NCBI RefSeq assembly: GCF_016595495.1
Contig: NZ_JAENIM010000021.1
Location: forward strand, 124,001 to 188,000
DNA: 64,000 bases
Origin: Persicirhabdus sediminis
GTDB lineage: Bacteria; Verrucomicrobiota; Verrucomicrobiia; Verrucomicrobiales; Akkermansiaceae
Reading direction: 5' to 3'
Numbering within the stretch: position 1 is the first letter of the stretch; each line of letters starts with the position of its first letter. The notes beneath the pieces are model-generated. The model saw nothing but the letters and a program-made list of their open reading frames with translations, had not been told where the DNA came from and made no database searches. Positions 1 to 64,000 of the stretch are shown piece after piece. A program made the position numbers and the translations under genes.

Positions 1-606
1 GGCCTCCTCTGGGTTGGCTGGTTTGGATTTAATGCCGGCAGTGCGCTGGCAGCTGACGGTTCAGCCGCGATGGCGATGCTGGTGACCCACGTTGCCACTG
101 CTACAGCCGTTGTGACTTGGATGATCGTTGAATGGATCGTTGACGGCAAGCCAACTGCGGTTGGTGTCGCCACTGGTGCAGTAGCTGGCCTCGTTGCTAT
201 CACTCCTGCAGCTGGAGACGTTGGACCAATGGGCGCTATGGGCCTTGGCCTCATCTCCGGTGTGGTCTGCTTCTTCTTTGCCACTCGTCTCAAGCACATC
301 TTCAAATACGATGACTCACTGGACGTCTTTGGTGTTCACGGTGCAGGTGCCATCGTTGGTGCGATCTTCGCCGGTGTTTTCTGCTTCGAGGAATTCGGCG
401 GATCTGGCGGCAATCTCGAGAGCATGGGCGCACAGGTTTGGGCGCAGACAGCGTCTGTTCTCATCACCATCGCTTGGTCTGGTGTAGCCACTATCATCGG
501 CCTCGTGATCGCCAAAGTTTGCTGCGGCGGACTGCGTGTCGACGACAAAACTGAGATCGAAGGTCTCGACTACGCCGAACACGGTGAGACTTCCTACAGC
601 GACTAA
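1..606 (+). CDS. amt: Ammonium transporter, Amt/MEP/Rh family (5' end missing)
   Basis: The reading frame is already open at base 1, so this is the C-terminal part of a longer protein. It begins GLLWVGWFGFNAGSALA, the Amt signature around a conserved membrane helix, and continues with VTHVATATAVVTWMIVEW and GVHGAGAIVGAIFAGVF, which are Amt helices with the conserved pore-lining His regions. Family members are trimeric inner-membrane channels that conduct ammonium/ammonia. The cytosolic tail is short (about 25 residues after the last helix). A strong intrinsic terminator follows 36 bases after the stop, so this is the last gene of its transcript. A glnK (PII) gene often sits upstream of amt, but that side lies outside the window. 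Confidence 0.93.
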   Translation, partial: GLLWVGWFGFNAGSALAADGSAAMAMLVTHVATATAVVTWMIVEWIVDGKPTAVGVATGAVAGLVAITPAAGDVGPMGAMGLGLISGVVCFFFATRLKHIFKYDDSLDVFGVHGAGAIVGAIFAGVFCFEEFGGSGGNLESMGAQVWAQTASVLITIAWSGVATIIGLVIAKVCCGGLRVDDKTEIEGLDYAEHGETSYSD

Positions 607-642
607 TTTGTATCCGTAGCTAATCTCCCCTTACAAAAAAAC

Positions 643-680
643 AACTGCCTCGTGGTCATCTGACCGCGGGGCAGTTTTTT
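643..680 (+). terminator. Intrinsic terminator of amt
   Basis: The arms AACTGCCTCGTGGTCA and TGACCGCGGGGCAGTT pair along their whole length with two G-U pairs and are followed directly by a T-run. It lies just after the ammonium transporter stop codon. Confidence 0.9.
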
Positions 681-1135
681 TGTGCCTAAAAACCAGCCAA
701 TAGCAATGGATGCTCCACGGGCGGGTTATACAACGACATCTGTCGCAATATACACCAATTCAAAAACTTTTATTCGTGAAATAAATAATCGGTTTAGTTG
801 ACGACAAAAAGACGACTTAACCAACCCCTTTGAAATCGTTAGAACCAGCTAGGCAACACGCCAAGAAAAACGGCTGAAAACACCCATCAAAAACACCCCC
901 AACCCTCTAAAATAAAACAAATTAACCCATTCAAACAAAGGTCAATCAACTACAAAAATATACAGGGCGAACAACTGAGGCATGATATAAAAAACCGGAT
1001 ATTGCGCACCCTAAGCAGACCAAACAAAAAAAACTAAAACCAGCTAGACTCACGATTAAAAATGATAATTTGCTGCAAAATGAAGTTGTATTTTTACGTT
1101 AACAAAAGAAAACAAAAATATCACCACGGAAAATC
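681..1135. other. Long AT-rich spacer upstream of the GH115 gene
   Basis: About 450 bases with many short A-runs and no convincing open frame. It must hold the promoter and any operator of the GH115 gene, but I cannot pick a clear -35/-10 pair or an inverted repeat. No Shine-Dalgarno sequence precedes the ATG at 1136. Confidence 0.5.
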
Positions 1136-3577
1136 ATGGCCAAACTTAATTCATTCTCATTACCCGTTCTTCTGGGTATCGTTCTAACCAACCTGCCCTT
1201 GACTCCGCATGCCAGCGGCCAAGAGGCTAATCCAGCTGGCACTCAAGCAAACTTCCAGATTGTTCAGAGCAACAAAAGTGTTCCCATTATTTTTGACCAA
1301 AAGGCAGCTGACGTCATCGAGATCAGCGCAAATGCCTTAGCCAAGGATATTGAACTCATCACTGGCACAAAGCCGATTGTTACCAACAAGCTGAAGTCAG
1401 ATTCTAAAACTGCCATCATCGTTGGTACGCTGGGGAACTCAGTAGCCATCGACCAGCTCGTTAAGTCCGGTAAGATTTCTAAAGATGGCATCGCCGGCAA
1501 ATGGGAAAGCTTTCTCATTCAGACCGTAGACAGCCCAGCAGCTGGCATCGACAAAGCACTAGTCATCGCAGGTAGTGACTCACGCGGCACCGCCTTTGGT
1601 GTGTTTGAGCTCTCCAAGCGCTTGGGTGTATCACCATGGGTATGGTGGGCTGATGTAAATCCAGCCAAACAAGACGAACTGCAAATCGCGCTTGATGATG
1701 TCGTCATGGGTCCTCCTTCTGTGAAATTCCGCGGCATCTTCCTCAACGACGAAGACTGGGCGCTGAAACCATGGGCAGCTAAAAACATAGATACCGACGT
1801 CAAGGATATCGGCCCAAAGACCTATGCTCAAATCTTCGAGCTGATGCTCAGACTCAAGGCCAACTACATCTGGCCAGCCATGCACCCATGCACCAAGGCG
1901 TTTTTCTATTACCCTGAAAACGTAAAAGTAGCTGAGCAATACAACATCGTGCTCGGATCTAGCCACTGTGAGCCAATGCTGCGCAACAACGTGGATGAGT
2001 GGAAAAAGAACTTCAAAAACGAGTATGAAAAGAAGCCAGGACCGTGGCGCTACGATACCAACAAAGAAGAAATTCACCGCTACTGGGAAGACCGTGTAAA
2101 AGAGTCAGCCAATGTTGATGCGGTTTACACCATCGGTATGCGCGGCGTGCATGACGGCGGCATGCCTGGACCTAAAACCACTGAAGGTCAGGTGAAGCTA
2201 CTCAATGAGGTCATCAAAGATCAGCGCGAAATGTTTGCCAAACATTTAGGCAAAGACCCTGCTGAAATCCCGCAGATTTTCTGCCCGTACAAAGAAGTGC
2301 TTAAGCTGTACCAATCTGGTGCAGAGATTCCCGATGACGTCACCCTCGTTTGGGCTGATGACAACCACGGCTACATCCGCAACCTTTCTACTCCTGAAGA
2401 ACAAAAACGTTCTGGCGGCAGCGGCGTTTACTATCACCTCTCCTACTGGGGTGTGCCAAAGGATTACCTCTGGCTGAGCACTATCGCGCCACCACTTATT
2501 TCATACGAACTCAGCAAAGCCTACGCCTACGGCGCAGATCGCTTGTGGGTGATGAATGTTGGTGATATCAAACCAGCTGAGCTGGAAACTGAATTTGCCA
2601 TGGATCTGGCCTGGGACGTCAATGCCTGGCCGCCAGAGAAGTCTCATGAATACGCTAAGCAGTGGGCGGCACGCACCTTCGGCAAAGAATATGCCGAGGA
2701 GATTGCCGACATCAAAGATGTCTACTACAAACTCGCAATCGCCGCTAAGCCAGAGCACATGGACTCAGTTCCATTTTCTAGCGAAGAAATGAATACTCGC
2801 CTCGCGGAGTACAAAGAAGTCGCCGAAAAAGCTAGCGCACTGAAAGCAAAGATTCCAGCTCACCTGCAGGATGCTTATTACCAGCTGATCCTCTACCCAG
2901 TGCTTGGATCATGGAAAATGAACGAGAAGCAGTTGTACACCAGAATGGGCGAAGACGACAAAGCTATGGCAGCCTACAAGGAAATCATTGCCTATACCGA
3001 AGTCTACAACAAAGAGATCTCCAACGGCAAATGGGACCGTATGATGAGCATGATTCCACGTAACCGCCCAGTGTTCAAGGCACCCAAAAAGATGGATAAA
3101 AAATCAGTGGAGAAATATCTGCTGACCGATAAACCTATCAAGACCATTGCCGTATCAGACTTGCAGTTTGACAGCAAAGAGATGCACATCATCCCTGGTC
3201 TGGGTGTCGATGGCGCAAGTCTTACACGCAAAGAATTTGTCAGCGAAAGTTACCAGCAAGCCGATGCCGCCAAAGCGCCTACAGCTTCATGCAAAATCAA
3301 ACTGCCAAAGGGCAAATATCGCATCGAGCTCGTTTGTGTGCCAACTCACGCCATCCACGAAGGTCGTAACCTCACCATGGCTCTTAAAATCAATGACGAA
3401 GACAGCCAGTTCCTCGACATCAACTCGCCAGCTAAGTCCGACGCATGGTACAAAAACGTCCTGCGTGGATTCTCAGCTGCCGATGCTAAGTATGAGCTGA
3501 AAGAAGATGGTTACCTCAACCTTCAGCTTGGCCTGCTAGATCCAGGTTTGGCTATCTCCAAGATTGTGATCTACTAA
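1136..3577 (+). CDS. Secreted glycoside hydrolase family 115 (xylan alpha-glucuronidase-like)
   Basis: 813 residues with an N-terminal signal peptide (hydrophobic core about residues 8-22, cleavage near the ASG at about 27-29). GH115 signatures are clear: RGIFLNDEDWALKPWA, the LRLKANYIWPAMHP block, SSHCEPMLRN and GMRGVHDGGMPG. GH115 enzymes remove (4-O-methyl)-glucuronic acid side chains from glucuronoxylan and related polymers. The N-terminal part (about 35-190) matches the small alpha/beta domain that precedes the barrel, and the last 150 residues form a beta-rich C-terminal domain. At 813 residues it is somewhat shorter than many GH115 proteins. It stands alone between two terminators with no xylanase or transporter beside it. 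Exact substrate is not readable from sequence. Confidence 0.9.
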   Translation: MAKLNSFSLPVLLGIVLTNLPLTPHASGQEANPAGTQANFQIVQSNKSVPIIFDQKAADVIEISANALAKDIELITGTKPIVTNKLKSDSKTAIIVGTLGNSVAIDQLVKSGKISKDGIAGKWESFLIQTVDSPAAGIDKALVIAGSDSRGTAFGVFELSKRLGVSPWVWWADVNPAKQDELQIALDDVVMGPPSVKFRGIFLNDEDWALKPWAAKNIDTDVKDIGPKTYAQIFELMLRLKANYIWPAMHPCTKAFFYYPENVKVAEQYNIVLGSSHCEPMLRNNVDEWKKNFKNEYEKKPGPWRYDTNKEEIHRYWEDRVKESANVDAVYTIGMRGVHDGGMPGPKTTEGQVKLLNEVIKDQREMFAKHLGKDPAEIPQIFCPYKEVLKLYQSGAEIPDDVTLVWADDNHGYIRNLSTPEEQKRSGGSGVYYHLSYWGVPKDYLWLSTIAPPLISYELSKAYAYGADRLWVMNVGDIKPAELETEFAMDLAWDVNAWPPEKSHEYAKQWAARTFGKEYAEEIADIKDVYYKLAIAAKPEHMDSVPFSSEEMNTRLAEYKEVAEKASALKAKIPAHLQDAYYQLILYPVLGSWKMNEKQLYTRMGEDDKAMAAYKEIIAYTEVYNKEISNGKWDRMMSMIPRNRPVFKAPKKMDKKSVEKYLLTDKPIKTIAVSDLQFDSKEMHIIPGLGVDGASLTRKEFVSESYQQADAAKAPTASCKIKLPKGKYRIELVCVPTHAIHEGRNLTMALKINDEDSQFLDINSPAKSDAWYKNVLRGFSAADAKYELKEDGYLNLQLGLLDPGLAISKIVIY

Positions 3578-3607
3578 TCGCTTCTAGCTAGATCCAAAGT
3601 ATCATCG

Positions 3608-3658
3608 AGACCGTTGTGCCGCGCTGCCTAAGCAGCCTGCACAGCGGTCTTTCTTTTG
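3608..3658 (+). terminator. Intrinsic terminator of the GH115 gene
   Basis: A long interrupted stem: AGACCG with CGGTCT, TGTGC with GCACA, and GCTGC with GCAGC closing a CTAA loop, followed by TTCTTTT. It sits 30 bases after the GH115 stop. Confidence 0.85.
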
Positions 3659-3796
3659 CCCGTAAATAGCCGCCGCTAACAAACAGGCGTTCTCACTACT
3701 ATAATTTCCCCGCTCTATTATACCTGACAGCGTGATACTGTTAGTCTATCGTCGGTAGTTACCACGCCCCCAACAATCACTACACAAACAGCTAAC

Positions 3797-4054
3797 ATGA
3801 ACACAGAAATGCCAGACGAGATCATCAGCCTAGGCGCCTTTGAGCCAAGAGATACAAAGTCCATCATCAGCAAGTTAGAAGCGCAGGCCATCGCCTTTGA
3901 AATCGGCATCGATGAATCCTTACTCATGACACCTAGCCGTGGAGTGGAATTTCAGCTAGGACGATTTCCAGATGGATCAAAAAACCTCATCTTTATCCAC
4001 AAAGACAACCTCCCCGAGGCCGAAGCCATTCTCGCCAGCGTTTTTCCGCAATAA
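3797..4054 (+). CDS. Small DUF2007-like (putative signal-transducing) protein
   Basis: 85 residues, soluble, no signal peptide. The pattern of an N-terminal helix (DTKSIISKLEAQAIAFEIGID) followed by strands and a final helix (LPEAEAILASVF) resembles the small ferredoxin-like fold of DUF2007, in which positions A(E)xxL near the C-terminus are typical. The similarity is judged by eye and is weak. It is followed 10 bases later by a small membrane protein gene on the same strand, so the two are probably co-transcribed. Function is unknown. Confidence 0.55.
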   Translation: MNTEMPDEIISLGAFEPRDTKSIISKLEAQAIAFEIGIDESLLMTPSRGVEFQLGRFPDGSKNLIFIHKDNLPEAEAILASVFPQ

Positions 4055-4064
4055 CTAGCTACGC

Positions 4065-4436
4065 ATGAATCCAGCAAGAGACAAAAACCAAGGGCTCATT
4101 GTGATGCGCCCATTGCTCTGCTGTGCCATCGTTTTTGGCGGGATCGTTAGGATCTTTGAGTGTTACTCCTATACGTCTACAAAAGCAGAATTCATCGAGC
4201 TCTGGCAATCAACAGGCAATGGCCCGTTTGCATTCCCGGCAGGCATCAAAATCTGTGCCGTGCTGTTCCTCTTGCTAGCAACTCTTGACCTAGCTCTAGC
4301 TAAAAATAAGCGTGGTCGTTGGGCTACATTTATTTTCTGCATCATCCTAGCCGTCTACGGCTGGCTGCTGAACCAGCATACCGCCGCGTATGCGCGTGAC
4401 AACCGCTCGGCTCAGCAATCTACAGCTCACCAATAG
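4065..4436 (+). CDS. Small integral membrane protein, unknown
   Basis: 123 residues with three probable membrane segments at about 14-29 (MRPLLCCAIVFGGIV), 64-79 (GIKICAVLFLLLATLDLAL) and 86-103 (WATFIFCIILAVYGWLL), and a polar C-terminal tail. No family recognised. It starts 10 bases after the upstream 85-residue gene and probably forms a two-gene unit with it. A second in-frame ATG occurs at residue 14 (start of MRPLL), just before the first helix, so the true start may be there. Confidence 0.55.
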   Translation: MNPARDKNQGLIVMRPLLCCAIVFGGIVRIFECYSYTSTKAEFIELWQSTGNGPFAFPAGIKICAVLFLLLATLDLALAKNKRGRWATFIFCIILAVYGWLLNQHTAAYARDNRSAQQSTAHQ

Positions 4437-4459
4437 CTAGCTGGGAATTTCCAGCTAGC
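4436..4459. repeat. Perfect hairpin built from the GCTAGCTGG word
   Basis: The arms GCTAGCTGG (4436-4444) and CCAGCTAGC (4451-4459) flank a six-base loop between two convergent genes. No T-run follows on either side, so it is not a standard terminator. It is one of many occurrences of this word in spacers of the window. Confidence 0.6.
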
Positions 4460-4509
4460 AGACTAACTAAAATACTTCACCACCACGCACTGCCATCCTT
4501 GATCAAAAT

Positions 4510-4983
4510 CTAATATAGGCTGGTCCTAAGGTCGGTAATTTCAAATTCATAGCGCGCGCCCACAGCTAGATCGCTGGGTTTGATAGAAATTAAACCCGTA
4601 GAATTCGGCTGCACGGCCCAGCTATATTCCTTGCCGTTGTATACGTCCAATAGCTCATCCTTGTCGTCATAAACCTTTAAGGTGTAGACTAGGTCCTCCC
4701 ACTTGTATTTTGTCTGGTTGTTTATTTGATAAATAAAAACCTGCTTACCATCATTTTCTCGCTGGCTGGTGAGTTCGCTAGAAATTGATTCTTGATGATC
4801 AACAAACTCAACTCCTCCCCAAAATATTCCTCTAAATATCCAAAGCATGATGAGCATTGGTAAGAATGGGGCGATGACCCCCACTAGACGGTACTTCTTG
4901 CCCTGGTCAGCCGTACAGTGCTGACACTTCTTTGCCTGATCATCGATTTCACTGGAACATGAGGTGCATTTTTTCATCACCAA
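4510..4983 (-). CDS. Zinc-ribbon membrane protein, unknown
   Basis: 157 residues. The N-terminus carries a four-cysteine zinc ribbon (C6, C9, C20, C23; CTSC and CQHC), followed by one strongly hydrophobic segment at about residues 34-57 and a roughly 90-residue C-terminal domain predicted to be beta-rich (IYQINNQTKYKWEDLVYTLKVYD...). This is the architecture of small zinc-ribbon anchored proteins with an extracytoplasmic immunoglobulin-like domain, but I do not recognise a named family. The start ATG-GTG-ATG leaves two possible Met starts two codons apart. It is convergent with the upstream small genes. Confidence 0.65.
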   Translation of the reverse strand: MVMKKCTSCSSEIDDQAKKCQHCTADQGKKYRLVGVIAPFLPMLIMLWIFRGIFWGGVEFVDHQESISSELTSQRENDGKQVFIYQINNQTKYKWEDLVYTLKVYDDKDELLDVYNGKEYSWAVQPNSTGLISIKPSDLAVGARYEFEITDLRTSLY

Positions 4984-5082
4984 AACCTAACCAGAGAAGT
5001 TGCTAGACAGCAAGCATCAAGGCTATCAAAACGTTCACTTTCTCGGAGGTTTATGAGCTGCGCAAAAAATCCAGCTAGCTAG

Positions 5083-5119
5083 AAACAAAAAGCGCCCGCT
5101 GCGTGAGCAACGGGCGCTT
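5083..5119 (-). terminator. Intrinsic terminator after rpoC
   Basis: Read on the minus strand: AAGCGCCCG, a 12-base loop, CGGGCGCTT, then TTTGTTTC. It ends the tuf-rpoC cluster 24 bases after the rpoC stop. Confidence 0.88.
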
Positions 5120-5142
5120 GAAATATTGAGTTAGCTGGATGC

Positions 5143-9303
<4,161 letters not shown>

Positions 9304-9343
9304 TATAAATTAGTAGGTAGTTAAAAGTTCAGGCTTTAGCGGA

Positions 9344-12300
9344 TTAGAGAGTAAGGTCATCAAGTGAGAATTCAGCCTCATTAGCCGATGGGGTACCACC
9401 AGTTCCTGGTCGTACGTCCAAGCAGAGCGCCTGCATTTCCTTCATCAGAACGTTGAAGGACTCAGGAGTTCCAGCTTCGAGGTTGTTATCACCCTTGACA
9501 ATAGCTTCGTAAATACGGGTACGTCCTTGGACGTCATCTGACTTCACAGTAAGAATTTCCTGCAAGATGTATGCGGCACCATAAGCTTCAAGTGCCCACA
9601 CCTCCATCTCACCGAATCGCTGACCACCGTACTGAGCCTTACCACCAAGTGGCTGCTGAGTAACTAGTGAGTAAGGACCAACGGCACGAGCGTGGATCTT
9701 ATCAGCCACCAAGTGACCGAGCTTGAGCATGTAGATCTGGCCAACCACTACTGGCTGCTGGAATGGCTCACCTGTAAGACCATCATAGAGAGTGGACTTA
9801 CCTGCTACTGAACCATCTTTGCCGTCACCGACCCATGTGTATCCTTCAATCTTCTTGGCTTGTCCCATGAAGTCCCAAACTTGTTCTTCTGGAATGTCAT
9901 CGAAAATTGGAGTGGCAACAGTAAAGCCGAGTGCTTTGGCTGCGACACCGAGGTGAGTTTCGAGCAACTGCCCCACGTTCATACGTGATGGCACGCCGAG
10001 TGGGTTCAAGCAGATGTCAACTGGAGTACCGTCAGAGAGGAATGGCATATCGGCCTCAGGCACGATGTTTGCAACCACACCTTTGTTACCGTGACGTCCA
10101 GCCATCTTATCACCAACGGAAAGCTTACGCTTAGCGGCGATGTAGACTTTGACTTCCTTGATCGCACCTGGATCGATTTCATCACCACTCTCGAGAGTGT
10201 CGAGACGACGCTCACGGTCTCCGTCGAGCTCAGCAAAGCGCCCTTCGAATGTTGAGATGATTTCAAGGATCTTGTTGCGGATTGGTGATGGATCAATCTC
10301 GATGTGATCGTAGATCGCAGCCAGCTTACGGAGAAGCGTCTTAGTGATCTTACGGTTAGCCGGGATGATGATTTCACCAGTCTGAGCATTTACCACGTCG
10401 AGAGGAATCTTTTCGCCGAGCAGGATGTCAGAAAGCTTCTCAGTGAGTTGCTCAGTGAGAACGTCTTTCTTCTTCTTGTACTCGTCGTTGATCTTCTTGA
10501 GTTGCTTGCGCATCTTAGTAGGATCCAGCTCGCTCTCTTTACGACGTGCCACGCCGTGAGTAGTGATGCGGATGTCCTGCACGATACCGATACAACCGGA
10601 AGGTACGCGGAGTGAAGAATCTTTAACGTCAGCAGCTTTTTCACCGAAGATAGCACGCAGAAGGCGCTCTTCCGGAGCTAGCTCAGTTTCAGACTTAGGA
10701 GTGATCTTACCAACGAGAATGTCGCCTGGCTTCACCTCAGCACCGATGCGGATGATACCGTCATGGTCGAGGTTTTTCAGAGCTTCATCACCTACGTTTG
10801 GAATATCACGTGTGATTTCTTCAGGTCCAAGCTTAGTATCACGAGCTGCACACTCGTACTCAGAAATGTGGATTGAGGTATAAACATCCTCTTTAACCAC
10901 ACGCTCAGAGATCACAATAGCATCCTCGAAGTTGAATCCGTTCCAAGGCATGAAGGCAACCATCACGTTACGGCCAAGAGCAAGCTCACCACCGTCTGTG
11001 TTTGGTCCGTCAGCGAGAACGTCGCCAACCTTCACCTTAGTACCACGCTTCAGAATTGGCTTCTGGTTTAAGCAAGTACCAGCGTTTGAACGCATGAACT
11101 TACGCAGCGGGTAAACGTAGATACCTTTAGAAATATCAGAACGCACTGCATTCACATCAGAAAGCAGAACTTCGTCAGATACTGGCAGCTCACCGTCTTT
11201 AGTTACCACGATCACCTCAGCTGTAGCAGCTGCAATGATACCGTCGGACTCAGAAACGATAACCGCACGTGAGTCAGCAGCCGCTTTGGCTTCCAGACCT
11301 GTACCAACGTATGGTGCTTCAGAAACGAGCAATGGAACACCTTGGCGTTGCATGTTTGCTCCCATCAATGCGCGGTTCGCATCATCGTGTGCGAGGAATG
11401 GAATGATACCCGCCGCAACTGAAACCAGCTGCTTTGGAGAAACGTCCATGTAGTCAACCGTTGTTGGGTCAACCTCAATGAACTCACCTTTTTCACGAGC
11501 AGTGATACGCTTAGCCAGCTCAGTGCTGCCAGCGCTTACGGTGAATTCACCCTTGTCGTTGATGAAGTTGTTTGCCTGAGCGATCAGCTTACCTTCCTCT
11601 TGGTCAGCGGTAAGGTACTCGATCTGGTTGGAAACAACACCTTCTTGCACGCGGCGGTATGGAGTCTCGATGAATCCAAACTCGTTAATGCGAGCATAGG
11701 TACAAAGTGAGTTAATCAGACCAATGTTTGGTCCCTCTGGTGTTTCAATCGGGCAAATACGTCCGTAGTGAGATGTGTGAACGTCTCGAACTTCGAAACC
11801 AGCACGATCACGGTTCAGACCGCCAGGTCCGAGCGCTGATAGACGGCGTTTGTGAGTCAGCTCAGCCAGAGGGTTAGTCTGGTCCATGAACTGAGAAAGC
11901 TGTGAACGACCGAAGAAGTCACGGATCACTGCTGAAAGTGCTTTCGGGTTGATGAGCTTCTGAGGAGTCATGCCCTCAAGGTTCACATCAAACAATGTCA
12001 TACGCTCTTTGACGAGACGCTCAGTACGAGCAAGACCTACACGACACTGGTTAGCAAGAAGCTCACCTACTGCACGCACGCGGCGGCTACCAAGGTGGTC
12101 AATATCGTCAAGTACACCCTCACCTTTTTTCAGGCCGAGCAGGTACTTCACAGCACCGAGGAAATCAGATGGATCCATCACGCGCAGTCCCTTGTCCACT
12201 TCGAGGCCAAGTTTCTGGTTGATCTTGTAGCGACCAACGCGAGTGAGATCGTAACGCTTCTCGTCGAAGAATAAACGCTCGAGAAGTGCTTTTGAGTTAG

Positions 12301-13231
12301 CTGCAGTTGGTGGATCACCAGGACGCAGCTTGCGGTAGATGTCTTTGAGTGCTGACTCTTCGTCAAACGCTGGGTCTTTCTTAAGCGACTTAAGCAGAAC
12401 CTCGTTTTCGCGAGAATCAATCACGTTGAGAGTTTTGTAGCCGAGTGCCAGCAGCTGGCGAACCACACCAATAGTAAGTGGCTCGTAGGCTTTGGTTACA
12501 GAAACTTCATCGTCGAGAACATCTTCGTATGGAAGCAGGTTACCCAGCTCCTCTTCAGGCATATCTTCTGCAAGCGTGAGCTTCTGAACTGTGAAGAATT
12601 CTTCCACCAATTCACGGTCAGTTGGCCAGCCAAGTGCACGAAGGAATGTTGTTGCAAGGAACTTACGACGACGACGACGACGGTCGAGGTAAACGTAGAG
12701 AAGATCATTAGTATCGAACTGAGTCTCAAGCCATGATCCGCGATCAGGAATGATACGGAATGAATGAAGCACTTTACCATTGAGGTGAAGTGAGGTCTCA
12801 AAACAAATACCAGGTGAACGGTGAAGCTGAGAAACGATAACACGCTCAGCACCGTTAATGACGAAAGTACCGCGGCGGGTCATCATCGGCAATTCGCCCA
12901 TGTACACACGCTCCTTTTTGTTGCCGGACTCGTCTTTAAGTTTGAATGTAACGTAAAGTGCTGCGCTGAAGGTCTCACCTGTGCGCAGTGACTCCAGAGC
13001 CGTTGCTTTTGGCTCTTCGATGTCGTAGGCTAAAAACTCAAGAGTGATGGCTTCATCATAACTCTTGATGGGAAATATTTCCTGAAATACGGCCTGTAGA
13101 CCAGTGTCTTCACGTTGTGAAGGTGGAATATCCTTCTGTAAAAAGTCTTCATATGATTTGCTCTGAACCTCGATGAGGTTTGGAGGTTGAATGACTTCCT
13201 CAATGGTTCCAAAGTAGCGTCGCTCGGCCAT
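9344..13231 (-). CDS. rpoB: DNA-directed RNA polymerase subunit beta
   Basis: 1295 residues. Recognised by the rifampicin region ([21 protein letters not shown], then [15 protein letters not shown]), [17 protein letters not shown], and the C-terminal [20 protein letters not shown] clamp segment. With beta' it forms the catalytic core of RNA polymerase. The rifampicin-site residues look wild type (FMDQ, HKRR). The 210-base spacer from rplL holds two hairpins that probably set the ratio of polymerase to ribosomal protein transcripts. Translation starts at ATG 13231 with no obvious Shine-Dalgarno sequence. Confidence 0.99.
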
Positions 13232-13342
13232 GATGTATTCTAGATGTGGATTTGGTGGATTGCGGGGGAATTAGATCGGATTTTTCCTCTATTAGGACGA
13301 AAGTAGCGTGTTAGGGCGATTAAAAGTATCGTTTAATTCATT

Positions 13343-13388
13343 GGCGTCTACAAAAAAGCGCTAAAATCAGCCACTTCGTAGAGACGCC
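13343..13388 (-). promoter_or_regulatory. Second hairpin in the rplL-rpoB spacer
   Basis: On the minus strand GGCGTC-TC-TAC pairs with GTA-GACGCC across a 26-base loop that contains a six-T run. Position and shape resemble the RNase III processing hairpin of the E. coli rplL-rpoB spacer, which is analogy only. Confidence 0.5.
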
Positions 13389-13392
13389 GAAA

Positions 13393-13424
13393 CGGCACGC
13401 GGGAGATTTCTCCCCCACGTGCCG
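13393..13424 (-). promoter_or_regulatory. rplL-rpoB attenuator-like hairpin
   Basis: On the minus strand CGGCACG pairs with CGTGCCG and, after a small internal loop, GGGAG pairs with CTCCC around a four-base loop. It begins 17 bases after the rplL stop and is followed only by TTTCGGC, so termination would be partial. E. coli has a partial terminator at the same place. Confidence 0.6.
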
Positions 13425-13441
13425 GAAATTGGAAAGTCGGA

Positions 13442-13822
13442 CTACTTGAGTTCGATCTTAGCGCCAGCTTCTTCAAGCGCTTTCTTAGCTGCTTCAGCAG
13501 CATCCTTGTCAGCACCTTCGAGTACTGGGCATGGAGCAGCTTCAACAAGCTTCTTAGCGTCAGCAAGACCGAGGCCACTTACTACACCACGAACTGCTTT
13601 AATTACAGCAATCTTGTTACCACCTGCTTCAGCAAGGATAACGTTGAACTCTGTCTGCTCTTCAGCAGCACCACCACCGTCAGCAGGAGCACCTGCAACA
13701 GCAACAGCAGTAGGAGCAGCAGCGCTTACGCCCCATGCTTCTTCAAGGTTCTTGATCAGTTCAGCAGCTTCGATGATTGTAAGCTTGCCCAATTCTTCAG
13801 CGATTTTTTCGATATCAGCCAT
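13442..13822 (-). CDS. rplL: 50S ribosomal protein L7/L12
   Basis: 126 residues from [15 protein letters not shown]. The N-terminal dimerisation region, Ala/Gly-rich hinge (about 35-55) and globular C-terminal domain ([20 protein letters not shown], then [15 protein letters not shown]) are all typical. The open frame extends further upstream, but the ATG at 13822 is chosen because it fits the family and is preceded by AAGGAG at a good distance, one of the few clear Shine-Dalgarno sequences here. L7/L12 forms the multimeric stalk that recruits translation GTPases, which fits its having a stronger ribosome-binding site than its neighbours. Confidence 0.98.
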
Positions 13823-13920
13823 TTTTTTATTCTCCTTTGCGGTGTCGTCGCGCCTGGAGCTACCAGACATTTGAGGGTGCATGCTTGTACCCCGACGAGG
13901 AACCAATTTTTATTTATTCA

Positions 13921-13945
13921 GGCAGCATCTTGGAGAGATGCTGCC
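13921..13945 (-). promoter_or_regulatory. Hairpin between rplJ and rplL
   Basis: Perfect 10-base arms GGCAGCATCT and AGATGCTGCC around a five-base loop, 27 bases after the rplJ stop. On the minus strand it is followed by an AT-rich but not T-only stretch, so it is more likely an RNA-processing or stability element than a full terminator. Confidence 0.6.
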
Positions 13946-13972
13946 ATCCGTTCAGATTGTTTATTATAGTTA

Positions 13973-14479
13973 CTATTCGCCAAACTTAGCTTTAAGCACA
14001 CGAGCGATAGATGAACCAGGCTCGTTGAGTGTGCGTACCAGTTTGCTCGCAGGTGCGTTGAGCACACCGAGGAGTTGGGCGAGGAGTACTTCGCGTGATG
14101 GAAGGTTAGCAAGCTCAGCAACCTGAGATGCTTCAAGAACGTCTCCGTCGAGAATTCCTGCTTTAACTTCCATGATTTTGAATTCTTTAGTGAATTCTTT
14201 AACGACCTTAGCAGCAGCGCAAACGTCAGCTTCACCAGTGATGAATGCTGTTTGTCCTGTGAGTTTCTCGCTGATGTCAGGAAGACCTGCGTCGGCAATT
14301 GCCTTACGCATGAAAGTATTTTTAGCCACGTGGCACTCTGAACCAGCCTCAGTGAGGCGGTTACGGAGTTCACTGAACTGAGTTACACTCATGCCAGTGT
14401 AGTCCACAACAAGCACAAATGGAGAAGCATTAACGCGCTCAAAGAGCTCGTCGATCATGTATTTTTTATCTGCGTTCAT
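13973..14479 (-). CDS. rplJ: 50S ribosomal protein L10
   Basis: 168 residues. N-terminal rRNA-binding domain with VNASPFVLVVDYTGMSV and KNTFMRKAI, followed by a C-terminal helix that carries L7/L12 dimers. It lies 19 bases after rplA and is preceded by AAAGGA. In many bacteria L10 bound to L7/L12 represses its own transcript; the leader here is too short between rplA and rplJ to show such a site clearly. Confidence 0.98.
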   Translation of the reverse strand: MNADKKYMIDELFERVNASPFVLVVDYTGMSVTQFSELRNRLTEAGSECHVAKNTFMRKAIADAGLPDISEKLTGQTAFITGEADVCAAAKVVKEFTKEFKIMEVKAGILDGDVLEASQVAELANLPSREVLLAQLLGVLNAPASKLVRTLNEPGSSIARVLKAKFGE

Positions 14480-14498
14480 TTCTCTATTCCTTTAATGC

Positions 14499-15200
14499 TT
14501 AGTTAGTAGTGAATGCAGCAGCGTCAAGAGCTACACCTGGGCACATGCTAGCAGCCAGAGTGATGCTCTGGATGTAGTTACCTTTAGCAGATGCTGGCTT
14601 AGCCTTTACGATGCTATTGATGAGAGCTTCAGCGTTTTCAGCAAGTTGCTCAGGGCTAAATGATGCTTTACCTACAGCAGCAGAGATGTTGCCGTTTTTG
14701 CAAAGCTTGTAATCGATTTTACCGGCCTTAGAAGCGTTTACAGCAGCTGCTGTATCGTCAGTTACGGTACCAGTTTTTGGGTTTGGCATGAGGCCACGAG
14801 GTCCAAGAACACGAGCGATCTTACGCACTTCCTTCATGGCATCAGGAGTAGCGATTGCTGTGTCAAAATCGGTGAATCCGCCTTGGATCTTAGCAATAAG
14901 ATCTTCAAGACCGACTTCGTCAGCACCTGCAGCTTCAGCTGCTTTAGCTGCGTCACCAGTCGCGAAAACGACAACGCGAACAGATTTACCAGTACCGTGC
15001 GGGAGAGCAACGGAACCACGAACCATTTGATCGCTCTTACGAGGATCAACACCCAGCTTGAATGACAGAGTCACTGTTGGGTCAAACTTTGGTGCGGGAA
15101 ACTTTTTGATAGTCTCAACCGCTTCACCGAGTGCATACTGCTTTTCTCCTTCAACGAGAGCAGCTGCAGCTTCATAGCGCTTACTTCTATTTTTAGCCAT
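14499..15200 (-). CDS. rplA: 50S ribosomal protein L1
   Basis: 233 residues, normal for L1. Signatures include FDPTVTLSFKLGVDPRKSDQ, VRGSVALPHGTGK and GPRGLMPNPKTGTVT. L1 forms the mobile stalk near the ribosomal E site and in many bacteria represses its own rplKA transcript. The 133-base spacer to rplK contains a short hairpin-forming ATGCC/GGCAT pair (15274-15292) but no obvious copy of the L1-binding rRNA motif. No Shine-Dalgarno sequence is seen before the ATG. Confidence 0.98.
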   Translation of the reverse strand: MAKNRSKRYEAAAALVEGEKQYALGEAVETIKKFPAPKFDPTVTLSFKLGVDPRKSDQMVRGSVALPHGTGKSVRVVVFATGDAAKAAEAAGADEVGLEDLIAKIQGGFTDFDTAIATPDAMKEVRKIARVLGPRGLMPNPKTGTVTDDTAAAVNASKAGKIDYKLCKNGNISAAVGKASFSPEQLAENAEALINSIVKAKPASAKGNYIQSITLAASMCPGVALDAAAFTTN

Positions 15201-15333
15201 TTTGATTTTTGCAGTGCGGGCGGGATAGTCAATTTTAACTACCTCTCCTGCGGGTTGGTTTTGCCATGCCCTAAATTAAGGCATTTGGCGAGATTAATAT
15301 TTTTTAATAAATCGTCCGTTGACGATGAAAGGA

Positions 15334-15762
15334 TTAATATCCTTCGATTTCGAGACCCATTTGTCTGGCTGTACCAGCAAGGATCTTAGCAGCTTGCTCC
15401 TTATCGTTAGTGTTAAGGTCAGCAATCTTTGCATCAACTACTTCCATGAGTTGATCCTTAGTGAGCTTACCACACTTAACTGTGTTTGGAGTGCCTGAAC
15501 CTGAAGCAAGACCTGCTGCCTTCTTAAGAAGAACGGCTGCTGGTGGCTGCTTAGTGATGAAGCTGAATGTAGCGTCTTTGTAGACACTAATGACAACCGG
15601 AAGGATGTCGCCAGCTTGCTTTTGTGTCGCAGCATTGAAGTCCTTACAGAACTGCATGATGTTGACACCCGCCTGACCGAGAGCTGGACCTACTGGAGGA
15701 GAAGGGTTCGCTTGGCCGGCCTTAATTTGAAGCTTGATAACGCTTTTAATTTCTTTGGCCAT
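15334..15762 (-). CDS. rplK: 50S ribosomal protein L11
   Basis: 142 residues from [20 protein letters not shown]. The start at 15762 is preferred over upstream in-frame Met codons because it gives the conserved length and N-terminus ([31 protein letters not shown]). L11 forms the GTPase-associated centre with 23S rRNA and is needed for RelA activation. It is followed by rplA and preceded by nusG, the usual order. Confidence 0.97.
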
Positions 15763-15853
15763 GATGTTATGTCGTTTTGGGTTGGTTTTCAGCGACAACC
15801 TGATTGTCGCCGGAAATTGATAGAAAAGTTATTGAGACCGATTGGCGCGCAGA

Positions 15854-16423
15854 CTACTCTTTTTCAATCTGCCAAGCTTCCAGCTCAACAGGTGTAGCGC
15901 GGCCGAAAATATTAACGGAAACCAGGATTTTACCTGTTTCGTGATCGATTTCTTCGATCACACCGGTCTGGCCTTCAAATGGGCCATCACCAACTTTCAC
16001 ACTGTCGCCAGTGTCGAAAGTAATCGCAGGGCGGATATTTTCTTCGCGCTCGTTAATCTGCGATAGCATAGCGTCAACCTCGCGCTGACGCATCGGGATA
16101 GGACGATCTTTGGTGCCGGCAAAACCGATCACACCGTCCATCTCTTTAATGAAATACCAAGTTTGGTCCATCAGTCCACCGTCTTCTTCAAACAGGTGCA
16201 TATTGACGATGATGTAACCAGGGTAGAATTTACGCTTGGTTTCAATTTTTTTACCACGGCGGTTCTCTTCAACACGCTCTTGTGGCACCAAGACATCAAA
16301 GATGTAGTCACCCATCTCCTGAGCTTCTGCTTCACGACGAATACGATCGTGAACACGCTTCTCCTGTCCGGAAAGTACGTGTACAACATACCATTGTTTT
16401 TTTGGCTCTGGAACGACTGGCAT
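15854..16423 (-). CDS. nusG: Transcription termination/antitermination protein NusG
   Basis: 189 residues. N-terminal NGN domain starts KKQWYVVHVLSGQEKRVHDRI; the C-terminal KOW domain contains FDTGDSVKVGDGPFEGQTGVIEEID. NusG binds the beta' clamp and links RNA polymerase to Rho or the ribosome. A lysine- and arginine-rich segment (RRGKKIETKRKFYPGYI) is standard. It sits between secE and rplK, 57 bases downstream of secE. Confidence 0.97.
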   Translation of the reverse strand: MPVVPEPKKQWYVVHVLSGQEKRVHDRIRREAEAQEMGDYIFDVLVPQERVEENRRGKKIETKRKFYPGYIIVNMHLFEEDGGLMDQTWYFIKEMDGVIGFAGTKDRPIPMRQREVDAMLSQINEREENIRPAITFDTGDSVKVGDGPFEGQTGVIEEIDHETGKILVSVNIFGRATPVELEAWQIEKE

Positions 16424-16480
16424 CTCTTATCTAGGGTATTAAGTCTTTAGAAAAAAAGTCTGACGAGGTTATCGTCAGTA

Positions 16481-16711
16481 CTATTGACCAAGTGTTGTAG
16501 TAATCAAATTCAACGCTTTGGCCGCTAAGATATCGAAGAAAGCTACAAAGCCCGCTAGCAAGATCATTGCCACCAATACCACAAGCGTGGAATCAACCAG
16601 CTCTTTATACTTCTTAAAGCCCTTCGCCTTAGGATCACTGTCCCACGGCCAAGAAGCCTTGCGAAGCTCTGCTTTTACTTCATGGATGAAATTGAATGCT
16701 TTGCTTAACAT
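16481..16711 (-). CDS. secE: Preprotein translocase subunit SecE
   Basis: 76 residues with the amphipathic N-terminal helix (FIHEVKAELRKASWP, the conserved E-x-x-K-x-x-WP motif) and one C-terminal membrane helix (about residues 40-70). This is the short single-span form of SecE that clamps SecY. It lies directly downstream of tRNA-Trp, as in many bacteria. Although NusG and L11 are downstream, no rpmG (L33) gene is present between tuf and secE, where some bacteria carry it. Confidence 0.95.
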   Translation of the reverse strand: MLSKAFNFIHEVKAELRKASWPWDSDPKAKGFKKYKELVDSTLVVLVAMILLAGFVAFFDILAAKALNLITTTLGQ

Positions 16712-16739
16712 GCGCTTATCTTCTTAGATTAAATAAAGC

Positions 16740-16815
16740 TGGCAGGGCCAGAGGGACTCGAACCCACAACTTTCGGTTTTGGAAACCGACGCTCTACCAA
16801 TTGAACTATAGCCCT
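16740..16815 (-). tRNA. tRNA-Trp (anticodon CCA)
   Basis: 76 nt on the minus strand. The acceptor AGGGCTA pairs with TGGCCCT, the anticodon loop TTCCAAA gives CCA, and the T-arm reads GGGTTCGAGTCCC. The 3' CCA is encoded. It lies between tuf and secE and is probably cut from the same transcript. Confidence 0.97.
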
Positions 16816-16941
16816 TTGATTTGCTTTACTTAAATGCTGAATGTTTAGGCTGGGAGGGCGCCCCGATTCAGCGGCGGGACACCCTCTAATATCAACTGCA
16901 GTTAATGGCAAGCATTATCTGGCAGTTAATTTCACCTTAAA

Positions 16942-18126
<1,185 letters not shown>

Positions 18127-18187
18127 GGTTTTGTGTAGGTTGCGCTTTTGACGGCGGCTGGTTTACTTTATAAGTCATACAGAGCAG

Positions 18188-18262
18188 TGGAGCTTATGGC
18201 GGGAATTGAACCCGCGACCTCATCCTTACCAAGGATGTGCTCTACCCCTGAGCTACATAAGC
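18188..18262 (-). tRNA. tRNA-Thr (anticodon GGT)
   Basis: 75 nt on the minus strand. Acceptor GCTTATG pairs with CATAAGC, the anticodon loop TTGGTAA gives GGT, and the T-arm reads GCGGGTTCAATTCCCGC. The discriminator is T and CCA is encoded. It is the first gene of the tuf-secE-nusG-rpl-rpo cluster. Confidence 0.97.
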
Positions 18263-18369
18263 GTTCGCACTTCTCCACTTCTCCGTACTTCTTTAAAATT
18301 CGCGCTCTTCATCATTCATGAATGAATCCCGAAGCGGGCGAATTCTTTAAGTCGCGGAAAGCGGGCGGC

Positions 18370-18397
18370 AAACTAGCAAAGACTTGCGCTGTGTCAA
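18370..18397 (-). promoter_or_regulatory. Promoter of the tRNA-Thr-tuf-rpoC cluster
   Basis: On the minus strand a perfect -35 TTGACA (18392-18397) is followed after 16 bases by TAGTTT (18370-18375) and then a GC-rich discriminator (GCCGCCCGC). A GC-rich discriminator is a feature of growth-rate- and ppGpp-controlled promoters. The transcript would start about 100 bases before tRNA-Thr. Confidence 0.65.
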
Positions 18398-18557
18398 AAA
18401 CAATTTCACTCAAACCGTGATATTTTTTCGTTTCGAATTAAAACACCCAGCTAGTTAACCAGCAATAGCTTCAAAAACAGCCACTTACTAAACCGACCTC
18501 ACTAGAGAAAAAAATCTCTCTATTTGCATTCCAGCCAGTAATTATAACCACCAATGC

Positions 18558-18587
18558 AGCTATAAATGCAGTTCTGCATTTATAGCT
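18558..18587. repeat. Perfect 13-base hairpin in the tRNA-Thr/unknown spacer
   Basis: AGCTATAAATGCA (18558-18570), loop GTTC, TGCATTTATAGCT (18575-18587). No T-run follows on either strand. It lies about 70 bases past the stop of the 308-residue gene on the minus strand, and 160 bases upstream of the cluster promoter. Could be an operator, a processing signal or a non-canonical terminator. The remainder of 18263-18654 shows nothing else I can name. Confidence 0.6.
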
Positions 18588-18654
18588 ACCGGCAAATCCA
18601 TCGCGGCTGACGTCCTGCCGCACGATTTCTCTAGCAGCAATCAGCCAGCTACAA

Positions 18655-19581
18655 TCACTTCATCTGCTGTTTATTTTTTGCATACAGCCACTGCAGCACC
18701 TTGCCGTCCGCAATGATCGCCATCGCCTCAATATCCTGCGGACCAACAATTGTCTCCGTGCGGAATACTATGATGCCAGTATCACGCTGCACACCTTCGT
18801 AAACTTCAGGAGTCCCCGCACGCGCATCTTGCACTTGGTCTAGAGTAAACTCGGTAACCTCACTCGCTTCAATACTCGCACGCATGATAGTTAAAATTTC
18901 AGTATCCGTCAGTTCACCACTGCCAGCTGAAGCCGGAGCAGCTGGCTGATCGCTAACAGCAGGCTGAGCTGGCTCCACAGGAATCACCGGCTGGGATTCA
19001 GACAAACCCGGAGTGGGTGTTGCCGCTGGCTGCGCTGGCGCACTTGCCGGCGCAGGAGCTGGATCAGGAACCACTGGCGGAGCAACTGCTGGCGGCTGAG
19101 CATTTGGATTTGCCATCCGCTCAAGCATCTTTGGCATAGCCAGCTCAATAAAGTTGGTTTTGCGAATATCAATCGCCCCTTCAACCACACCCATCACGCT
19201 GAAAATCACATCTTCACCTTCCAGGCCGATGACATCAACCATAGAACCAGCTGTCAGCGGGTATGGTTTGTCGCGCACCACAATAGAAATCTCCTCACTT
19301 AAAGCCACCCGATCAGGATAATCTTCTTTGGCAAACTTGCTCAGATCAATACCCAGATCACTGCCAGCAACCGCAACGGTCTTAGCTGGAGTCACCACAA
19401 CTTCATCATCCCCTGTCAGCGTGATTGTCTGTCTCGGTTTAGCTGGCGCGGCAGAATCATCTACCAGCTCGCTAGTCGCAGCTCCTTCATCATCCGGCAA
19501 AATGGACTTTTCAACTAACGGAAAGAGCACATATCCCACTGCGACGCATATTAAAATAATCCCTATTGTCCCAAAGTTCAT
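18655..19581 (-). CDS. Membrane-anchored protein with Pro/Ala-rich linker, unknown
   Basis: 308 residues. One N-terminal membrane helix (IGIILICVAVGYVLFPLV, about 6-23), a first folded part (about 85-155, with a PYPLTAGSMVDVIGLEGEDVIF segment resembling a small SH3-like barrel), a long Pro/Ala-rich linker (about 160-230) and a C-terminal domain of about 75 residues (LTDTEILTIMRASIEASEV to the end). The orientation puts most of the protein outside the cytoplasm unless the helix is an N-out anchor. Family not recognised. It is divergent from polA and convergent toward nothing obvious. Confidence 0.7.
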   Translation of the reverse strand: MNFGTIGIILICVAVGYVLFPLVEKSILPDDEGAATSELVDDSAAPAKPRQTITLTGDDEVVVTPAKTVAVAGSDLGIDLSKFAKEDYPDRVALSEEISIVVRDKPYPLTAGSMVDVIGLEGEDVIFSVMGVVEGAIDIRKTNFIELAMPKMLERMANPNAQPPAVAPPVVPDPAPAPASAPAQPAATPTPGLSESQPVIPVEPAQPAVSDQPAAPASAGSGELTDTEILTIMRASIEASEVTEFTLDQVQDARAGTPEVYEGVQRDTGIIVFRTETIVGPQDIEAMAIIADGKVLQWLYAKNKQQMK

Positions 19582-19756
19582 GACCTAAAGCACTAGCAGC
19601 CAAATTCCACACTAGCAAGCCACATATCTAACGTTTATACATCTTTATACCTACAGACCAACCGCCAACAGCATGATTAAAGCGTCTTAAAACCAAGCGC
19701 AAACTTGCTGGCGCATATTGCTTGCAATGTCTCCAGCTGGCAGCAATGTCTAAGCC

Positions 19757-22537
19757 ATGCATCGCCTTTTTCTCCTCGACGGCATGGCGCTCGTCTACCG
19801 TGCCCATTTCGCCTTTTTCCGCAATCCCATCATTACTAGCAAAGGACTCAATACCTCAGCGATTTTTGGTTTTGCCAACACTCTGCTAGACATCATTGAA
19901 AACCACCAAGCCACCCATCTAGCCGTCGCCTTCGATACCTCCGCGCCCACCGAGCGACACAAGATATTCCCAGAATACAAAGCCCAGCGCGATGCCATGC
20001 CCGAGGAGCTCGCCGCCGCTATCCCCTACGTCAAGAGACTCTGCCGCGCTATGGGTATCCCCGTCATCGAGCTAGATGGCTACGAGGCCGACGATACCAT
20101 CGGCACCCTCGCCCGCCGCGCTGACGAAGACGGATCCTACGAAACCTACATGGTCACCCCAGATAAAGATTTCGCTCAGTTAGTGTCCGACAAAACCGCC
20201 ATGTGGAAACCTGGCCGCAAAGGCGCCGAGTTCGAAATCCTCCGCTACCAAGACATCCTCGACAAATGGGAAATCCAGCGACCTGAGCAAGTCATCGACA
20301 TCCTTGGCCTGTGGGGAGACGCGTCAGATAACATCCCTGGCGTGCCCGGCATCGGCGAAAAAACCGCCAAAAAACTCATTGCTAGATTCGACTCTACTGA
20401 GACGCTGCTAGAATCCACCGACCAGCTCAAAGGCAAACAAAAAGAAAATCTCATCAACTTTGCCGACCAAGCTAGACTATCAAAAAAACTAGCCACTATC
20501 ATCGTCGACGCGCCAGTTGACGCTAAGCTGGAAGACATGGTGTTAGACGAACACCACAGCGATGACCTGCCAGCCCTCATTGAGGAGTTAGAATTCAAAA
20601 CCCTCGGCCAGCGGCTACTCAACCGTACACGTGAAGGCGCCCACATCGAGGAAGCGCCAGCTAGCCAGCCAGCTCAGCTGAAAAACATCACTAACAGCGA
20701 CCACAGCTACCACTTCATTACCGAAGAAAAGCACGTCGCCAGCATCGTCAAAGATTTACAAAAAGCAGACCGCTTCTGCTTTGACTTAGAAACCAGCTCG
20801 CTAGACCCGCGCAGCTGCCAAATCCTCGGCATCGCCCTGTCTATCAACCACGGCAAAGCGGTATTTGTAGAACATTCCATCGCCCAGCCAATCTATCAGC
20901 TACTCACTGAGTCACCCGCCACCAAAGTTGGCCACAACCTCAAGTTCGACCTCTCCGTGCTCGCCATGAATGGCTTCACCGCAGCTGGCCCATTCTTTGA
21001 TACCATGATCGTGCACAGTCTCGTCATGGCTGAGCAAAAACACAGCATGGATGCGCTGGCTGAAAACCTCCTCAGCTACCAGACAGTCAAATTACAAGAC
21101 GTCTGGGAAAAATTCCTCGAAGCACAAAATGCAGCTGGCGACGAAGACGACTTATTTGCCACTGCAGCAAAGAAGCGCGGCAAGAAAGCCATCGACATGT
21201 TAGCTATCCCGCTAGACCAACTGGCTGACTACGCCTGCGAAGATGCAGACATCACCATGCAGCTGGCTATTCTGCTTACTCCAATGCTGCAGCAAAGCGG
21301 CCAGCAGGAACTCTACGACAAAATTGAAGCGCCACTCCTCCCAGTGTTAGTTGCCATGGAGAATGAAGGCATCCGCGTAGACACCGAGACACTCGAAGTC
21401 ACCGGAGTGAAACTTCAACAACGAATCGACCAGCTATCAGCTAACATTTTCGAACAAGCTGGCAAAGAATTCAATCTGAATTCACCAAAGCAGTTAGGCG
21501 AAATCCTTTTTGGTGAAATGCAGCTGGTAGAAAAACCAAAGAAAACCAAAACTGGCCAATTTGTCACTAACGAGCAGGTCCTATCATCACTAGCGCCCAA
21601 GCACCCAATCTGCGCCGATATCCTCAACTACCGCGAAGCAGCCAAGCTGAAGTCTACCTACGTAGACGCCCTGCCTAACCATATCTCTGAAACCACCCAG
21701 CGCGTCCACACCCACTATCATCAGGTGATGACCGCCACTGGCCGACTGGCATCTAACGACCCTAACTTACAGAACATCCCAGTGCGCTCAGAAGCAGGCA
21801 AAGAGATCCGCCGCGCCTTTGTTCCTCGCGACGAAAACCACACCCTGTTTGCTGCCGATTACTCGCAAATCGAACTCCGCGTCATGGCTGCCGTCGCTGG
21901 TGATGAATCCATGATTGAGGCATTCAAAAACGGCCTCGACATTCACGCCGCCACCGCCGCCAAAGTCTTCCACGTTGAACTCGACGATGTCACCCGCGAC
22001 ATGCGCAGCACCGCCAAAATGGTCAACTTTGGCATCATCTACGGCATCTCCGCATTCGGTCTATCACAACGCCTCGGCATCCCGCGCGCCGAAGCCAAGG
22101 AGATCATCGATACCTACCTCGCCCAGTACCCAGCCATCGCTGCATTCATGGAGAAGAGCGTTGAAGACGCCCGCAACCAAGGGTTTGCAGAAACTCTAGC
22201 TGGACGCCGCCGCAACCTGCGCGACATCAACTCACGCAATGGCAACATCCGCTCTAACGCTGAGCGCGCCGCCATCAATACCCCAATCCAAGGCGCCGCT
22301 GCAGACATGATCAAAGCCGCCATGATCAAGGTGCAACAGATCCTAACTGACGGCAACTACCGCAGCAAACTCCTTCTGCAAGTTCACGATGAACTCATCA
22401 TCGACATGCACGTCGACGAACTCGCCGAACTGAAACCAAAAATCGTCGCCGCCATGGAATCCGCCATGCTGCTACCACACGAGGTGCCAGCTAAAGTAGA
22501 AACCGGCCAAGGTGACAACTGGCTCGTCGCCCACTAA
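19757..22537 (+). CDS. polA: DNA polymerase I
   Basis: 926 residues with all three domains. The 5'-3' exonuclease domain covers about 1-290 (LFLLDGMALVYRAHFAF, DGYEADDTIGTLA, GDASDNIPGVPGIGEKTA). The proofreading domain (about 330-520) keeps its acidic residues (FDLETSSLDP; NLKFDLSVL; YACEDADIT), so 3'-5' exonuclease is probably active, unlike in many Firmicutes. The polymerase domain has motif A (DYSQIELR), motif B (RSTAKMVNFGIIYG) and motif C (QVHDELI). It fills gaps after primer removal and during repair. No Shine-Dalgarno before the ATG. There is no terminator directly after it; the repeat island begins about 40 bases later. Confidence 0.98.
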   Translation: MHRLFLLDGMALVYRAHFAFFRNPIITSKGLNTSAIFGFANTLLDIIENHQATHLAVAFDTSAPTERHKIFPEYKAQRDAMPEELAAAIPYVKRLCRAMGIPVIELDGYEADDTIGTLARRADEDGSYETYMVTPDKDFAQLVSDKTAMWKPGRKGAEFEILRYQDILDKWEIQRPEQVIDILGLWGDASDNIPGVPGIGEKTAKKLIARFDSTETLLESTDQLKGKQKENLINFADQARLSKKLATIIVDAPVDAKLEDMVLDEHHSDDLPALIEELEFKTLGQRLLNRTREGAHIEEAPASQPAQLKNITNSDHSYHFITEEKHVASIVKDLQKADRFCFDLETSSLDPRSCQILGIALSINHGKAVFVEHSIAQPIYQLLTESPATKVGHNLKFDLSVLAMNGFTAAGPFFDTMIVHSLVMAEQKHSMDALAENLLSYQTVKLQDVWEKFLEAQNAAGDEDDLFATAAKKRGKKAIDMLAIPLDQLADYACEDADITMQLAILLTPMLQQSGQQELYDKIEAPLLPVLVAMENEGIRVDTETLEVTGVKLQQRIDQLSANIFEQAGKEFNLNSPKQLGEILFGEMQLVEKPKKTKTGQFVTNEQVLSSLAPKHPICADILNYREAAKLKSTYVDALPNHISETTQRVHTHYHQVMTATGRLASNDPNLQNIPVRSEAGKEIRRAFVPRDENHTLFAADYSQIELRVMAAVAGDESMIEAFKNGLDIHAATAAKVFHVELDDVTRDMRSTAKMVNFGIIYGISAFGLSQRLGIPRAEAKEIIDTYLAQYPAIAAFMEKSVEDARNQGFAETLAGRRRNLRDINSRNGNIRSNAERAAINTPIQGAAADMIKAAMIKVQQILTDGNYRSKLLLQVHDELIIDMHVDELAELKPKIVAAMESAMLLPHEVPAKVETGQGDNWLVAH

Positions 22538-22574
22538 CAAAACCACCCCCAGCTAACCATTCACCGCCTCCCCA

Positions 22575-22680
22575 GTCTCGGTCTTTCAGACCTTTGCTGG
22601 CTGGGCGACCCCTACCCAGACCTGCGTTGCTCCTGCGGAGCTTCCTTGGTCTGGGCTGTAATCTCTCGGCCCTTCGGGCC
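22575..22680 (+). repeat. REP-like element, copy A
   Basis: Three hairpins in a row: GGTCT-TTC-AGACC (22580-22592); CCCAGACC (22615-22622) paired with GGTCTGGG (22648-22655), enclosing GCTCC-TGC-GGAGC; and GGCCC-TTC-GGGCC (22668-22680) followed by TTTT. The last hairpin could act as a terminator for polA. Confidence 0.8.
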
Positions 22681-22790
22681 TTTTCTTGATGATGCCTGAC
22701 ACTTTTCTTGATCATGCCTGACACTTTTCTTGATCATGCCTGACACTTTTCTTGATGATGCCTGACACTTTTCTTGATCATGCCTGACAC
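22681..22790 (+). repeat. 22-base tandem repeat, five units
   Basis: Five head-to-tail units beginning TTTTCTTGAT and ending CCTGACAC, alternating GATG or CATG in the middle. The first unit starts at the T-run of REP-like copy A. Because 22 is not a multiple of three, the unit shifts frame each time and is unlikely to be coding. Confidence 0.9.
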
Positions 22791-23087
22791 AATACGTCAG
22801 AGCTAGAGCCCTTCCTTTCCCGAATCAACACCAGCTAACTAGGACGCCAAACCTAACACCGTCCAACTGACGCGCTGCTACTAATAATCCAATATTCACA
22901 CTAAAAGAATCCAGCACAAAGAAAGAACCCAGCACAAAGAAAGAACCCAGCACAAAGAAAGAACCCAGTACGAAGAAAGAACCCAGTACGAAGCTGAGGT
23001 AAAACTCAGCCAGCAATAAATACTTCGCCTCCCAATTGGCTAGCCGGACCCACCCTCACTGTTAGGTGCCGAGCGCCGCTAAAAAAA
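22791..23087. repeat. Core of repeat module 1, with an 18-base repeat expansion
   Basis: This block matches 24009-24235 closely (shared words include ACGTCAGAGCTAGAGCCC and CGCTGCTACTAATAATCC). It differs by an insertion at 22911-22993 made of about 4.6 copies of an 18-base unit (CCAGCACAAAGAAAGAAC, later copies CCAGTACGAAG...). Module 2 has only one unit start at that place. No gene is supported here. Confidence 0.8.
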
Positions 23088-23194
23088 GGCCCAAAGGGCC
23101 GAGACATTACAGCCCAGACCAAGCACCGTGCCGAAGGCACACGCGCAGGTCTGGGTGAAAGACCGAAGCAGCAGAAGGTCTGAAAGACCGAGAC
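23088..23194 (-). repeat. REP-like element, copy B (inverted)
   Basis: Same three-hairpin plan as copy A on the other strand, with changed but still paired stems: GGCCC-AAA-GGGCC (23088-23100), an outer CCCAGACC/GGTCTGGG stem enclosing GTGCC-GAA-GGCAC, and GGTCT-GAA-AGACC. Read on the minus strand the first hairpin listed is followed by seven T. Confidence 0.8.
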
Positions 23195-23223
23195 AAACGC
23201 CAGCCCAACCAAAACACACCAGG

Positions 23224-23673
23224 CTAATCCCAAACATAGCGTTCATCCCAAGCTACTTTATGTTTACTCAAAAGTGCACGAAATTCATCCTGAAATGTAT
23301 GCTTTGCGTGATGCTCCCGCTGGCTGGCTATGTAATCAATAACCGCATCCACATTTGATTGGCTGACCGAAAAAGCTCCGTAGCCGAACTGCCAGCAAAA
23401 CAACGGGTTTTGCTGATTTGCTTTCACCCATTTGCTAGATTCCACCTTTAGAGAAGAAACCAAATCCGCAATCGTACGGGTTCGGGATTGGCGAATGAGG
23501 ACGTGCAGGTGATCCTCCACTCCGCCCACTTTGATTACCTGACAGCCATGTGAACTTCCAGCGCCCGCAACGTACGCCCACAGATCACACTCCCAGCTCG
23601 GAGAAATCCACGAGTGCCTATCTTTGATACTAAAAACAAGATGCAGGTAGGCTTGTGACAACGATTGAGGCAT
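23224..23673 (-). CDS. IS200-like/REP-associated tyrosine transposase (Y1, HUH)
   Basis: 149 residues. The HUH metal-binding motif is HLH in GGVEDHLHVLI, and the catalytic tyrosine is in VIDYIASQREHH (Y-x-x-x-Q). The stretch FGYGAFSVSQS is typical of the short TnpA-like proteins common in Planctomycetes and Verrucomicrobia. Family members nick single-stranded DNA next to hairpins and form a 5'-phosphotyrosine link. All motifs are intact, so it may be active. It has no TnpB partner. It sits centrally between the inverted REP-like copies B and C, which supports a RAYT-like role over an ordinary IS200 insertion. Confidence 0.88.
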   Translation of the reverse strand: MPQSLSQAYLHLVFSIKDRHSWISPSWECDLWAYVAGAGSSHGCQVIKVGGVEDHLHVLIRQSRTRTIADLVSSLKVESSKWVKANQQNPLFCWQFGYGAFSVSQSNVDAVIDYIASQREHHAKHTFQDEFRALLSKHKVAWDERYVWD

Positions 23674-23704
23674 AGCTAGCAGGCTAACACAAACATCATG
23701 ATTT

Positions 23705-23810
23705 GTCTCGGTCTTTCAGACCTTTGCTGGCTGGGCGAACCTTACCCAGACCTGCGTTGCTCCTTCGGAGCGGCCTTGGTCTGGGCTGTAATCTCTCGGC
23801 CCTTCGGGCC
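23705..23810 (+). repeat. REP-like element, copy C
   Basis: Nearly identical to copy A: GGTCT-TTC-AGACC, CCCAGACC/GGTCTGGG enclosing GCTCC-TTC-GGAGC, and GGCCC-TTC-GGGCC followed by TTTT at the start of the next tandem tract. Confidence 0.8.
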
Positions 23811-24008
23811 TTTTCTTGATGATGCCTGACACTTTTCTTGATGATGCCTGACACTTTTCTTGATGATGCCTGACACTTTTCTTGATCATACCTGACACTT
23901 TTCTTGATGAAGACTGACACTTCCCTTGATGATGCCTGACACTTTTCTTGATCATGCCTGACACTTTTCTTGATGATGCCTGACACTTTTCTTGATCATG
24001 CCTGACAC
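23811..24008 (+). repeat. 22-base tandem repeat, nine units
   Basis: Nine units of the same 22-base repeat as at 22681-22790, including two variant units (23899-23920 with AAGACTGACAC; 23921-23942 starting TTCCC). The copy number difference (five against nine) marks it as a variable-number repeat. Confidence 0.9.
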
Positions 24009-24235
24009 AATACGTCAGAGCTAGAGCCCTTCCTTTCCCGAATCAATACCAGCTAACTAGGACGCCAAACCTAACATCGCCTAACTGGCGCGCTGCTACT
24101 AATAATCCAATATTCACATTGAAAGAATCCAGCACGAAGCAATGGCAAAACCCAGCCAGCAATAAAATACTTCGCCTCCCGATTGGCTAGCTGGACCTAC
24201 CTTCACCGCTAGAAACCAGACGGCGCCTAAAAAAA
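24009..24235. repeat. Core of repeat module 2
   Basis: Duplicate of the 22791-23087 block without the 18-base expansion; it carries many single-base differences, so the duplication is not very recent. No gene seen. Confidence 0.75.
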
Positions 24236-24343
24236 GGCCCAAAGGGCCGAGACATTACAGCCCAGACCAAGCACCGTGCCGAAGGCACCAGCGCAGGTCT
24301 GGGCGAAAGACCAAAGCGGCAGAAGGTCTGAAAGACCGAGACA
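24236..24343 (-). repeat. REP-like element, copy D (inverted)
   Basis: Matches copy B: GGCCC-AAA-GGGCC (24236-24248), CCCAGACC/GGTCTGGG enclosing GTGCC-GAA-GGCAC, and a final GGTCT-GAA-AGACC. The about 175 bases from here to hisS (24344-24520) show no further structure and must hold the hisS promoter. Confidence 0.8.
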
Positions 24344-24520
24344 AACGGCAGCATCACCGAAAATCACTCCCCCTCACCTAGCTAGTTTCTCAGCTGGAAC
24401 GCCCGCTGCTATTTATGCAGCTAGCTGGCGTCATCCTCGTTCGCTAGGATTTCTCATGCGGTGGCCGCTGGTTCTTTTGCTTGAAATTGAGCTGTATCTG
24501 TGCATTGTCCGCGCGCAACC

Positions 24521-25810
24521 ATGGCTGATAAAGTAACTCAATCACTACCCGGATTTCGCGATTTTACTCCGCGTCAATGTGCGATTCGCAACTACCTGCA
24601 CGAATGTTGGAGGTCGGTAGCTCATCGGTACGGGTTTGTAGAATGGGAAGCACCGCTGGTAGAGTCGACTGAGCTGTACATGAAAAAGACGGGCGACGAA
24701 ATTGGCACCCAGCTATTTCGCTTTGAAGATCAAGGTGGCCGCGACATCACGCTGCGCCCTGAGCTGACAGCATCACTGGCGCGCATCGTGGCTGATAACC
24801 AGCGCGATTTCCCTAAGCCGCTGAAGTGGTTTGAGATCGGCCCATGTTTCCGCTATGAGAAACCACAAAAAGGCCGCGGACGTGAGTTTATCCAGTTCAA
24901 TGCCGACATCATCGGTGAAGCCTCAGCAGCAGCTGACGCCGAGCTGATTTCCATGGCGATTGATACCATGCTCGAGCTGGGATTTGAGGAAGGTGACTTT
25001 GTTGTGCGCGCCTCTGACCGCAACAGCTGGCTGGCATTCTGCGAGCAACACCAGATCGAAGACATTTCTGGCTTCCTGCAGATTATCGACAAACTCGAGC
25101 GCATGAAACCTGAGGCGGTAGCTGACAAGCTGGTGCCATTTGGTGTCGACCGCCAAACTGTCGATGAATTTATTGCCAACCCAGACAACGCCAGCGACGA
25201 CTTCAAGCTGGTGCAGGCAAACCTAGCAGCTCGCGGACTGGCTGAGTTCTTTGAGCTCGACCTGACGATTGTGCGCGGGCTGGCTTATTACACCGGTGTG
25301 GTTTTTGAAATCTTTGACGGCAAGAAATCTATGCGCGCGGTAGCTGGAGGCGGCCGCTACGACAAGCTGCTCAACATTCTCTCTGACGGATCATGCGACA
25401 TGCCAGCTACTGGTTTTGCCATGGGTGACATGGTGATTGCTAACTTCATCGAAGAAACAGCTCACGCAAAAATGGAGATGGAGAAGTGGATCATGAACCA
25501 CCCGTCTTGCGAAGTTTACGTGGTGGTAGCGGATGAAGAGAAGCGCCCTGAAGCGCTCGGCGCCATCAGCGATCTACGCCGCGCTGGCGTGCAAGTAGAC
25601 TACCCAATGGTCAAGCTTGGCGTTGGCAAGCAGTTTAAGAAAGCTCAACAATCTGGCGCGCGCTTTGCGCTGGTGATTGGTGAGGAATTCCCAGAAATGA
25701 AGCTCAAAATTCTAGCTGCTCGCAGCGAGGAAACCATCCACCCGAATGCCGATTTAGCGGAAACTATCGTCTCACGCCTTGAGCAGACAGATGGCCCGTT
25801 GATTGCTTAA
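24521..25810 (+). CDS. hisS: Histidine--tRNA ligase
   Basis: 429 residues from MADKVTQSLPGFRDFTPRQC. The open frame reaches 21 bases further upstream, but the ATG at 24521 gives the family N-terminus. Class II motif 2 region LRPELTASLAR, the HisA signature GLAYYTGVVFEIF and GGGRYDKLL are present, and the C-terminal anticodon-binding domain (about 330-420) is complete. It charges tRNA-His. aspS follows 102 bases downstream on the same strand, a common pairing, and both may share a transcript. Confidence 0.97.
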   Translation: MADKVTQSLPGFRDFTPRQCAIRNYLHECWRSVAHRYGFVEWEAPLVESTELYMKKTGDEIGTQLFRFEDQGGRDITLRPELTASLARIVADNQRDFPKPLKWFEIGPCFRYEKPQKGRGREFIQFNADIIGEASAAADAELISMAIDTMLELGFEEGDFVVRASDRNSWLAFCEQHQIEDISGFLQIIDKLERMKPEAVADKLVPFGVDRQTVDEFIANPDNASDDFKLVQANLAARGLAEFFELDLTIVRGLAYYTGVVFEIFDGKKSMRAVAGGGRYDKLLNILSDGSCDMPATGFAMGDMVIANFIEETAHAKMEMEKWIMNHPSCEVYVVVADEEKRPEALGAISDLRRAGVQVDYPMVKLGVGKQFKKAQQSGARFALVIGEEFPEMKLKILAARSEETIHPNADLAETIVSRLEQTDGPLIA

Positions 25811-25912
25811 TCATACACAAATAAAAGATGCGGATTGATGTTTGCGTGGCATTTGCTACGCCTCTCCGCAGCAGAAGCCACCCCCACCAAATAGATATAA
25901 CCATTTAAGACC

Positions 25913-27721
25913 ATGCGTACACATCATTGTAACGAACTACGTAGCTCCGATATCGGCAGCACTGTCACTCTCATCGGCTGGGTTCAGTCAGCTCGCGACC
26001 ACGGTGGCGTTATTTTCACTGACCTGCGCGACCGCGAAGGCCTCACTCAGTGTGTTTTCCACCCAGAGGAAAATGCAGAAGCCGCCAAGCTCTCACACAC
26101 ACTCCGTCAGGAAGATGTGATCCAAGTAGTCGGCCTCGTTGCAGCTCGCCTGAAGACAGACGACGTTGATACCACCAACAGCGACATCGCTACAGGTGAA
26201 ATCGAGATCGTTGTCAAAGAGCTCAAGATCGTCAACAAAGCTGAAGTGCTTCCATTCCAGCTGGACAAAGAAGTGCACGAGGACCTGCGCATGAAGTACC
26301 GCTACCTCGACATGCGTCGCCCGAAAATGGCTCGCAACATGAAGCTGCGTCACCGCATCACTAAGACCACTCGCGACGTACTCGACGAAGACGGTTTCCT
26401 CGAAATCGAGACACCTATCCTTTCTAAGTCTACTCCAGAAGGCGCCCGTGATTTCCTCGTGCCATCACGCATGCACCCAGGTAGCTTCTACGCACTGCCA
26501 CAGGCACCACAGCAGTACAAGCAGCTGCTCATGGTTGGCGGTATTGAGAAATACTTCCAAATTGCTCGTTGTTTCCGCGATGAAGATCTGCGCGCTGACC
26601 GTCAGCCTGAGTTCACTCAGATCGATATCGAAGCTTCATTTGTAAACCAAGATGACATCATCGGCTTGATCGAAAAGCTCATGGGTCGCATTTTCAAAGA
26701 GTCTATCAATGCTGACATCCCAGCTAGCTTCGAGCGCATCACTTATCAAGATGCCATGAACCGCTTCGGTTCTGACAAGCCAGATACACGCTTTGGTTAC
26801 GAGCTTACCGAGCTGGACGCAGTATTCTCTACTACCAAGTTCAAGGTATTCTCAAGCATCCTGAAATCAGGCGGCTGCATCAAGGCGATCAACGCTAAAG
26901 GATTTGCAGGCATCTCATCTGGCCAAGTCGACAAGCTCACTAAGCTGGCGATCGAAGCTGGAGCCAAAGGTCTCGCTTACATCCAAGCACGTGGCGAAAC
27001 TCCAGACACATGGCGTTCACCAATCACCAAACTCTTCACTGAGCAAGAACTAGCTGACCTCAAAGAAGCCATGAACATCGAAGCGGGTGACCTCATCCTC
27101 TTTGGTGCCGGCGACTGGGAAACCGTTTGTGACGTGCTCGGCCGCGTTCGCCTCAAGGTAGCTGAATACCAGAAGATTCTCGAAGACAATACCGACCTCA
27201 ACTTCCTCTGGGTGACAGAATTCCCACTGCTCGCCTACGATGCTGAAGACGACAAGTGGAATGCCGTTCACCACCCATTCACTCGCCCAGTACCAGAAGA
27301 CGAAGAAAAACTTCGCAAGGGCGAGCTAGAAGGCCTGCGCGCACAAGCTTACGACGTTGTTCTCAACGGTTACGAGCTCGGCGGCGGATCTATCCGAATC
27401 CACGAAGCTGACCTACAGGAAGCGATGTTCGACGCCCTCGGTGTCACTCCTGAAGAGAAAGTGGAAATGTTTGGCCACATCCTCGACGCCTTCAAATACG
27501 GCGCACCTCCACACGGCGGTGTTGCTCTCGGTCTCGACCGCGTATCCATGCTTGTTGCCGGTGAAGAATCAATCCGCGAAGTGATTGCCTTCCCGAAAAA
27601 CAACAAAGGCAGCGACATCATGTCTGACTCACCAGCTGAAGTTGATTTCAAACAACTCCGCGAGCTGCGCATCCAGACAGTGGCTAAAAAACCACAAGCT
27701 CAGCCAGATAGCGCTAAGTAA
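25913..27721 (+). CDS. aspS: Aspartate--tRNA ligase
   Basis: 602 residues, the usual bacterial length. N-terminal OB-fold anticodon-binding domain (VTLIGWVQSARDHGGVIFTDLRD), class II motif 2 (FRDEDLRADRQPEFTQID), the bacterial GAD insertion (about 290-410) and motif 3 (GGVALGLDRVSML). It charges tRNA-Asp. Upstream is hisS and an intrinsic terminator follows. No Shine-Dalgarno sequence is visible (TTAAGACC before the ATG). Confidence 0.98.
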   Translation: MRTHHCNELRSSDIGSTVTLIGWVQSARDHGGVIFTDLRDREGLTQCVFHPEENAEAAKLSHTLRQEDVIQVVGLVAARLKTDDVDTTNSDIATGEIEIVVKELKIVNKAEVLPFQLDKEVHEDLRMKYRYLDMRRPKMARNMKLRHRITKTTRDVLDEDGFLEIETPILSKSTPEGARDFLVPSRMHPGSFYALPQAPQQYKQLLMVGGIEKYFQIARCFRDEDLRADRQPEFTQIDIEASFVNQDDIIGLIEKLMGRIFKESINADIPASFERITYQDAMNRFGSDKPDTRFGYELTELDAVFSTTKFKVFSSILKSGGCIKAINAKGFAGISSGQVDKLTKLAIEAGAKGLAYIQARGETPDTWRSPITKLFTEQELADLKEAMNIEAGDLILFGAGDWETVCDVLGRVRLKVAEYQKILEDNTDLNFLWVTEFPLLAYDAEDDKWNAVHHPFTRPVPEDEEKLRKGELEGLRAQAYDVVLNGYELGGGSIRIHEADLQEAMFDALGVTPEEKVEMFGHILDAFKYGAPPHGGVALGLDRVSMLVAGEESIREVIAFPKNNKGSDIMSDSPAEVDFKQLRELRIQTVAKKPQAQPDSAK

Positions 27722-27770
27722 GCTGGACGCTGAATATTTCAGCCAGAACTAGCTAGCTAGAACCATTTCC

Positions 27771-27805
27771 ATCCCGCCACGCCCAGCGTGTGCGGGATTT
27801 TTTTT
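27771..27805 (+). terminator. Intrinsic terminator of hisS-aspS
   Basis: ATCCCGC pairs with GCGGGAT around a 14-base loop, followed by an eight- to nine-T run. Confidence 0.85.
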
Positions 27806-27838
27806 ACCCCTAACTACCAGCTAGAAATATGCGCAGAA

Positions 27839-27872
27839 ACAAAAAAGCAGCTAGGCATCACACCTAGCTGCT
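27839..27872 (-). terminator. Intrinsic terminator of the PEP-CTERM gene
   Basis: On the minus strand AGCAGCTAGG, a seven-base loop, CCTAGCTGCT, then TTTTTGTTTC. It lies 25 bases past the stop of the PEP-CTERM gene. The stem itself is made of the AGCTAG word common in this genome. Confidence 0.87.
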
Positions 27873-27896
27873 GAAAACATCAATCCCTCCGCGAGA

Positions 27897-28703
27897 TTAC
27901 TTGCGGCGGCGCAGAAGAAAAGCGAAACCAGCCAAACCCGCCAAGGCTGTAGAACTAGGCTCGGGAATAGGAGCCGAGACGATACCATCTACCTTGAGGT
28001 TATCCGCAATAAGGCTAAAGTTGCTGCCAGTCTTTTTAGTACGAGCCAGCACATAAAGGGTGACTGTATCATCATTGCTCAATCCAGAAATCCCGGACAA
28101 TGAGAAATCCCCCGTGTTAGTCAAACCTACAGCGATAGGGTCAGCTAGCAGACTCGCATCATCATCGCGGCTCAACACCTTCAGACCGTCAGTCTGACCA
28201 GCATTTGGGTTGGTCTCCCCAGCAACGGCATTTAGCTCCACAATTGGCCCATCATTCACGGAGTAAAAAATACCGTAAGTTAATGGATTACCAGAGCCAG
28301 TCCCACCGCCATCACCCTTAGTGCCTCCCCAATCCATGGAGTAGACAGCTGAGCTGAAATCTAAAGCCGCGCCAGCATCTGGTGTAAGCTTGAAGAAAAA
28401 ACCCGTATCGCTGCTATCAACAGGGCCGTTATCAATGTCATTTATTGTGGAGACACCAAAAAAATACTTATCTGTCTGCAAAATAGAATCTGACGGAACT
28501 GAGCCGTCCGCGGACACCTGAATATATGAAAATTCATTTATCGTCCCCTTTGCCAATTGAATTGATACAGCCGAAGCAGTCACGCCAGCGCCCGAAACTC
28601 CAGCATTATAGGACGACGATTCAAATGCGTACGAGATGGTAGCCGCATGCGTCAGCTGAAGCATTGCGGAGCTTAATAATAGAGGTGAAATTATCTTATT
28701 CAT
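27897..28703 (-). CDS. PEP-CTERM surface protein
   Basis: 268 residues from MNKIISPLLLSSAMLQLTHA, a good signal peptide. The frame is open 126 bases further upstream, but that extension has no signal-like start, so 28703 is preferred. The C-terminus has PEPSSTALAGLAGFAFLLRRRK: a PEP motif, a short hydrophobic helix and a basic tail, the sorting signal processed by exosortase systems. The body is a low-complexity, Gly/Ser/Asp-rich beta-sandwich. It is likely an exported surface or exopolysaccharide-associated protein. No exosortase gene lies in the window. Confidence 0.85.
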   Translation of the reverse strand: MNKIISPLLLSSAMLQLTHAATISYAFESSSYNAGVSGAGVTASAVSIQLAKGTINEFSYIQVSADGSVPSDSILQTDKYFFGVSTINDIDNGPVDSSDTGFFFKLTPDAGAALDFSSAVYSMDWGGTKGDGGGTGSGNPLTYGIFYSVNDGPIVELNAVAGETNPNAGQTDGLKVLSRDDDASLLADPIAVGLTNTGDFSLSGISGLSNDDTVTLYVLARTKKTGSNFSLIADNLKVDGIVSAPIPEPSSTALAGLAGFAFLLRRRK

Positions 28704-28849
28704 AGCTAAACAACTTATTCTTAACAACCAAGACTCACCCCAGCCACCCCAACAAGACAAGCATATATGAATAATTTTTTTACCTAATGTTAAAAAGAAT
28801 ACTGATTGTATAAATCTACAACAATACAAACAAAAGCTATCTAGCTGAT

Positions 28850-29830
28850 TTACTCAGCTGGCAGCTCTTTCACCCAGCCGAAGTTGATGAGTTCCACTAG
28901 CTCGAATTGTTTCTTTTTATGACTATCGTTGACCGAGCGCAGCTTGAACATGAATGGCAGAGGTGAAGAGTTGGCCTCACCTCTAGCAAACTTACGCTGG
29001 TGGAATTCGATTTTTCTAGCTAGAGCAGAATCACGCGGCACATAAACTGAGACGGACTCGTCCAATTTAGGCTCAGAATATTCATAGGCAACCCACGCCT
29101 TATCATCACGAAATTGATAGGCGTAGAAGGCGCCTTCACTCAAATACGCGCGCATCTCGGCCTCGGCAACTTCCCCATTCAGCAGATCTTGTATACTATA
29201 AGGGTTGTAACGACCGTAGGCATCCCAATCAATGAGCCCTAGCTGATCCCCTAGCAGCACTGGGATGAGCACCATCTGCAGATTCTCCAGCTGGGCTGAG
29301 TATAGAATATAATTGTCGCCCATAATTGGACCACTAAACAAGGTGCGTAACTTAGCCGTCTGCGCATCAGCTGAATACTTAGCATAATGCTGACGGGCAA
29401 TTTCTGGCTGGCTGACATATTTCAGCCGCTCTTCCAGATCTGTAGTATTTAGGAATGCGCGGATATTCTCCTCGAATAATTCCCAATCGATAGCTTTCAA
29501 CTCAGCGAGCTCCGCCTCCACACCAGAGCTTGCAGCTACCCACATCGCATCATCATCCGCTGGAGCTACTGATTTTTGCTTGGCTAAATAAGTGATGCCG
29601 GCAGCAAATAGGCCAACAACAAACAAGACGATCACTATATTGCGCCCCCAGATAAATGGATCGCGCTTTGATGCTCCATTCTGGCCACCCTGCCACTTTT
29701 CTTGCTCGTGCTTACTATGCCCACTCACCACTTTCTTTTTCCGTCGACGCCCCAGCTGAGGTGGCAGCTCTGGCTGGCTTGATGATGACCTTCCAGCTCG
29801 GCGGTATTTATTTGAGTGTGGTGTAGACAT
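28850..29830 (-). CDS. Membrane-anchored protein with basic cytoplasmic tail, unknown
   Basis: 326 residues. A strongly basic N-terminal tail (about 1-60, including LGRRRKKK), one membrane helix (about 66-86, IVIVLFVVGLFAAGITYLA) and an extracytoplasmic domain of about 240 residues (Ala/Glu-rich helix, then beta-rich). The extracytoplasmic part is broadly reminiscent of NTF2-like folds but I cannot assign it. It is upstream of the PEP-CTERM gene on the same strand with 146 bases between; they need not be linked. Confidence 0.65.
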   Translation of the reverse strand: MSTPHSNKYRRAGRSSSSQPELPPQLGRRRKKKVVSGHSKHEQEKWQGGQNGASKRDPFIWGRNIVIVLFVVGLFAAGITYLAKQKSVAPADDDAMWVAASSGVEAELAELKAIDWELFEENIRAFLNTTDLEERLKYVSQPEIARQHYAKYSADAQTAKLRTLFSGPIMGDNYILYSAQLENLQMVLIPVLLGDQLGLIDWDAYGRYNPYSIQDLLNGEVAEAEMRAYLSEGAFYAYQFRDDKAWVAYEYSEPKLDESVSVYVPRDSALARKIEFHQRKFARGEANSSPLPFMFKLRSVNDSHKKKQFELVELINFGWVKELPAE

Positions 29831-30307
<477 letters not shown>

Positions 30308-30432
30308 CTTTTCATTAAGTGGTTTTTACGACGAAGATCTTTTATCAGCACTCGCTATCGGTTTCTCTCTACCACCCGATTTCTTGTTTCGCGAGACACT
30401 ACATGCTGAATATTCTTTAAAGAACTCAAGCT

Positions 30433-31794
30433 ATGACGACTTTCCAAAACTATGCACGCCATAATGAAATCGGCGCGAACTGCTACGTCCTCGAGACTGG
30501 CAACTGCCGAATCGCCCTAGACTCTGGCATGCACCCCAAAGAAGAAGGTATCGATTCCCTTCCCCTGCTGGATGAAATTCCAGACGATAGCATTGACGCT
30601 ATCATCCTTTCCCACTCCCACCTCGACCACTGCGGATCTATCCCAGTGCTGATGGAAGAGCAGCCAAACGCACCAGTCTTCATGACGCCTGCTACTTTTG
30701 AGCTAGCTGACGCGCTGCTTCACAACTCCGTCAACGTAATGATGAGCAAACGCCAAGAGCTCGGCATCACGGAATATCCATTTTACACTCACCGCGAGCT
30801 CGATGAAGTACAAGAGCGCTGGATCACCAAAGGGTACAAAAAGCCATTTGAGATCAAAGAAGGGGTGAAAGTTACTTTTTACGATGCTGGCCACATCCTC
30901 GGCTCAGCTGGCGCATTGATCGAATCTGAAGGCAAGCGCATCCTCTACACCGGCGACGTGCAGTTTGAAGACCAAACGCTGATCACCGGCTCTAAGCTGC
31001 CGACTGAAAATATCGACACGCTGATCATTGAGACCACTCGTGGCGCCTCACCTCGCCATCCAGAATACACTCGTGAAAAAGAGGAAAACATGCTCGCTGA
31101 GGCTATCGAACGCACCATCGCGCGCGGCGGCTCAGTACTCATTCCGGTATTTGCCATGGGCAAAACTCAGGAAGTGATGACCATGATCCACAAGTTCAAA
31201 GAAGACAAACGCATCCCTGATGCTCCAGTCTTCATGGGCGGCCTGAGCACCAAGATGACCATCATCTTTGATAAACACTCCGGCTCATCACCACGCAACG
31301 TTCCCGGCTTCAAAATCCTCCGCGACATGGAGATCCAAGGCGCCAAACAAAAACGCCGCCGCAAGAGCACTCCGATCCACTACCGCCCAGGCGCTATCTT
31401 CGCCCTGTCCAGCGGCATGATGTCTGAGAAAACCGTCTCCAACAACTTTGCCAAATCATTCATCGATAATCCAAAGAACTCACTGCTCTTTGTTGGTTAC
31501 GCTGATCCAGAATCTCCAGCTGGCGTGATCCGCGCCTCTGAGCGTGGCGACTACATCAAACTCGACCCCGAGTCTGAAGCCGTGAAATTTGACTGCGACA
31601 TGGACGTGTTTGATTTCTCCGGCCACGCCACCCGCGATGACCTTCTGGAGTATATGATCAAAGTGAACGCAAAAAAAACTATTCTCGTGCACGGCGATCC
31701 AGAAGCGACACAATGGTTCGCAGATCAGCTTGCTGAAAAATTACCTACCACTGAAGTGATTATGCCAGAAATTGGTCGTAATTACGAAATTTAA
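30433..31794 (+). CDS. Metallo-beta-lactamase/beta-CASP family nuclease
   Basis: 453 residues. The metal motif HSHLDH is at residues 61-66, later motifs are DAGHILGSAGA and, in the C-terminal part, FDFSGHATRDDLLEYM and ILVHGD. The insert between the MBL halves is the beta-CASP domain (about 200-330). The family is CPSF73-like and includes RNA-processing nucleases, some acting as mRNA 3'-end endo/exonucleases; DNA-acting members also exist. All metal ligands appear intact. It starts 125 bases after tRNA-Leu and is followed 32 bases later by lysC on the same strand. Confidence 0.9.
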   Translation: MTTFQNYARHNEIGANCYVLETGNCRIALDSGMHPKEEGIDSLPLLDEIPDDSIDAIILSHSHLDHCGSIPVLMEEQPNAPVFMTPATFELADALLHNSVNVMMSKRQELGITEYPFYTHRELDEVQERWITKGYKKPFEIKEGVKVTFYDAGHILGSAGALIESEGKRILYTGDVQFEDQTLITGSKLPTENIDTLIIETTRGASPRHPEYTREKEENMLAEAIERTIARGGSVLIPVFAMGKTQEVMTMIHKFKEDKRIPDAPVFMGGLSTKMTIIFDKHSGSSPRNVPGFKILRDMEIQGAKQKRRRKSTPIHYRPGAIFALSSGMMSEKTVSNNFAKSFIDNPKNSLLFVGYADPESPAGVIRASERGDYIKLDPESEAVKFDCDMDVFDFSGHATRDDLLEYMIKVNAKKTILVHGDPEATQWFADQLAEKLPTTEVIMPEIGRNYEI

Positions 31795-31826
31795 CCTTAA
31801 ACTCCCGCCACATTCCTACATAAGCC

Positions 31827-33050
31827 ATGCCACTCATCGTTCAAAAATACGGCGGCACATCCGTCGGCTCCATTGATCGCATTCGCAACGTTGCCTCCCG
31901 CATTAAAAAACTGCGCGACGAAGGAAACCAAGTTGTAGCCGTCGTCTCCGCTATGGGCGGTGTCACAGACAAACTCATTGGCATGGCCAATGAACTCAAC
32001 GACACCCCTCCTGAGCGCGAGCTAGACGTCCTCCTTTCTTCTGGCGAGCAACAATCTATCGCCCTGCTCTCCATGGCCCTCGAAGGCATGGGAGTACCAG
32101 CTGCCTCAGTTACTGGCCGCCAAGCTGGCATTTTCACCACTGGCAGCCACACCCGCGGTCGCATTGACAAAATTGAACCAAACATGGTGCACGGCTTCCT
32201 CGACGAAGGCCGCGTAGTCATCGTAGCTGGATTCCAAGGCATCACTGAAGACGGCCACATCCACACACTTGGCCGTGGCGGATCAGACCTTACAGCCATC
32301 GCTGTAGCCGCAGCTATCAATGCGGACCTTTGCCAAATCCTTACCGACGTCGACGGCGTTTACACCTCTGACCCACGCGTGGTCAAAGACGCCCGCAAAC
32401 TCCCTGAACTCTCCTACGACGAGATGCTCGAGATGGCCTCATCCGGCAGCAAAGTCATGCAGTCTCGCTCCGTAGAATTTGCCAAAAAATTTGGAGTTGT
32501 CTTCGAAGTGCGCTCAAGCCTCAACGACAATCCAGGAACCATCATTACCGAAGAACATCCCGATATGGAAGCAGTAGTCATTCGCGGAGTCTCGATCGAG
32601 CGCTCCCAAGCACGTGTTACCGTCCAGAACATTCCTGACGACGCCAAGTCCGCCGCTCAGATCTTGGGCGCACTCTCAGAAGCAGAAATCAACATCGACA
32701 TGATCGTTGCCAACTCATCGCAAGATGGACGTGGCCGACTATCATTCACCATGCATACCAATGATCTTGGCCGCGCACAAGCTGCTCTCCAGCCGCTGCT
32801 CGGACCACTCAATGCCACCGTTGAAACAGAAGCTGGCCTAGCCAAGCTGTCTACCGTTGGCATCGGTATGCGCTCACACTCAGGTGTAGCCGCTAAGATG
32901 TTTGAAGCACTCGCTGAAGCAAACATCAAAACAGGCATGATTTCTACCTCAGAAATCAAGATCGCCGTCACTGTAGAAGAGACACAGATCGAGGAAGCAG
33001 CACGCGTCGTGCACACTGCTTTCAAGCTGGAAAGCAAGCCTTGCGCCTAA
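31827..33050 (+). CDS. lysC: Aspartate kinase
   Basis: 407 residues. N-terminal kinase signature KYGGTSVGS, catalytic region GRGGSDLTAIA, and two C-terminal ACT domains (about 265-400) that usually bind lysine and/or threonine for feedback control. It phosphorylates aspartate, the first step to Lys, Thr, Met and diaminopimelate. There is no fused homoserine dehydrogenase. A strong terminator follows 33 bases after the stop. No Shine-Dalgarno sequence is seen. Confidence 0.96.
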   Translation: MPLIVQKYGGTSVGSIDRIRNVASRIKKLRDEGNQVVAVVSAMGGVTDKLIGMANELNDTPPERELDVLLSSGEQQSIALLSMALEGMGVPAASVTGRQAGIFTTGSHTRGRIDKIEPNMVHGFLDEGRVVIVAGFQGITEDGHIHTLGRGGSDLTAIAVAAAINADLCQILTDVDGVYTSDPRVVKDARKLPELSYDEMLEMASSGSKVMQSRSVEFAKKFGVVFEVRSSLNDNPGTIITEEHPDMEAVVIRGVSIERSQARVTVQNIPDDAKSAAQILGALSEAEINIDMIVANSSQDGRGRLSFTMHTNDLGRAQAALQPLLGPLNATVETEAGLAKLSTVGIGMRSHSGVAAKMFEALAEANIKTGMISTSEIKIAVTVEETQIEEAARVVHTAFKLESKPCA

Positions 33051-33083
33051 TTTTTGGCCACCCAATAACAACTTAATTCTCTG

Positions 33084-33120
33084 GCGAGCCAAGTTTCCCC
33101 TTGGCTCGCTGATTTTTTTT
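33084..33120 (+). terminator. Intrinsic terminator between lysC and prmC
   Basis: GCGAGCCAAG (33084-33093) pairs perfectly with CTTGGCTCGC (33100-33109), then TGA and eight T. The T-run ends two bases before the prmC ATG. Confidence 0.93.
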
Positions 33121-33122
33121 GC

Positions 33123-33968
33123 ATGACCACCGTTCTCGATACCATTGACAAAGGCACCCGCTACCTCGAATCCCGCGGTATTGAGGATGCCCGCCGCAAC
33201 ATGCAAATGTTGGTTGCCCATCAGCTAGGGCTCAATCGCATCGAGCTCTACATGCAGTTTGACCGGCCGATGCAAGAAGACGAGCTCGCGCCACTGCGCG
33301 ACATGCTCAAAAAACGTGGCCAACGCGTGCCTCTGCAACACCTGCTCGGACGCGTAGAATTCTTCAATCGCGAATTTATCTGCGACTCACGCGGGCTCAT
33401 TCCGCGGCCCGAAACTGAAGAACTCGTCGAGCTCATCCTTAAAGAAAATTTACCCGCCGAGTGCGACGTGCTCGACCTCGGCACTGGCTCAGGCGTGCTT
33501 GGCCTCACACTCGCCGCTGAGCTGGCGGAAAAATGCCACCAACTCACCTGCGCAGACATCTCGCCAGACGCGCTCGCGCTAGCTGGAGAAAATGCCGCCG
33601 AGCTTGAGCTGGATGGCGTGGAGTTCATCCACACCGACCTCTTCGACCAGCTAGCTGGCCGCCGCTTTCACCTCATCGCCGCAAATTTACCGTACGTTGA
33701 GGAGACCGACCGACCATCACTGACACCGGAGGTCATGCACGACCCCGAACTCGCACTTTTCAGCGGAGCTGACGGCCTAGACCTGCTCCGCCGCTTCTGC
33801 AAAGAAGCCCGCAATTACCTTCACCCAGGCGGCATCGTCGCTTTAGAAATTGGCCATCGCCAAGGTCCCGCACTTGAATCCTTGCTTCTAGCCGAAGGCT
33901 TCACTAATGTGCGTGTCCACAAAGATATGAGTGGCATTGCCCGCTTCCCCATCGCACACATCGACTAA
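33123..33968 (+). CDS. prmC: Release factor glutamine methyltransferase PrmC
   Basis: 281 residues. N-terminal helical domain (LDTIDKGTRYLESRGIEDARRN), then a Rossmann methyltransferase with PRPETEELVE, the SAM motif LDLGTGSGVLGL and catalytic NLPY. It methylates the GGQ glutamine of RF1 and RF2. The start at 33123 gives the usual family length and lies immediately after the T-run of the lysC terminator, so either transcription reads through or the start is essentially leaderless. It is followed 5 bases later by murA. Confidence 0.94.
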   Translation: MTTVLDTIDKGTRYLESRGIEDARRNMQMLVAHQLGLNRIELYMQFDRPMQEDELAPLRDMLKKRGQRVPLQHLLGRVEFFNREFICDSRGLIPRPETEELVELILKENLPAECDVLDLGTGSGVLGLTLAAELAEKCHQLTCADISPDALALAGENAAELELDGVEFIHTDLFDQLAGRRFHLIAANLPYVEETDRPSLTPEVMHDPELALFSGADGLDLLRRFCKEARNYLHPGGIVALEIGHRQGPALESLLLAEGFTNVRVHKDMSGIARFPIAHID

Positions 33969-33973
33969 AAACC

Positions 33974-35242
33974 ATGGATAAACTTCTCGTTCACGGCGGC
34001 TCAAAACTGAAAGGCTGCATCAATATTTCTGGGTCAAAAAATGCCTCATTGCCTATTCTAGCAGCCACTCTACTCACCGAGCAAACTTGTATCATTCGCC
34101 ACGTCCCGGACGTCTCTGATACCAACTACATGCTGCAGATCCTCACCGCCCTCGGCGCTGAAGTGGAGCGTTCAAGCGGCACCGTGCGCATCACCGCAGC
34201 CAATATCATCCATGACGCACCCTATGAGCTGGTACGCAAAATGCGCGCCTCTATCTGCGTAATGGGCCCATTGCTTGCCCGTCTGGGCAAAGCCAGCGTA
34301 TCTCTTCCCGGTGGCTGCGTGATTGGCGACCGCCCAGTGGACCTGCACCTCAAAGGCCTGCAAGCGATTGGCGCCCACATCAACATGGACTCCGGCAACA
34401 TGCACATGACCTGCAACGGCGGACTCAAAGGCGCTGAAGTCGACCTCAGAGGCAAGCACGGACCAACTGTACTCGGCACCGACAACCTGATGATGGCGGC
34501 AGCTCTCACACCCGGCACCACCGTCATTGAATCTGCAGCCTGTGAGCCAGAAGTCGTCGACCTCGCTGATTTTCTCAACAAAATGGGCGCAAAAATTTCC
34601 GGTGCTGGCACCAGCCGCATCGTCATCGAAGGCGTGGAAAAACTCAACGGCGTGCAACACACCGTCATCCCCGACCGCATCGAAGCCGGCACATTCATGG
34701 TGGCAGCAGCGATGGCTGGCGAAGGCGTCACCCTCAACCGCGTGCAGCGCGATCACATGGAAGCCATCAGCGACAAGCTGGAAGAATCTGGCCACTCGGT
34801 GGAATTTAATGACGCTGGCACTAGCGTGACCGTAAAACCTGCTGAAAACCCAATTGGCGGCAAAATCACAACGGCTCCTTATCCTGGTTTCCCAACGGAT
34901 ATGCAGGCTCAGTTCACTGCACTCTACGCCATCACACCGGGCATTTCCGTGGTGGAAGATACCATTTTCCCGCAGCGATTTATGCACTGTGCTGAAATGA
35001 CCCGCATGGGCACTAACATCAATGTCGACAACGGCACAGCCGTCATCGAGGGCAACCGTGAGCTCTCTGCAGCTCCCGTCATGGCCTCCGACCTGCGCGC
35101 ATCCGCCGCTCTCGTTCTCGCCGCATTATGCTCTAAGGGAACAACCGAGATTAATCGACTGTATCACATCGATCGTGGGTACGAACACATTGATGAAAAA
35201 CTGCTCCAGCTAGGGGCTCAGGTCGAGCGCGTCGCTAATTAA
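33974..35242 (+). CDS. murA: UDP-N-acetylglucosamine 1-carboxyvinyltransferase
   Basis: 422 residues. The catalytic cysteine is C115 in [16 protein letters not shown], the residue blocked by fosfomycin in sensitive enzymes. [17 protein letters not shown] near the N-terminus is typical. It adds enolpyruvate to UDP-GlcNAc, the first committed step of peptidoglycan synthesis. It overlaps nothing but sits 5 bases after prmC, so the two are translated from one transcript. Confidence 0.97.
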
Positions 35243-35393
35243 TAAGTTTTTCTTGCTAGATTCTTAGCTAACGAGTAAATATTCGACTTGACGCATGTCC
35301 ATCCCGCATGGAGATTCGCCGGCACGAAACCTCAGCTGGTTGCATAATGGGTGGATTGTGCCCGCGACCAAAATTAGATTTTCCTAAATTCCT

Positions 35394-37148
35394 ATGGCTA
35401 CTAAAAAGACCGCAGCTAAAAAGACGACCGCTAAGAAAGCGACCGTCAAAAAAACTGCCGCATCCAAAAGCACCGCTAAAAAGGCTGATGCCTCAGCTAA
35501 TGATGAAGCTGCAGCAAAGCCAGCTGGCAAACGCGCGGTGAAAAACCGCATTGATACTCCCGAGATCCAAGAAAAGATTCGTGAGCTCATCGTTCTAGCC
35601 AAAGAGCAAGATTACCTCACCTACGACGACATCAACGAGATCCTGCCAAATGACTTGGTAGATCCAGCTGACGTTGAGGCTATCCTCGACCGTCTGCGTA
35701 AGATGGAGTTCGACATCATTGACGCCTCAGAGGTAGACAGCTACCGCGACCGCAAGCGCGACGATGCCACCGACTCACCTAAGGGCGACCAGAAACTCGA
35801 CATCCTCGATGATCCAGTTCGTATGTACCTCAAGCAAATGGGCCAAGTTCCATTGCTTACCCGTGAGCAAGAAGTAGAAATCTCCAAGCGCATCGAAGAC
35901 GCAGAAGTAGCCGCCAACAGCGTGCTTCACCGCTATGGGTTTATCGCTGAAGCCTACCTCGACCTCGCCGACCGCCTCAACCGCGGTAAAGAGCGATTCG
36001 ACCGCGTCATCCAAGATAAGAAAATCGAAAGCCGTGAGCGCTACATGCGCGCGCTACCAAAACTTTGCGAACAAGTCCGCAACCTCTACGAGGACAACGA
36101 CCAAATTTACCGCAAGCTTTCTGCCAAGCAGCCACGTGGCAAGAAGAAGCTCGAAGAGTCATTTGCCAATAACTTGGAAAGCCTCGAGCGTCTCTACCAT
36201 CGTTTCTACTACAAACAAAAGGTAGTGGAAGAATTCAACAAGCAAGTTGAAGAGCGCCAGAACAAGTTCATCAAATACGAGCGCAAGCTCAACATCAACC
36301 CAGACGAAAAAGAGTTCATCACCAAAGTACGTGAACTCCAGCAGCAGTCATGGATGACCGCTGAGAACTTCGGCGAAGCTCGTAAGACATTGCGCAAGTT
36401 TACCCGCGCTGCTTACCGTGCCAAAACCGAAATGGTGGAAGCCAACCTGCGTCTGGTAATCTCCATCGCCAAAAAGTACACCAACCGTGGACTTTCATTC
36501 CTCGATCTCATTCAGGAAGGCAACATGGGCCTGATGAAAGCGGTGGAAAAATTCGAATACCGTCGTGGTTACAAATTCTCCACCTACGCAACATGGTGGA
36601 TCCGTCAGGCGATCACTCGCTCGATTGCTGACCAAGCGCGTACCATTCGTATCCCAGTGCACATGATCGAGACAATCAACAAGCTGATGCGCGTGCAGAA
36701 GCAGTTGGTACAGGAATACGGTCGTGAACCAACTCCAGATGAGATTGCTGAAGAAATTCACCTTCCCGTGGAGCGTGTACGTACCGTTCTCAAGATGGCT
36801 CAACAGCCGATCTCACTGCAGGCACCAGTAGGTGACTCAGACGATACTTCCTTTGGTGACTTCATCGAAGATAAAGCCGCTGAGAACCCAATGGAAGAAG
36901 CTGGTTTTGCCATGCTCAAGGATAAGATCGGTGACGTTCTCGATACTCTCACCGAGCGTGAGCGCGAAGTTCTCGAGCAGCGATTTGGCCTCAAAGATGG
37001 CTACTCACGCACACTTGAAGAAGTGGGCCGCCAGTTCCAGGTGACTCGTGAGCGTATTCGCCAGATCGAAGCGAAAGCACTGCGTAAGATGCGTCACCCG
37101 ACCCGTATCCGCAAGCTGGAAGGCTTCATCGAGATGCCAAACATGTAA
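35394..37148 (+). CDS. rpoD: Primary RNA polymerase sigma factor (RpoD/SigA)
   Basis: 584 residues. Regions 1.1 (about 50-115), 1.2 to 2.4 ([20 protein letters not shown] to [15 protein letters not shown]), 3 and 4 ([36 protein letters not shown]) are all present, with a non-conserved insert of about 150 residues (about 170-310) between regions 1.2 and 2. The first 35 residues are an unusual Lys/Ala/Thr-rich tail of repeated AAKKT-like units. It recognises housekeeping promoters. A TTGACG at about 35287 upstream may be its own -35. An intrinsic terminator follows. Confidence 0.96.
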
Positions 37149-37173
37149 GCTGCCAGCCAGCTAGAAAATTTCC

Positions 37174-37210
37174 ACGAGAGCGTGCCATCTGGCCGCTCTC
37201 GTTTTTTTTT
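37174..37210 (+). terminator. Intrinsic terminator of rpoD
   Basis: ACGAGAGCG (37174-37182) pairs with CGCTCTCGT (37194-37202) and is followed by nine T. Confidence 0.92.
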
Positions 37211-37246
37211 GCAAAAAAAAGAGCCGCGCCATAATTAGCGCAGCTC
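37211..37246 (-). terminator. Intrinsic terminator of the DivIC/FtsB-like gene
   Basis: On the minus strand GAGCTGCGC pairs with GCGCGGCTC (one G-U pair) and is followed by eight T. It is back to back with the rpoD terminator. Confidence 0.9.
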
Positions 37247-37268
37247 GTGCATAGCGTTTCTTTACCGC

Positions 37269-37625
37269 CTATTGGCGCTCAAAGCGGAAGATTTTTTCAC
37301 CTTCCTTGTACAAATTCAGCCGGTCGCGCCCCTTCAACTCCATGTAGGCAGGGTCTTCGTCAATACCGCGGCTCATGCGCTCAATGCGATCCAACTTCTC
37401 CATAGAGACTTCTTCGCGCTCTTTTTGTTCCGCCAGCTCAGTTTCCATTTCCTGGAGTTTGAGGTAATGCGGAATCGCCGAGGCAAATACAGCTGAACAG
37501 AAAACCAAAACCAACAAACAAACTGCTAGGCGCACACCAGCTTGCATCTGAGCTGTCCGCTTTTGAATACGGTTAAACTCACCTGCACTGGCATAATAAG
37601 GTTCAGAATGTTTATCAAACGCCAT
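37269..37625 (-). CDS. FtsB/DivIC-like septum formation initiator
   Basis: 118 residues: a polar N-terminal tail, one membrane helix (about 32-50, LAVCLLVLVFCSAVFASAI), a coiled-coil segment (KLQEMETELAEQKEREEVSMEK, shortened here in description) and the C-terminal DPAYMELKGRDRLNLYKEGE element. The last is the conserved end of FtsB/DivIC proteins (D-P-x-Y-x-E-x-x-A-R-x-x-L-x-x-x-x-x-G-E). These single-span proteins join FtsL and FtsQ in the divisome. It stands alone on the minus strand, convergent with rpoD. The exact member (FtsB or DivIC) is not decidable. Confidence 0.75.
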   Translation of the reverse strand: MAFDKHSEPYYASAGEFNRIQKRTAQMQAGVRLAVCLLVLVFCSAVFASAIPHYLKLQEMETELAEQKEREEVSMEKLDRIERMSRGIDEDPAYMELKGRDRLNLYKEGEKIFRFERQ

Positions 37626-37930
37626 TAACTACCTTGAAACATAAACTATTAGATAGGATTCAGCAAAGCCCAAATAGATAATTTTCTGAGCATCGGCTAA
37701 GCTATATATAGTAACGACTTGTGACATTTGCTAACAAATCCATAACACTTATCAGAAATTACATAGCCCGCTAAACCGTTAAGATGTACAAGTTAAACGC
37801 CTTATCACTAAGTGGATTACCATGTAAACACAAGGTGACGACTTTTACCGTAGACAGGCGATTTGAAATATGAAAGCCTACTAAAATCGCAAACGTATAA
37901 AACGTTTGCACCCCAAACATTTTTTACCCT
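37626..37930. promoter_or_regulatory. Divergent regulatory region with a perfect inverted repeat
   Basis: 305 AT-rich bases between the DivIC-like gene and the DUF1592 gene. The clearest feature is GCAAACGT-ATAAA-ACGTTTGC (37889-37909), an eight-base inverted repeat with a five-base centre that ends 21 bases before the ATG at 37931. It could be an operator or a translation-controlling hairpin. No clear -35/-10 pair seen. Confidence 0.55.
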
Positions 37931-40900
37931 ATGCACTGTGTATCCTGCGGCACCTCGCTCCCCGAGTTCCCCCCACAAAGCAAACACTACGACTGCCAAT
38001 GCGGCTATCGTCTGTGGTTTGTTCCTCACGGCAAAAATGAGTACCTCATGAGTTGCCACTCCTGTGGCAAACCTGGCGTGATCACCCGTGAGTTTTACCA
38101 AAGGAAAACCGCCTGCGACTGCGGTGCTCGCTGTGCTGCCATTGAGCTCAGCGCCACGCAATCACCAGCTGAAGAGCCAACGCCGGTTCCAGCTGAGGAA
38201 AAATCAGCTGCCGTGGAGCTGAAAACATCCACACCCAAAAGGCACAAAAAACCCGCCCCAGCTGCGGCCAAAGTAGCTGAGCCTGTAGCTGTCACGCTCA
38301 AACCAGCCGCACCCAAGCGCGCTGCAAAATCACCTCCTCCACCAGCCGCCGTCGCCCAGCCAGCAGCCCCAGCGCAGCCAGTTCGCCAACCAGCGCAGGC
38401 GGTCTATCAACAGCCGGTGGTGAAAGCCAAAAATAACTACCTTGGCATGCTTGCCTCAGTCGCCATTCTCGGCGGCGCACTCGCTGGCATTTATTACCTT
38501 CCCGAGCTGACTGGCAAAACCGACGACCAGCCAGCTGCAGAGGCAGAAACTGCCGCCGCCAAAGCGGAAGCTGTAGACACCTCGCTGATGCCAGCACAAA
38601 TCGCTGAAATGGTGCGCGCTGATGAAGGTGAGCTCGAAATCAGCAAAACCACTAAGGTCAATGCAACGCTCACGCCTGAGAGCCCGCAGCAAGATATTCT
38701 GGGCAACTCAGCGCAAGGATACCAAAAGCTAGCGAACAAGCGCGAGACACCGCTCAGCGAAGCCAAGGTCACCAGCCAGCCGTCCAGCTACGAGGTGCTT
38801 CATTTTGAAGATAAAATTCAGCCCTTTCTGCAACAATACTGTGTCAGCTGCCACGGACCTGATGAACAAGAGGGCGACCTGCGACTCGATGACCTGAATG
38901 CTGAAATTGCTAGCGTCTTCGACATGGAGCTGTGGACGGATATTTTAGACAACCTCAACGCTGGCAGCATGCCGCCCAAAAAGGCCAAACAACCGGGCCA
39001 CGAAGACATTCTAGCTGCGCTGGATCCACTCACGCATAGTTTATCAGAGGCCCGCTTGTACTTTGCATCAAAGTCAGGAAAATCAAAACTTCGCCGCCTG
39101 AACAAACGCGAATACATCCATACCGTCGAGCAGCTTACCGGCGTGCGCATCACCCCAGAAGACATTCCCGACGATACACGCAGTTATGGATTTGATACGG
39201 TAGCTTCAGGCCTCACCGTTTCCAGCCAGCAGATTTACGGATACCTTGAGCTGGCGGAAAAAGCCATCAAAGTCGCCTGCAATACCCCCAAAAACAGCCT
39301 CCACGCCAGACAAGAAGCCATCGACTTCGACATCGCCAACGTGCGCAAAAAAGCGATTGATGTGTACAAAAATAGGCATGTTCCCAAGGCTCAACAATAC
39401 ATTGATAAAATAGCCGCTCTGCGCGCCAAAGGGCTCAAAGATGAAGACATTGCCAAGCAAACTGGTAACGACGGCCTGACCATGCTGAACCGCAGCCTCA
39501 GGCTGAGCCAAGCGGTGCTCGATTCTCCGCTGCTAAAATACGAGAAACTGCCCTATACCGACACTGGCAGCCTGATTTTACCGCACGCCGATAAGACACT
39601 TGAGTCATTGGCCATCCCGCTGCGTCCGCCAAAAGCAGCCAAGGGAGAAAAGTCGATCACCTTAGCAAATGGCCACTACAAGCTGCGCCTCAAATGCGCT
39701 CAAGTCGGCGGCACCAGCTACCCACCGGTGCTTAAGGTCAGTATTGGTGTGAGACGCTCAGAAAAGATCGTCTTCGAAAATATCATCACCAGCACGCCTG
39801 ACTCGCCTGAAACCATAGAGATCCCATTTTATTATAGTCACGACGACCGCGGCCAGCAGATCTCCTTCCGCTGCTACAATACCGCCTTTGAAAAGGCACC
39901 AAAACAAGAAGGATCCAAGCTGTTCACCGAAATGGTCAACCAGCTCACCAACCGCCGACGTAAGGCTTTTGGCAGCATCGATAAAAACCAATACGGCATC
40001 TGGCTGGGAGAAGCTCAGCTGATTCCCGTCGAAGGCAAATCGTCGCTCATTGGCTACAACCGCATATTCTTCAATGGCGACGACGATGAAAGCGACAGCT
40101 ACGCCAAGGAAGTCATTCATAATTTTGCCAAAGAAGCCTTTCACAACAACCCGCCAACCCGCTCGTACATCGACAAATTGTTCAAGCTGTACCAGCAATC
40201 ACTCGCTGACGGGTCCTCATTCAAAGAAGCGCTAGCCGAGCCACTGTCCATCGTGCTCGCCTCGCCGAGTTTCCTGTATCTAGCCGAAGACAGCGATCTA
40301 GAAGAAGGGTTTGAAGAAATCACCCAGAACGAGCTAGCTACCCGCTTGAGCTATTTCCTGTGGAGTTGCCAGCCAGATGATACGCTGAAAAAACTCGCTC
40401 GGGACGGCAAACTCAAAGACCTCGCCGTGCTGCAAGAACAAGTCATGCGCATGATCCAAGATCCCAAGTTTGACCATTTTAATGATGGATTCATCCACCA
40501 ATGGCTCAAACTTTACAAAGTAGACGAAGTGGACCCCAACGACTTCCTTTACTCCAACTGGACTCACGCCGTGGCACAGGCATCCAAAGAAGAAAGCAAG
40601 CGATTCTTCAATACTCTGATCCGCAAAAACCGTCCGGTCCACGAGTTGATCAAAGCCGACTACCTCGTCGTTAACCGCCTGATGGCTGATTACTACGGCT
40701 TGCCAATCGATAAGCTGGGGCCACATTTCCAGCCGATCGCCAAACCACATGACAGCCCGCGTGGCGGACTGCTCAGCCAAGCGTCATTCCTCACCATGAC
40801 CGGCAACGGCGACCGTACATCACCAGTCGAGCGCGGCGCCTACATCCTCTACAAATTCCTCGACTTTCCAGAAATGCAGCCGCCGCCAAACGTGCCGCAG

Positions 40901-41365
40901 CTAAGCATCGACAGCGGTGACATCGATACCACCGTGCCTGATGCCATGGCTGCTCACACCCAGCAGGTGCAGTGCGCCGCCTGCCACCATACCATCGACC
41001 CGATTGGCCTCGGGCTGGAAAACTTTGACGCCGCAGGCAACTGGAGAACCGAAGAAATCCTTCCAGCCAGCCCGTCTGACATCAAAAAAATGCGCCATCT
41101 GCCGCTGTCCACGCAGGGGCAAATGCCCGACGGTCAGCGCCAATTCGATAGCTATCATGGTCTTCAGGACGCCCTAATCCAAGACCGCGATGCCCTGGTG
41201 CGCAGTCTGGCGAAAGCCATGCTCACTTACTCACTGGCACGTCCAGTGGGTTTCCAAGATACCCCACTCATCGAAGACATTGTTGAGACTGTAAAACTCA
41301 ACAATTACACCGCCCAAAGTTTAATCTTTGCCATCGTCCTTAGCGACACGTTCCAACAAAAATAA
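37931..41365 (+). CDS. DUF1592-family c-type cytochrome with zinc-ribbon N-terminus
   Basis: 1144 residues. Order: two cysteine-rich zinc-ribbon-like units (C3, C6, C22, C24 and C42, C45, C62, C64), a Pro/Ala-rich linker (about 75-165), one membrane helix (about 167-190), a heme-binding CVSCH at 304-308 (PSCyt1-like), and then the DUF1587, DUF1595, DUF1592, DUF1588 and DUF1585 series. A second CxxCH (CAACH) is at 1015-1019. There is no N-terminal signal peptide, so the ribbons would be cytoplasmic and the cytochrome part outside. Biochemical function of the family is not established. The DUF1552 gene follows 12 bases later. Confidence 0.88.
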   Translation: MHCVSCGTSLPEFPPQSKHYDCQCGYRLWFVPHGKNEYLMSCHSCGKPGVITREFYQRKTACDCGARCAAIELSATQSPAEEPTPVPAEEKSAAVELKTSTPKRHKKPAPAAAKVAEPVAVTLKPAAPKRAAKSPPPPAAVAQPAAPAQPVRQPAQAVYQQPVVKAKNNYLGMLASVAILGGALAGIYYLPELTGKTDDQPAAEAETAAAKAEAVDTSLMPAQIAEMVRADEGELEISKTTKVNATLTPESPQQDILGNSAQGYQKLANKRETPLSEAKVTSQPSSYEVLHFEDKIQPFLQQYCVSCHGPDEQEGDLRLDDLNAEIASVFDMELWTDILDNLNAGSMPPKKAKQPGHEDILAALDPLTHSLSEARLYFASKSGKSKLRRLNKREYIHTVEQLTGVRITPEDIPDDTRSYGFDTVASGLTVSSQQIYGYLELAEKAIKVACNTPKNSLHARQEAIDFDIANVRKKAIDVYKNRHVPKAQQYIDKIAALRAKGLKDEDIAKQTGNDGLTMLNRSLRLSQAVLDSPLLKYEKLPYTDTGSLILPHADKTLESLAIPLRPPKAAKGEKSITLANGHYKLRLKCAQVGGTSYPPVLKVSIGVRRSEKIVFENIITSTPDSPETIEIPFYYSHDDRGQQISFRCYNTAFEKAPKQEGSKLFTEMVNQLTNRRRKAFGSIDKNQYGIWLGEAQLIPVEGKSSLIGYNRIFFNGDDDESDSYAKEVIHNFAKEAFHNNPPTRSYIDKLFKLYQQSLADGSSFKEALAEPLSIVLASPSFLYLAEDSDLEEGFEEITQNELATRLSYFLWSCQPDDTLKKLARDGKLKDLAVLQEQVMRMIQDPKFDHFNDGFIHQWLKLYKVDEVDPNDFLYSNWTHAVAQASKEESKRFFNTLIRKNRPVHELIKADYLVVNRLMADYYGLPIDKLGPHFQPIAKPHDSPRGGLLSQASFLTMTGNGDRTSPVERGAYILYKFLDFPEMQPPPNVPQLSIDSGDIDTTVPDAMAAHTQQVQCAACHHTIDPIGLGLENFDAAGNWRTEEILPASPSDIKKMRHLPLSTQGQMPDGQRQFDSYHGLQDALIQDRDALVRSLAKAMLTYSLARPVGFQDTPLIEDIVETVKLNNYTAQSLIFAIVLSDTFQQK

Positions 41366-41377
41366 CCAGCTACAACT

Positions 41378-42676
41378 ATGATCCGCAAACGTCTCTCACG
41401 CCGCACTTTCCTAAAAAGTGCCTCTGCTACGATCGCCCTACCCTGGCTCGAATCGATGACCCCCCTATCCGCTGCTCAAGCTAGCACGGTGGCCACTGAA
41501 GCCCCGCGCCGCTTGATGTTTCTCAGCTACCCGTACGGGGTGACTGAAGAAGCATGGTTTCCAAAAACCGCTGGCGCCAAATACGAAATGCCCAAAGCGC
41601 TCAAACCGCTCGAGCGCTACCGCAAATACTTCTCCGTTGTCTCCAACCTGAGCAGCCAAGCGTGTCCATCGGTCCACAGTGGCTGCACCACCTTCCTCAC
41701 CTGCGCAGACGTCTATCGCAATCCATCAATTGGATTTTCCAACACAGTGTCGTGCGACCAACTCGCCGCGGAACATTTCCTCGGCAAAACCCGCCTCCCG
41801 TCGCTCACGCTGACTGAAAAAGGTGAAGGCGGCATGGGCCCTGGCTCATCGCTGGCATGGGATTCTCGCGGCAGCGCCATTCCCGGTGAAGGCGACCCGA
41901 TGAAAGTTTTTAATAAACTCTTCACCCCAGAAACACTCACCGAAGAACAACAACGCGATCGCCTAGCCCGCAAAGAAAGCGTGCTCGATACCATCCTCGA
42001 CGACGCCAAGCGAATGGAGCGAGTCATCAGCTCGTCAGACAAAGACAAGCTGGATGAATATTTCACCTCCGTGCGGCAAATGGAACGCCAGCTGGAAGAA
42101 ACCTCACAGTGGATTGGCAAACCAAAACCCAAATCACCACTCGCCCTCCCAGAAGCTGAGGAGTTCAAAGGATCACAAAAGATCAAGCTGATGTACGACC
42201 TCATGGTAGCTGCGCTGCAGACCGATCAAACCCGCGTCTGTTCGTACCGCCAGCCACTCAATGTGCTGCTCAAAGAGCTCGAGTCTGGCAACTGCGGGTC
42301 ACACCAAATGAGCCACTACAAAGGTCACGACTCACGCTACGAAGTGTCACTGCGCAGAGACATCCTGCAAGCTCAGTCGCTCGCCTACCTGATCCATAAA
42401 CTCGGCACCACCAAAGACGTTGCCGGCAACTCATTGCTCGATCAAACACTGGTGGCCTACGGCAGCAACATCCGCACCGTGCACATGCAGCGCAATATTC
42501 CATTCCTCCTAGCTGGAGGCACTGGCACCGGCGTCAAACAAGGGCAGCACTATGTGTTTGAGGAAAATGATACCCCGCTGGCAAATATGTGGCTGAGCAT
42601 GCTCCAGCACACTGGCGTACAAGCTGAGTCATTCTCCAATAGCAACGGCACGCTGAAGGAAATTTTCCCCGTCTAA
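41378..42676 (+). CDS. DUF1552 Tat-exported protein
   Basis: 432 residues. N-terminal twin-arginine signal SRRTFLKSASATIALPWLE, then the DUF1552 fold (MFLSYPYGVTEEAWFP; SVHSGCTTFLTCAD; HQMSHYKGHDSRYE). These proteins are nearly always encoded next to DUF1592-type cytochromes in Planctomycetes and Verrucomicrobia and are thought to work with them outside the cytoplasm; they resemble sulfatase/alkaline-phosphatase-like folds but the function is unproved. It is 12 bases after the DUF1592 gene and ends at a terminator, so the pair is an operon. Confidence 0.9.
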   Translation: MIRKRLSRRTFLKSASATIALPWLESMTPLSAAQASTVATEAPRRLMFLSYPYGVTEEAWFPKTAGAKYEMPKALKPLERYRKYFSVVSNLSSQACPSVHSGCTTFLTCADVYRNPSIGFSNTVSCDQLAAEHFLGKTRLPSLTLTEKGEGGMGPGSSLAWDSRGSAIPGEGDPMKVFNKLFTPETLTEEQQRDRLARKESVLDTILDDAKRMERVISSSDKDKLDEYFTSVRQMERQLEETSQWIGKPKPKSPLALPEAEEFKGSQKIKLMYDLMVAALQTDQTRVCSYRQPLNVLLKELESGNCGSHQMSHYKGHDSRYEVSLRRDILQAQSLAYLIHKLGTTKDVAGNSLLDQTLVAYGSNIRTVHMQRNIPFLLAGGTGTGVKQGQHYVFEENDTPLANMWLSMLQHTGVQAESFSNSNGTLKEIFPV

Positions 42677-42712
42677 GCAGCAGCTAAAATTCACCAGCTA
42701 GCCAGCTGGCAC

Positions 42713-42752
42713 AAAAAAAGACCCACAGATTAGTCGCTGTGGGTCCTTTTTT
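42713..42752. terminator. Bidirectional terminator
   Basis: GACCCACAG (42720-42728) pairs with CTGTGGGTC (42737-42745). A seven-A run precedes and a T-run follows, so it can serve both the DUF1552 gene and the convergent lipoprotein gene. Confidence 0.9.
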
Positions 42753-42757
42753 TACAC

Positions 42758-43498
42758 TCATGGCTTCATGCCATGATAGCGATACGGCGAATAGCCACGC
42801 GATTTTACATAATTTACCGGAATCGTGTGCAACAATACCTTCCAAGTTGGTGGCGCGCCCGTCTCATACGCCCAAAAATGACTGCCCGAAGTGCCCTCGA
42901 CGTAGCTTACAAATAGCAGCGCGTGGTCGTTGTTTTTGTTTAATATATCACCCGGCTGAAGGTCGGCGTAGCTGGGCAGCTTTTCACATAAACTCGCCAG
43001 CTCGCGGGTGGAATACGGACGATCCAGCCGCCAGCAGCGAGAAATTAGCCCTGAGCAATCGATGCCCGCAGCATATTGGCTGACGCCACTTTCCAGCTGG
43101 GCACGTTTGGCGCGGGTATAAACATCTCCCGCCGCATAACCTTGTTTGAGCTTTTTCTCAAAGCTGCGCGGGGTATCAAAACCACCCCACTTATACGGCA
43201 TGCCCATATTTTCTTGGTCAACTTTCCACCACCCTGGGCGCGAGGAAATTCCATCGGGCATATCGGCATCAGGCGTATGCACGAGGATGCCATTGGCGTC
43301 TTTTGCGTGTTGCACATTTTGCTCACTCGCCGTCCAATACATTGTCCGGTATGCCTCGGCTATTCTCAGTGATTGCTCGCGCGTGACGGATTCTGCTGGC
43401 TGGAAATCTTGCCCGCCCGGCTGGCTGGAGATTTCACAAGAAACCAGCAAGCAGGCACACCAAGCTCCAGCTAAAGATTTAGGAAATTTAAAATTCAT
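42758..43498 (-). CDS. NlpC/P60-like cell-wall hydrolase lipoprotein
   Basis: 246 residues. A lipoprotein signal with lipobox LVSC (C21) and a C-terminal NlpC/P60-type cysteine peptidase domain. The catalytic Cys is C148 in GIDCSGL and the His is H192 in NDHALLFVSY. These enzymes cut peptide links in peptidoglycan or resemble CHAP amidases. An N-terminal region (about 25-130) of unknown fold precedes it. It is convergent with the DUF1552 gene and shares its terminator; ribH lies divergently 160 bases upstream. Confidence 0.85.
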   Translation of the reverse strand: MNFKFPKSLAGAWCACLLVSCEISSQPGGQDFQPAESVTREQSLRIAEAYRTMYWTASEQNVQHAKDANGILVHTPDADMPDGISSRPGWWKVDQENMGMPYKWGGFDTPRSFEKKLKQGYAAGDVYTRAKRAQLESGVSQYAAGIDCSGLISRCWRLDRPYSTRELASLCEKLPSYADLQPGDILNKNNDHALLFVSYVEGTSGSHFWAYETGAPPTWKVLLHTIPVNYVKSRGYSPYRYHGMKP

Positions 43499-43660
43499 CG
43501 TTTGCTGGTGAAACCCTCCAGCTAGAAGGAATACAAGTCAACTTCCAGCTAGAGTAAAAAACGACCGCGATGTAACCATCCATGACCAAAATCCCCCATC
43601 ATCACTACATTTTGCAACTTCACTCTTTCAAATCACCAGCTCAGCAGTTAAATCCTAATT

Positions 43661-44164
43661 ATGTCTACAGCGCTACCTCCTAAACCACGCCATCGCGGAG
43701 CTAGATCTCATGTTCTTATCGTGGCTTCAGAGTACAATCAGGAATTCACCGACGCCCTAGTCACTAATACCCAAGAAGAACTCGATGAGCTTCTCGGCAG
43801 CGGTAGATGCGACCTCGTGCGCGTCCCCGGTGCCTTTGAAATTCCAGCTGTAGCTGAAGCCTTTATTGCCGAAGAAAAACCAGACGTTGTCATTGCGCTG
43901 GGGCTTATCTTACGTGGCCAAACCATGCACGGCGACCACATCGCCAGCACCGTGACCGAGACCCTCATGGAGATGTCCGTTCGTCACCGTATGCCTATTA
44001 TCCATGAAGTTCTTCTTGTCGAAGACGAAAAACAAGCTTACGCACGCTGCATAGGCAGCAAGCTCAACCGCGGTCGTGAAGCCGCTCGCTCTGCTGTACG
44101 TGCATTAGACACCTTTGCGCAACTCAAACGCACCTCAACTAGACACTTTCCAAGCAATGCTTAA
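43661..44164 (+). CDS. ribH: 6,7-dimethyl-8-ribityllumazine synthase
   Basis: 167 residues. RVPGAFEIPAVAEAF and GLILRGQTMHGDHIA are family signatures; H90 is the catalytic histidine. It joins 5-amino-6-ribitylaminouracil and dihydroxybutanone phosphate, the next-to-last step of riboflavin synthesis. The final region differs from most members (IIHEVLLVEDEKQAYAR where GVLTTDTxEQAxxR is usual). The last eight bases overlap the nusB start, so the two are translationally coupled. Confidence 0.93.
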   Translation: MSTALPPKPRHRGARSHVLIVASEYNQEFTDALVTNTQEELDELLGSGRCDLVRVPGAFEIPAVAEAFIAEEKPDVVIALGLILRGQTMHGDHIASTVTETLMEMSVRHRMPIIHEVLLVEDEKQAYARCIGSKLNRGREAARSAVRALDTFAQLKRTSTRHFPSNA

Positions 44165-45026
44165 GCGACGCCAAATCCGCGAAACTGCCATTCAGTACCT
44201 ATATTGTGCTGACCTCGAAGGAGGAGCCGCAGCCGAAAACCTCGAAGAAACATTCTGGCAAATTGCCCAAGAATCAAATATTCGCAAACTGGCTCTCGCC
44301 AAAAACAAAGCCATCCAGCACATCACTCAAGGACGTCCTGGAAGAATTGAAAAATTTGTAGCTCGCCAGCCAGAAGCACAATCATTGCTCGGCAGCTATA
44401 CTGACTACGCCGTATTCAACGGCATCCTCGTCAAACTCACTGAAGGGGAAAGCAAACTCAGCACATGCCTCGATCGACTCAGCCAGCTGGCTAAAGACGA
44501 AGACGAACAAGCTGAGTTTGAAGAAATGCTCGAAGAAGTTTTTGTGCTCAACCACAGCCTGCAAAATAGCCGTAAAGAATGGCACAAGCAGTGTGAAGAT
44601 TTTCCTGAACTGAGCGGAAAACTGCAAGCATGCACCGCCGCCATCGTCCAACTTGGCCGCATTTCTGAGCGCCTCGATATCGTCGAATTCCCAGAAAAAC
44701 AGCCAGGACATCCAGCCACTAGCCACATCGAAAGCTCATCAGAAGAGCTGCAGGGACTGCGCCGCGAAGCTGGCAAAATGATCAAAGGTGTGCTCGATAA
44801 TAAAGAGACACTCGACGCAAAACTCTCTGAGTGCATCGAGAACTTCTCACCTGAGCGTATCGACCCGATCGACCGCGCCGTGATGCGCCTTGCTGTGTAC
44901 GAACTACTGAACTGCCCAGACGTTCCACGCGCCGTTGCCATCAACGAGGCTATTGAAATCGCTCGCCGATTTGGCTCCAGCCAGTCAGCCAGATTTATCA
45001 ATGGTGTGCTCGATGCGGTAAAATAA
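44157..45026 (+). CDS. nusB: Transcription antitermination factor NusB, enlarged
   Basis: 289 residues from MLKRRQIRETAIQYLYC. The frame is open upstream inside ribH, but the ATG at 44157 fits the family and overlaps the ribH stop by eight bases. The N-terminal NusB helices (about 1-30) and the C-terminal half (about 215-289, ERIDPIDRAVMRLAVYELL to FINGVLDAV) are normal. Between them lies an insert of about 130-150 residues, rich in charged residues and Gln, that doubles the usual 140-residue length. NusB binds boxA RNA with NusE (S10) for rRNA antitermination. ribH-nusB is a common operon. Confidence 0.9.
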   Translation: MLKRRQIRETAIQYLYCADLEGGAAAENLEETFWQIAQESNIRKLALAKNKAIQHITQGRPGRIEKFVARQPEAQSLLGSYTDYAVFNGILVKLTEGESKLSTCLDRLSQLAKDEDEQAEFEEMLEEVFVLNHSLQNSRKEWHKQCEDFPELSGKLQACTAAIVQLGRISERLDIVEFPEKQPGHPATSHIESSSEELQGLRREAGKMIKGVLDNKETLDAKLSECIENFSPERIDPIDRAVMRLAVYELLNCPDVPRAVAINEAIEIARRFGSSQSARFINGVLDAVK

Positions 45027-45157
45027 TCGATACATCAGTACACATTAACCCCTAAATTTCTGTACTAGCAGGCATTGCCGCTTGCCGCATGGTATCTTGC
45101 GTGATTGGATAATGGCACTAAATATTAACCCATCTTCCAGCACTTTTACTAAGAACT

Positions 45158-47305
45158 ATGAGCCAAGCGATAGAATTTTTCGGACTTGAAAATCTGAGCC
45201 AAAAAGGAGCCCTGATCATCCCAGGCCGCCTAGATTTTCACGAAGTTCTCCAGCTGGAAAACAAACTCGCAGACCGCCAGATCACCTGGCTGTGCGAGGA
45301 AAACATCTCACTCGAGTTCACCGAGCAGGCATTTCTAGAAGCCGAGCAGCGCAATGTGCTCGCCTTCTCGCTCGACGACGACCCGCAGCTCGTCGGCAAA
45401 AAACTAAAGGAATCACTCGCCAACAATGGCGTGATTATTTTCCTAGCTGGCCAGGCACGCACCCACCGCGGTGACATTTCACCAGTACCGGCCAGCCACC
45501 TGCAGTTCCTCTGCAAACTGGGCCTGCCAATTCACGCGCTCTCCTGCCACATGGTGGAAGAAAATGCCTTATGCACAGATATTCTGCGCAACCTGCCCAA
45601 GGCCATCATCAGCCTCAGCGTGGAAATTCCAGCCAAGCAAGCGAGCCCAGCTAGCTGGCGCGAAGCTCTGGTACTTGGCGACGAACGCAACTACTCGTCA
45701 CGCTCATTTTTAGAAGGATCGCTGACGCTCAACCTGCTAGCTGGCCTGAAAAAACACGGCAGCACCAGCTCCATCACAGATGGCACGGATGACTCCACGC
45801 TCAGCTACGATAAGATTTTAGGTGCCGCCATCGCGCTCTCTCAGATCATCAAGCAAGAGACCAAAAAGAAGCGCGTGGCCATCATTCTGCCTCCCGGCAA
45901 AGGTGGTCTGGTAGCCAACCTCGCGGTACTTTTTGCTAATAAAATCCCGGTGAACATCAACTTCACCGCCAGCAACCGCGCCATTCACTCGTCTATTCGC
46001 CAAGCTGGCGTAGACAAATACATCACCGCGGATCCATTCATCCGCAAAATGCCACACTACCCGTGGCCGCCAAACCGCGACATCATCTACATCGAGCGCG
46101 AGCTGCCAGTCTTGAAAAAGAAAATCATCCGCTGGGTGATCCTCAGCAAGATTCTGCCAGTTCCCGTGCTTGCCAAGATGCTCGGCCTCGGCGAAGACCG
46201 CAACAACGACGAAGCCGTCTTGCTTTTCACCTCAGGCTCGTCTGGCGAACCAAAAGGTGTGCCGCTCAGCCACCGCAATGTGCTCGCCAATATTTGCCAA
46301 TTTGGCTCACGCGTCAATATGTCTAACGAGCACACCTTGCTCGGCTGTTTGCCACTATTCCACAGCTTTGGCAGCACCGTGACGCTGTGGTATCCATGTA
46401 TCGAAGGCATCAACCTAGTCACCTACCCGAGCCCGCTGGAAACCAAGCGCCTTGCCGACCTGATCGAAGCGCACCAGATCAGCCTGCTCATCAATACACC
46501 TACATTCCTGCGTGGCTACATGCGCCGCGTGGATCCAGAGAAACTCAAATCGCTCAAGCTCATCGCTACTGGCGCAGAAAAACTGCCGCGTTCGCTGGCG
46601 GAAAAATTTGCTGAGAAATTTGGCATCATGCCGATGGAGGGATACGGGCTCACCGAAACCAGCCCAGCCACCAACCTCAACATCCCAGATATGCTGGTGG
46701 ATGGCACCGGCTGCGATATCCCATCCAACAAAGCTGGCTCGGTGGGTAAACTGCTTCCCGGCATCGCCGTCAAGCTGACCAACCCAGCCAACGACAAAGC
46801 CACACCAATTAGCGAACAAGGGGTGATCTGGCTGAAAGGATCCAACATTTTCCAAGGCTACCTGAAAGATGCCGCCAAAACTGACGAAGTCATCAAAGAT
46901 GGCTGGCTCAATACCGGTGACATCGGTCGCGTCGACGACGACGGGTTCCTCTACATCGAAGGGCGCATTTCACGATTCTCAAAAATCGCCGGCGAAATGG
47001 TGCCTCACGAAACCGTCGAAGCCGCCATCAACCAGATCTACGAGCTCGATCAAGAAACCGAGCGCAAAATTGCCGTCGTTGGTGTGCCTGACGAACAAAA
47101 GGGTGAAGCCATCGTGCTCCTCAGCACTCTCTGTGGCGATACCTACCACCAGGAATGCATCGACCTGCGCTACAAGCTCATGGACATGGGAATCCCATCG
47201 CTCTGGTGCCCGCGTAACTTCATCCCAGTGGAAGAAATCCCTGTGCTCGCCTCTGGCAAGCTCGACATCAAAGGGTGCGAGCAACTGGCCCAAGAGCTCA
47301 GCTAA
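45158..47305 (+). CDS. AMP-forming acyl-CoA/acyl-ACP synthetase with degenerate PlsC-like domain
   Basis: 715 residues. The C-terminal two thirds (about 195-715) is an adenylate-forming enzyme: LLFTSGSSGEPKGVPLSH, GYGLTETSPATN and NTGDIGRVDDDGFLYIEGR. The N-terminal about 190 residues follow the PlsC acyltransferase plan (the block NNGVIIFLAGQARTHRGD corresponds to FPEGTRSRxG), but the catalytic HxxxxD is not recognisable. The whole resembles bifunctional Aas (2-acylglycerophosphoethanolamine acyltransferase/acyl-ACP synthetase), probably used to activate fatty acids for phospholipid repair. Whether the first domain is active is doubtful. Confidence 0.85.
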   Translation: MSQAIEFFGLENLSQKGALIIPGRLDFHEVLQLENKLADRQITWLCEENISLEFTEQAFLEAEQRNVLAFSLDDDPQLVGKKLKESLANNGVIIFLAGQARTHRGDISPVPASHLQFLCKLGLPIHALSCHMVEENALCTDILRNLPKAIISLSVEIPAKQASPASWREALVLGDERNYSSRSFLEGSLTLNLLAGLKKHGSTSSITDGTDDSTLSYDKILGAAIALSQIIKQETKKKRVAIILPPGKGGLVANLAVLFANKIPVNINFTASNRAIHSSIRQAGVDKYITADPFIRKMPHYPWPPNRDIIYIERELPVLKKKIIRWVILSKILPVPVLAKMLGLGEDRNNDEAVLLFTSGSSGEPKGVPLSHRNVLANICQFGSRVNMSNEHTLLGCLPLFHSFGSTVTLWYPCIEGINLVTYPSPLETKRLADLIEAHQISLLINTPTFLRGYMRRVDPEKLKSLKLIATGAEKLPRSLAEKFAEKFGIMPMEGYGLTETSPATNLNIPDMLVDGTGCDIPSNKAGSVGKLLPGIAVKLTNPANDKATPISEQGVIWLKGSNIFQGYLKDAAKTDEVIKDGWLNTGDIGRVDDDGFLYIEGRISRFSKIAGEMVPHETVEAAINQIYELDQETERKIAVVGVPDEQKGEAIVLLSTLCGDTYHQECIDLRYKLMDMGIPSLWCPRNFIPVEEIPVLASGKLDIKGCEQLAQELS

Positions 47306-47399
47306 GCCGCTGAATCTTGCCATTTTTTCTCCAGCTGGAAATCTCCTCCAGCTGGGGCACTTTCAGCTGGCGGGAAAAATCCAGCCAGCGAGCTCACCC

Positions 47400-48413
47400 T
47401 CACACGCGCATATAAACGAGGCTATGCCAGGCGATGTAGATGAAGATCATCGGCACCAGCCAGCGGCAAACACGATCGATTTTTTTGCCAATGTGTGCCT
47501 TTTCCTTCTGCGCCAAAACCGCGGTGGTGACAGCTAATATCAAAGTCACAAAAACCAATACGGTAGAGGCAAAAACAAATCCATCCATGCGTGTGATGTA
47601 GGAAATCTGCGGCATCTCTTTGCCAATGGCAAAACGATAGGCAATCAAAGTCAGCATCGACGTTGTCGCCACACCAATCTGTGGACCCGCCTTAGCCGCG
47701 TCCACCCAGAAGACAATCCACGACATCATGACGATGAAAACCAATGGGCTCATCACCTTGACGACATAATAATTCGACGAACGCTGGGCTTGCAGGTCGA
47801 CAATATATACCGAGCGTTTAGGCAGATCATCAAACAAGGCACCTTGGCCGAGCTCGACATCCCAGCCTGTGATTTCCCAGTCGGGCAGTGAGAACTTTTT
47901 GGCTAAGCCAGACGGGAATCGATCATCCTTCACAAGAACCACCGATTGGTGAGAATCGCCAGCTGCCATCATTTTGATGTAAAAGTGCTGTTTATCGAAA
48001 GGGAAGTTACGCAAATCTAGCGGCTGGGACAAATTCCCCCACACTCGCTGAATCATCAATACTTCACCATTCGGGCTCACATTGGCTTCTTCTGGCAGGG
48101 TTTTGAAAAGCTTTTGTTGGTTGGTAATCTGAATCTGCGGGTACCAAATATCACCCAGATCAACAACCACATCGTGCTCAGCGTCGTGCTTGAGCCTATC
48201 GTCCTGCCAGCGCACCATATAAGCATAGTTCACTGTGAAATTCTGTTTTGCAGAATCAATCTGCTCAATATCGATCAGCGCAAAGCGCACCCAGACTTTT
48301 ACCGGGCCGCCACCAGATTCAGGCAGGCTTTTCAGATCGTCCTGATCGAGGTCTAATGCCATCGCCGAGATGCTGGTTAACCACAAAAATAACAATACAA
48401 ATAGACGTTTCAT
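47400..48413 (-). CDS. Pentameric ligand-gated ion channel homologue
   Basis: 337 residues. Signal peptide (about 1-20), extracellular beta-sandwich domain with DIWYPQIQITN (W90 of loop A) and the diagnostic FPFDKQ (137-142), then four membrane helices: M1 (MSPLVFIVMMSWIVFWV), M2 (QIGVATTSMLTLIAYRFAIG), M3 (GFVFASTVLVFVTLILAV) and M4 near the end (WLVPMIFIYIAWHS). It lacks the paired cysteines of animal receptors, as do GLIC and ELIC. The ligand is unknown. It lies alone on the minus strand. Confidence 0.9.
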   Translation of the reverse strand: MKRLFVLLFLWLTSISAMALDLDQDDLKSLPESGGGPVKVWVRFALIDIEQIDSAKQNFTVNYAYMVRWQDDRLKHDAEHDVVVDLGDIWYPQIQITNQQKLFKTLPEEANVSPNGEVLMIQRVWGNLSQPLDLRNFPFDKQHFYIKMMAAGDSHQSVVLVKDDRFPSGLAKKFSLPDWEITGWDVELGQGALFDDLPKRSVYIVDLQAQRSSNYYVVKVMSPLVFIVMMSWIVFWVDAAKAGPQIGVATTSMLTLIAYRFAIGKEMPQISYITRMDGFVFASTVLVFVTLILAVTTAVLAQKEKAHIGKKIDRVCRWLVPMIFIYIAWHSLVYMRV

Positions 48414-48547
48414 GCACCTGCTCTAGCATTTCTATCACTAAGCTCAATCACCAAAAACTACTGCGACGCCAAAACTGCTGCCAGCAATCCACTTGACTCA
48501 CCTGCCAAACCCGCTATCAAGCGCTTAACCAATTCCCTAGAACAACT

Positions 48548-48664
48548 ATGAAAATGACCCGCCAACGCGTAGTTAATTGCACCATTGGAGTCGCTGTCGC
48601 CCTCGTGTGCACATTCATTTATTCTGTCTACATCGTGCTCGAGCTCATCGGCATCGTCGGCTAG
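48548..48664 (+). CDS. 38-residue single-span membrane miniprotein
   Basis: ATG at 48548 opens a 38-codon frame: a basic start (MKMTRQRVVN), then one hydrophobic segment (about 11-37) containing CTIGVAVALVCTFIYSVYIV and ending LIGIVG. A strong intrinsic terminator begins 34 bases after the TAG, which suggests the frame is transcribed on its own. A second in-frame ATG is at codon 3. No family recognised. It is divergent from the channel homologue with about 135 bases between the two starts. Confidence 0.55.
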   Translation: MKMTRQRVVNCTIGVAVALVCTFIYSVYIVLELIGIVG

Positions 48665-48697
48665 ACAGGAACATCAGGATTTCCCCAACCACTCACC

Positions 48698-48731
48698 AGC
48701 TCGCGTCCATCTTGGCCGCGAGCTTTTTTTT
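48698..48731 (+). terminator. Intrinsic terminator of the miniprotein gene
   Basis: AGCTCGCG (48698-48705) pairs with CGCGAGCT (48717-48724) around an 11-base loop, followed by eight T. Confidence 0.9.
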
Positions 48732-48836
48732 CTAGCTAGCTCAAATTTACATCCAGCTAGTCTATTTCTAACTAGCCAGCTAGGATGACACGCATGGATT
48801 CTGGACAGCGCGTGACGCTCATGCTAAGCCATCGAC

Positions 48837-49691
48837 ATGGCAAACATTGAAATCGTTGGCAACTATCAAGCGCAGTGGGGCGAAGGTCCAATTTGGTGGA
48901 ATGACAAACTTTACTACGTAGATATCGAAAAACACGTCGTTGTTATTTTTGATCCAGCTAGCGGTGAAGAGAAATTTCTCCCTGTAGGTGAACGCGTCGG
49001 CACCGTGGTTCCTCGCGAGTCTGGCGGTTTGGTCATCGCTGGCGACAATGGCCTGTATTTCCTCGATGAAACCACTGGCGAACTCGAACACATTATCGAC
49101 CCTGAGCCAGAGCTAGAAAATAACCGCTTCAATGACGGCAAATGCTCACCAGATGGACGATTTTTTGCAGGCACTATCAGCCTAGTGAAAAAACAAGAAG
49201 CCGCACTCTACCAGCTGGATGCCGAAGGCTCACTGCAGCACGCCTACGGCCCTGTGACCAACTCCAATGGCCTAGCCTGGTCAGCGGACGCATCCACACT
49301 TTATTACATCGACACCCCACGCCGCGCCGTCATCGCCTTTGATTACTCTGAGACCACAGGAGAAATTTCCCGCGAACGCCAAGTCATCAACACTGGCCAC
49401 ATCGACGCCTCACCAGATGGCATGACCATCGATGCCGAAGGGAAACTTTGGGTCGCATTCTGCCACGGATCATGTGTCGTGCGCTTCTGCCCAGAAACTG
49501 GATCCGAACTCCAGCGCGTCGAACTCCCCGTCATGGAAACAACCGCATGTGCCTTTGGCGGCGACAATCTCGACGAACTCTACGTCACCACCGGCATCCA
49601 CGGTAGCATCGAAGAAGAAAATGCTGGCCGACTCTACAAAATCACCGGGCTCGGCGTGAAGGGCATTCCAGCATTCGCCTACAAAGGGTAA
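48837..49691 (+). CDS. SMP-30/gluconolactonase-like beta-propeller protein
   Basis: 284 residues. Family motifs WGEGPIWWNDKLYYVDIE (metal-ligand Glu), NRFNDGKCSPDGRF, NSNGLAWSAD and ASPDGMTIDAEGKLWVAFC are present, giving a six-bladed propeller with a divalent metal at the centre. Members are lactonases, often acting on gluconolactone or related sugar acids. No signal peptide, so cytoplasmic. A terminator follows 20 bases after the stop. The neighbouring genes give no pathway hint. Confidence 0.93.
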   Translation: MANIEIVGNYQAQWGEGPIWWNDKLYYVDIEKHVVVIFDPASGEEKFLPVGERVGTVVPRESGGLVIAGDNGLYFLDETTGELEHIIDPEPELENNRFNDGKCSPDGRFFAGTISLVKKQEAALYQLDAEGSLQHAYGPVTNSNGLAWSADASTLYYIDTPRRAVIAFDYSETTGEISRERQVINTGHIDASPDGMTIDAEGKLWVAFCHGSCVVRFCPETGSELQRVELPVMETTACAFGGDNLDELYVTTGIHGSIEEENAGRLYKITGLGVKGIPAFAYKG

Positions 49692-49710
49692 AACCATCCA
49701 CTCTCAAACA

Positions 49711-49743
49711 AAATGCTCAGCTGACTCCAGCTGGGCATTTTTT
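49711..49743 (+). terminator. Intrinsic terminator of the SMP-30 gene
   Basis: AATGCTCAGCTG (49712-49723), loop ACTC, CAGCTGGGCATT (49728-49739) with one T-G pair, then TTTT. Confidence 0.9.
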
Positions 49744-49800
49744 GTGCCCTCAGGTCACGCCGAGTGCGCGGACCACTTCATTTTCCCCAGCCAGCTAGGC

Positions 49801-49940
49801 AAAAATAATGGCCGACTCTCTCACCCAAGAAAAGCCGGCCATTACAAACACAAACAATGAAAAAACCCCAATAGTTATGAATGACTATTAAGTGAACGAA
49901 ATGATTTAGGGGAAGGTAAAAACCGTTAGCTAGATATCAG
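49801..49940 (-). ncRNA. Predicted small RNA of the tandem family, copy 1
   Basis: Read on the minus strand: -10-like TATACA (49946-49951), then about 138 nt. It has a self-complementary 5' part (AGCTGATATCTAGCT), a hairpin AATAGT/ACTATT (49870-49889), the box TTTTTTCATTGTTTGTGTTT, and a terminator TAATGGCCGGCT...AGTCGGCCATTA followed by TTTTT. The one non-Watson-Crick position in the terminator stem is G-U on this strand and A-C on the other. Upstream is AGAAAAATG, shared with copies 2 and 3. Confidence 0.6.
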
Positions 49941-50072
49941 CTCGTTGTATACAAGAAGCGTCACGACTAAATCATTTTTCTAAAAAATTACGATTTGTAT
50001 ATCAGATCAAAAACGACCGTACGAACACTAGTTCTGGCACGCTAAATTTGCCCTAAAAAATCAGCTGGATCT

Positions 50073-50209
50073 AAAAAAGGATGGCCAGCTCTCTCACCCC
50101 TGAGAAGCTGGCCATCAAAACACAAACAATGAAAAAACCCCAATAGTTATGAAGACTATCAAGTAAACGAATTGAAATTTAAATAAGGTAAATCCCTTAG
50201 CTAGACATC
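50073..50209 (-). ncRNA. Predicted small RNA of the tandem family, copy 2
   Basis: Same plan as copy 1: -10-like TATACA (50217-50222), hairpin GATAGT/ACTATT, box TTTTTTCATTGTTTGTGTTT, terminator GATGGCCAGCT/AGCTGGCCATC (50080-50116) followed by a six-T run. The terminator loop carries the nested CTCA-GGGG-TGAG. Most similar to copies 1 and 3. Confidence 0.6.
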
Positions 50210-50347
50210 AGCTCGTTGTATACAAGAAGCGTCACCACCAAATCATTTTTCTAAAAAATTCCTCGCAGCCAAAAAATCACCCAAACAGGCGTACCAAACC
50301 AACTTGTGATCAGCAGATTAGCTAGATTCAGCCCGTCCAGCTGGGAC

Positions 50348-50486
50348 AAAAAAAGGCCAGCTCTCTCACCCCTGAGAAGCTGGCCCATATAACACAAACA
50401 ATGAAAAAAACCTAACAGTCTCAATGAACTATCAAGTAAACGAAATGAAGGAAGGCGAGGTATAGTCGCTTAGCTTGGTATCAGCT
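50348..50486 (-). ncRNA. Predicted small RNA of the tandem family, copy 3
   Basis: -10-like TATGAT (50494-50499). The hairpin is GATAGT/ACTGTT, which pairs on the minus strand only by G-U at two positions. The box is TTTTTTTCATTGTTTGTGTT, and the terminator is GGCCAGCT/AGCTGGCC (50355-50385) followed by seven T. Sequence between the promoter and hairpin differs from copies 1 and 2. Confidence 0.6.
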
Positions 50487-50630
50487 CGTTCTAATCATAA
50501 AGCGACACGACTAGACCATTTTTCTAAAAAATCTATATTTCCATACTAACTGGATAAACAACCGTGCAGAAGCGGTTTTTCCCACCGCCCCATCGATGAA
50601 ATATTCCAAGCGGAAAAACCATCAGGGCAC

Positions 50631-50776
50631 AAAAAGAGATGGCCAGCTCTCTCACCCCTGAGAAGCTGACCATCACAAACACAAACAATGAAAAAACCCT
50701 AATAGTTATGGGAGACTACTAAGTAAGCAAAACCAGGAGCTCAATCGAGTATGGGGAGTCGAGTGAACCACCGTGC
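50631..50776 (-). ncRNA. Predicted small RNA of the tandem family, copy 4
   Basis: -10-like TATGTA (50784-50789). The hairpin AGTAGT/ACTATT has one G-U pair; box TTTTTTCATTGTTTGTGTTT. The terminator is GATGGTCAGCT/AGCTGGCCATC (50638-50674), with a U-G pair on the minus strand where the plus strand would have A-C. T-run after it is CTCTTTTT. The 5' half is unlike the other copies. Confidence 0.6.
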
Positions 50777-50860
50777 CCTGCTGTACATAAAAAGCGCCGC
50801 AGCGAAGTTTTTTGTCTGACCAATCTATAAATACCCCAAAAGACCACAAACAAACGTGCC

Positions 50861-51379
50861 AACCAAGCCATTCAAAACGAACAGATAACAAATCCCAAAA
50901 CCGGCACCAATACAATGCCCAAGCCAGCTAGATCCTGCGACGAGAATTGGATGAAATCCCGCTAAATAATGCACGGCATTTTTTCTCCACATGACCGGTG
51001 ATTCCTTATTCCACATAGCATGCAGCTGGAAACAACTTGGGTTTTTCCGGGTTTTTCCCAGCCGCCAGCTGAGCTCACCAACCAGCTGGCAAACCACAAT
51101 CCAGCCAGCTTCCTCAGCGAGCTCGCCACCCCACCAATTCGGCAGGATCACCGCTAAATAATGCACGGCATTTTTTCGTCATACGGCAGCATTACCGCTA
51201 AATAATGCACGGCATTTTTTCTCCACACGACCGGTGAGTCCATATTCCACAAAGCATCCAGCTGGAAACAACTTGGGTTTTTCCGGGTTTTCCCAGCCGC
51301 CAGCTGAGCTCGCCAGCCAGCTGGCAAACCACAATCCAGCCAGCTTTCTCAGCTTTCACCATGCTAAGGAGCAAAAAAA
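50861..51379. repeat. Insertion inside the array with a 159-base direct duplication
   Basis: Between copies 4 and 5 a segment occurs twice (50960-51118 and 51196-51353), differing by point changes and a one-base indel. Its first 26 bases (CGCTAAATAATGCACGGCAT then a T-run) occur a third time alone at 51152-51177. Each head contains AATGC-ACG-GCATT followed by six T, a terminator-like mini-hairpin. No convincing gene; the frames across it do not agree between the two copies. Confidence 0.75.
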
Positions 51380-51481
51380 GGTCCAAAGGACCAAGAGATC
51401 ACAGCCCAGACCAAGGCAGGGCTGAAAGCCTAACGCAGGTCTGGGTGATCGCCCCGAAGAGATCTGAAGCCCCAAAGGGGC
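51380..51481 (-). repeat. REP-like element, copy E (diverged)
   Basis: Same three-hairpin plan as the 22.5-24.3 kb elements, with compensating changes: GGTCC-AAA-GGACC (51380-51392), CCCAGACC (51405-51412) with GGTCTGGG (51438-51445) enclosing GGCT-GAA-AGCC, and GCCCC-AAA-GGGGC (51469-51481). There is no transposase beside it. Confidence 0.75.
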
Positions 51482-51537
51482 GAGAAAAAGCGCACTAGCT
51501 AGCTATGAGTGAGCTCACCAGCGGGCTATTTGAGGGC

Positions 51538-51685
51538 AAAAAGATAGCGGCTAGATCACTCACCCAAGAGAAGCTAGCCGCTACCAAACACAAACAATGA
51601 AAAAAACCAGTAGTCAGCGATGACTCCTAGCACAAGACGTTTGCACTAAACTAAATGAAGACTCCATATCAATCACTTACTACTT
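51538..51685 (-). ncRNA. Predicted small RNA of the tandem family, copy 5
   Basis: -10-like TAGTAC (51693-51698). The middle hairpin may use AGTCA/TGACT. The box TTTTTTTCATTGTTTGTGTTT is kept. The terminator stem is quite different from copies 1-4, GGTAGCGGCTAG/CTAGCCGCTATC (51543-51585), yet fully paired with one G-U, and is followed by TTTTT. This is the best compensatory evidence that the stem, not its sequence, is conserved. Confidence 0.6.
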
Positions 51686-51810
51686 GCGTCTTGTACTAGT
51701 GAAGCGCCACAAAGCATGGTTTTGTTTAAAAAAGCATTTCTTTTTTTCCAACCTAGATTTTCCATTTATCCACGATGATTCAGGGCGCGTCTTTCCAGCT
51801 GGTTTTTGGG

Positions 51811-51968
51811 CAATAAAATGACCGGTACTCAAATAAATGAGGTACCGGCCATCCATACACACAAACAATGAAAAATCTTAACAGTCAATGACTAGACAGA
51901 TTTTAGAACTTCTTCACTGAGCGTTGGGATGATGAATAAACCCTGTCTCACGCGCGCCCAGTTTAGGT
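51811..51968 (-). ncRNA. Predicted small RNA of the tandem family, copy 6
   Basis: Most diverged copy. -10-like TATACT (51976-51981), middle hairpin AGTC/GACT, box reduced to TTTTTCATTGTTTGTGTG, terminator ATGGCCGGTAC/GTACCGGTCAT (51818-51852) with one G-U pair on the minus strand, then TTTTATTG. The remaining bases up to the glycosidase-transferase stop at 52081 show nothing further. Confidence 0.5.
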
Positions 51969-52080
51969 TCTGATTAGTATAAGCATCTGGTCATGAGAAT
52001 TTTTCATATATTGTGATTTTTTTATCAAAAAACACTAAAGGCTCGCCATAACACATGGACAATAGCTACCCGCAAGACAT

Positions 52081-54291
52081 TTAGGCTGATGCAGATAGAG
52101 CTGAAACCATCTCTTTATGTGAGGTGAAATGATCTTTGCCTAAAGCTAAGAAAAACCTCACCTGCACCACATCTGGCTGATTCGGTAGCCAGCACAATAA
52201 GGCGCCAGTGGATGATTTTTCTAAATCCCACAGCTGCGCGCGCTCAGGTCGCACCCAGCCAATTTCCTGCATGCGGGAAAAAAACTGCTCGCGAGACATG
52301 CCAGCTGGCACCGCTAGCTGGCTATCGACGGTGCGATATTTCTCCTGTGGCTCGGCCAGCACCACCGGGTCAGCTAGCTCCAGCTGGCTGCGGAATTTGC
52401 GGCTATGCCAATGGCGTGTCCACCGGCGAATCTTCTGCTGCGCCCACGATACGAGCTGGAGTTTCAGCTGAGATTTGCGTCCATTGTGGCCAGCGGCCAG
52501 CGGACGCATTGGCATCACATACCGATGCAGCTGCTGGTATGGCTCCGCGCCGACGATACCATGATAAATCACCGCATCGGCATCCATGCTGCCCAGATGG
52601 TTTACTGAGCTCATGGCTGCGCCGGTATAGATCACCCCTTCCCAGCTGGCGCCTTGGTTGCGGCGAAATCGCTCAGGGTGCTCACGCATCAATAATGCCT
52701 CGGCTCGCCCGTATCCACGTTGTTGTTTCAGGTAGCGGTAGAGCGTCGTGCGCCGGTGGTGCCAAACAAAAGCCGCGCCGGAAAATCCCAGCTGGTAACC
52801 GGCCTCGCGCAAGCGCCAACAAAAATCCACATCATCACCCGCCACCCAGTAAATAGAGTCAAACCCACCAATTGCCTCAAAGGCATCTCGGCGCACACAC
52901 AAGTTGCAGCCAGGCAAATGCTCGGCCTCCACATCATCCAGCATCACATGCGACGGGCCACCTGGAGCTGACGCCACGATGGCCTGCGCTTCATTCTCCG
53001 CAGCTGGCGGTAAATTCGGTCCACCACAAGCATCCCAGTCTAGCTGGTTAAATCCATGAGCAATCCATTTCAACCACGCTGGATCTGGCTCGCAGTCATC
53101 ATCGGTATAAGCAAAAATCTCCCCCTTCGCCTTGCTGGCGCCAAGGTTACGCGCGGCGCTCAAGCCTGCGTGTGGCTGGCGGATCAGCCGTACTTTGGAA
53201 AATTCACCCACCACCTGCTCGATGTTGTCTTGGGATCCATCGTCCACCACGATCACCTCGTATTTAGCATAATCCAGCTGGCTGAGCGCCTGCAGGCACG
53301 CCTTCATGCGATGCGCGCCATTATGCACACAAACAATCACCGAGATCTTTGGCCAGTAAGCCTTAGGGTAGCGGTCTAACCCAGCCTCAGGGCCGTCCAC
53401 CTTCTTCAGCTGGGCAGTCAAATCAGCCAGCGCTGGTTTGGCTGAGCCATCTCGGCGTTTCAGCCCAAAACTCCAATCATCCACCACTCGTCCACCATTA
53501 AACCAACGGTCAGACCAAGCGTACACCGTCGTCCCAGCTAGCCCAGCTAGCAAGCATTCCTCCAGCTGCCAGCACAGCAGCTCGCTTTGTTCAGCTTCAG
53601 CGTGGCGCTGGGTATCCATGCCCACCTCGGAGATCAAGACGGGGCGGTCGCCAGCCAAATGGTGCAGACGCGGTAAATATCCGGCAAAATCACCGCGGTC
53701 TTCTAAATAAATATTATACGCAGTGAAGTCCGCATTGCTCGGCTCCAGAAACTCGCTTGTTGGGTAGTTGGAATACGCAAATAACAAATGTGGCATCAGC
53801 TCGCGGCCTAGCTCGATCAGCTCTTGCAGCGCATTCACACAGCGGTGCACTTCCAGCCAGCGCGCGAGGTCTGAGTTCAGCTCGTTAGCTACGTAAACTG
53901 CCGCCACCGCTTGATGTTTCCCCCAGCGCAGCAGTGATTTTTTAAACTGCTCACGCACCTCCAGCCAGCTGGATTTGCTGCGCAAAAAATCATCCTGCCA
54001 CGGCCAGGAAACCCCAACAAATACCCATAGGCCATTTGCCAGCGCCGCATCCAATAACTCATCGCTCGGGTCACCATAAATGCGGATCGCATTAAACCCT
54101 GCCGACCGCACCTCAGCAAGTTCACTCGCCGGATCTGGCTGCGGGTCTGGAAACGGACCAAATGTCACACATTTGATAAAAACACGCTGGCCAGCTGAAG
54201 AAAAAAATTTCCCCACCACCGTCAGCCTGTGTCTCACCGCATCATTCACAAAAAATGACCTACCAAAACATCTCGCCATTGTCAGCCGCAA
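52081..54291 (-). CDS. Glycoside hydrolase-like domain fused to a family 2 glycosyltransferase
   Basis: 736 residues. Residues about 25-300 look like a GH2/GH5-type TIM barrel: YVANELNSDL with acid/base E137 and LISEVGMDT with nucleophile E222. Residues about 313-560 are a GT-A family 2 transferase (ISVIVCVHNG, VVDDGS at 349-353, YTDDDCEPD at 396-403, and WVAGDDVDFCWRLREAG). The last 170 residues end in a small domain of unknown kind. No membrane helix or signal peptide is evident, so it appears cytoplasmic. It might both build and trim or transfer a glycan; substrates cannot be read. It is not in an obvious polysaccharide operon. Confidence 0.8.
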   Translation of the reverse strand: MRLTMARCFGRSFFVNDAVRHRLTVVGKFFSSAGQRVFIKCVTFGPFPDPQPDPASELAEVRSAGFNAIRIYGDPSDELLDAALANGLWVFVGVSWPWQDDFLRSKSSWLEVREQFKKSLLRWGKHQAVAAVYVANELNSDLARWLEVHRCVNALQELIELGRELMPHLLFAYSNYPTSEFLEPSNADFTAYNIYLEDRGDFAGYLPRLHHLAGDRPVLISEVGMDTQRHAEAEQSELLCWQLEECLLAGLAGTTVYAWSDRWFNGGRVVDDWSFGLKRRDGSAKPALADLTAQLKKVDGPEAGLDRYPKAYWPKISVIVCVHNGAHRMKACLQALSQLDYAKYEVIVVDDGSQDNIEQVVGEFSKVRLIRQPHAGLSAARNLGASKAKGEIFAYTDDDCEPDPAWLKWIAHGFNQLDWDACGGPNLPPAAENEAQAIVASAPGGPSHVMLDDVEAEHLPGCNLCVRRDAFEAIGGFDSIYWVAGDDVDFCWRLREAGYQLGFSGAAFVWHHRRTTLYRYLKQQRGYGRAEALLMREHPERFRRNQGASWEGVIYTGAAMSSVNHLGSMDADAVIYHGIVGAEPYQQLHRYVMPMRPLAAGHNGRKSQLKLQLVSWAQQKIRRWTRHWHSRKFRSQLELADPVVLAEPQEKYRTVDSQLAVPAGMSREQFFSRMQEIGWVRPERAQLWDLEKSSTGALLCWLPNQPDVVQVRFFLALGKDHFTSHKEMVSALSASA

Positions 54292-54334
54292 AGCCCTACT
54301 AACTACTAGCTAGCTAGCTGGCCGCGATAAGACA

Positions 54335-55093
54335 CTATCGATTGGAAATCTCAAGGCCTCCCACCAATGAATTTTTCACCGCGCAAATCCTGCGCCCTTG
54401 TGCGTAAGCAAAATTCTGAAATACAAGAGAACCCTTTTTGCTTTGCCCACTGAATCTGCTCATCACGGTAAATGATTGAATCGGGTCATCCGATTTCTGG
54501 GAAAATGATAGCCCGCGAGCGACCAAATCATCTTCCGTGGCTCTGCCGCGCGTTTCTTTGATGTAGATATCACAGCAACTTTTCTTCCAATCCATCACCA
54601 TCCATACACAATAATAGGCATCCGGATCTGGCTCCACTACCGAATAAACAAGCTTCGGCTCCTGCTTGCCATTAGGCACAAGAAAATCCACCCCATTGCC
54701 TGATTCAGACTTACGTAACATCAGCCACACTTTCAGATTGTGCGCAAACTTCACCTTCTTCACAGGCACCGTAGATAAACCAATATAATGTAAGAGATCC
54801 TCGTCTAAAATCGAAAATTCATAATAATAGGTAGCCACCTCTCCCGGGAGCACTGGCGGGCACGGGCCGCTCACACCAGCAAGTTTATTGGATTTATTTC
54901 CGCCGATAATAACAGCTTTTTTATCCCATGAAGTATGCAAACAGCTCAGTGGATTCTGAGTCTCTAGCAGCCCCCAACCATCTGGCAATTCAGCATTTTT
55001 TCGGGATCTATGAAATGGCTCATAGACTTCCACTGCCTGTAACAATTGGGGGATTACCAGAAATATAATTGTGCATATATAAAAAGCTCTCAC
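54335..55093 (-). CDS. Secreted protein of a four-member tandem family, paralogue 1
   Basis: 252 residues if started at the GTG at 55093, which gives the signal peptide MRAFYICTIIFLVIPQLLQA; the frame is open to 55129. The mature part has the family motifs EVATYYYEFSILDEDLLHYIG, GNGVDFLV, and YYCVWMVMDWKKSCCDIYIKE followed by RGRATEDDLVA. The all-beta pattern is suggestive of a jelly-roll/concanavalin-like fold. No function known. Paralogues 2-4 follow upstream on the same strand. Confidence 0.65.
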   Translation of the reverse strand: MRAFYICTIIFLVIPQLLQAVEVYEPFHRSRKNAELPDGWGLLETQNPLSCLHTSWDKKAVIIGGNKSNKLAGVSGPCPPVLPGEVATYYYEFSILDEDLLHYIGLSTVPVKKVKFAHNLKVWLMLRKSESGNGVDFLVPNGKQEPKLVYSVVEPDPDAYYCVWMVMDWKKSCCDIYIKETRGRATEDDLVARGLSFSQKSDDPIQSFTVMSRFSGQSKKGSLVFQNFAYAQGRRICAVKNSLVGGLEISNR

Positions 55094-55281
55094 GTTCGTC
55101 TTAATCGTCAATTCTACATGACAGATCAAGGCTAAAACGAATTAATAAATGACGCCCTCACATCGCCATTTGCCTACGAGCTGAACAAGCGTCTTAGAAC
55201 CAAGTGATAATGCAAATCAAACATCGTCCGCATATGCGACGCAGAATCACCATTCTCCAGCTGGCGGAACTTCTCGATGCT

Positions 55282-56040
55282 CTATTTCTGCGAAGACTCA
55301 GGGCCACCAGCTAAGGCGGTATTAATTCCTCCTAGCTGGACGCCTTTGCCATAAGCCCAATTCTTTAGCTCAAGCGAACCGTTTTTGGGTTCAGCACATT
55401 TTTTACACATCACGGCAAATGATTGAACAGGCCCCTTCAATCCCTTGTGAAATGGCACCTTGCGAGCAAGTAAATCATCCTCTGTCGCCTTTCCTCGCTG
55501 GCTTTTTAAATAAACATCAAAACAGCTATTCTTTGAATCCATCACCAGCCAGAGACAATAAGTTACACTCGCATCTGGCCTGAGAGAGGAATAAATTCGC
55601 TTTGCATCCTTTTGCCCAGTGGGAACAAAAATATCCACGCCTTCACCAGTAGATGATTTGCGTAGCAGTAGCCACATGCTCAAAGTACCCGAAGACCTAA
55701 CACCTTCCAAAGGTAGAGATGAATAACCTAAGTAATGGAAAAGTTCCTCATCTAATAGTGAAAACTCACAATAATAGGTAGCCACTTCGCCAGCTTTGAC
55801 CTGCGGACAAGGACGGCTAATTCCAGCAATCTTAGAGGAAATATTCCCACCGATAACAATGGTCTTCTCAAGCCAAGATGTCTCCACAAAATTCAATGGA
55901 GTTTTCCCATCCATCGGCCCCCAAGTATCTGGCAATACAGCCTCTTTGTGGCTGCGCTCAAATAATTCATACACTTCCTGGGCCTGCAGAAATTGGGGGG
56001 TTACCATAAATATAATAACACATATATAAAAAGTCCTCAC
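55282..56040 (-). CDS. Secreted protein of the tandem family, paralogue 2
   Basis: 252 residues from GTG 56040 (signal peptide MRTFYICVIIFMVTPQFLQA; the frame is open to 56091). Closest to paralogue 1: even the signal peptides and the bases before the GTG (TTAAGACGA) match, so this pair is the most recent duplication. Family motifs EVATYYCEFSLLDEELFHYLG, GEGVDIFV and YCLWLVMDSKNSCFDVYLKSQRGKATEDDLLA. Two extra cysteines near the C-terminus (CKKC). Confidence 0.65.
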   Translation of the reverse strand: MRTFYICVIIFMVTPQFLQAQEVYELFERSHKEAVLPDTWGPMDGKTPLNFVETSWLEKTIVIGGNISSKIAGISRPCPQVKAGEVATYYCEFSLLDEELFHYLGYSSLPLEGVRSSGTLSMWLLLRKSSTGEGVDIFVPTGQKDAKRIYSSLRPDASVTYCLWLVMDSKNSCFDVYLKSQRGKATEDDLLARKVPFHKGLKGPVQSFAVMCKKCAEPKNGSLELKNWAYGKGVQLGGINTALAGGPESSQK

Positions 56041-56279
56041 GCTCGTCTTAATCGCCAATTGTGAATGACAGATCAAGAGCAAAAGAAACAATGAATGACA
56101 TCGTGTTTCAAATTGAAAATTTAGTTAACAAGCAAACACTTAAAGCTCAACCCGTAACACAAACGAACCATAGTATGAATCCCTGTGACTGTTTTATCCA
56201 AGGCAAGCTACACAAATCAGCCACATCGACTTAGAGAAGCTGCACGCCCCACCAAAAGACAGAAAAACCTGTCTATTTA

Positions 56280-57005
56280 TTAAAATCGATTCAGCTGGCA
56301 ACCTTTCGCAAAAGCTAAATTTTTCAGCAAAATAGCACCACTTTTCAGCTCACTACTACGCTTGCTCATCACCGCGACAGTTTGCAGATCACGCTTCGCT
56401 ATTTTATTAAAATCCACTCCTTTGGCTACCAAATCATCTTCACTTGCCGCACCAGTCCCAGCCTCTTTCAGATAGACATCATAGGTGAATGCCACGGTAT
56501 CTAAAACCAGCCACATCGAATAATACACCCCTTCAGCCGGCTCCATGTTGGCTGAAATCACACTCGATTTCCCATCAGGCAAAGCAGCTAACAAATCCAC
56601 CCCAAAACCACTGGATGAGTTGCGCAGGATCACACTGGCCTTCAAGTTACTCTCATCCTTCATCGCCTTTGCCAGAGTTGAGGAAATGCCAATGTAATGA
56701 TTCACTTGGTCGTGCTGCAGCGAAAACTCAAAATAATAAGTGCCGACTTCGCCAATATTGAGCATTGGCACCTGACGCACCCAGCCAGCTAGGTCGTCTG
56801 ATCGATTACCGCCAAAAACCAAAACCTGCGCATCCCAATCCGTGCGCGTAGGCGTGATCCTCGCAGACTGGGACATCGGCGCCCAGCCATTTGGCAGTTC
56901 GCCACCTTTACACTTGGTAGAAAAATCCTCGTACAACTCGCTAGCTAAAGAGGTAATACTACACAACGGCAGGAAAATAATTGCATATATGAACTTCAAA
57001 CTCAC
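56280..57005 (-). CDS. Secreted protein of the tandem family, paralogue 3
   Basis: 241 residues from GTG 57005, giving the signal peptide MSLKFIYAIIFLPLCSITSLA; a TTG at 57032 is also possible but gives a poorer signal. Motifs EVGTYYFEFSLQHDQVNHYIG, GFGVDLLA and YYSMWLVLDTVAFTYDVYLKEAG. Shorter C-terminus than paralogues 1 and 2. Confidence 0.65.
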   Translation of the reverse strand: MSLKFIYAIIFLPLCSITSLASELYEDFSTKCKGGELPNGWAPMSQSARITPTRTDWDAQVLVFGGNRSDDLAGWVRQVPMLNIGEVGTYYFEFSLQHDQVNHYIGISSTLAKAMKDESNLKASVILRNSSSGFGVDLLAALPDGKSSVISANMEPAEGVYYSMWLVLDTVAFTYDVYLKEAGTGAASEDDLVAKGVDFNKIAKRDLQTVAVMSKRSSELKSGAILLKNLAFAKGCQLNRF

Positions 57006-57134
57006 ACATATGTAATCGCTAACTATTCTCAATTCAGCAAGTTAAAAACCTCATCCAGCTAGCTAGAGCAACATCACATGACATTTACCGTCAATTTATA
57101 ATGAGGCGCTCTTCATGAAAGTCCCACAACGCAA

Positions 57135-57890
57135 CTAGCGCAGATTGGCTAGGCTCCCATGGTAATCCACTGAACCTAACGACACACCCTTAGCATAGGC
57201 AAAATTGCGCATTCTCAGCAGCCCCCTAACATCCTCACCACTCCAACGGGTAAGCATGGCAAATGTACAAATTGGCCGATCTACGGGTTTATTAAAACGC
57301 ACTTTCTCAGCCAGTAGGTCCTCGCGGTCAGCTTCCCCAGAGCCCGCTTCCTTCAGGTAGATGTCAAAACAGAAATTTTTCATATCCACCACCATCCACA
57401 GTCCATAATACCTCTCGTAAGCAGGCTGCAAGCCAGTGACCACGGTGGTTACTTTCCCACCTGGCTCGGAGACCAAGAGGTCCACGCCATCACCAGTCGC
57501 AGACTCGCGCAGCACCACGTGCGCGGTAAAGTGGCTGAGTATTTTAAACCGCTGCGGCCTAGTTAGAGAGACACCAATATGGTGGTTGAGCTCAGTATCC
57601 TCCAAGGAAAACTCATAATAATAAGTACCCACACGTCCTAGTTCTAACTCAGGAACTGGCCGCAACCAGCCAGATAGCCATTTCGATTCACAGCCCCCAA
57701 AAATAAGCGAACGATTATCCCAATCAGTCCTAACCGGACACACGCTGGAGTGACCATGCATTGCAATCCACTCGCGAGGTAATATACTGCTCCGCGACGG
57801 GCGATCAAAATACTCATACAAAACCTGCGCCGAGAGCTGCAGGGGGGCTAACAACAACAATGCAAACAGACTAAGTTTCAGAACTTTCAC
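57135..57890 (-). CDS. Secreted protein of the tandem family, paralogue 4
   Basis: 251 residues from GTG 57890 (signal peptide MKVLKLSLFALLLLAPLQLSA). Motifs RVGTYYYEFSLEDTELNHHIG, GDGVDLLV and YYGLWMVVDMKNFCFDIYLKEAG. As first gene in the direction of transcription it may lead the array; no -35/-10 pair is clear upstream. Confidence 0.65.
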   Translation of the reverse strand: MKVLKLSLFALLLLAPLQLSAQVLYEYFDRPSRSSILPREWIAMHGHSSVCPVRTDWDNRSLIFGGCESKWLSGWLRPVPELELGRVGTYYYEFSLEDTELNHHIGVSLTRPQRFKILSHFTAHVVLRESATGDGVDLLVSEPGGKVTTVVTGLQPAYERYYGLWMVVDMKNFCFDIYLKEAGSGEADREDLLAEKVRFNKPVDRPICTFAMLTRWSGEDVRGLLRMRNFAYAKGVSLGSVDYHGSLANLR

Positions 57891-58035
57891 AAACCTGTTA
57901 ACTGAAATTCCATCGGATCAATCAAGATCTAAAGAACGATTGAGAGGACAGGTCGGAAAATTGCTAAATGTTTAGTTGATTATCAATCACTTAACTTACA
58001 ATCCGTAATACATTTAAACTGTAGTATCAAAAATA

Positions 58036-59019
58036 ATGACAAATTGGCTGAAAAAAGAATGGTTTCTCGCAGGTATGGTCGCCGCCATTCTGCTCGCAAT
58101 TGCATTTCCAGCTCCTGGCGTCTCAGCTGGACCACTCCAGCTGGATACAATCACCTCCCTTGGCATTGCGCTAATCTTCTTTCTCCACGGCATCGGTCTG
58201 TCGCCCAAAGCCATCATCGCAGGCATGAGCAACTGGCGACTGCACCTCTACGTCCAGTCTATCACTTTCCTCGTCTATCCACTGATCTGGCTGATCTGCG
58301 GCGATGGCCTACAAGCCTTTATGCCTGCCGCCCTGGCCTTTGGTTTCTGCTACTTATTTGCCCTGCCTAGCACCATTTCTTCGTCCGTAGCGATGACCAG
58401 TATCGCCCGCGGCAACGTGCCTGGCGCCATCTTCAATGCCTCGCTCTCTAGCATCCTCGGTGTTTTTATTACCCCATTTCTCGTCCAGCTTTTCATGGGC
58501 CTAGACGGCGTCAGCATGGACCTATCAGCCACAGTTAGCTCCATTGCCAAAATCCTCATTCTGCCCATGATCCTTGGCCAACTGCTGCGCCGCCTACTCT
58601 TGCCGTGGCTGGACAAACGAAAATCAATCGTCAACAAAGTCGACAAAATCGTCATCCTCTTGATTGTCTACAATGCCTTCTGCGACTCAGTAGCAGGCGG
58701 CATCTGGGCTGATTTCTCCATCTGGCTGCTAGCCGTCACCATCATTATCAGCGGCCTAGTATTGTTAGCTATTTCACACGGCATCACCAAGTCCACTGGC
58801 TGGCTGAAGTTTTCCAAGGAAGATGAAATTGCCGCCGTCTTCTGCGGCACCAAGAAAACTCTCGCCGCTGGCATCCCGATGGCCAAAATCATCTTCGCAG
58901 GAGACCCCGCCCTCGGCATGCTCTTGCTGCCCATCATGATCTATCACCCGATTCAGATCTTCTACTGCGCCGTGCTCGCCAACCGCTACGCCAAGCGGCC
59001 CCAGCTGGATAACAATTAG
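58036..59019 (+). CDS. Bile acid:sodium symporter (BASS) family transporter, SBF-like
   Basis: 327 residues with nine to ten hydrophobic segments. The SBF_like pattern is seen in GIALIFFLHGIGLSPKAIIAG, FALPSTISSSVAMTSIARGN (family crossover motif) and FCGTKKTLAAGIPMAKIIF. Homologues such as YfeH are inner-membrane solute carriers, probably sodium-coupled, with unknown substrates. It is divergent from the four-paralogue array and followed 44 bases later by manC. Confidence 0.88.
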   Translation: MTNWLKKEWFLAGMVAAILLAIAFPAPGVSAGPLQLDTITSLGIALIFFLHGIGLSPKAIIAGMSNWRLHLYVQSITFLVYPLIWLICGDGLQAFMPAALAFGFCYLFALPSTISSSVAMTSIARGNVPGAIFNASLSSILGVFITPFLVQLFMGLDGVSMDLSATVSSIAKILILPMILGQLLRRLLLPWLDKRKSIVNKVDKIVILLIVYNAFCDSVAGGIWADFSIWLLAVTIIISGLVLLAISHGITKSTGWLKFSKEDEIAAVFCGTKKTLAAGIPMAKIIFAGDPALGMLLLPIMIYHPIQIFYCAVLANRYAKRPQLDNN

Positions 59020-59063
59020 TCATTCGACCTTGCCTAGCAGCTAGGCTGAATTTAGCCTGCCGC

Positions 59064-60137
59064 ATGTCCAAGCAATACGCACTCATTCTCGCAGGCGGCA
59101 GCGGCACACGCTTCTGGCCATTATCTAGAAATGCCAAACCAAAGCAACTGCTCAACCTGTTTGGAGACACCACCTTGCTCGGCCAAACGATAGACCGCCT
59201 CAAAGGGCTCATCCCGGTCGAAAATATCTTCATCCTCACTAACGAGCTGCAAGAACAAGGCGTACGCGAATGCGCTCCTGAGCTGCCAGCTGAAAACATC
59301 TTTGCCGAGCCAGCCAAGCGTGATACCGCTCCAGCCGTAGCCCTCGGCATCGGCCTCATCGCCGCCCGCGATCCCGAAGCCACCATGATGGTGCTGCCAG
59401 CGGACCAGCTCATCCAAGACACCGCCAGCTACCACCAAGTGATGGCCGACGCACTTACTGTTGCAGCGTCTAGCGAATCCCTTCTAACTATCGGCATCAA
59501 ACCAACTTGGCCATGCCCATCATACGGCTACATCGAGCGCGGCGACGCCCTCCAGCTAGATATGCCTGAGCTGAAAAACCAAGTCTATCAAGTTAGCCGA
59601 TTCCGCGAAAAACCAAACCCTGAGCTGGCCCAACAATTCCTCGACCAAGGCAATTTCTCATGGAATGCAGGCATGTTCATCTGGTCCATCGCCAGCGTCA
59701 CCAAAGAGCTCGCCCAGCACACACCTGAGCTAGCCAAGTTCATTGAAGACATCGCCGCAGCTGACGATACTAAAGCATTTGTTAAAGAAAACTTCCCTGA
59801 GCTCACGCCAATTTCCATCGACTACGCGCTGATGGAAAAAGCCAAAACCGTGCTCAACATCGAAGCCACCTTCGACTGGGACGACGTCGGCTCGTGGATC
59901 TCCGTCGCCAAATACCTCGACGAACAAGGTGACAATAACAAAACCAATACCGAGCTGGCTGAAATCGATAGCCAAAACAACATCGTCTTCAACGCCAGAC
60001 CAGGAACGAAAGTAGCCCTGCTAGGCTGCGACGACCTCATCGTTGTGCAAACTGATGACGCGTTGTTAGTATGCAACCGCCACCAAGCCGACGCCATCAA
60101 AAACCTCGGCGGCCAGCTGCCCGCCGAATTACTCTAA
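59064..60137 (+). CDS. manC: Mannose-1-phosphate guanylyltransferase
   Basis: 357 residues. LAGGSGTRFWPLSRNAKPKQ is the nucleotidyltransferase signature; EPAKRDTAPAVALG and VLPADQLIQD are family motifs, and SYGYIERG lines the sugar site. It makes GDP-mannose from mannose-1-phosphate and GTP, for capsule, lipopolysaccharide or glycoprotein sugars. It lacks the C-terminal phosphomannose isomerase domain of bifunctional ManC. It is followed 15 bases later by ruvX on the same strand. Confidence 0.95.
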   Translation: MSKQYALILAGGSGTRFWPLSRNAKPKQLLNLFGDTTLLGQTIDRLKGLIPVENIFILTNELQEQGVRECAPELPAENIFAEPAKRDTAPAVALGIGLIAARDPEATMMVLPADQLIQDTASYHQVMADALTVAASSESLLTIGIKPTWPCPSYGYIERGDALQLDMPELKNQVYQVSRFREKPNPELAQQFLDQGNFSWNAGMFIWSIASVTKELAQHTPELAKFIEDIAAADDTKAFVKENFPELTPISIDYALMEKAKTVLNIEATFDWDDVGSWISVAKYLDEQGDNNKTNTELAEIDSQNNIVFNARPGTKVALLGCDDLIVVQTDDALLVCNRHQADAIKNLGGQLPAELL

Positions 60138-60152
60138 CTAACTCATCTGACC

Positions 60153-60599
60153 ATGCTTCATCCCGTCCTCTGCATTGACTACGGCTCCGCGCGAATTGGC
60201 CTCGCCATCACCGATCCCGTCGGCATCATGGCCCATCCGCTAGAAACAATCCACTGCAAGGATGTGAATCCATTGCTGAGGATTGCCGAGCTGATAGAGC
60301 AAAGACAGGTGAAGCAGCTGGTGGTTGGCCTGCCCTATCACCTCGACGGTCGCGAGGGCGACGCTGCCGAAAAAGTCTACGGATTTGTCAAACGCCTGCA
60401 GGAGCACATTCCCCAGCTGCCCATCCACTACTGCGACGAAAGGCTCAGCACCGTAGCTGCGGCTAACAAACTGCGCCAAGCTGGCAAAAAAGCCAAGTCG
60501 CACAAAAATATCATCGACCAAGCCGCCGCTGTAGAAATCCTCAACGATTGGCTCACTAGCCAAGATACCAGCTACGAGCTGCCGCCAGAAGGGTTCTAG
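60153..60599 (+). CDS. ruvX: Holliday junction resolvase-like protein YqgF/RuvX
   Basis: 148 residues. CIDYGSARIGLAITDPVG at the start, VVGLPYHLDGREGD in the middle and YCDERLSTVAAANKLRQAGK carry the RNase H-fold acidic residues. E. coli YqgF is needed for pre-16S rRNA 5' processing; a junction-resolving role is also proposed. It follows manC by 15 bases and may be co-transcribed with it. Confidence 0.92.
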   Translation: MLHPVLCIDYGSARIGLAITDPVGIMAHPLETIHCKDVNPLLRIAELIEQRQVKQLVVGLPYHLDGREGDAAEKVYGFVKRLQEHIPQLPIHYCDERLSTVAAANKLRQAGKKAKSHKNIIDQAAAVEILNDWLTSQDTSYELPPEGF

Positions 60600-60769
60600 C
60601 ATCCCCCCATCGCCAGCTAGCTGCAGCGGAATATTTCACCTCCAGCGGTGGGCAAAATTTCCAGCTAAATCCACGTTATGCCAGTCTGATTGAGCCCACA
60701 GCGGACTTCAGCGGTATCACAACGAGAAATTTCTGTCATTTTCGCCAAATCTATGGTGAAAAGCCTGCG

Positions 60770-60787
60770 CGCGCTGGCTTCAGCGCG
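60770..60787 (+). promoter_or_regulatory. GC-rich hairpin in the pheT leader
   Basis: CGCGCTG (60770-60776), loop GCTT, CAGCGCG (60781-60787), 24 bases before the ATG of pheT. No T-run follows. It may influence translation or be part of a leader. The 212-base spacer otherwise shows no T-box or leader peptide rich in Phe. Confidence 0.4.
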
Positions 60788-60811
60788 AGCCACTCTTAAT
60801 CGATAAGCATC

Positions 60812-63217
60812 ATGAACGTATCACTGAACTGGTTAAAAACACACCTCGACATCTCTGACTATAGCCTAGAGAAAATTGACGATTTGCTCACCTTCGCGGG
60901 CATCGAGGTAGAAGGCGTTTCTCAAAGCGGAGTGCCATCAGACAAAGTCGTGGTCGCTCAGATCAAGTCCGCCGAACAGCATCCAGATGCTGACCGACTC
61001 AAAGTTTGCCAAGTAGACGCCGGTGAAGGCGAGCTCCGCCAGATCGTTTGCGGTGCACAAAACTACTCCGTTGGCGACAAAGTCCCATGCGCCCTCCCAG
61101 GTGCAGATCTTGGAAACGGCTTCCTTATTAAAGAAGGCAAACTGCGCGGCGTCGCCTCCCTTGGCATGCTCTGTGGTGCTGATGAAATTGGCCTCGTCTC
61201 AGAAGAAGACGGTCTATTTATCCTACCAGCTGATTCTGCAATCGGCACCAAACTCGTCGACCTCTTCCCTAGCGATACCATCATCGAGGTTGAAGTCACT
61301 CCTAACCGCCCAGACCTACTTTCCCACCTCGGCATGGCTCGCGAACTCGCAGCTCTCGCCAAAGTAGAACGCAGCCAGCTGGAAATTCCATCCGCTGAAA
61401 CCACGCCAGCTGGTGATGACATCGTGCTCAGCCAGCCAGCTCAAGGGCCATACTATACCGCCCAGAAGATTTCTAACGTCAAGGTGACTGACAGCCCTAG
61501 CTGGCTGAAAGAACGCCTCGAAGCCATCGGCCTGCGCCCAATCAACAACGTCGTCGACATCACAAACTACGTGCTCCACGAGCTCGGCCACCCGCTGCAC
61601 GCCTTTGATGCCGCTAAAGTAACTGGCGCGCTCGACATCCGCCTAGCAGCTGATGGAGAAAAATTTGCCGCCCTCGACGAAAACGACTACCAGCTAGAAT
61701 CTAGCGACCTCGTCATCAGCGACGCGTCTGGCCAAGTGCTCGCACTAGCTGGCATCATGGGAGGAGCTGATAGCGGCGTCACCGAGACCACAACCGACGT
61801 GATTCTCGAGTCAGCCTATTTCACTCCATCTGAGATTCGCCGCACATCGCGCCGCCTCAACCTCAGCTCAGATTCATCTTACCGTTTCGAGCGAGGCTCA
61901 GACCCGCAAGCCGTTCTCAATGCCTCAGCCTATGCCGCTAAGCTGATCTGCGAAATCGCAGGTGGCCAGCTAGATGGCGCCACTCAAGTAGCCGGTGAAG
62001 CCCCAGTGCTCACCCAGCCAGTAACTCTGGACGTCGCCAAGCTCGACCAGCTGATGGGCGGATCTATCACTCTAGCTGAAGCCGAAGCTATCCTCATTTC
62101 ATTAGGGTTAGAAAAAGGCGAAGACAACCAATGGATCATCCCATCATTCCGCCTCGATCTGCAGCGCCACATCGACTTGGTAGAAGAAATTGCCCGCGTC
62201 CACGGACTCGACAAAGTAGAGAGCCGCTACACAGGTACCTTTGTTGATGAATCTCCAGTGGACAAAGCCTACGACGCCCAGATGGCGCTGCGCTACAAGC
62301 TGGCATCACTTGGTTTCTACGAAGCGCAAACTATCAAACTGATTGCTGAAAAATCACTCGATGCCACCGTTGCTCAGCTCGGTGACGCGCTGCCTCAGCG
62401 ACCACTGCAAGACGGCGACCTCGTCAAAGTAGCTCTGCCGCTTAGCGAAGATCACGCCATCATGCGCCCGAGCCTAACTCCAGGTCTCGTTGCCACCGCT
62501 GCACGCAACCTGCGCCAAGGAGCCAAAGCACTGCGCTTCTTCGAAATGGGTCGCCAATTCCGCAACATGGGCGGCGGCAAAGCCAAAGATCTCGAAGCTG
62601 ATTCTCTAGCAATTCTCATTTCTGGTGAACTCCAGCCAGCCAGCTGGGCGAATACCAAACCATCTCTAGCTGATCTAGCTGACGCCAAAGCCATCGTTGC
62701 CCAACTCCTGCCTCAACAGGACGTACAGATCAACAAACGCGACCGCGACGGATTTATCCTCGCCGGTGATGTGCTCGCTGACGGCAAGCCAATCGGCGCC
62801 ATCGCCCAACTGAAACCATCTCGCTGCCGTGAACTCGGTACTGAGCTGCCAATCTACGTTCTCGAGCTAGACCTCAAGAAACTCCAACAGCTCACCAGCG
62901 AAGATAGCCCAGTCAACCCGCTGCCTCAGTTCCCTGGCTCAGCGCGCGACTCAGCGATCGAAGCTCCGCTGAGCTTAGCTAACGGAGAGATCGAAAAAGT
63001 ACTCGGCAAGTACAAAGAGCCGCTGCTAGTTGAATTCCGCTGCACCGACATCTTCGCCGATCCTAGTGGCGAGAAGATCGCCGCAGATAAAAAGTCCATG
63101 ACCTACAGCTTCATGTACCGCTCAGATAAAGGCACACTGAAACAAAAAGAAGTCGATCAAGCACACCAAAAACTGCTCGATCACCTCACCAAATCACTGC
63201 CTATCAGCTTCCGATAG
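60812..63217 (+). CDS. pheT: Phenylalanine--tRNA ligase beta subunit
   Basis: 801 residues. N-terminal OB-fold tRNA-binding domain (about 40-150), B3/B4 editing region, B5 domain, the catalytic-like core (ARVHGLDKVESRYTGT; ARNLRQGAKALRFFEMGRQF) and the C-terminal anticodon-binding FDX-ACB domain (about 705-801, ending LPISFR). It forms the alpha2-beta2 enzyme with PheS. pheS is not adjacent; the upstream neighbour is ruvX. A strong terminator follows. Confidence 0.97.
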   Translation: MNVSLNWLKTHLDISDYSLEKIDDLLTFAGIEVEGVSQSGVPSDKVVVAQIKSAEQHPDADRLKVCQVDAGEGELRQIVCGAQNYSVGDKVPCALPGADLGNGFLIKEGKLRGVASLGMLCGADEIGLVSEEDGLFILPADSAIGTKLVDLFPSDTIIEVEVTPNRPDLLSHLGMARELAALAKVERSQLEIPSAETTPAGDDIVLSQPAQGPYYTAQKISNVKVTDSPSWLKERLEAIGLRPINNVVDITNYVLHELGHPLHAFDAAKVTGALDIRLAADGEKFAALDENDYQLESSDLVISDASGQVLALAGIMGGADSGVTETTTDVILESAYFTPSEIRRTSRRLNLSSDSSYRFERGSDPQAVLNASAYAAKLICEIAGGQLDGATQVAGEAPVLTQPVTLDVAKLDQLMGGSITLAEAEAILISLGLEKGEDNQWIIPSFRLDLQRHIDLVEEIARVHGLDKVESRYTGTFVDESPVDKAYDAQMALRYKLASLGFYEAQTIKLIAEKSLDATVAQLGDALPQRPLQDGDLVKVALPLSEDHAIMRPSLTPGLVATAARNLRQGAKALRFFEMGRQFRNMGGGKAKDLEADSLAILISGELQPASWANTKPSLADLADAKAIVAQLLPQQDVQINKRDRDGFILAGDVLADGKPIGAIAQLKPSRCRELGTELPIYVLELDLKKLQQLTSEDSPVNPLPQFPGSARDSAIEAPLSLANGEIEKVLGKYKEPLLVEFRCTDIFADPSGEKIAADKKSMTYSFMYRSDKGTLKQKEVDQAHQKLLDHLTKSLPISFR

Positions 63218-63243
63218 AAATTTCAAACCACCCCCAAACAGAA

Positions 63244-63278
63244 AGATCCCAGCGCTCACCGCGCTGGGATCTTTTTTT
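63244..63278 (+). terminator. Intrinsic terminator of pheT
   Basis: AGATCCCAGCGC (63244-63255), loop TCACC, GCGCTGGGATCT (63261-63272), then seven T. Twelve perfect base pairs. Confidence 0.95.
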
Positions 63279-63311
63279 GTTATGAAATGATTGTGCTAGA
63301 GCACGCAGAAA

Positions 63312-63962
63312 TTAGAATCTGTAAGTAAGACCTGCTTCTATACCGAAGAGGTTGTCGAATTTATTGAAGTCACCTTCAAAATCACCATAGACTTCATAAG
63401 CGCCATCTGATGGGTATTTCACATCATAATCGTTAATCCATAAGTAGCGTAAATTAACGTTGAAGGCCCAATGCTCGGTGATTCGCTGCTCAATGCCAGC
63501 TACCGCATCCAAGTAGATAGATGTCGTATCTCCGCCACCACGATAGGTTGAACTCATATCTGGTGCTTTATAGATCAGAGAGTCATTGATAAATGCTAAA
63601 CCAAGGCCTACACCTGCATATAACTGAGTGCTGGATGTAAGTGAGTAAGACGCACGGTACGCCGCCCCAATTCCGAACACATCGACGTCAGATGAACCAA
63701 AATATCCATATCCATCATAGCTCTGCTCATCATTGAAGTAGAACATCTCTAATGAAAAGCTGTTGATTGCATCTAGCTGATAGCCAAAGTTGGCAAATAC
63801 ATAAGGAATTTCATCGTCAATAAATTGGCCACCACCAACAGTAACATAGCTAAGCCCCGCATCATCAGCTGGCAGATAGGCGCTATGATCTAGGTCTTTG
63901 GCTTGAGCTGACGCAGCTAACAGGGCCACCGCTGAGAGAGAAATGATAGAATTTTTTTTCAT
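63312..63962 (-). CDS. Outer-membrane beta-barrel protein
   Basis: 216 residues. Signal peptide ending AASAQA (about 1-21), then alternating amphipathic strands (SYVTVGGGQFI, YVFANFGYQL, FGIGAAYRASYSL, LYAGVGLGLAFI, LDAVAGIEQRI, WAFNVNLRYLWI, GIEAGLTYRF). It ends in an aromatic Phe, as required for BAM-mediated assembly, and has the size of an eight-strand OmpA/OmpW-type barrel. Function unknown. Few bases remain upstream inside the window, so its promoter is cut off or short. Confidence 0.8.
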   Translation of the reverse strand: MKKNSIISLSAVALLAASAQAKDLDHSAYLPADDAGLSYVTVGGGQFIDDEIPYVFANFGYQLDAINSFSLEMFYFNDEQSYDGYGYFGSSDVDVFGIGAAYRASYSLTSSTQLYAGVGLGLAFINDSLIYKAPDMSSTYRGGGDTTSIYLDAVAGIEQRITEHWAFNVNLRYLWINDYDVKYPSDGAYEVYGDFEGDFNKFDNLFGIEAGLTYRF

Positions 63963-64000
63963 AGTTTTGCTTAGTCATGAAACCTAACCCACAGCCGAGG

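Follow-up and report, generated by a model that had tools for sequence, protein, structure and literature searches.

The genome described here comprises 4.17 Mb in 47 contigs (assembly 96.7% complete). In the window (the whole stretch of DNA that was analysed, 64 kb), six repeated units are found on the minus strand of one 2.4-kb intergenic stretch, at positions 49801-51971. The stretch lies between a gene of the SMP-30/gluconolactonase family and a gene with a glycosyltransferase family 2 domain. The units have a common plan from 5' to 3': a hairpin (P1), a short hairpin with an AGU/ACU stem (P2), a 17-nt box (UUUUUCAUUGUUUGUGU), and a terminator-like hairpin (P3). The features are as follows.

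48837-49691, plus strand: SMP-30/gluconolactonase-family gene, flanking the array stretch.
49801-49948, minus strand: unit 1, predicted RNA of about 148 nt with putative ends; P1 49948-49895, P2 region 49894-49865, box 49864-49848, P3 and T-rich end to 49801.
49949-49990, minus strand: candidate promoter region of unit 1, with a TTTTTTAGAAAAATG tract, GTGACGCTT, and a weak -10-like TTGTAT.
50073-50219, minus strand: unit 2, predicted RNA of about 147 nt (alignment and fold); P1 50219-50166, P2 region 50165-50137, box 50136-50120, P3 and T-run to 50073.
50348-50492, minus strand: unit 3, predicted RNA of about 145 nt, P1 statistically weak; P1 50492-50439, P2 region 50438-50409, box 50408-50392, P3 and T-run to 50348.
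50631-50784, minus strand: unit 4, predicted RNA of about 154 nt (alignment and fold); P1 50784-50727, P2 region 50726-50696, box 50695-50679, P3 and T-rich end to 50631.
50959-51360, no strand: part of the insertion between units 4 and 5, short repeats.
51538-51694, minus strand: unit 5, predicted RNA of about 157 nt (alignment and fold); P1 51694-51632, P2 region 51631-51605, box 51604-51588, P3 and T-rich end to 51538.
51812-51971, minus strand: unit 6, predicted RNA of about 160 nt, P1 statistically weak; P1 51971-51905, P2 region 51904-51876, box 51875-51859, which in the fold is partly paired at the U's of its 5' end, P3 and T-rich end to about 51812.
52081-54291, minus strand: glycosyltransferase family 2 domain gene, flanking the array stretch.

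A scan of the window places the exact 16-mer TTTTTCATTGTTTGTG at starts 49849, 50121, 50393, 50680, 51589, and 51860, so that the steps from box to box are 272, 272, 287, 909, and 271. The 909-base step is the one from unit 4 to unit 5 and contains the short-repeat insertion, pieces of which (50959-51360) recur across the genome with 13 matches counting the insertion itself. An earlier note on this DNA had described six minus-strand units, four of them about 270 bases apart, followed by an insertion and two more, and both the alignment and the exact 16-mer positions confirm this layout. With up to three mismatches the 16-mer has eight matches in the window, whereas 100 shuffles average 1.07 (sd 1.04). 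With up to one mismatch the six array copies are the only matches across the whole genome.

P1 is a hairpin region of 54-67 nt at the 5' end, as seen in alignments and folds. Its predicted arms are AACGAG/UUCGUU in units 1-3, ACAAGACG/CGUCUUGU in unit 5, and AGAAC/GUUCU in unit 6. P2 is the hairpin with an AGT/ACT stem which the earlier note had reported in all copies, and which alignments and folds recover. The note was also right that the part before this hairpin varies, and the same part can itself fold, as P1, in each copy. The box is unpaired in the predicted folds of units 1-5 and partly paired in that of unit 6. It had been thought to be shortened in copy 6; the core TTTTTCATTGTTTGTGT is intact in all six copies, and it is the preceding base that is A and not T. 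The P3 hairpin region (-22 to -28 kcal/mol) is followed by T-rich minus-strand sequence. The 5' arm of this hairpin in copy 4, previously given as GGCCAGCT, is actually GGTCAGCT, giving a G-U pair.

When taken as 150-nt pieces, all six units fold better than shuffles (z of -2.8 to -4.6). For P1 alone, the numbers of shuffles that fold equally well are 1, 0, 36, 9, 3, and 77 of 500 in units 1-6, respectively. Because 36 and 77 shuffles do as well, P1 is statistically weak in units 3 and 6; the predicted fold is good in the other four. Note that the ends of P1 were set where the arms pair, a choice which favours structure.

The 17 bases of the box are identical in all 15 pairs of units. P1 is 71-80% identical in the three pairs among units 1-3 and 43-59% identical in the 12 pairs with unit 4, 5, or 6, and the 60 bases upstream of the units are 50-76% identical. 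Both sides have changed in 8 of 25 stem pairs (2.7 in shuffles, with none of 500 shuffles equalling the observed number), and seven of these eight pairs fall in P3. Stem cells are paired in 89.9% of cases, compared with 83.1% in shuffles and 32-50% with the partners slid. The shuffle control was applied to six related rows, and relatedness can inflate its results. However, the result with slid partners and the fact that units 5 and 6 have different stems speak against relatedness as the full explanation of the covariation. Compensatory changes exceed the shuffle control, in agreement with the earlier statement that the letters of the terminator stem vary while pairing is kept. With a box that is invariant, a P1 that has drifted yet still folds, and a P3 that is compensated, the six units look, on the sequence evidence, like RNA under selection.

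Could such an array have arisen simply by tandem duplications of an intergenic region carrying a terminator, as one of many intergenic repeats and with no regulatory RNA? The genome has other tandem arrays: at C44, a 323-base repeat that includes a terminator-like hairpin is present in four copies, and more arrays occur at C47. The insertion between units 4 and 5 is itself made of repeats. The C44 copies, however, are 89-95% alike throughout, as in young duplications, whereas the array units are about 50% identical in P1 and yet have an unchanged box and compensated stems. Simple duplication is thus an unlikely explanation. The C44 and C47 arrays, which were met by a relaxed complement pattern, are different repeats from the units.

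It is very improbable that the units are small genes of the plus strand. Such genes were suggested by a 27-codon frame that runs through the hairpin and the box and is similar in units 1 (MADSLTQEK...) and 4 (MASSLTPEK...). No such frame with a start is seen in units 3 and 5, the frame of unit 2 ends differently after 21 codons, and that of unit 6 is different. Between units 1 and 4, six codons differ in the amino acid and three are silent (counted by eye), and the T-rich tail of the hairpin belongs to the minus strand. Tandem type I antitoxin RNAs of the Sib/Ldr type have a conserved frame for a small hydrophobic peptide in each repeat. An array of this type was rejected, as frames of at least eight codons on both strands of the six units include none common to all six.

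The promoter evidence for the units is weak. The earlier note had seen an A-tract and a -10-like box ahead of all copies; the TTTTTTAGAAAAATG tract and its flank are common to units 1-3 only, and the sequence upstream of units 4-6 has diverged. A sigma-70 scan of both strands is at the level of chance (three sites, compared with 3.5 in shuffles) and gives no support for the candidate promoters. Similarly, a simple terminator scan finds four sites, compared with 3.7 in shuffles, and the P3 hairpins are none of them. The T-tracts after P3 are interrupted in several copies. That P3 hairpins act as terminators is a prediction from the folds. As a separate observation by eye, GCTT and a TATGAT/TATACT-like hexamer occur ahead of P1, most clearly in copies 3 and 6.

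A covariance model built from the six units scores them at 73-111 bits, and below them the genome has three matches at 16.8-20.4 bits. Among 58 relatives the model matches one, which is the genome itself. At E 0.05 it matches 6 of the 386 genomes of the order (this one included), with a strong score in this genome only. The other five genomes have one match each, at 25.4-32.2 bits and E 0.0013-0.033, and these are given no weight because about 19 of 386 are expected by chance at E 0.05. By eye, two of them are terminators after an rpsR-like gene in two genomes of one genus, one is a terminator after an rpmB-like gene, and one is a terminator after a gene with a PEP-CTERM-like end; the fifth has no P3 hairpin. 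Note that the lists of relatives and of order genomes contain no genome of the same genus, and that searches of more than 40 genomes used stricter filters, with which weak matches are lost.

The box itself is found, at up to one mismatch, in 67 of the 386 order genomes (this one included), and no second cluster of boxes exists among the matches listed. A scan with the 17-mer gave at least 116 stretches in genome contigs and 32 in viral contigs. On the 148 box loci listed, the best score of the covariance model is 34.1 bits, despite the preselection for the box. Two of these loci were set aside by eye: in one (L088) the box precedes a terminator-like hairpin but is, on the opposite strand, the start of a frame MKKYHLL..., and in a Verrucomicrobiaceae MAG (L111) a frame for an EF-hand-like exported protein begins with it. 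Plasmids and phages have no match to the family. At gathering scores, Rfam finds three tRNAs alone in the window and no family for the units. A covariance model, Rfam, and covariation had been put forward in the earlier note as the way to check the array. Covariation is indeed above shuffles, and there is no convincing match elsewhere in the 58 relatives and the 386 order genomes. Of the two outcomes that the note had named together as refuting its model-based prediction, lack of matches beyond the locus is thus observed in the genomes searched, and lack of covarying pairs is not. The family is found in this genome only, in what was searched. In the openly accessible literature searched, the review PMC9029176 among it, no family of this kind is described in Verrucomicrobiota, the presumed phylum.

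Read as its reverse complement, the box gives ACACAAACA-AUG-AAAAA, which resembles a start region. In the sampled genes the starts are A-rich, A often follows AUG, and a Shine-Dalgarno-like tetramer is present at 5.5% of 346 starts. Akkermansia is described as scarce in Shine-Dalgarno sequences, in the portion of PMC10783764 that was available. Pairing of the box with gene starts was compared with that of shuffled boxes, strong pairing being -12 kcal/mol or better. Gene calls were crude (longest frames, first ATG), as was our own rule for signal peptides, and shuffle counts are given per cut-off, uncorrected for repeated testing.

In a first sample of 400 kb plus the window, in which some stretches had been chosen for known candidates, strong pairing occurs at 16 of 329 starts, compared with 8.5 for shuffled boxes (sd 3.7; 5 of 150 reach 16), and in 6 of 329 internal segments. 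At a cut-off of -10 there is no excess in this sample (37 compared with 32.3; 48 of 150 shuffles reach it). A second, independent 400-kb sample was laid out on a grid. Here 15 of 257 starts pair strongly, compared with 8.6 for shuffled boxes (sd 3.2; 8 of 200 reach it), while 2 of 257 internal segments do, compared with 4.3 for shuffles; the mean pairing energy is not significant (46 of 200 shuffles are as low). When the samples are pooled, the counts are 31 of 586 starts and 16.9 for shuffled boxes (2 of 120 reach 31). Among the genes with signal-peptide-like sequences, 17 of 200 pair strongly, compared with 5.4 for shuffled boxes (1 of 120 reaches 17), with stronger pairing in these 200 genes than in the remaining 386 (P 0.003). 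Over the genome samples, the enrichment at starts is 1.7-1.9 times, and about three times for signal-peptide-like genes.

A reduced set drops six stretches that hold already listed complement sites, although other stretches also hold some sites. It gives 23 of 503 starts compared with 13.9 (5 of 150 shuffles reach it), and 13 of 168 signal-peptide-like genes compared with 4.4 (1 of 150). With U6 kept and the rest of the box shuffled, the shuffled numbers are 8.7 (5 of 150) against 23 and 2.9 (2 of 150) against 13. The mean pairing energy is not significant in either test of this set (20 and 11 of 150). An A-rich AUG-AAA start suits any U-rich strand to some degree; the excess persists with U6 kept.

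Across the whole genome there is little excess of complementary sites. With up to three mismatches the box complement has 95 non-self sites and a permuted pattern with the same ATGAAAAA end has 86; read backwards, the two patterns have 72 and 52 sites. No perfect target site was found, and the best non-self sites have 2 mismatches in 16. In a set of 54 complement sites (at least one counted twice) in 53 loci, 25 rows, or 24 distinct sites, are starts of frames of at least 70 codons, but 24 of 54 is not a rate because 95 non-self sites exist and 29 of the 53 loci had been selected visually for carrying an ATG. Many of the 24 frames have signal-peptide-like N-termini. Among the strongest start-site candidates, L169 is a CAP-domain lipoprotein. 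Two others (L171 and L174) are exported and without a Pfam family, L165 has Ig-like domains, and L269 and L278 look exported; L168 (TPR) looks cytoplasmic, and L164 is without a family.

These results bear on the possibility that the units are sibling small RNAs in which the box is not an mRNA seed and instead binds a protein or serves as a sponge site, its partner being an RRM protein, a cold-shock protein, or another RNA. The lack of variation over 17 bases is stricter than pairing requires, U-rich single strands suit RNA-binding proteins, and the genome-wide excess of complementary sites is small. On the other hand, the complement of the box matches a start region exactly, and the excess of strong pairing is seen at gene starts and not within genes. 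A protein-binding or sponge box is a possible but doubtful alternative to a seed. As for candidate proteins, the genome encodes one RRM protein, a candidate partner of the small RNAs. This protein has 344 residues, an N-terminus rich in N and R, and one RRM_1 domain. Hfq is not found in the assembly by a search that is positive in 5 of 14 control genomes, and neither is ProQ, by a search positive in 1 of the 14.

A comparable system is FopS/GibS of Bacteroides thetaiotaomicron. According to the part of PMC11697453 that was accessible, these are paralogous small RNAs whose exposed seed binds near the start codon of SusC-homolog mRNAs and blocks translation. They act in a setting without Shine-Dalgarno sequences, Hfq, or ProQ (PMC7366714, as far as available). 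The array is similar in having paralogs with a common exposed putative seed, few Shine-Dalgarno sequences, no Hfq or ProQ found, and an RRM_1 protein, its pairing being predicted. Unlike the array, FopS/GibS has 14 members at multiple loci, with no tandem array in the description available, and belongs to another phylum. Its RNAs consist of a single-stranded 5' stretch and a terminator without P1 and P2, a comparison made by description. Note that the Bacteroides RRM protein RbpB is described in the same partial source as counteracting FopS rather than helping it (PMC11697453). No FopS-named family is among the Rfam matches, at gathering scores or in permissive mode. By analogy, the array would work like FopS/GibS, and more loosely like LhrC, probably without being a member of either.

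In the permissive mode of Rfam, RF04177 (BTnc201, which is MasB) aligns with five of the six units over model positions 1-99 at 19.2-30.6 bits; these matches are not independent because the units are paralogs. The best unit (30.6 bits, E 0.0076) does not reach the gathering score of 105, and a 60-kb control from the same genome has no match at E up to 10. The alignment places the box on a single strand of the model in units 1, 2, and 4 but not in units 3 and 6. Two units align with RF04179, below its gathering score of 81.9. We take the MasB match as similarity of build, not as membership. Common to MasB and the units are a 5' hairpin, a U/G-rich single strand with UUGUUUGUG, and a terminator, and MasB positions 41-50, which are important for pairing, fall near that strand (PMC10994844, in part). 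In the same partial source, MasB is one narrowly conserved small RNA that pairs about 40 nt inside the coding region of its target (PMC10994844).

LhrC1-5 of Listeria monocytogenes is similar in being multicopy, with redundant exposed sites, and in impeding translation of surface-protein mRNA, and it differs in having three CU-rich sites per RNA and in coming from a different bacterial group (PMC4132741, in the part available). The LhrC model has no Rfam match to the units, whether gathering scores or E up to 5 are applied. NmsR/NgncR_162-163 of Neisseria are neighbouring sibling small RNAs like those of the array, in two copies; this comparison is by description.

Homologous units with terminator-like ends (from folds only) and a shared exposed box fit the tandem or sibling kind of small RNA. 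The repeated plan, the exposed box, and the compensated stems make sibling small RNAs, as proposed in the earlier note, the best reading. Its further suggestion of different targets is not favoured because it is the exposed element that is invariant, and the variable part is for the most part closed up in a hairpin. A version in which the siblings act mainly by their variable 5' parts on different targets, with the box as a common handle, is improbable. P1 sequences do differ strongly, as it would have it, but the predicted fold of these parts is a closed hairpin, one that is less evident in units 3 and 6.

It is probable that the six units encode paralogous, separately terminated, trans-acting small RNAs of about 145-160 nt. 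For the whole statement, namely a lineage-restricted tandem family of trans-acting small RNAs with one shared seed that blocks the starts of mRNAs for exported proteins, the probability is roughly one half. Under this reading, each unit would have a promoter of its own, weak or regulated, immediately ahead of P1, and P1 and P3 would guard the ends of the RNA. The box UUUUUUCAUUGUUUGUGU would pair with start-codon regions of mRNAs, above all those of exported proteins beginning with MKK or MKN, and ribosome entry would be blocked. Where Shine-Dalgarno-like sites are few, masking the A-rich start would be a natural route to repression. The six copies with their diverged upstream regions may provide dosage, and perhaps respond to different triggers, while acting on one common set of targets. 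More tentatively, one seed antisense to the start context of exported proteins might turn down much of the secretome, with an RRM protein and not Hfq or ProQ as the partner.

With transcription predicted from sequence, the six units would add a new family to a known type of RNA. Most of what is known about small RNAs in bacteria with little use of Shine-Dalgarno sequences and without Hfq or ProQ comes from Bacteroides. As the stems of the six natural variants have drifted and their box has not changed, they amount to a ready-made mutagenesis series, in which the idea of start blocking is directly testable.

Besides the six-unit array of predicted sibling small RNAs, further intergenic repeats are found in the Persicirhabdus sediminis genome, and sites resembling part of the units are found in a related genus.

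L188 2264-3386 (contig C44): tandem intergenic repeat, 4 copies, period 323, copies 89-95% alike
L189 2485-5616 (contig C47): dense, nested intergenic repeats, unit of ~35 bases, surrounding a small gene
L192 749-843 (+) and L193 1501-1592 (-): TTTCATTGTTTCATTGGTTTGTGTTTTTGG immediately 5' of a strong hairpin
L282 1126-2160 (-): gene for an RRM_1 protein, the single one found in this genome

Every copy of the C44 repeat carries a hairpin, GAGCGTC...GGCGCTC, followed by TTTTTT. In the C47 repeats, a 34-base word is present in 18 copies. L192 and L193, weak covariance-model matches from two genomes of one related genus, lie 3' of an rpsR-like gene (identified by reading). Their TTTCATTGTTTCATTGGTTTGTGTTTTTGG and hairpin form a look-alike of the invariant box and terminator of the units, possibly of chance origin.

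Across the whole window, the commonest hexamers and octamers are CCAGCT/AGCTGG-type words, which are also present within terminators and repeats; one of them, CCAGCTGG, occurs 34 times in the 64 kb. A Markov comparison over the whole window did not rank CCAGCT/AGCTGG-type words as over-represented.

Near the array, window 47400-48413 (-) encodes a bacterial protein related to Cys-loop ligand-gated ion channels, with matches to Neur_chan_LBD and to Neur_chan_memb that each exceed the cut-off. Upstream of the family 2 glycosyltransferase gene, window 54335-57032 (-) encodes three exported proteins side by side, 250-269 residues long and similar in appearance, none of which matched a Pfam family at E 0.001.

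The N-terminus of the RRM_1 protein, a candidate partner of the predicted small RNAs, is long and rich in N, R and Q; its C-terminus is acidic and rich in A and E.
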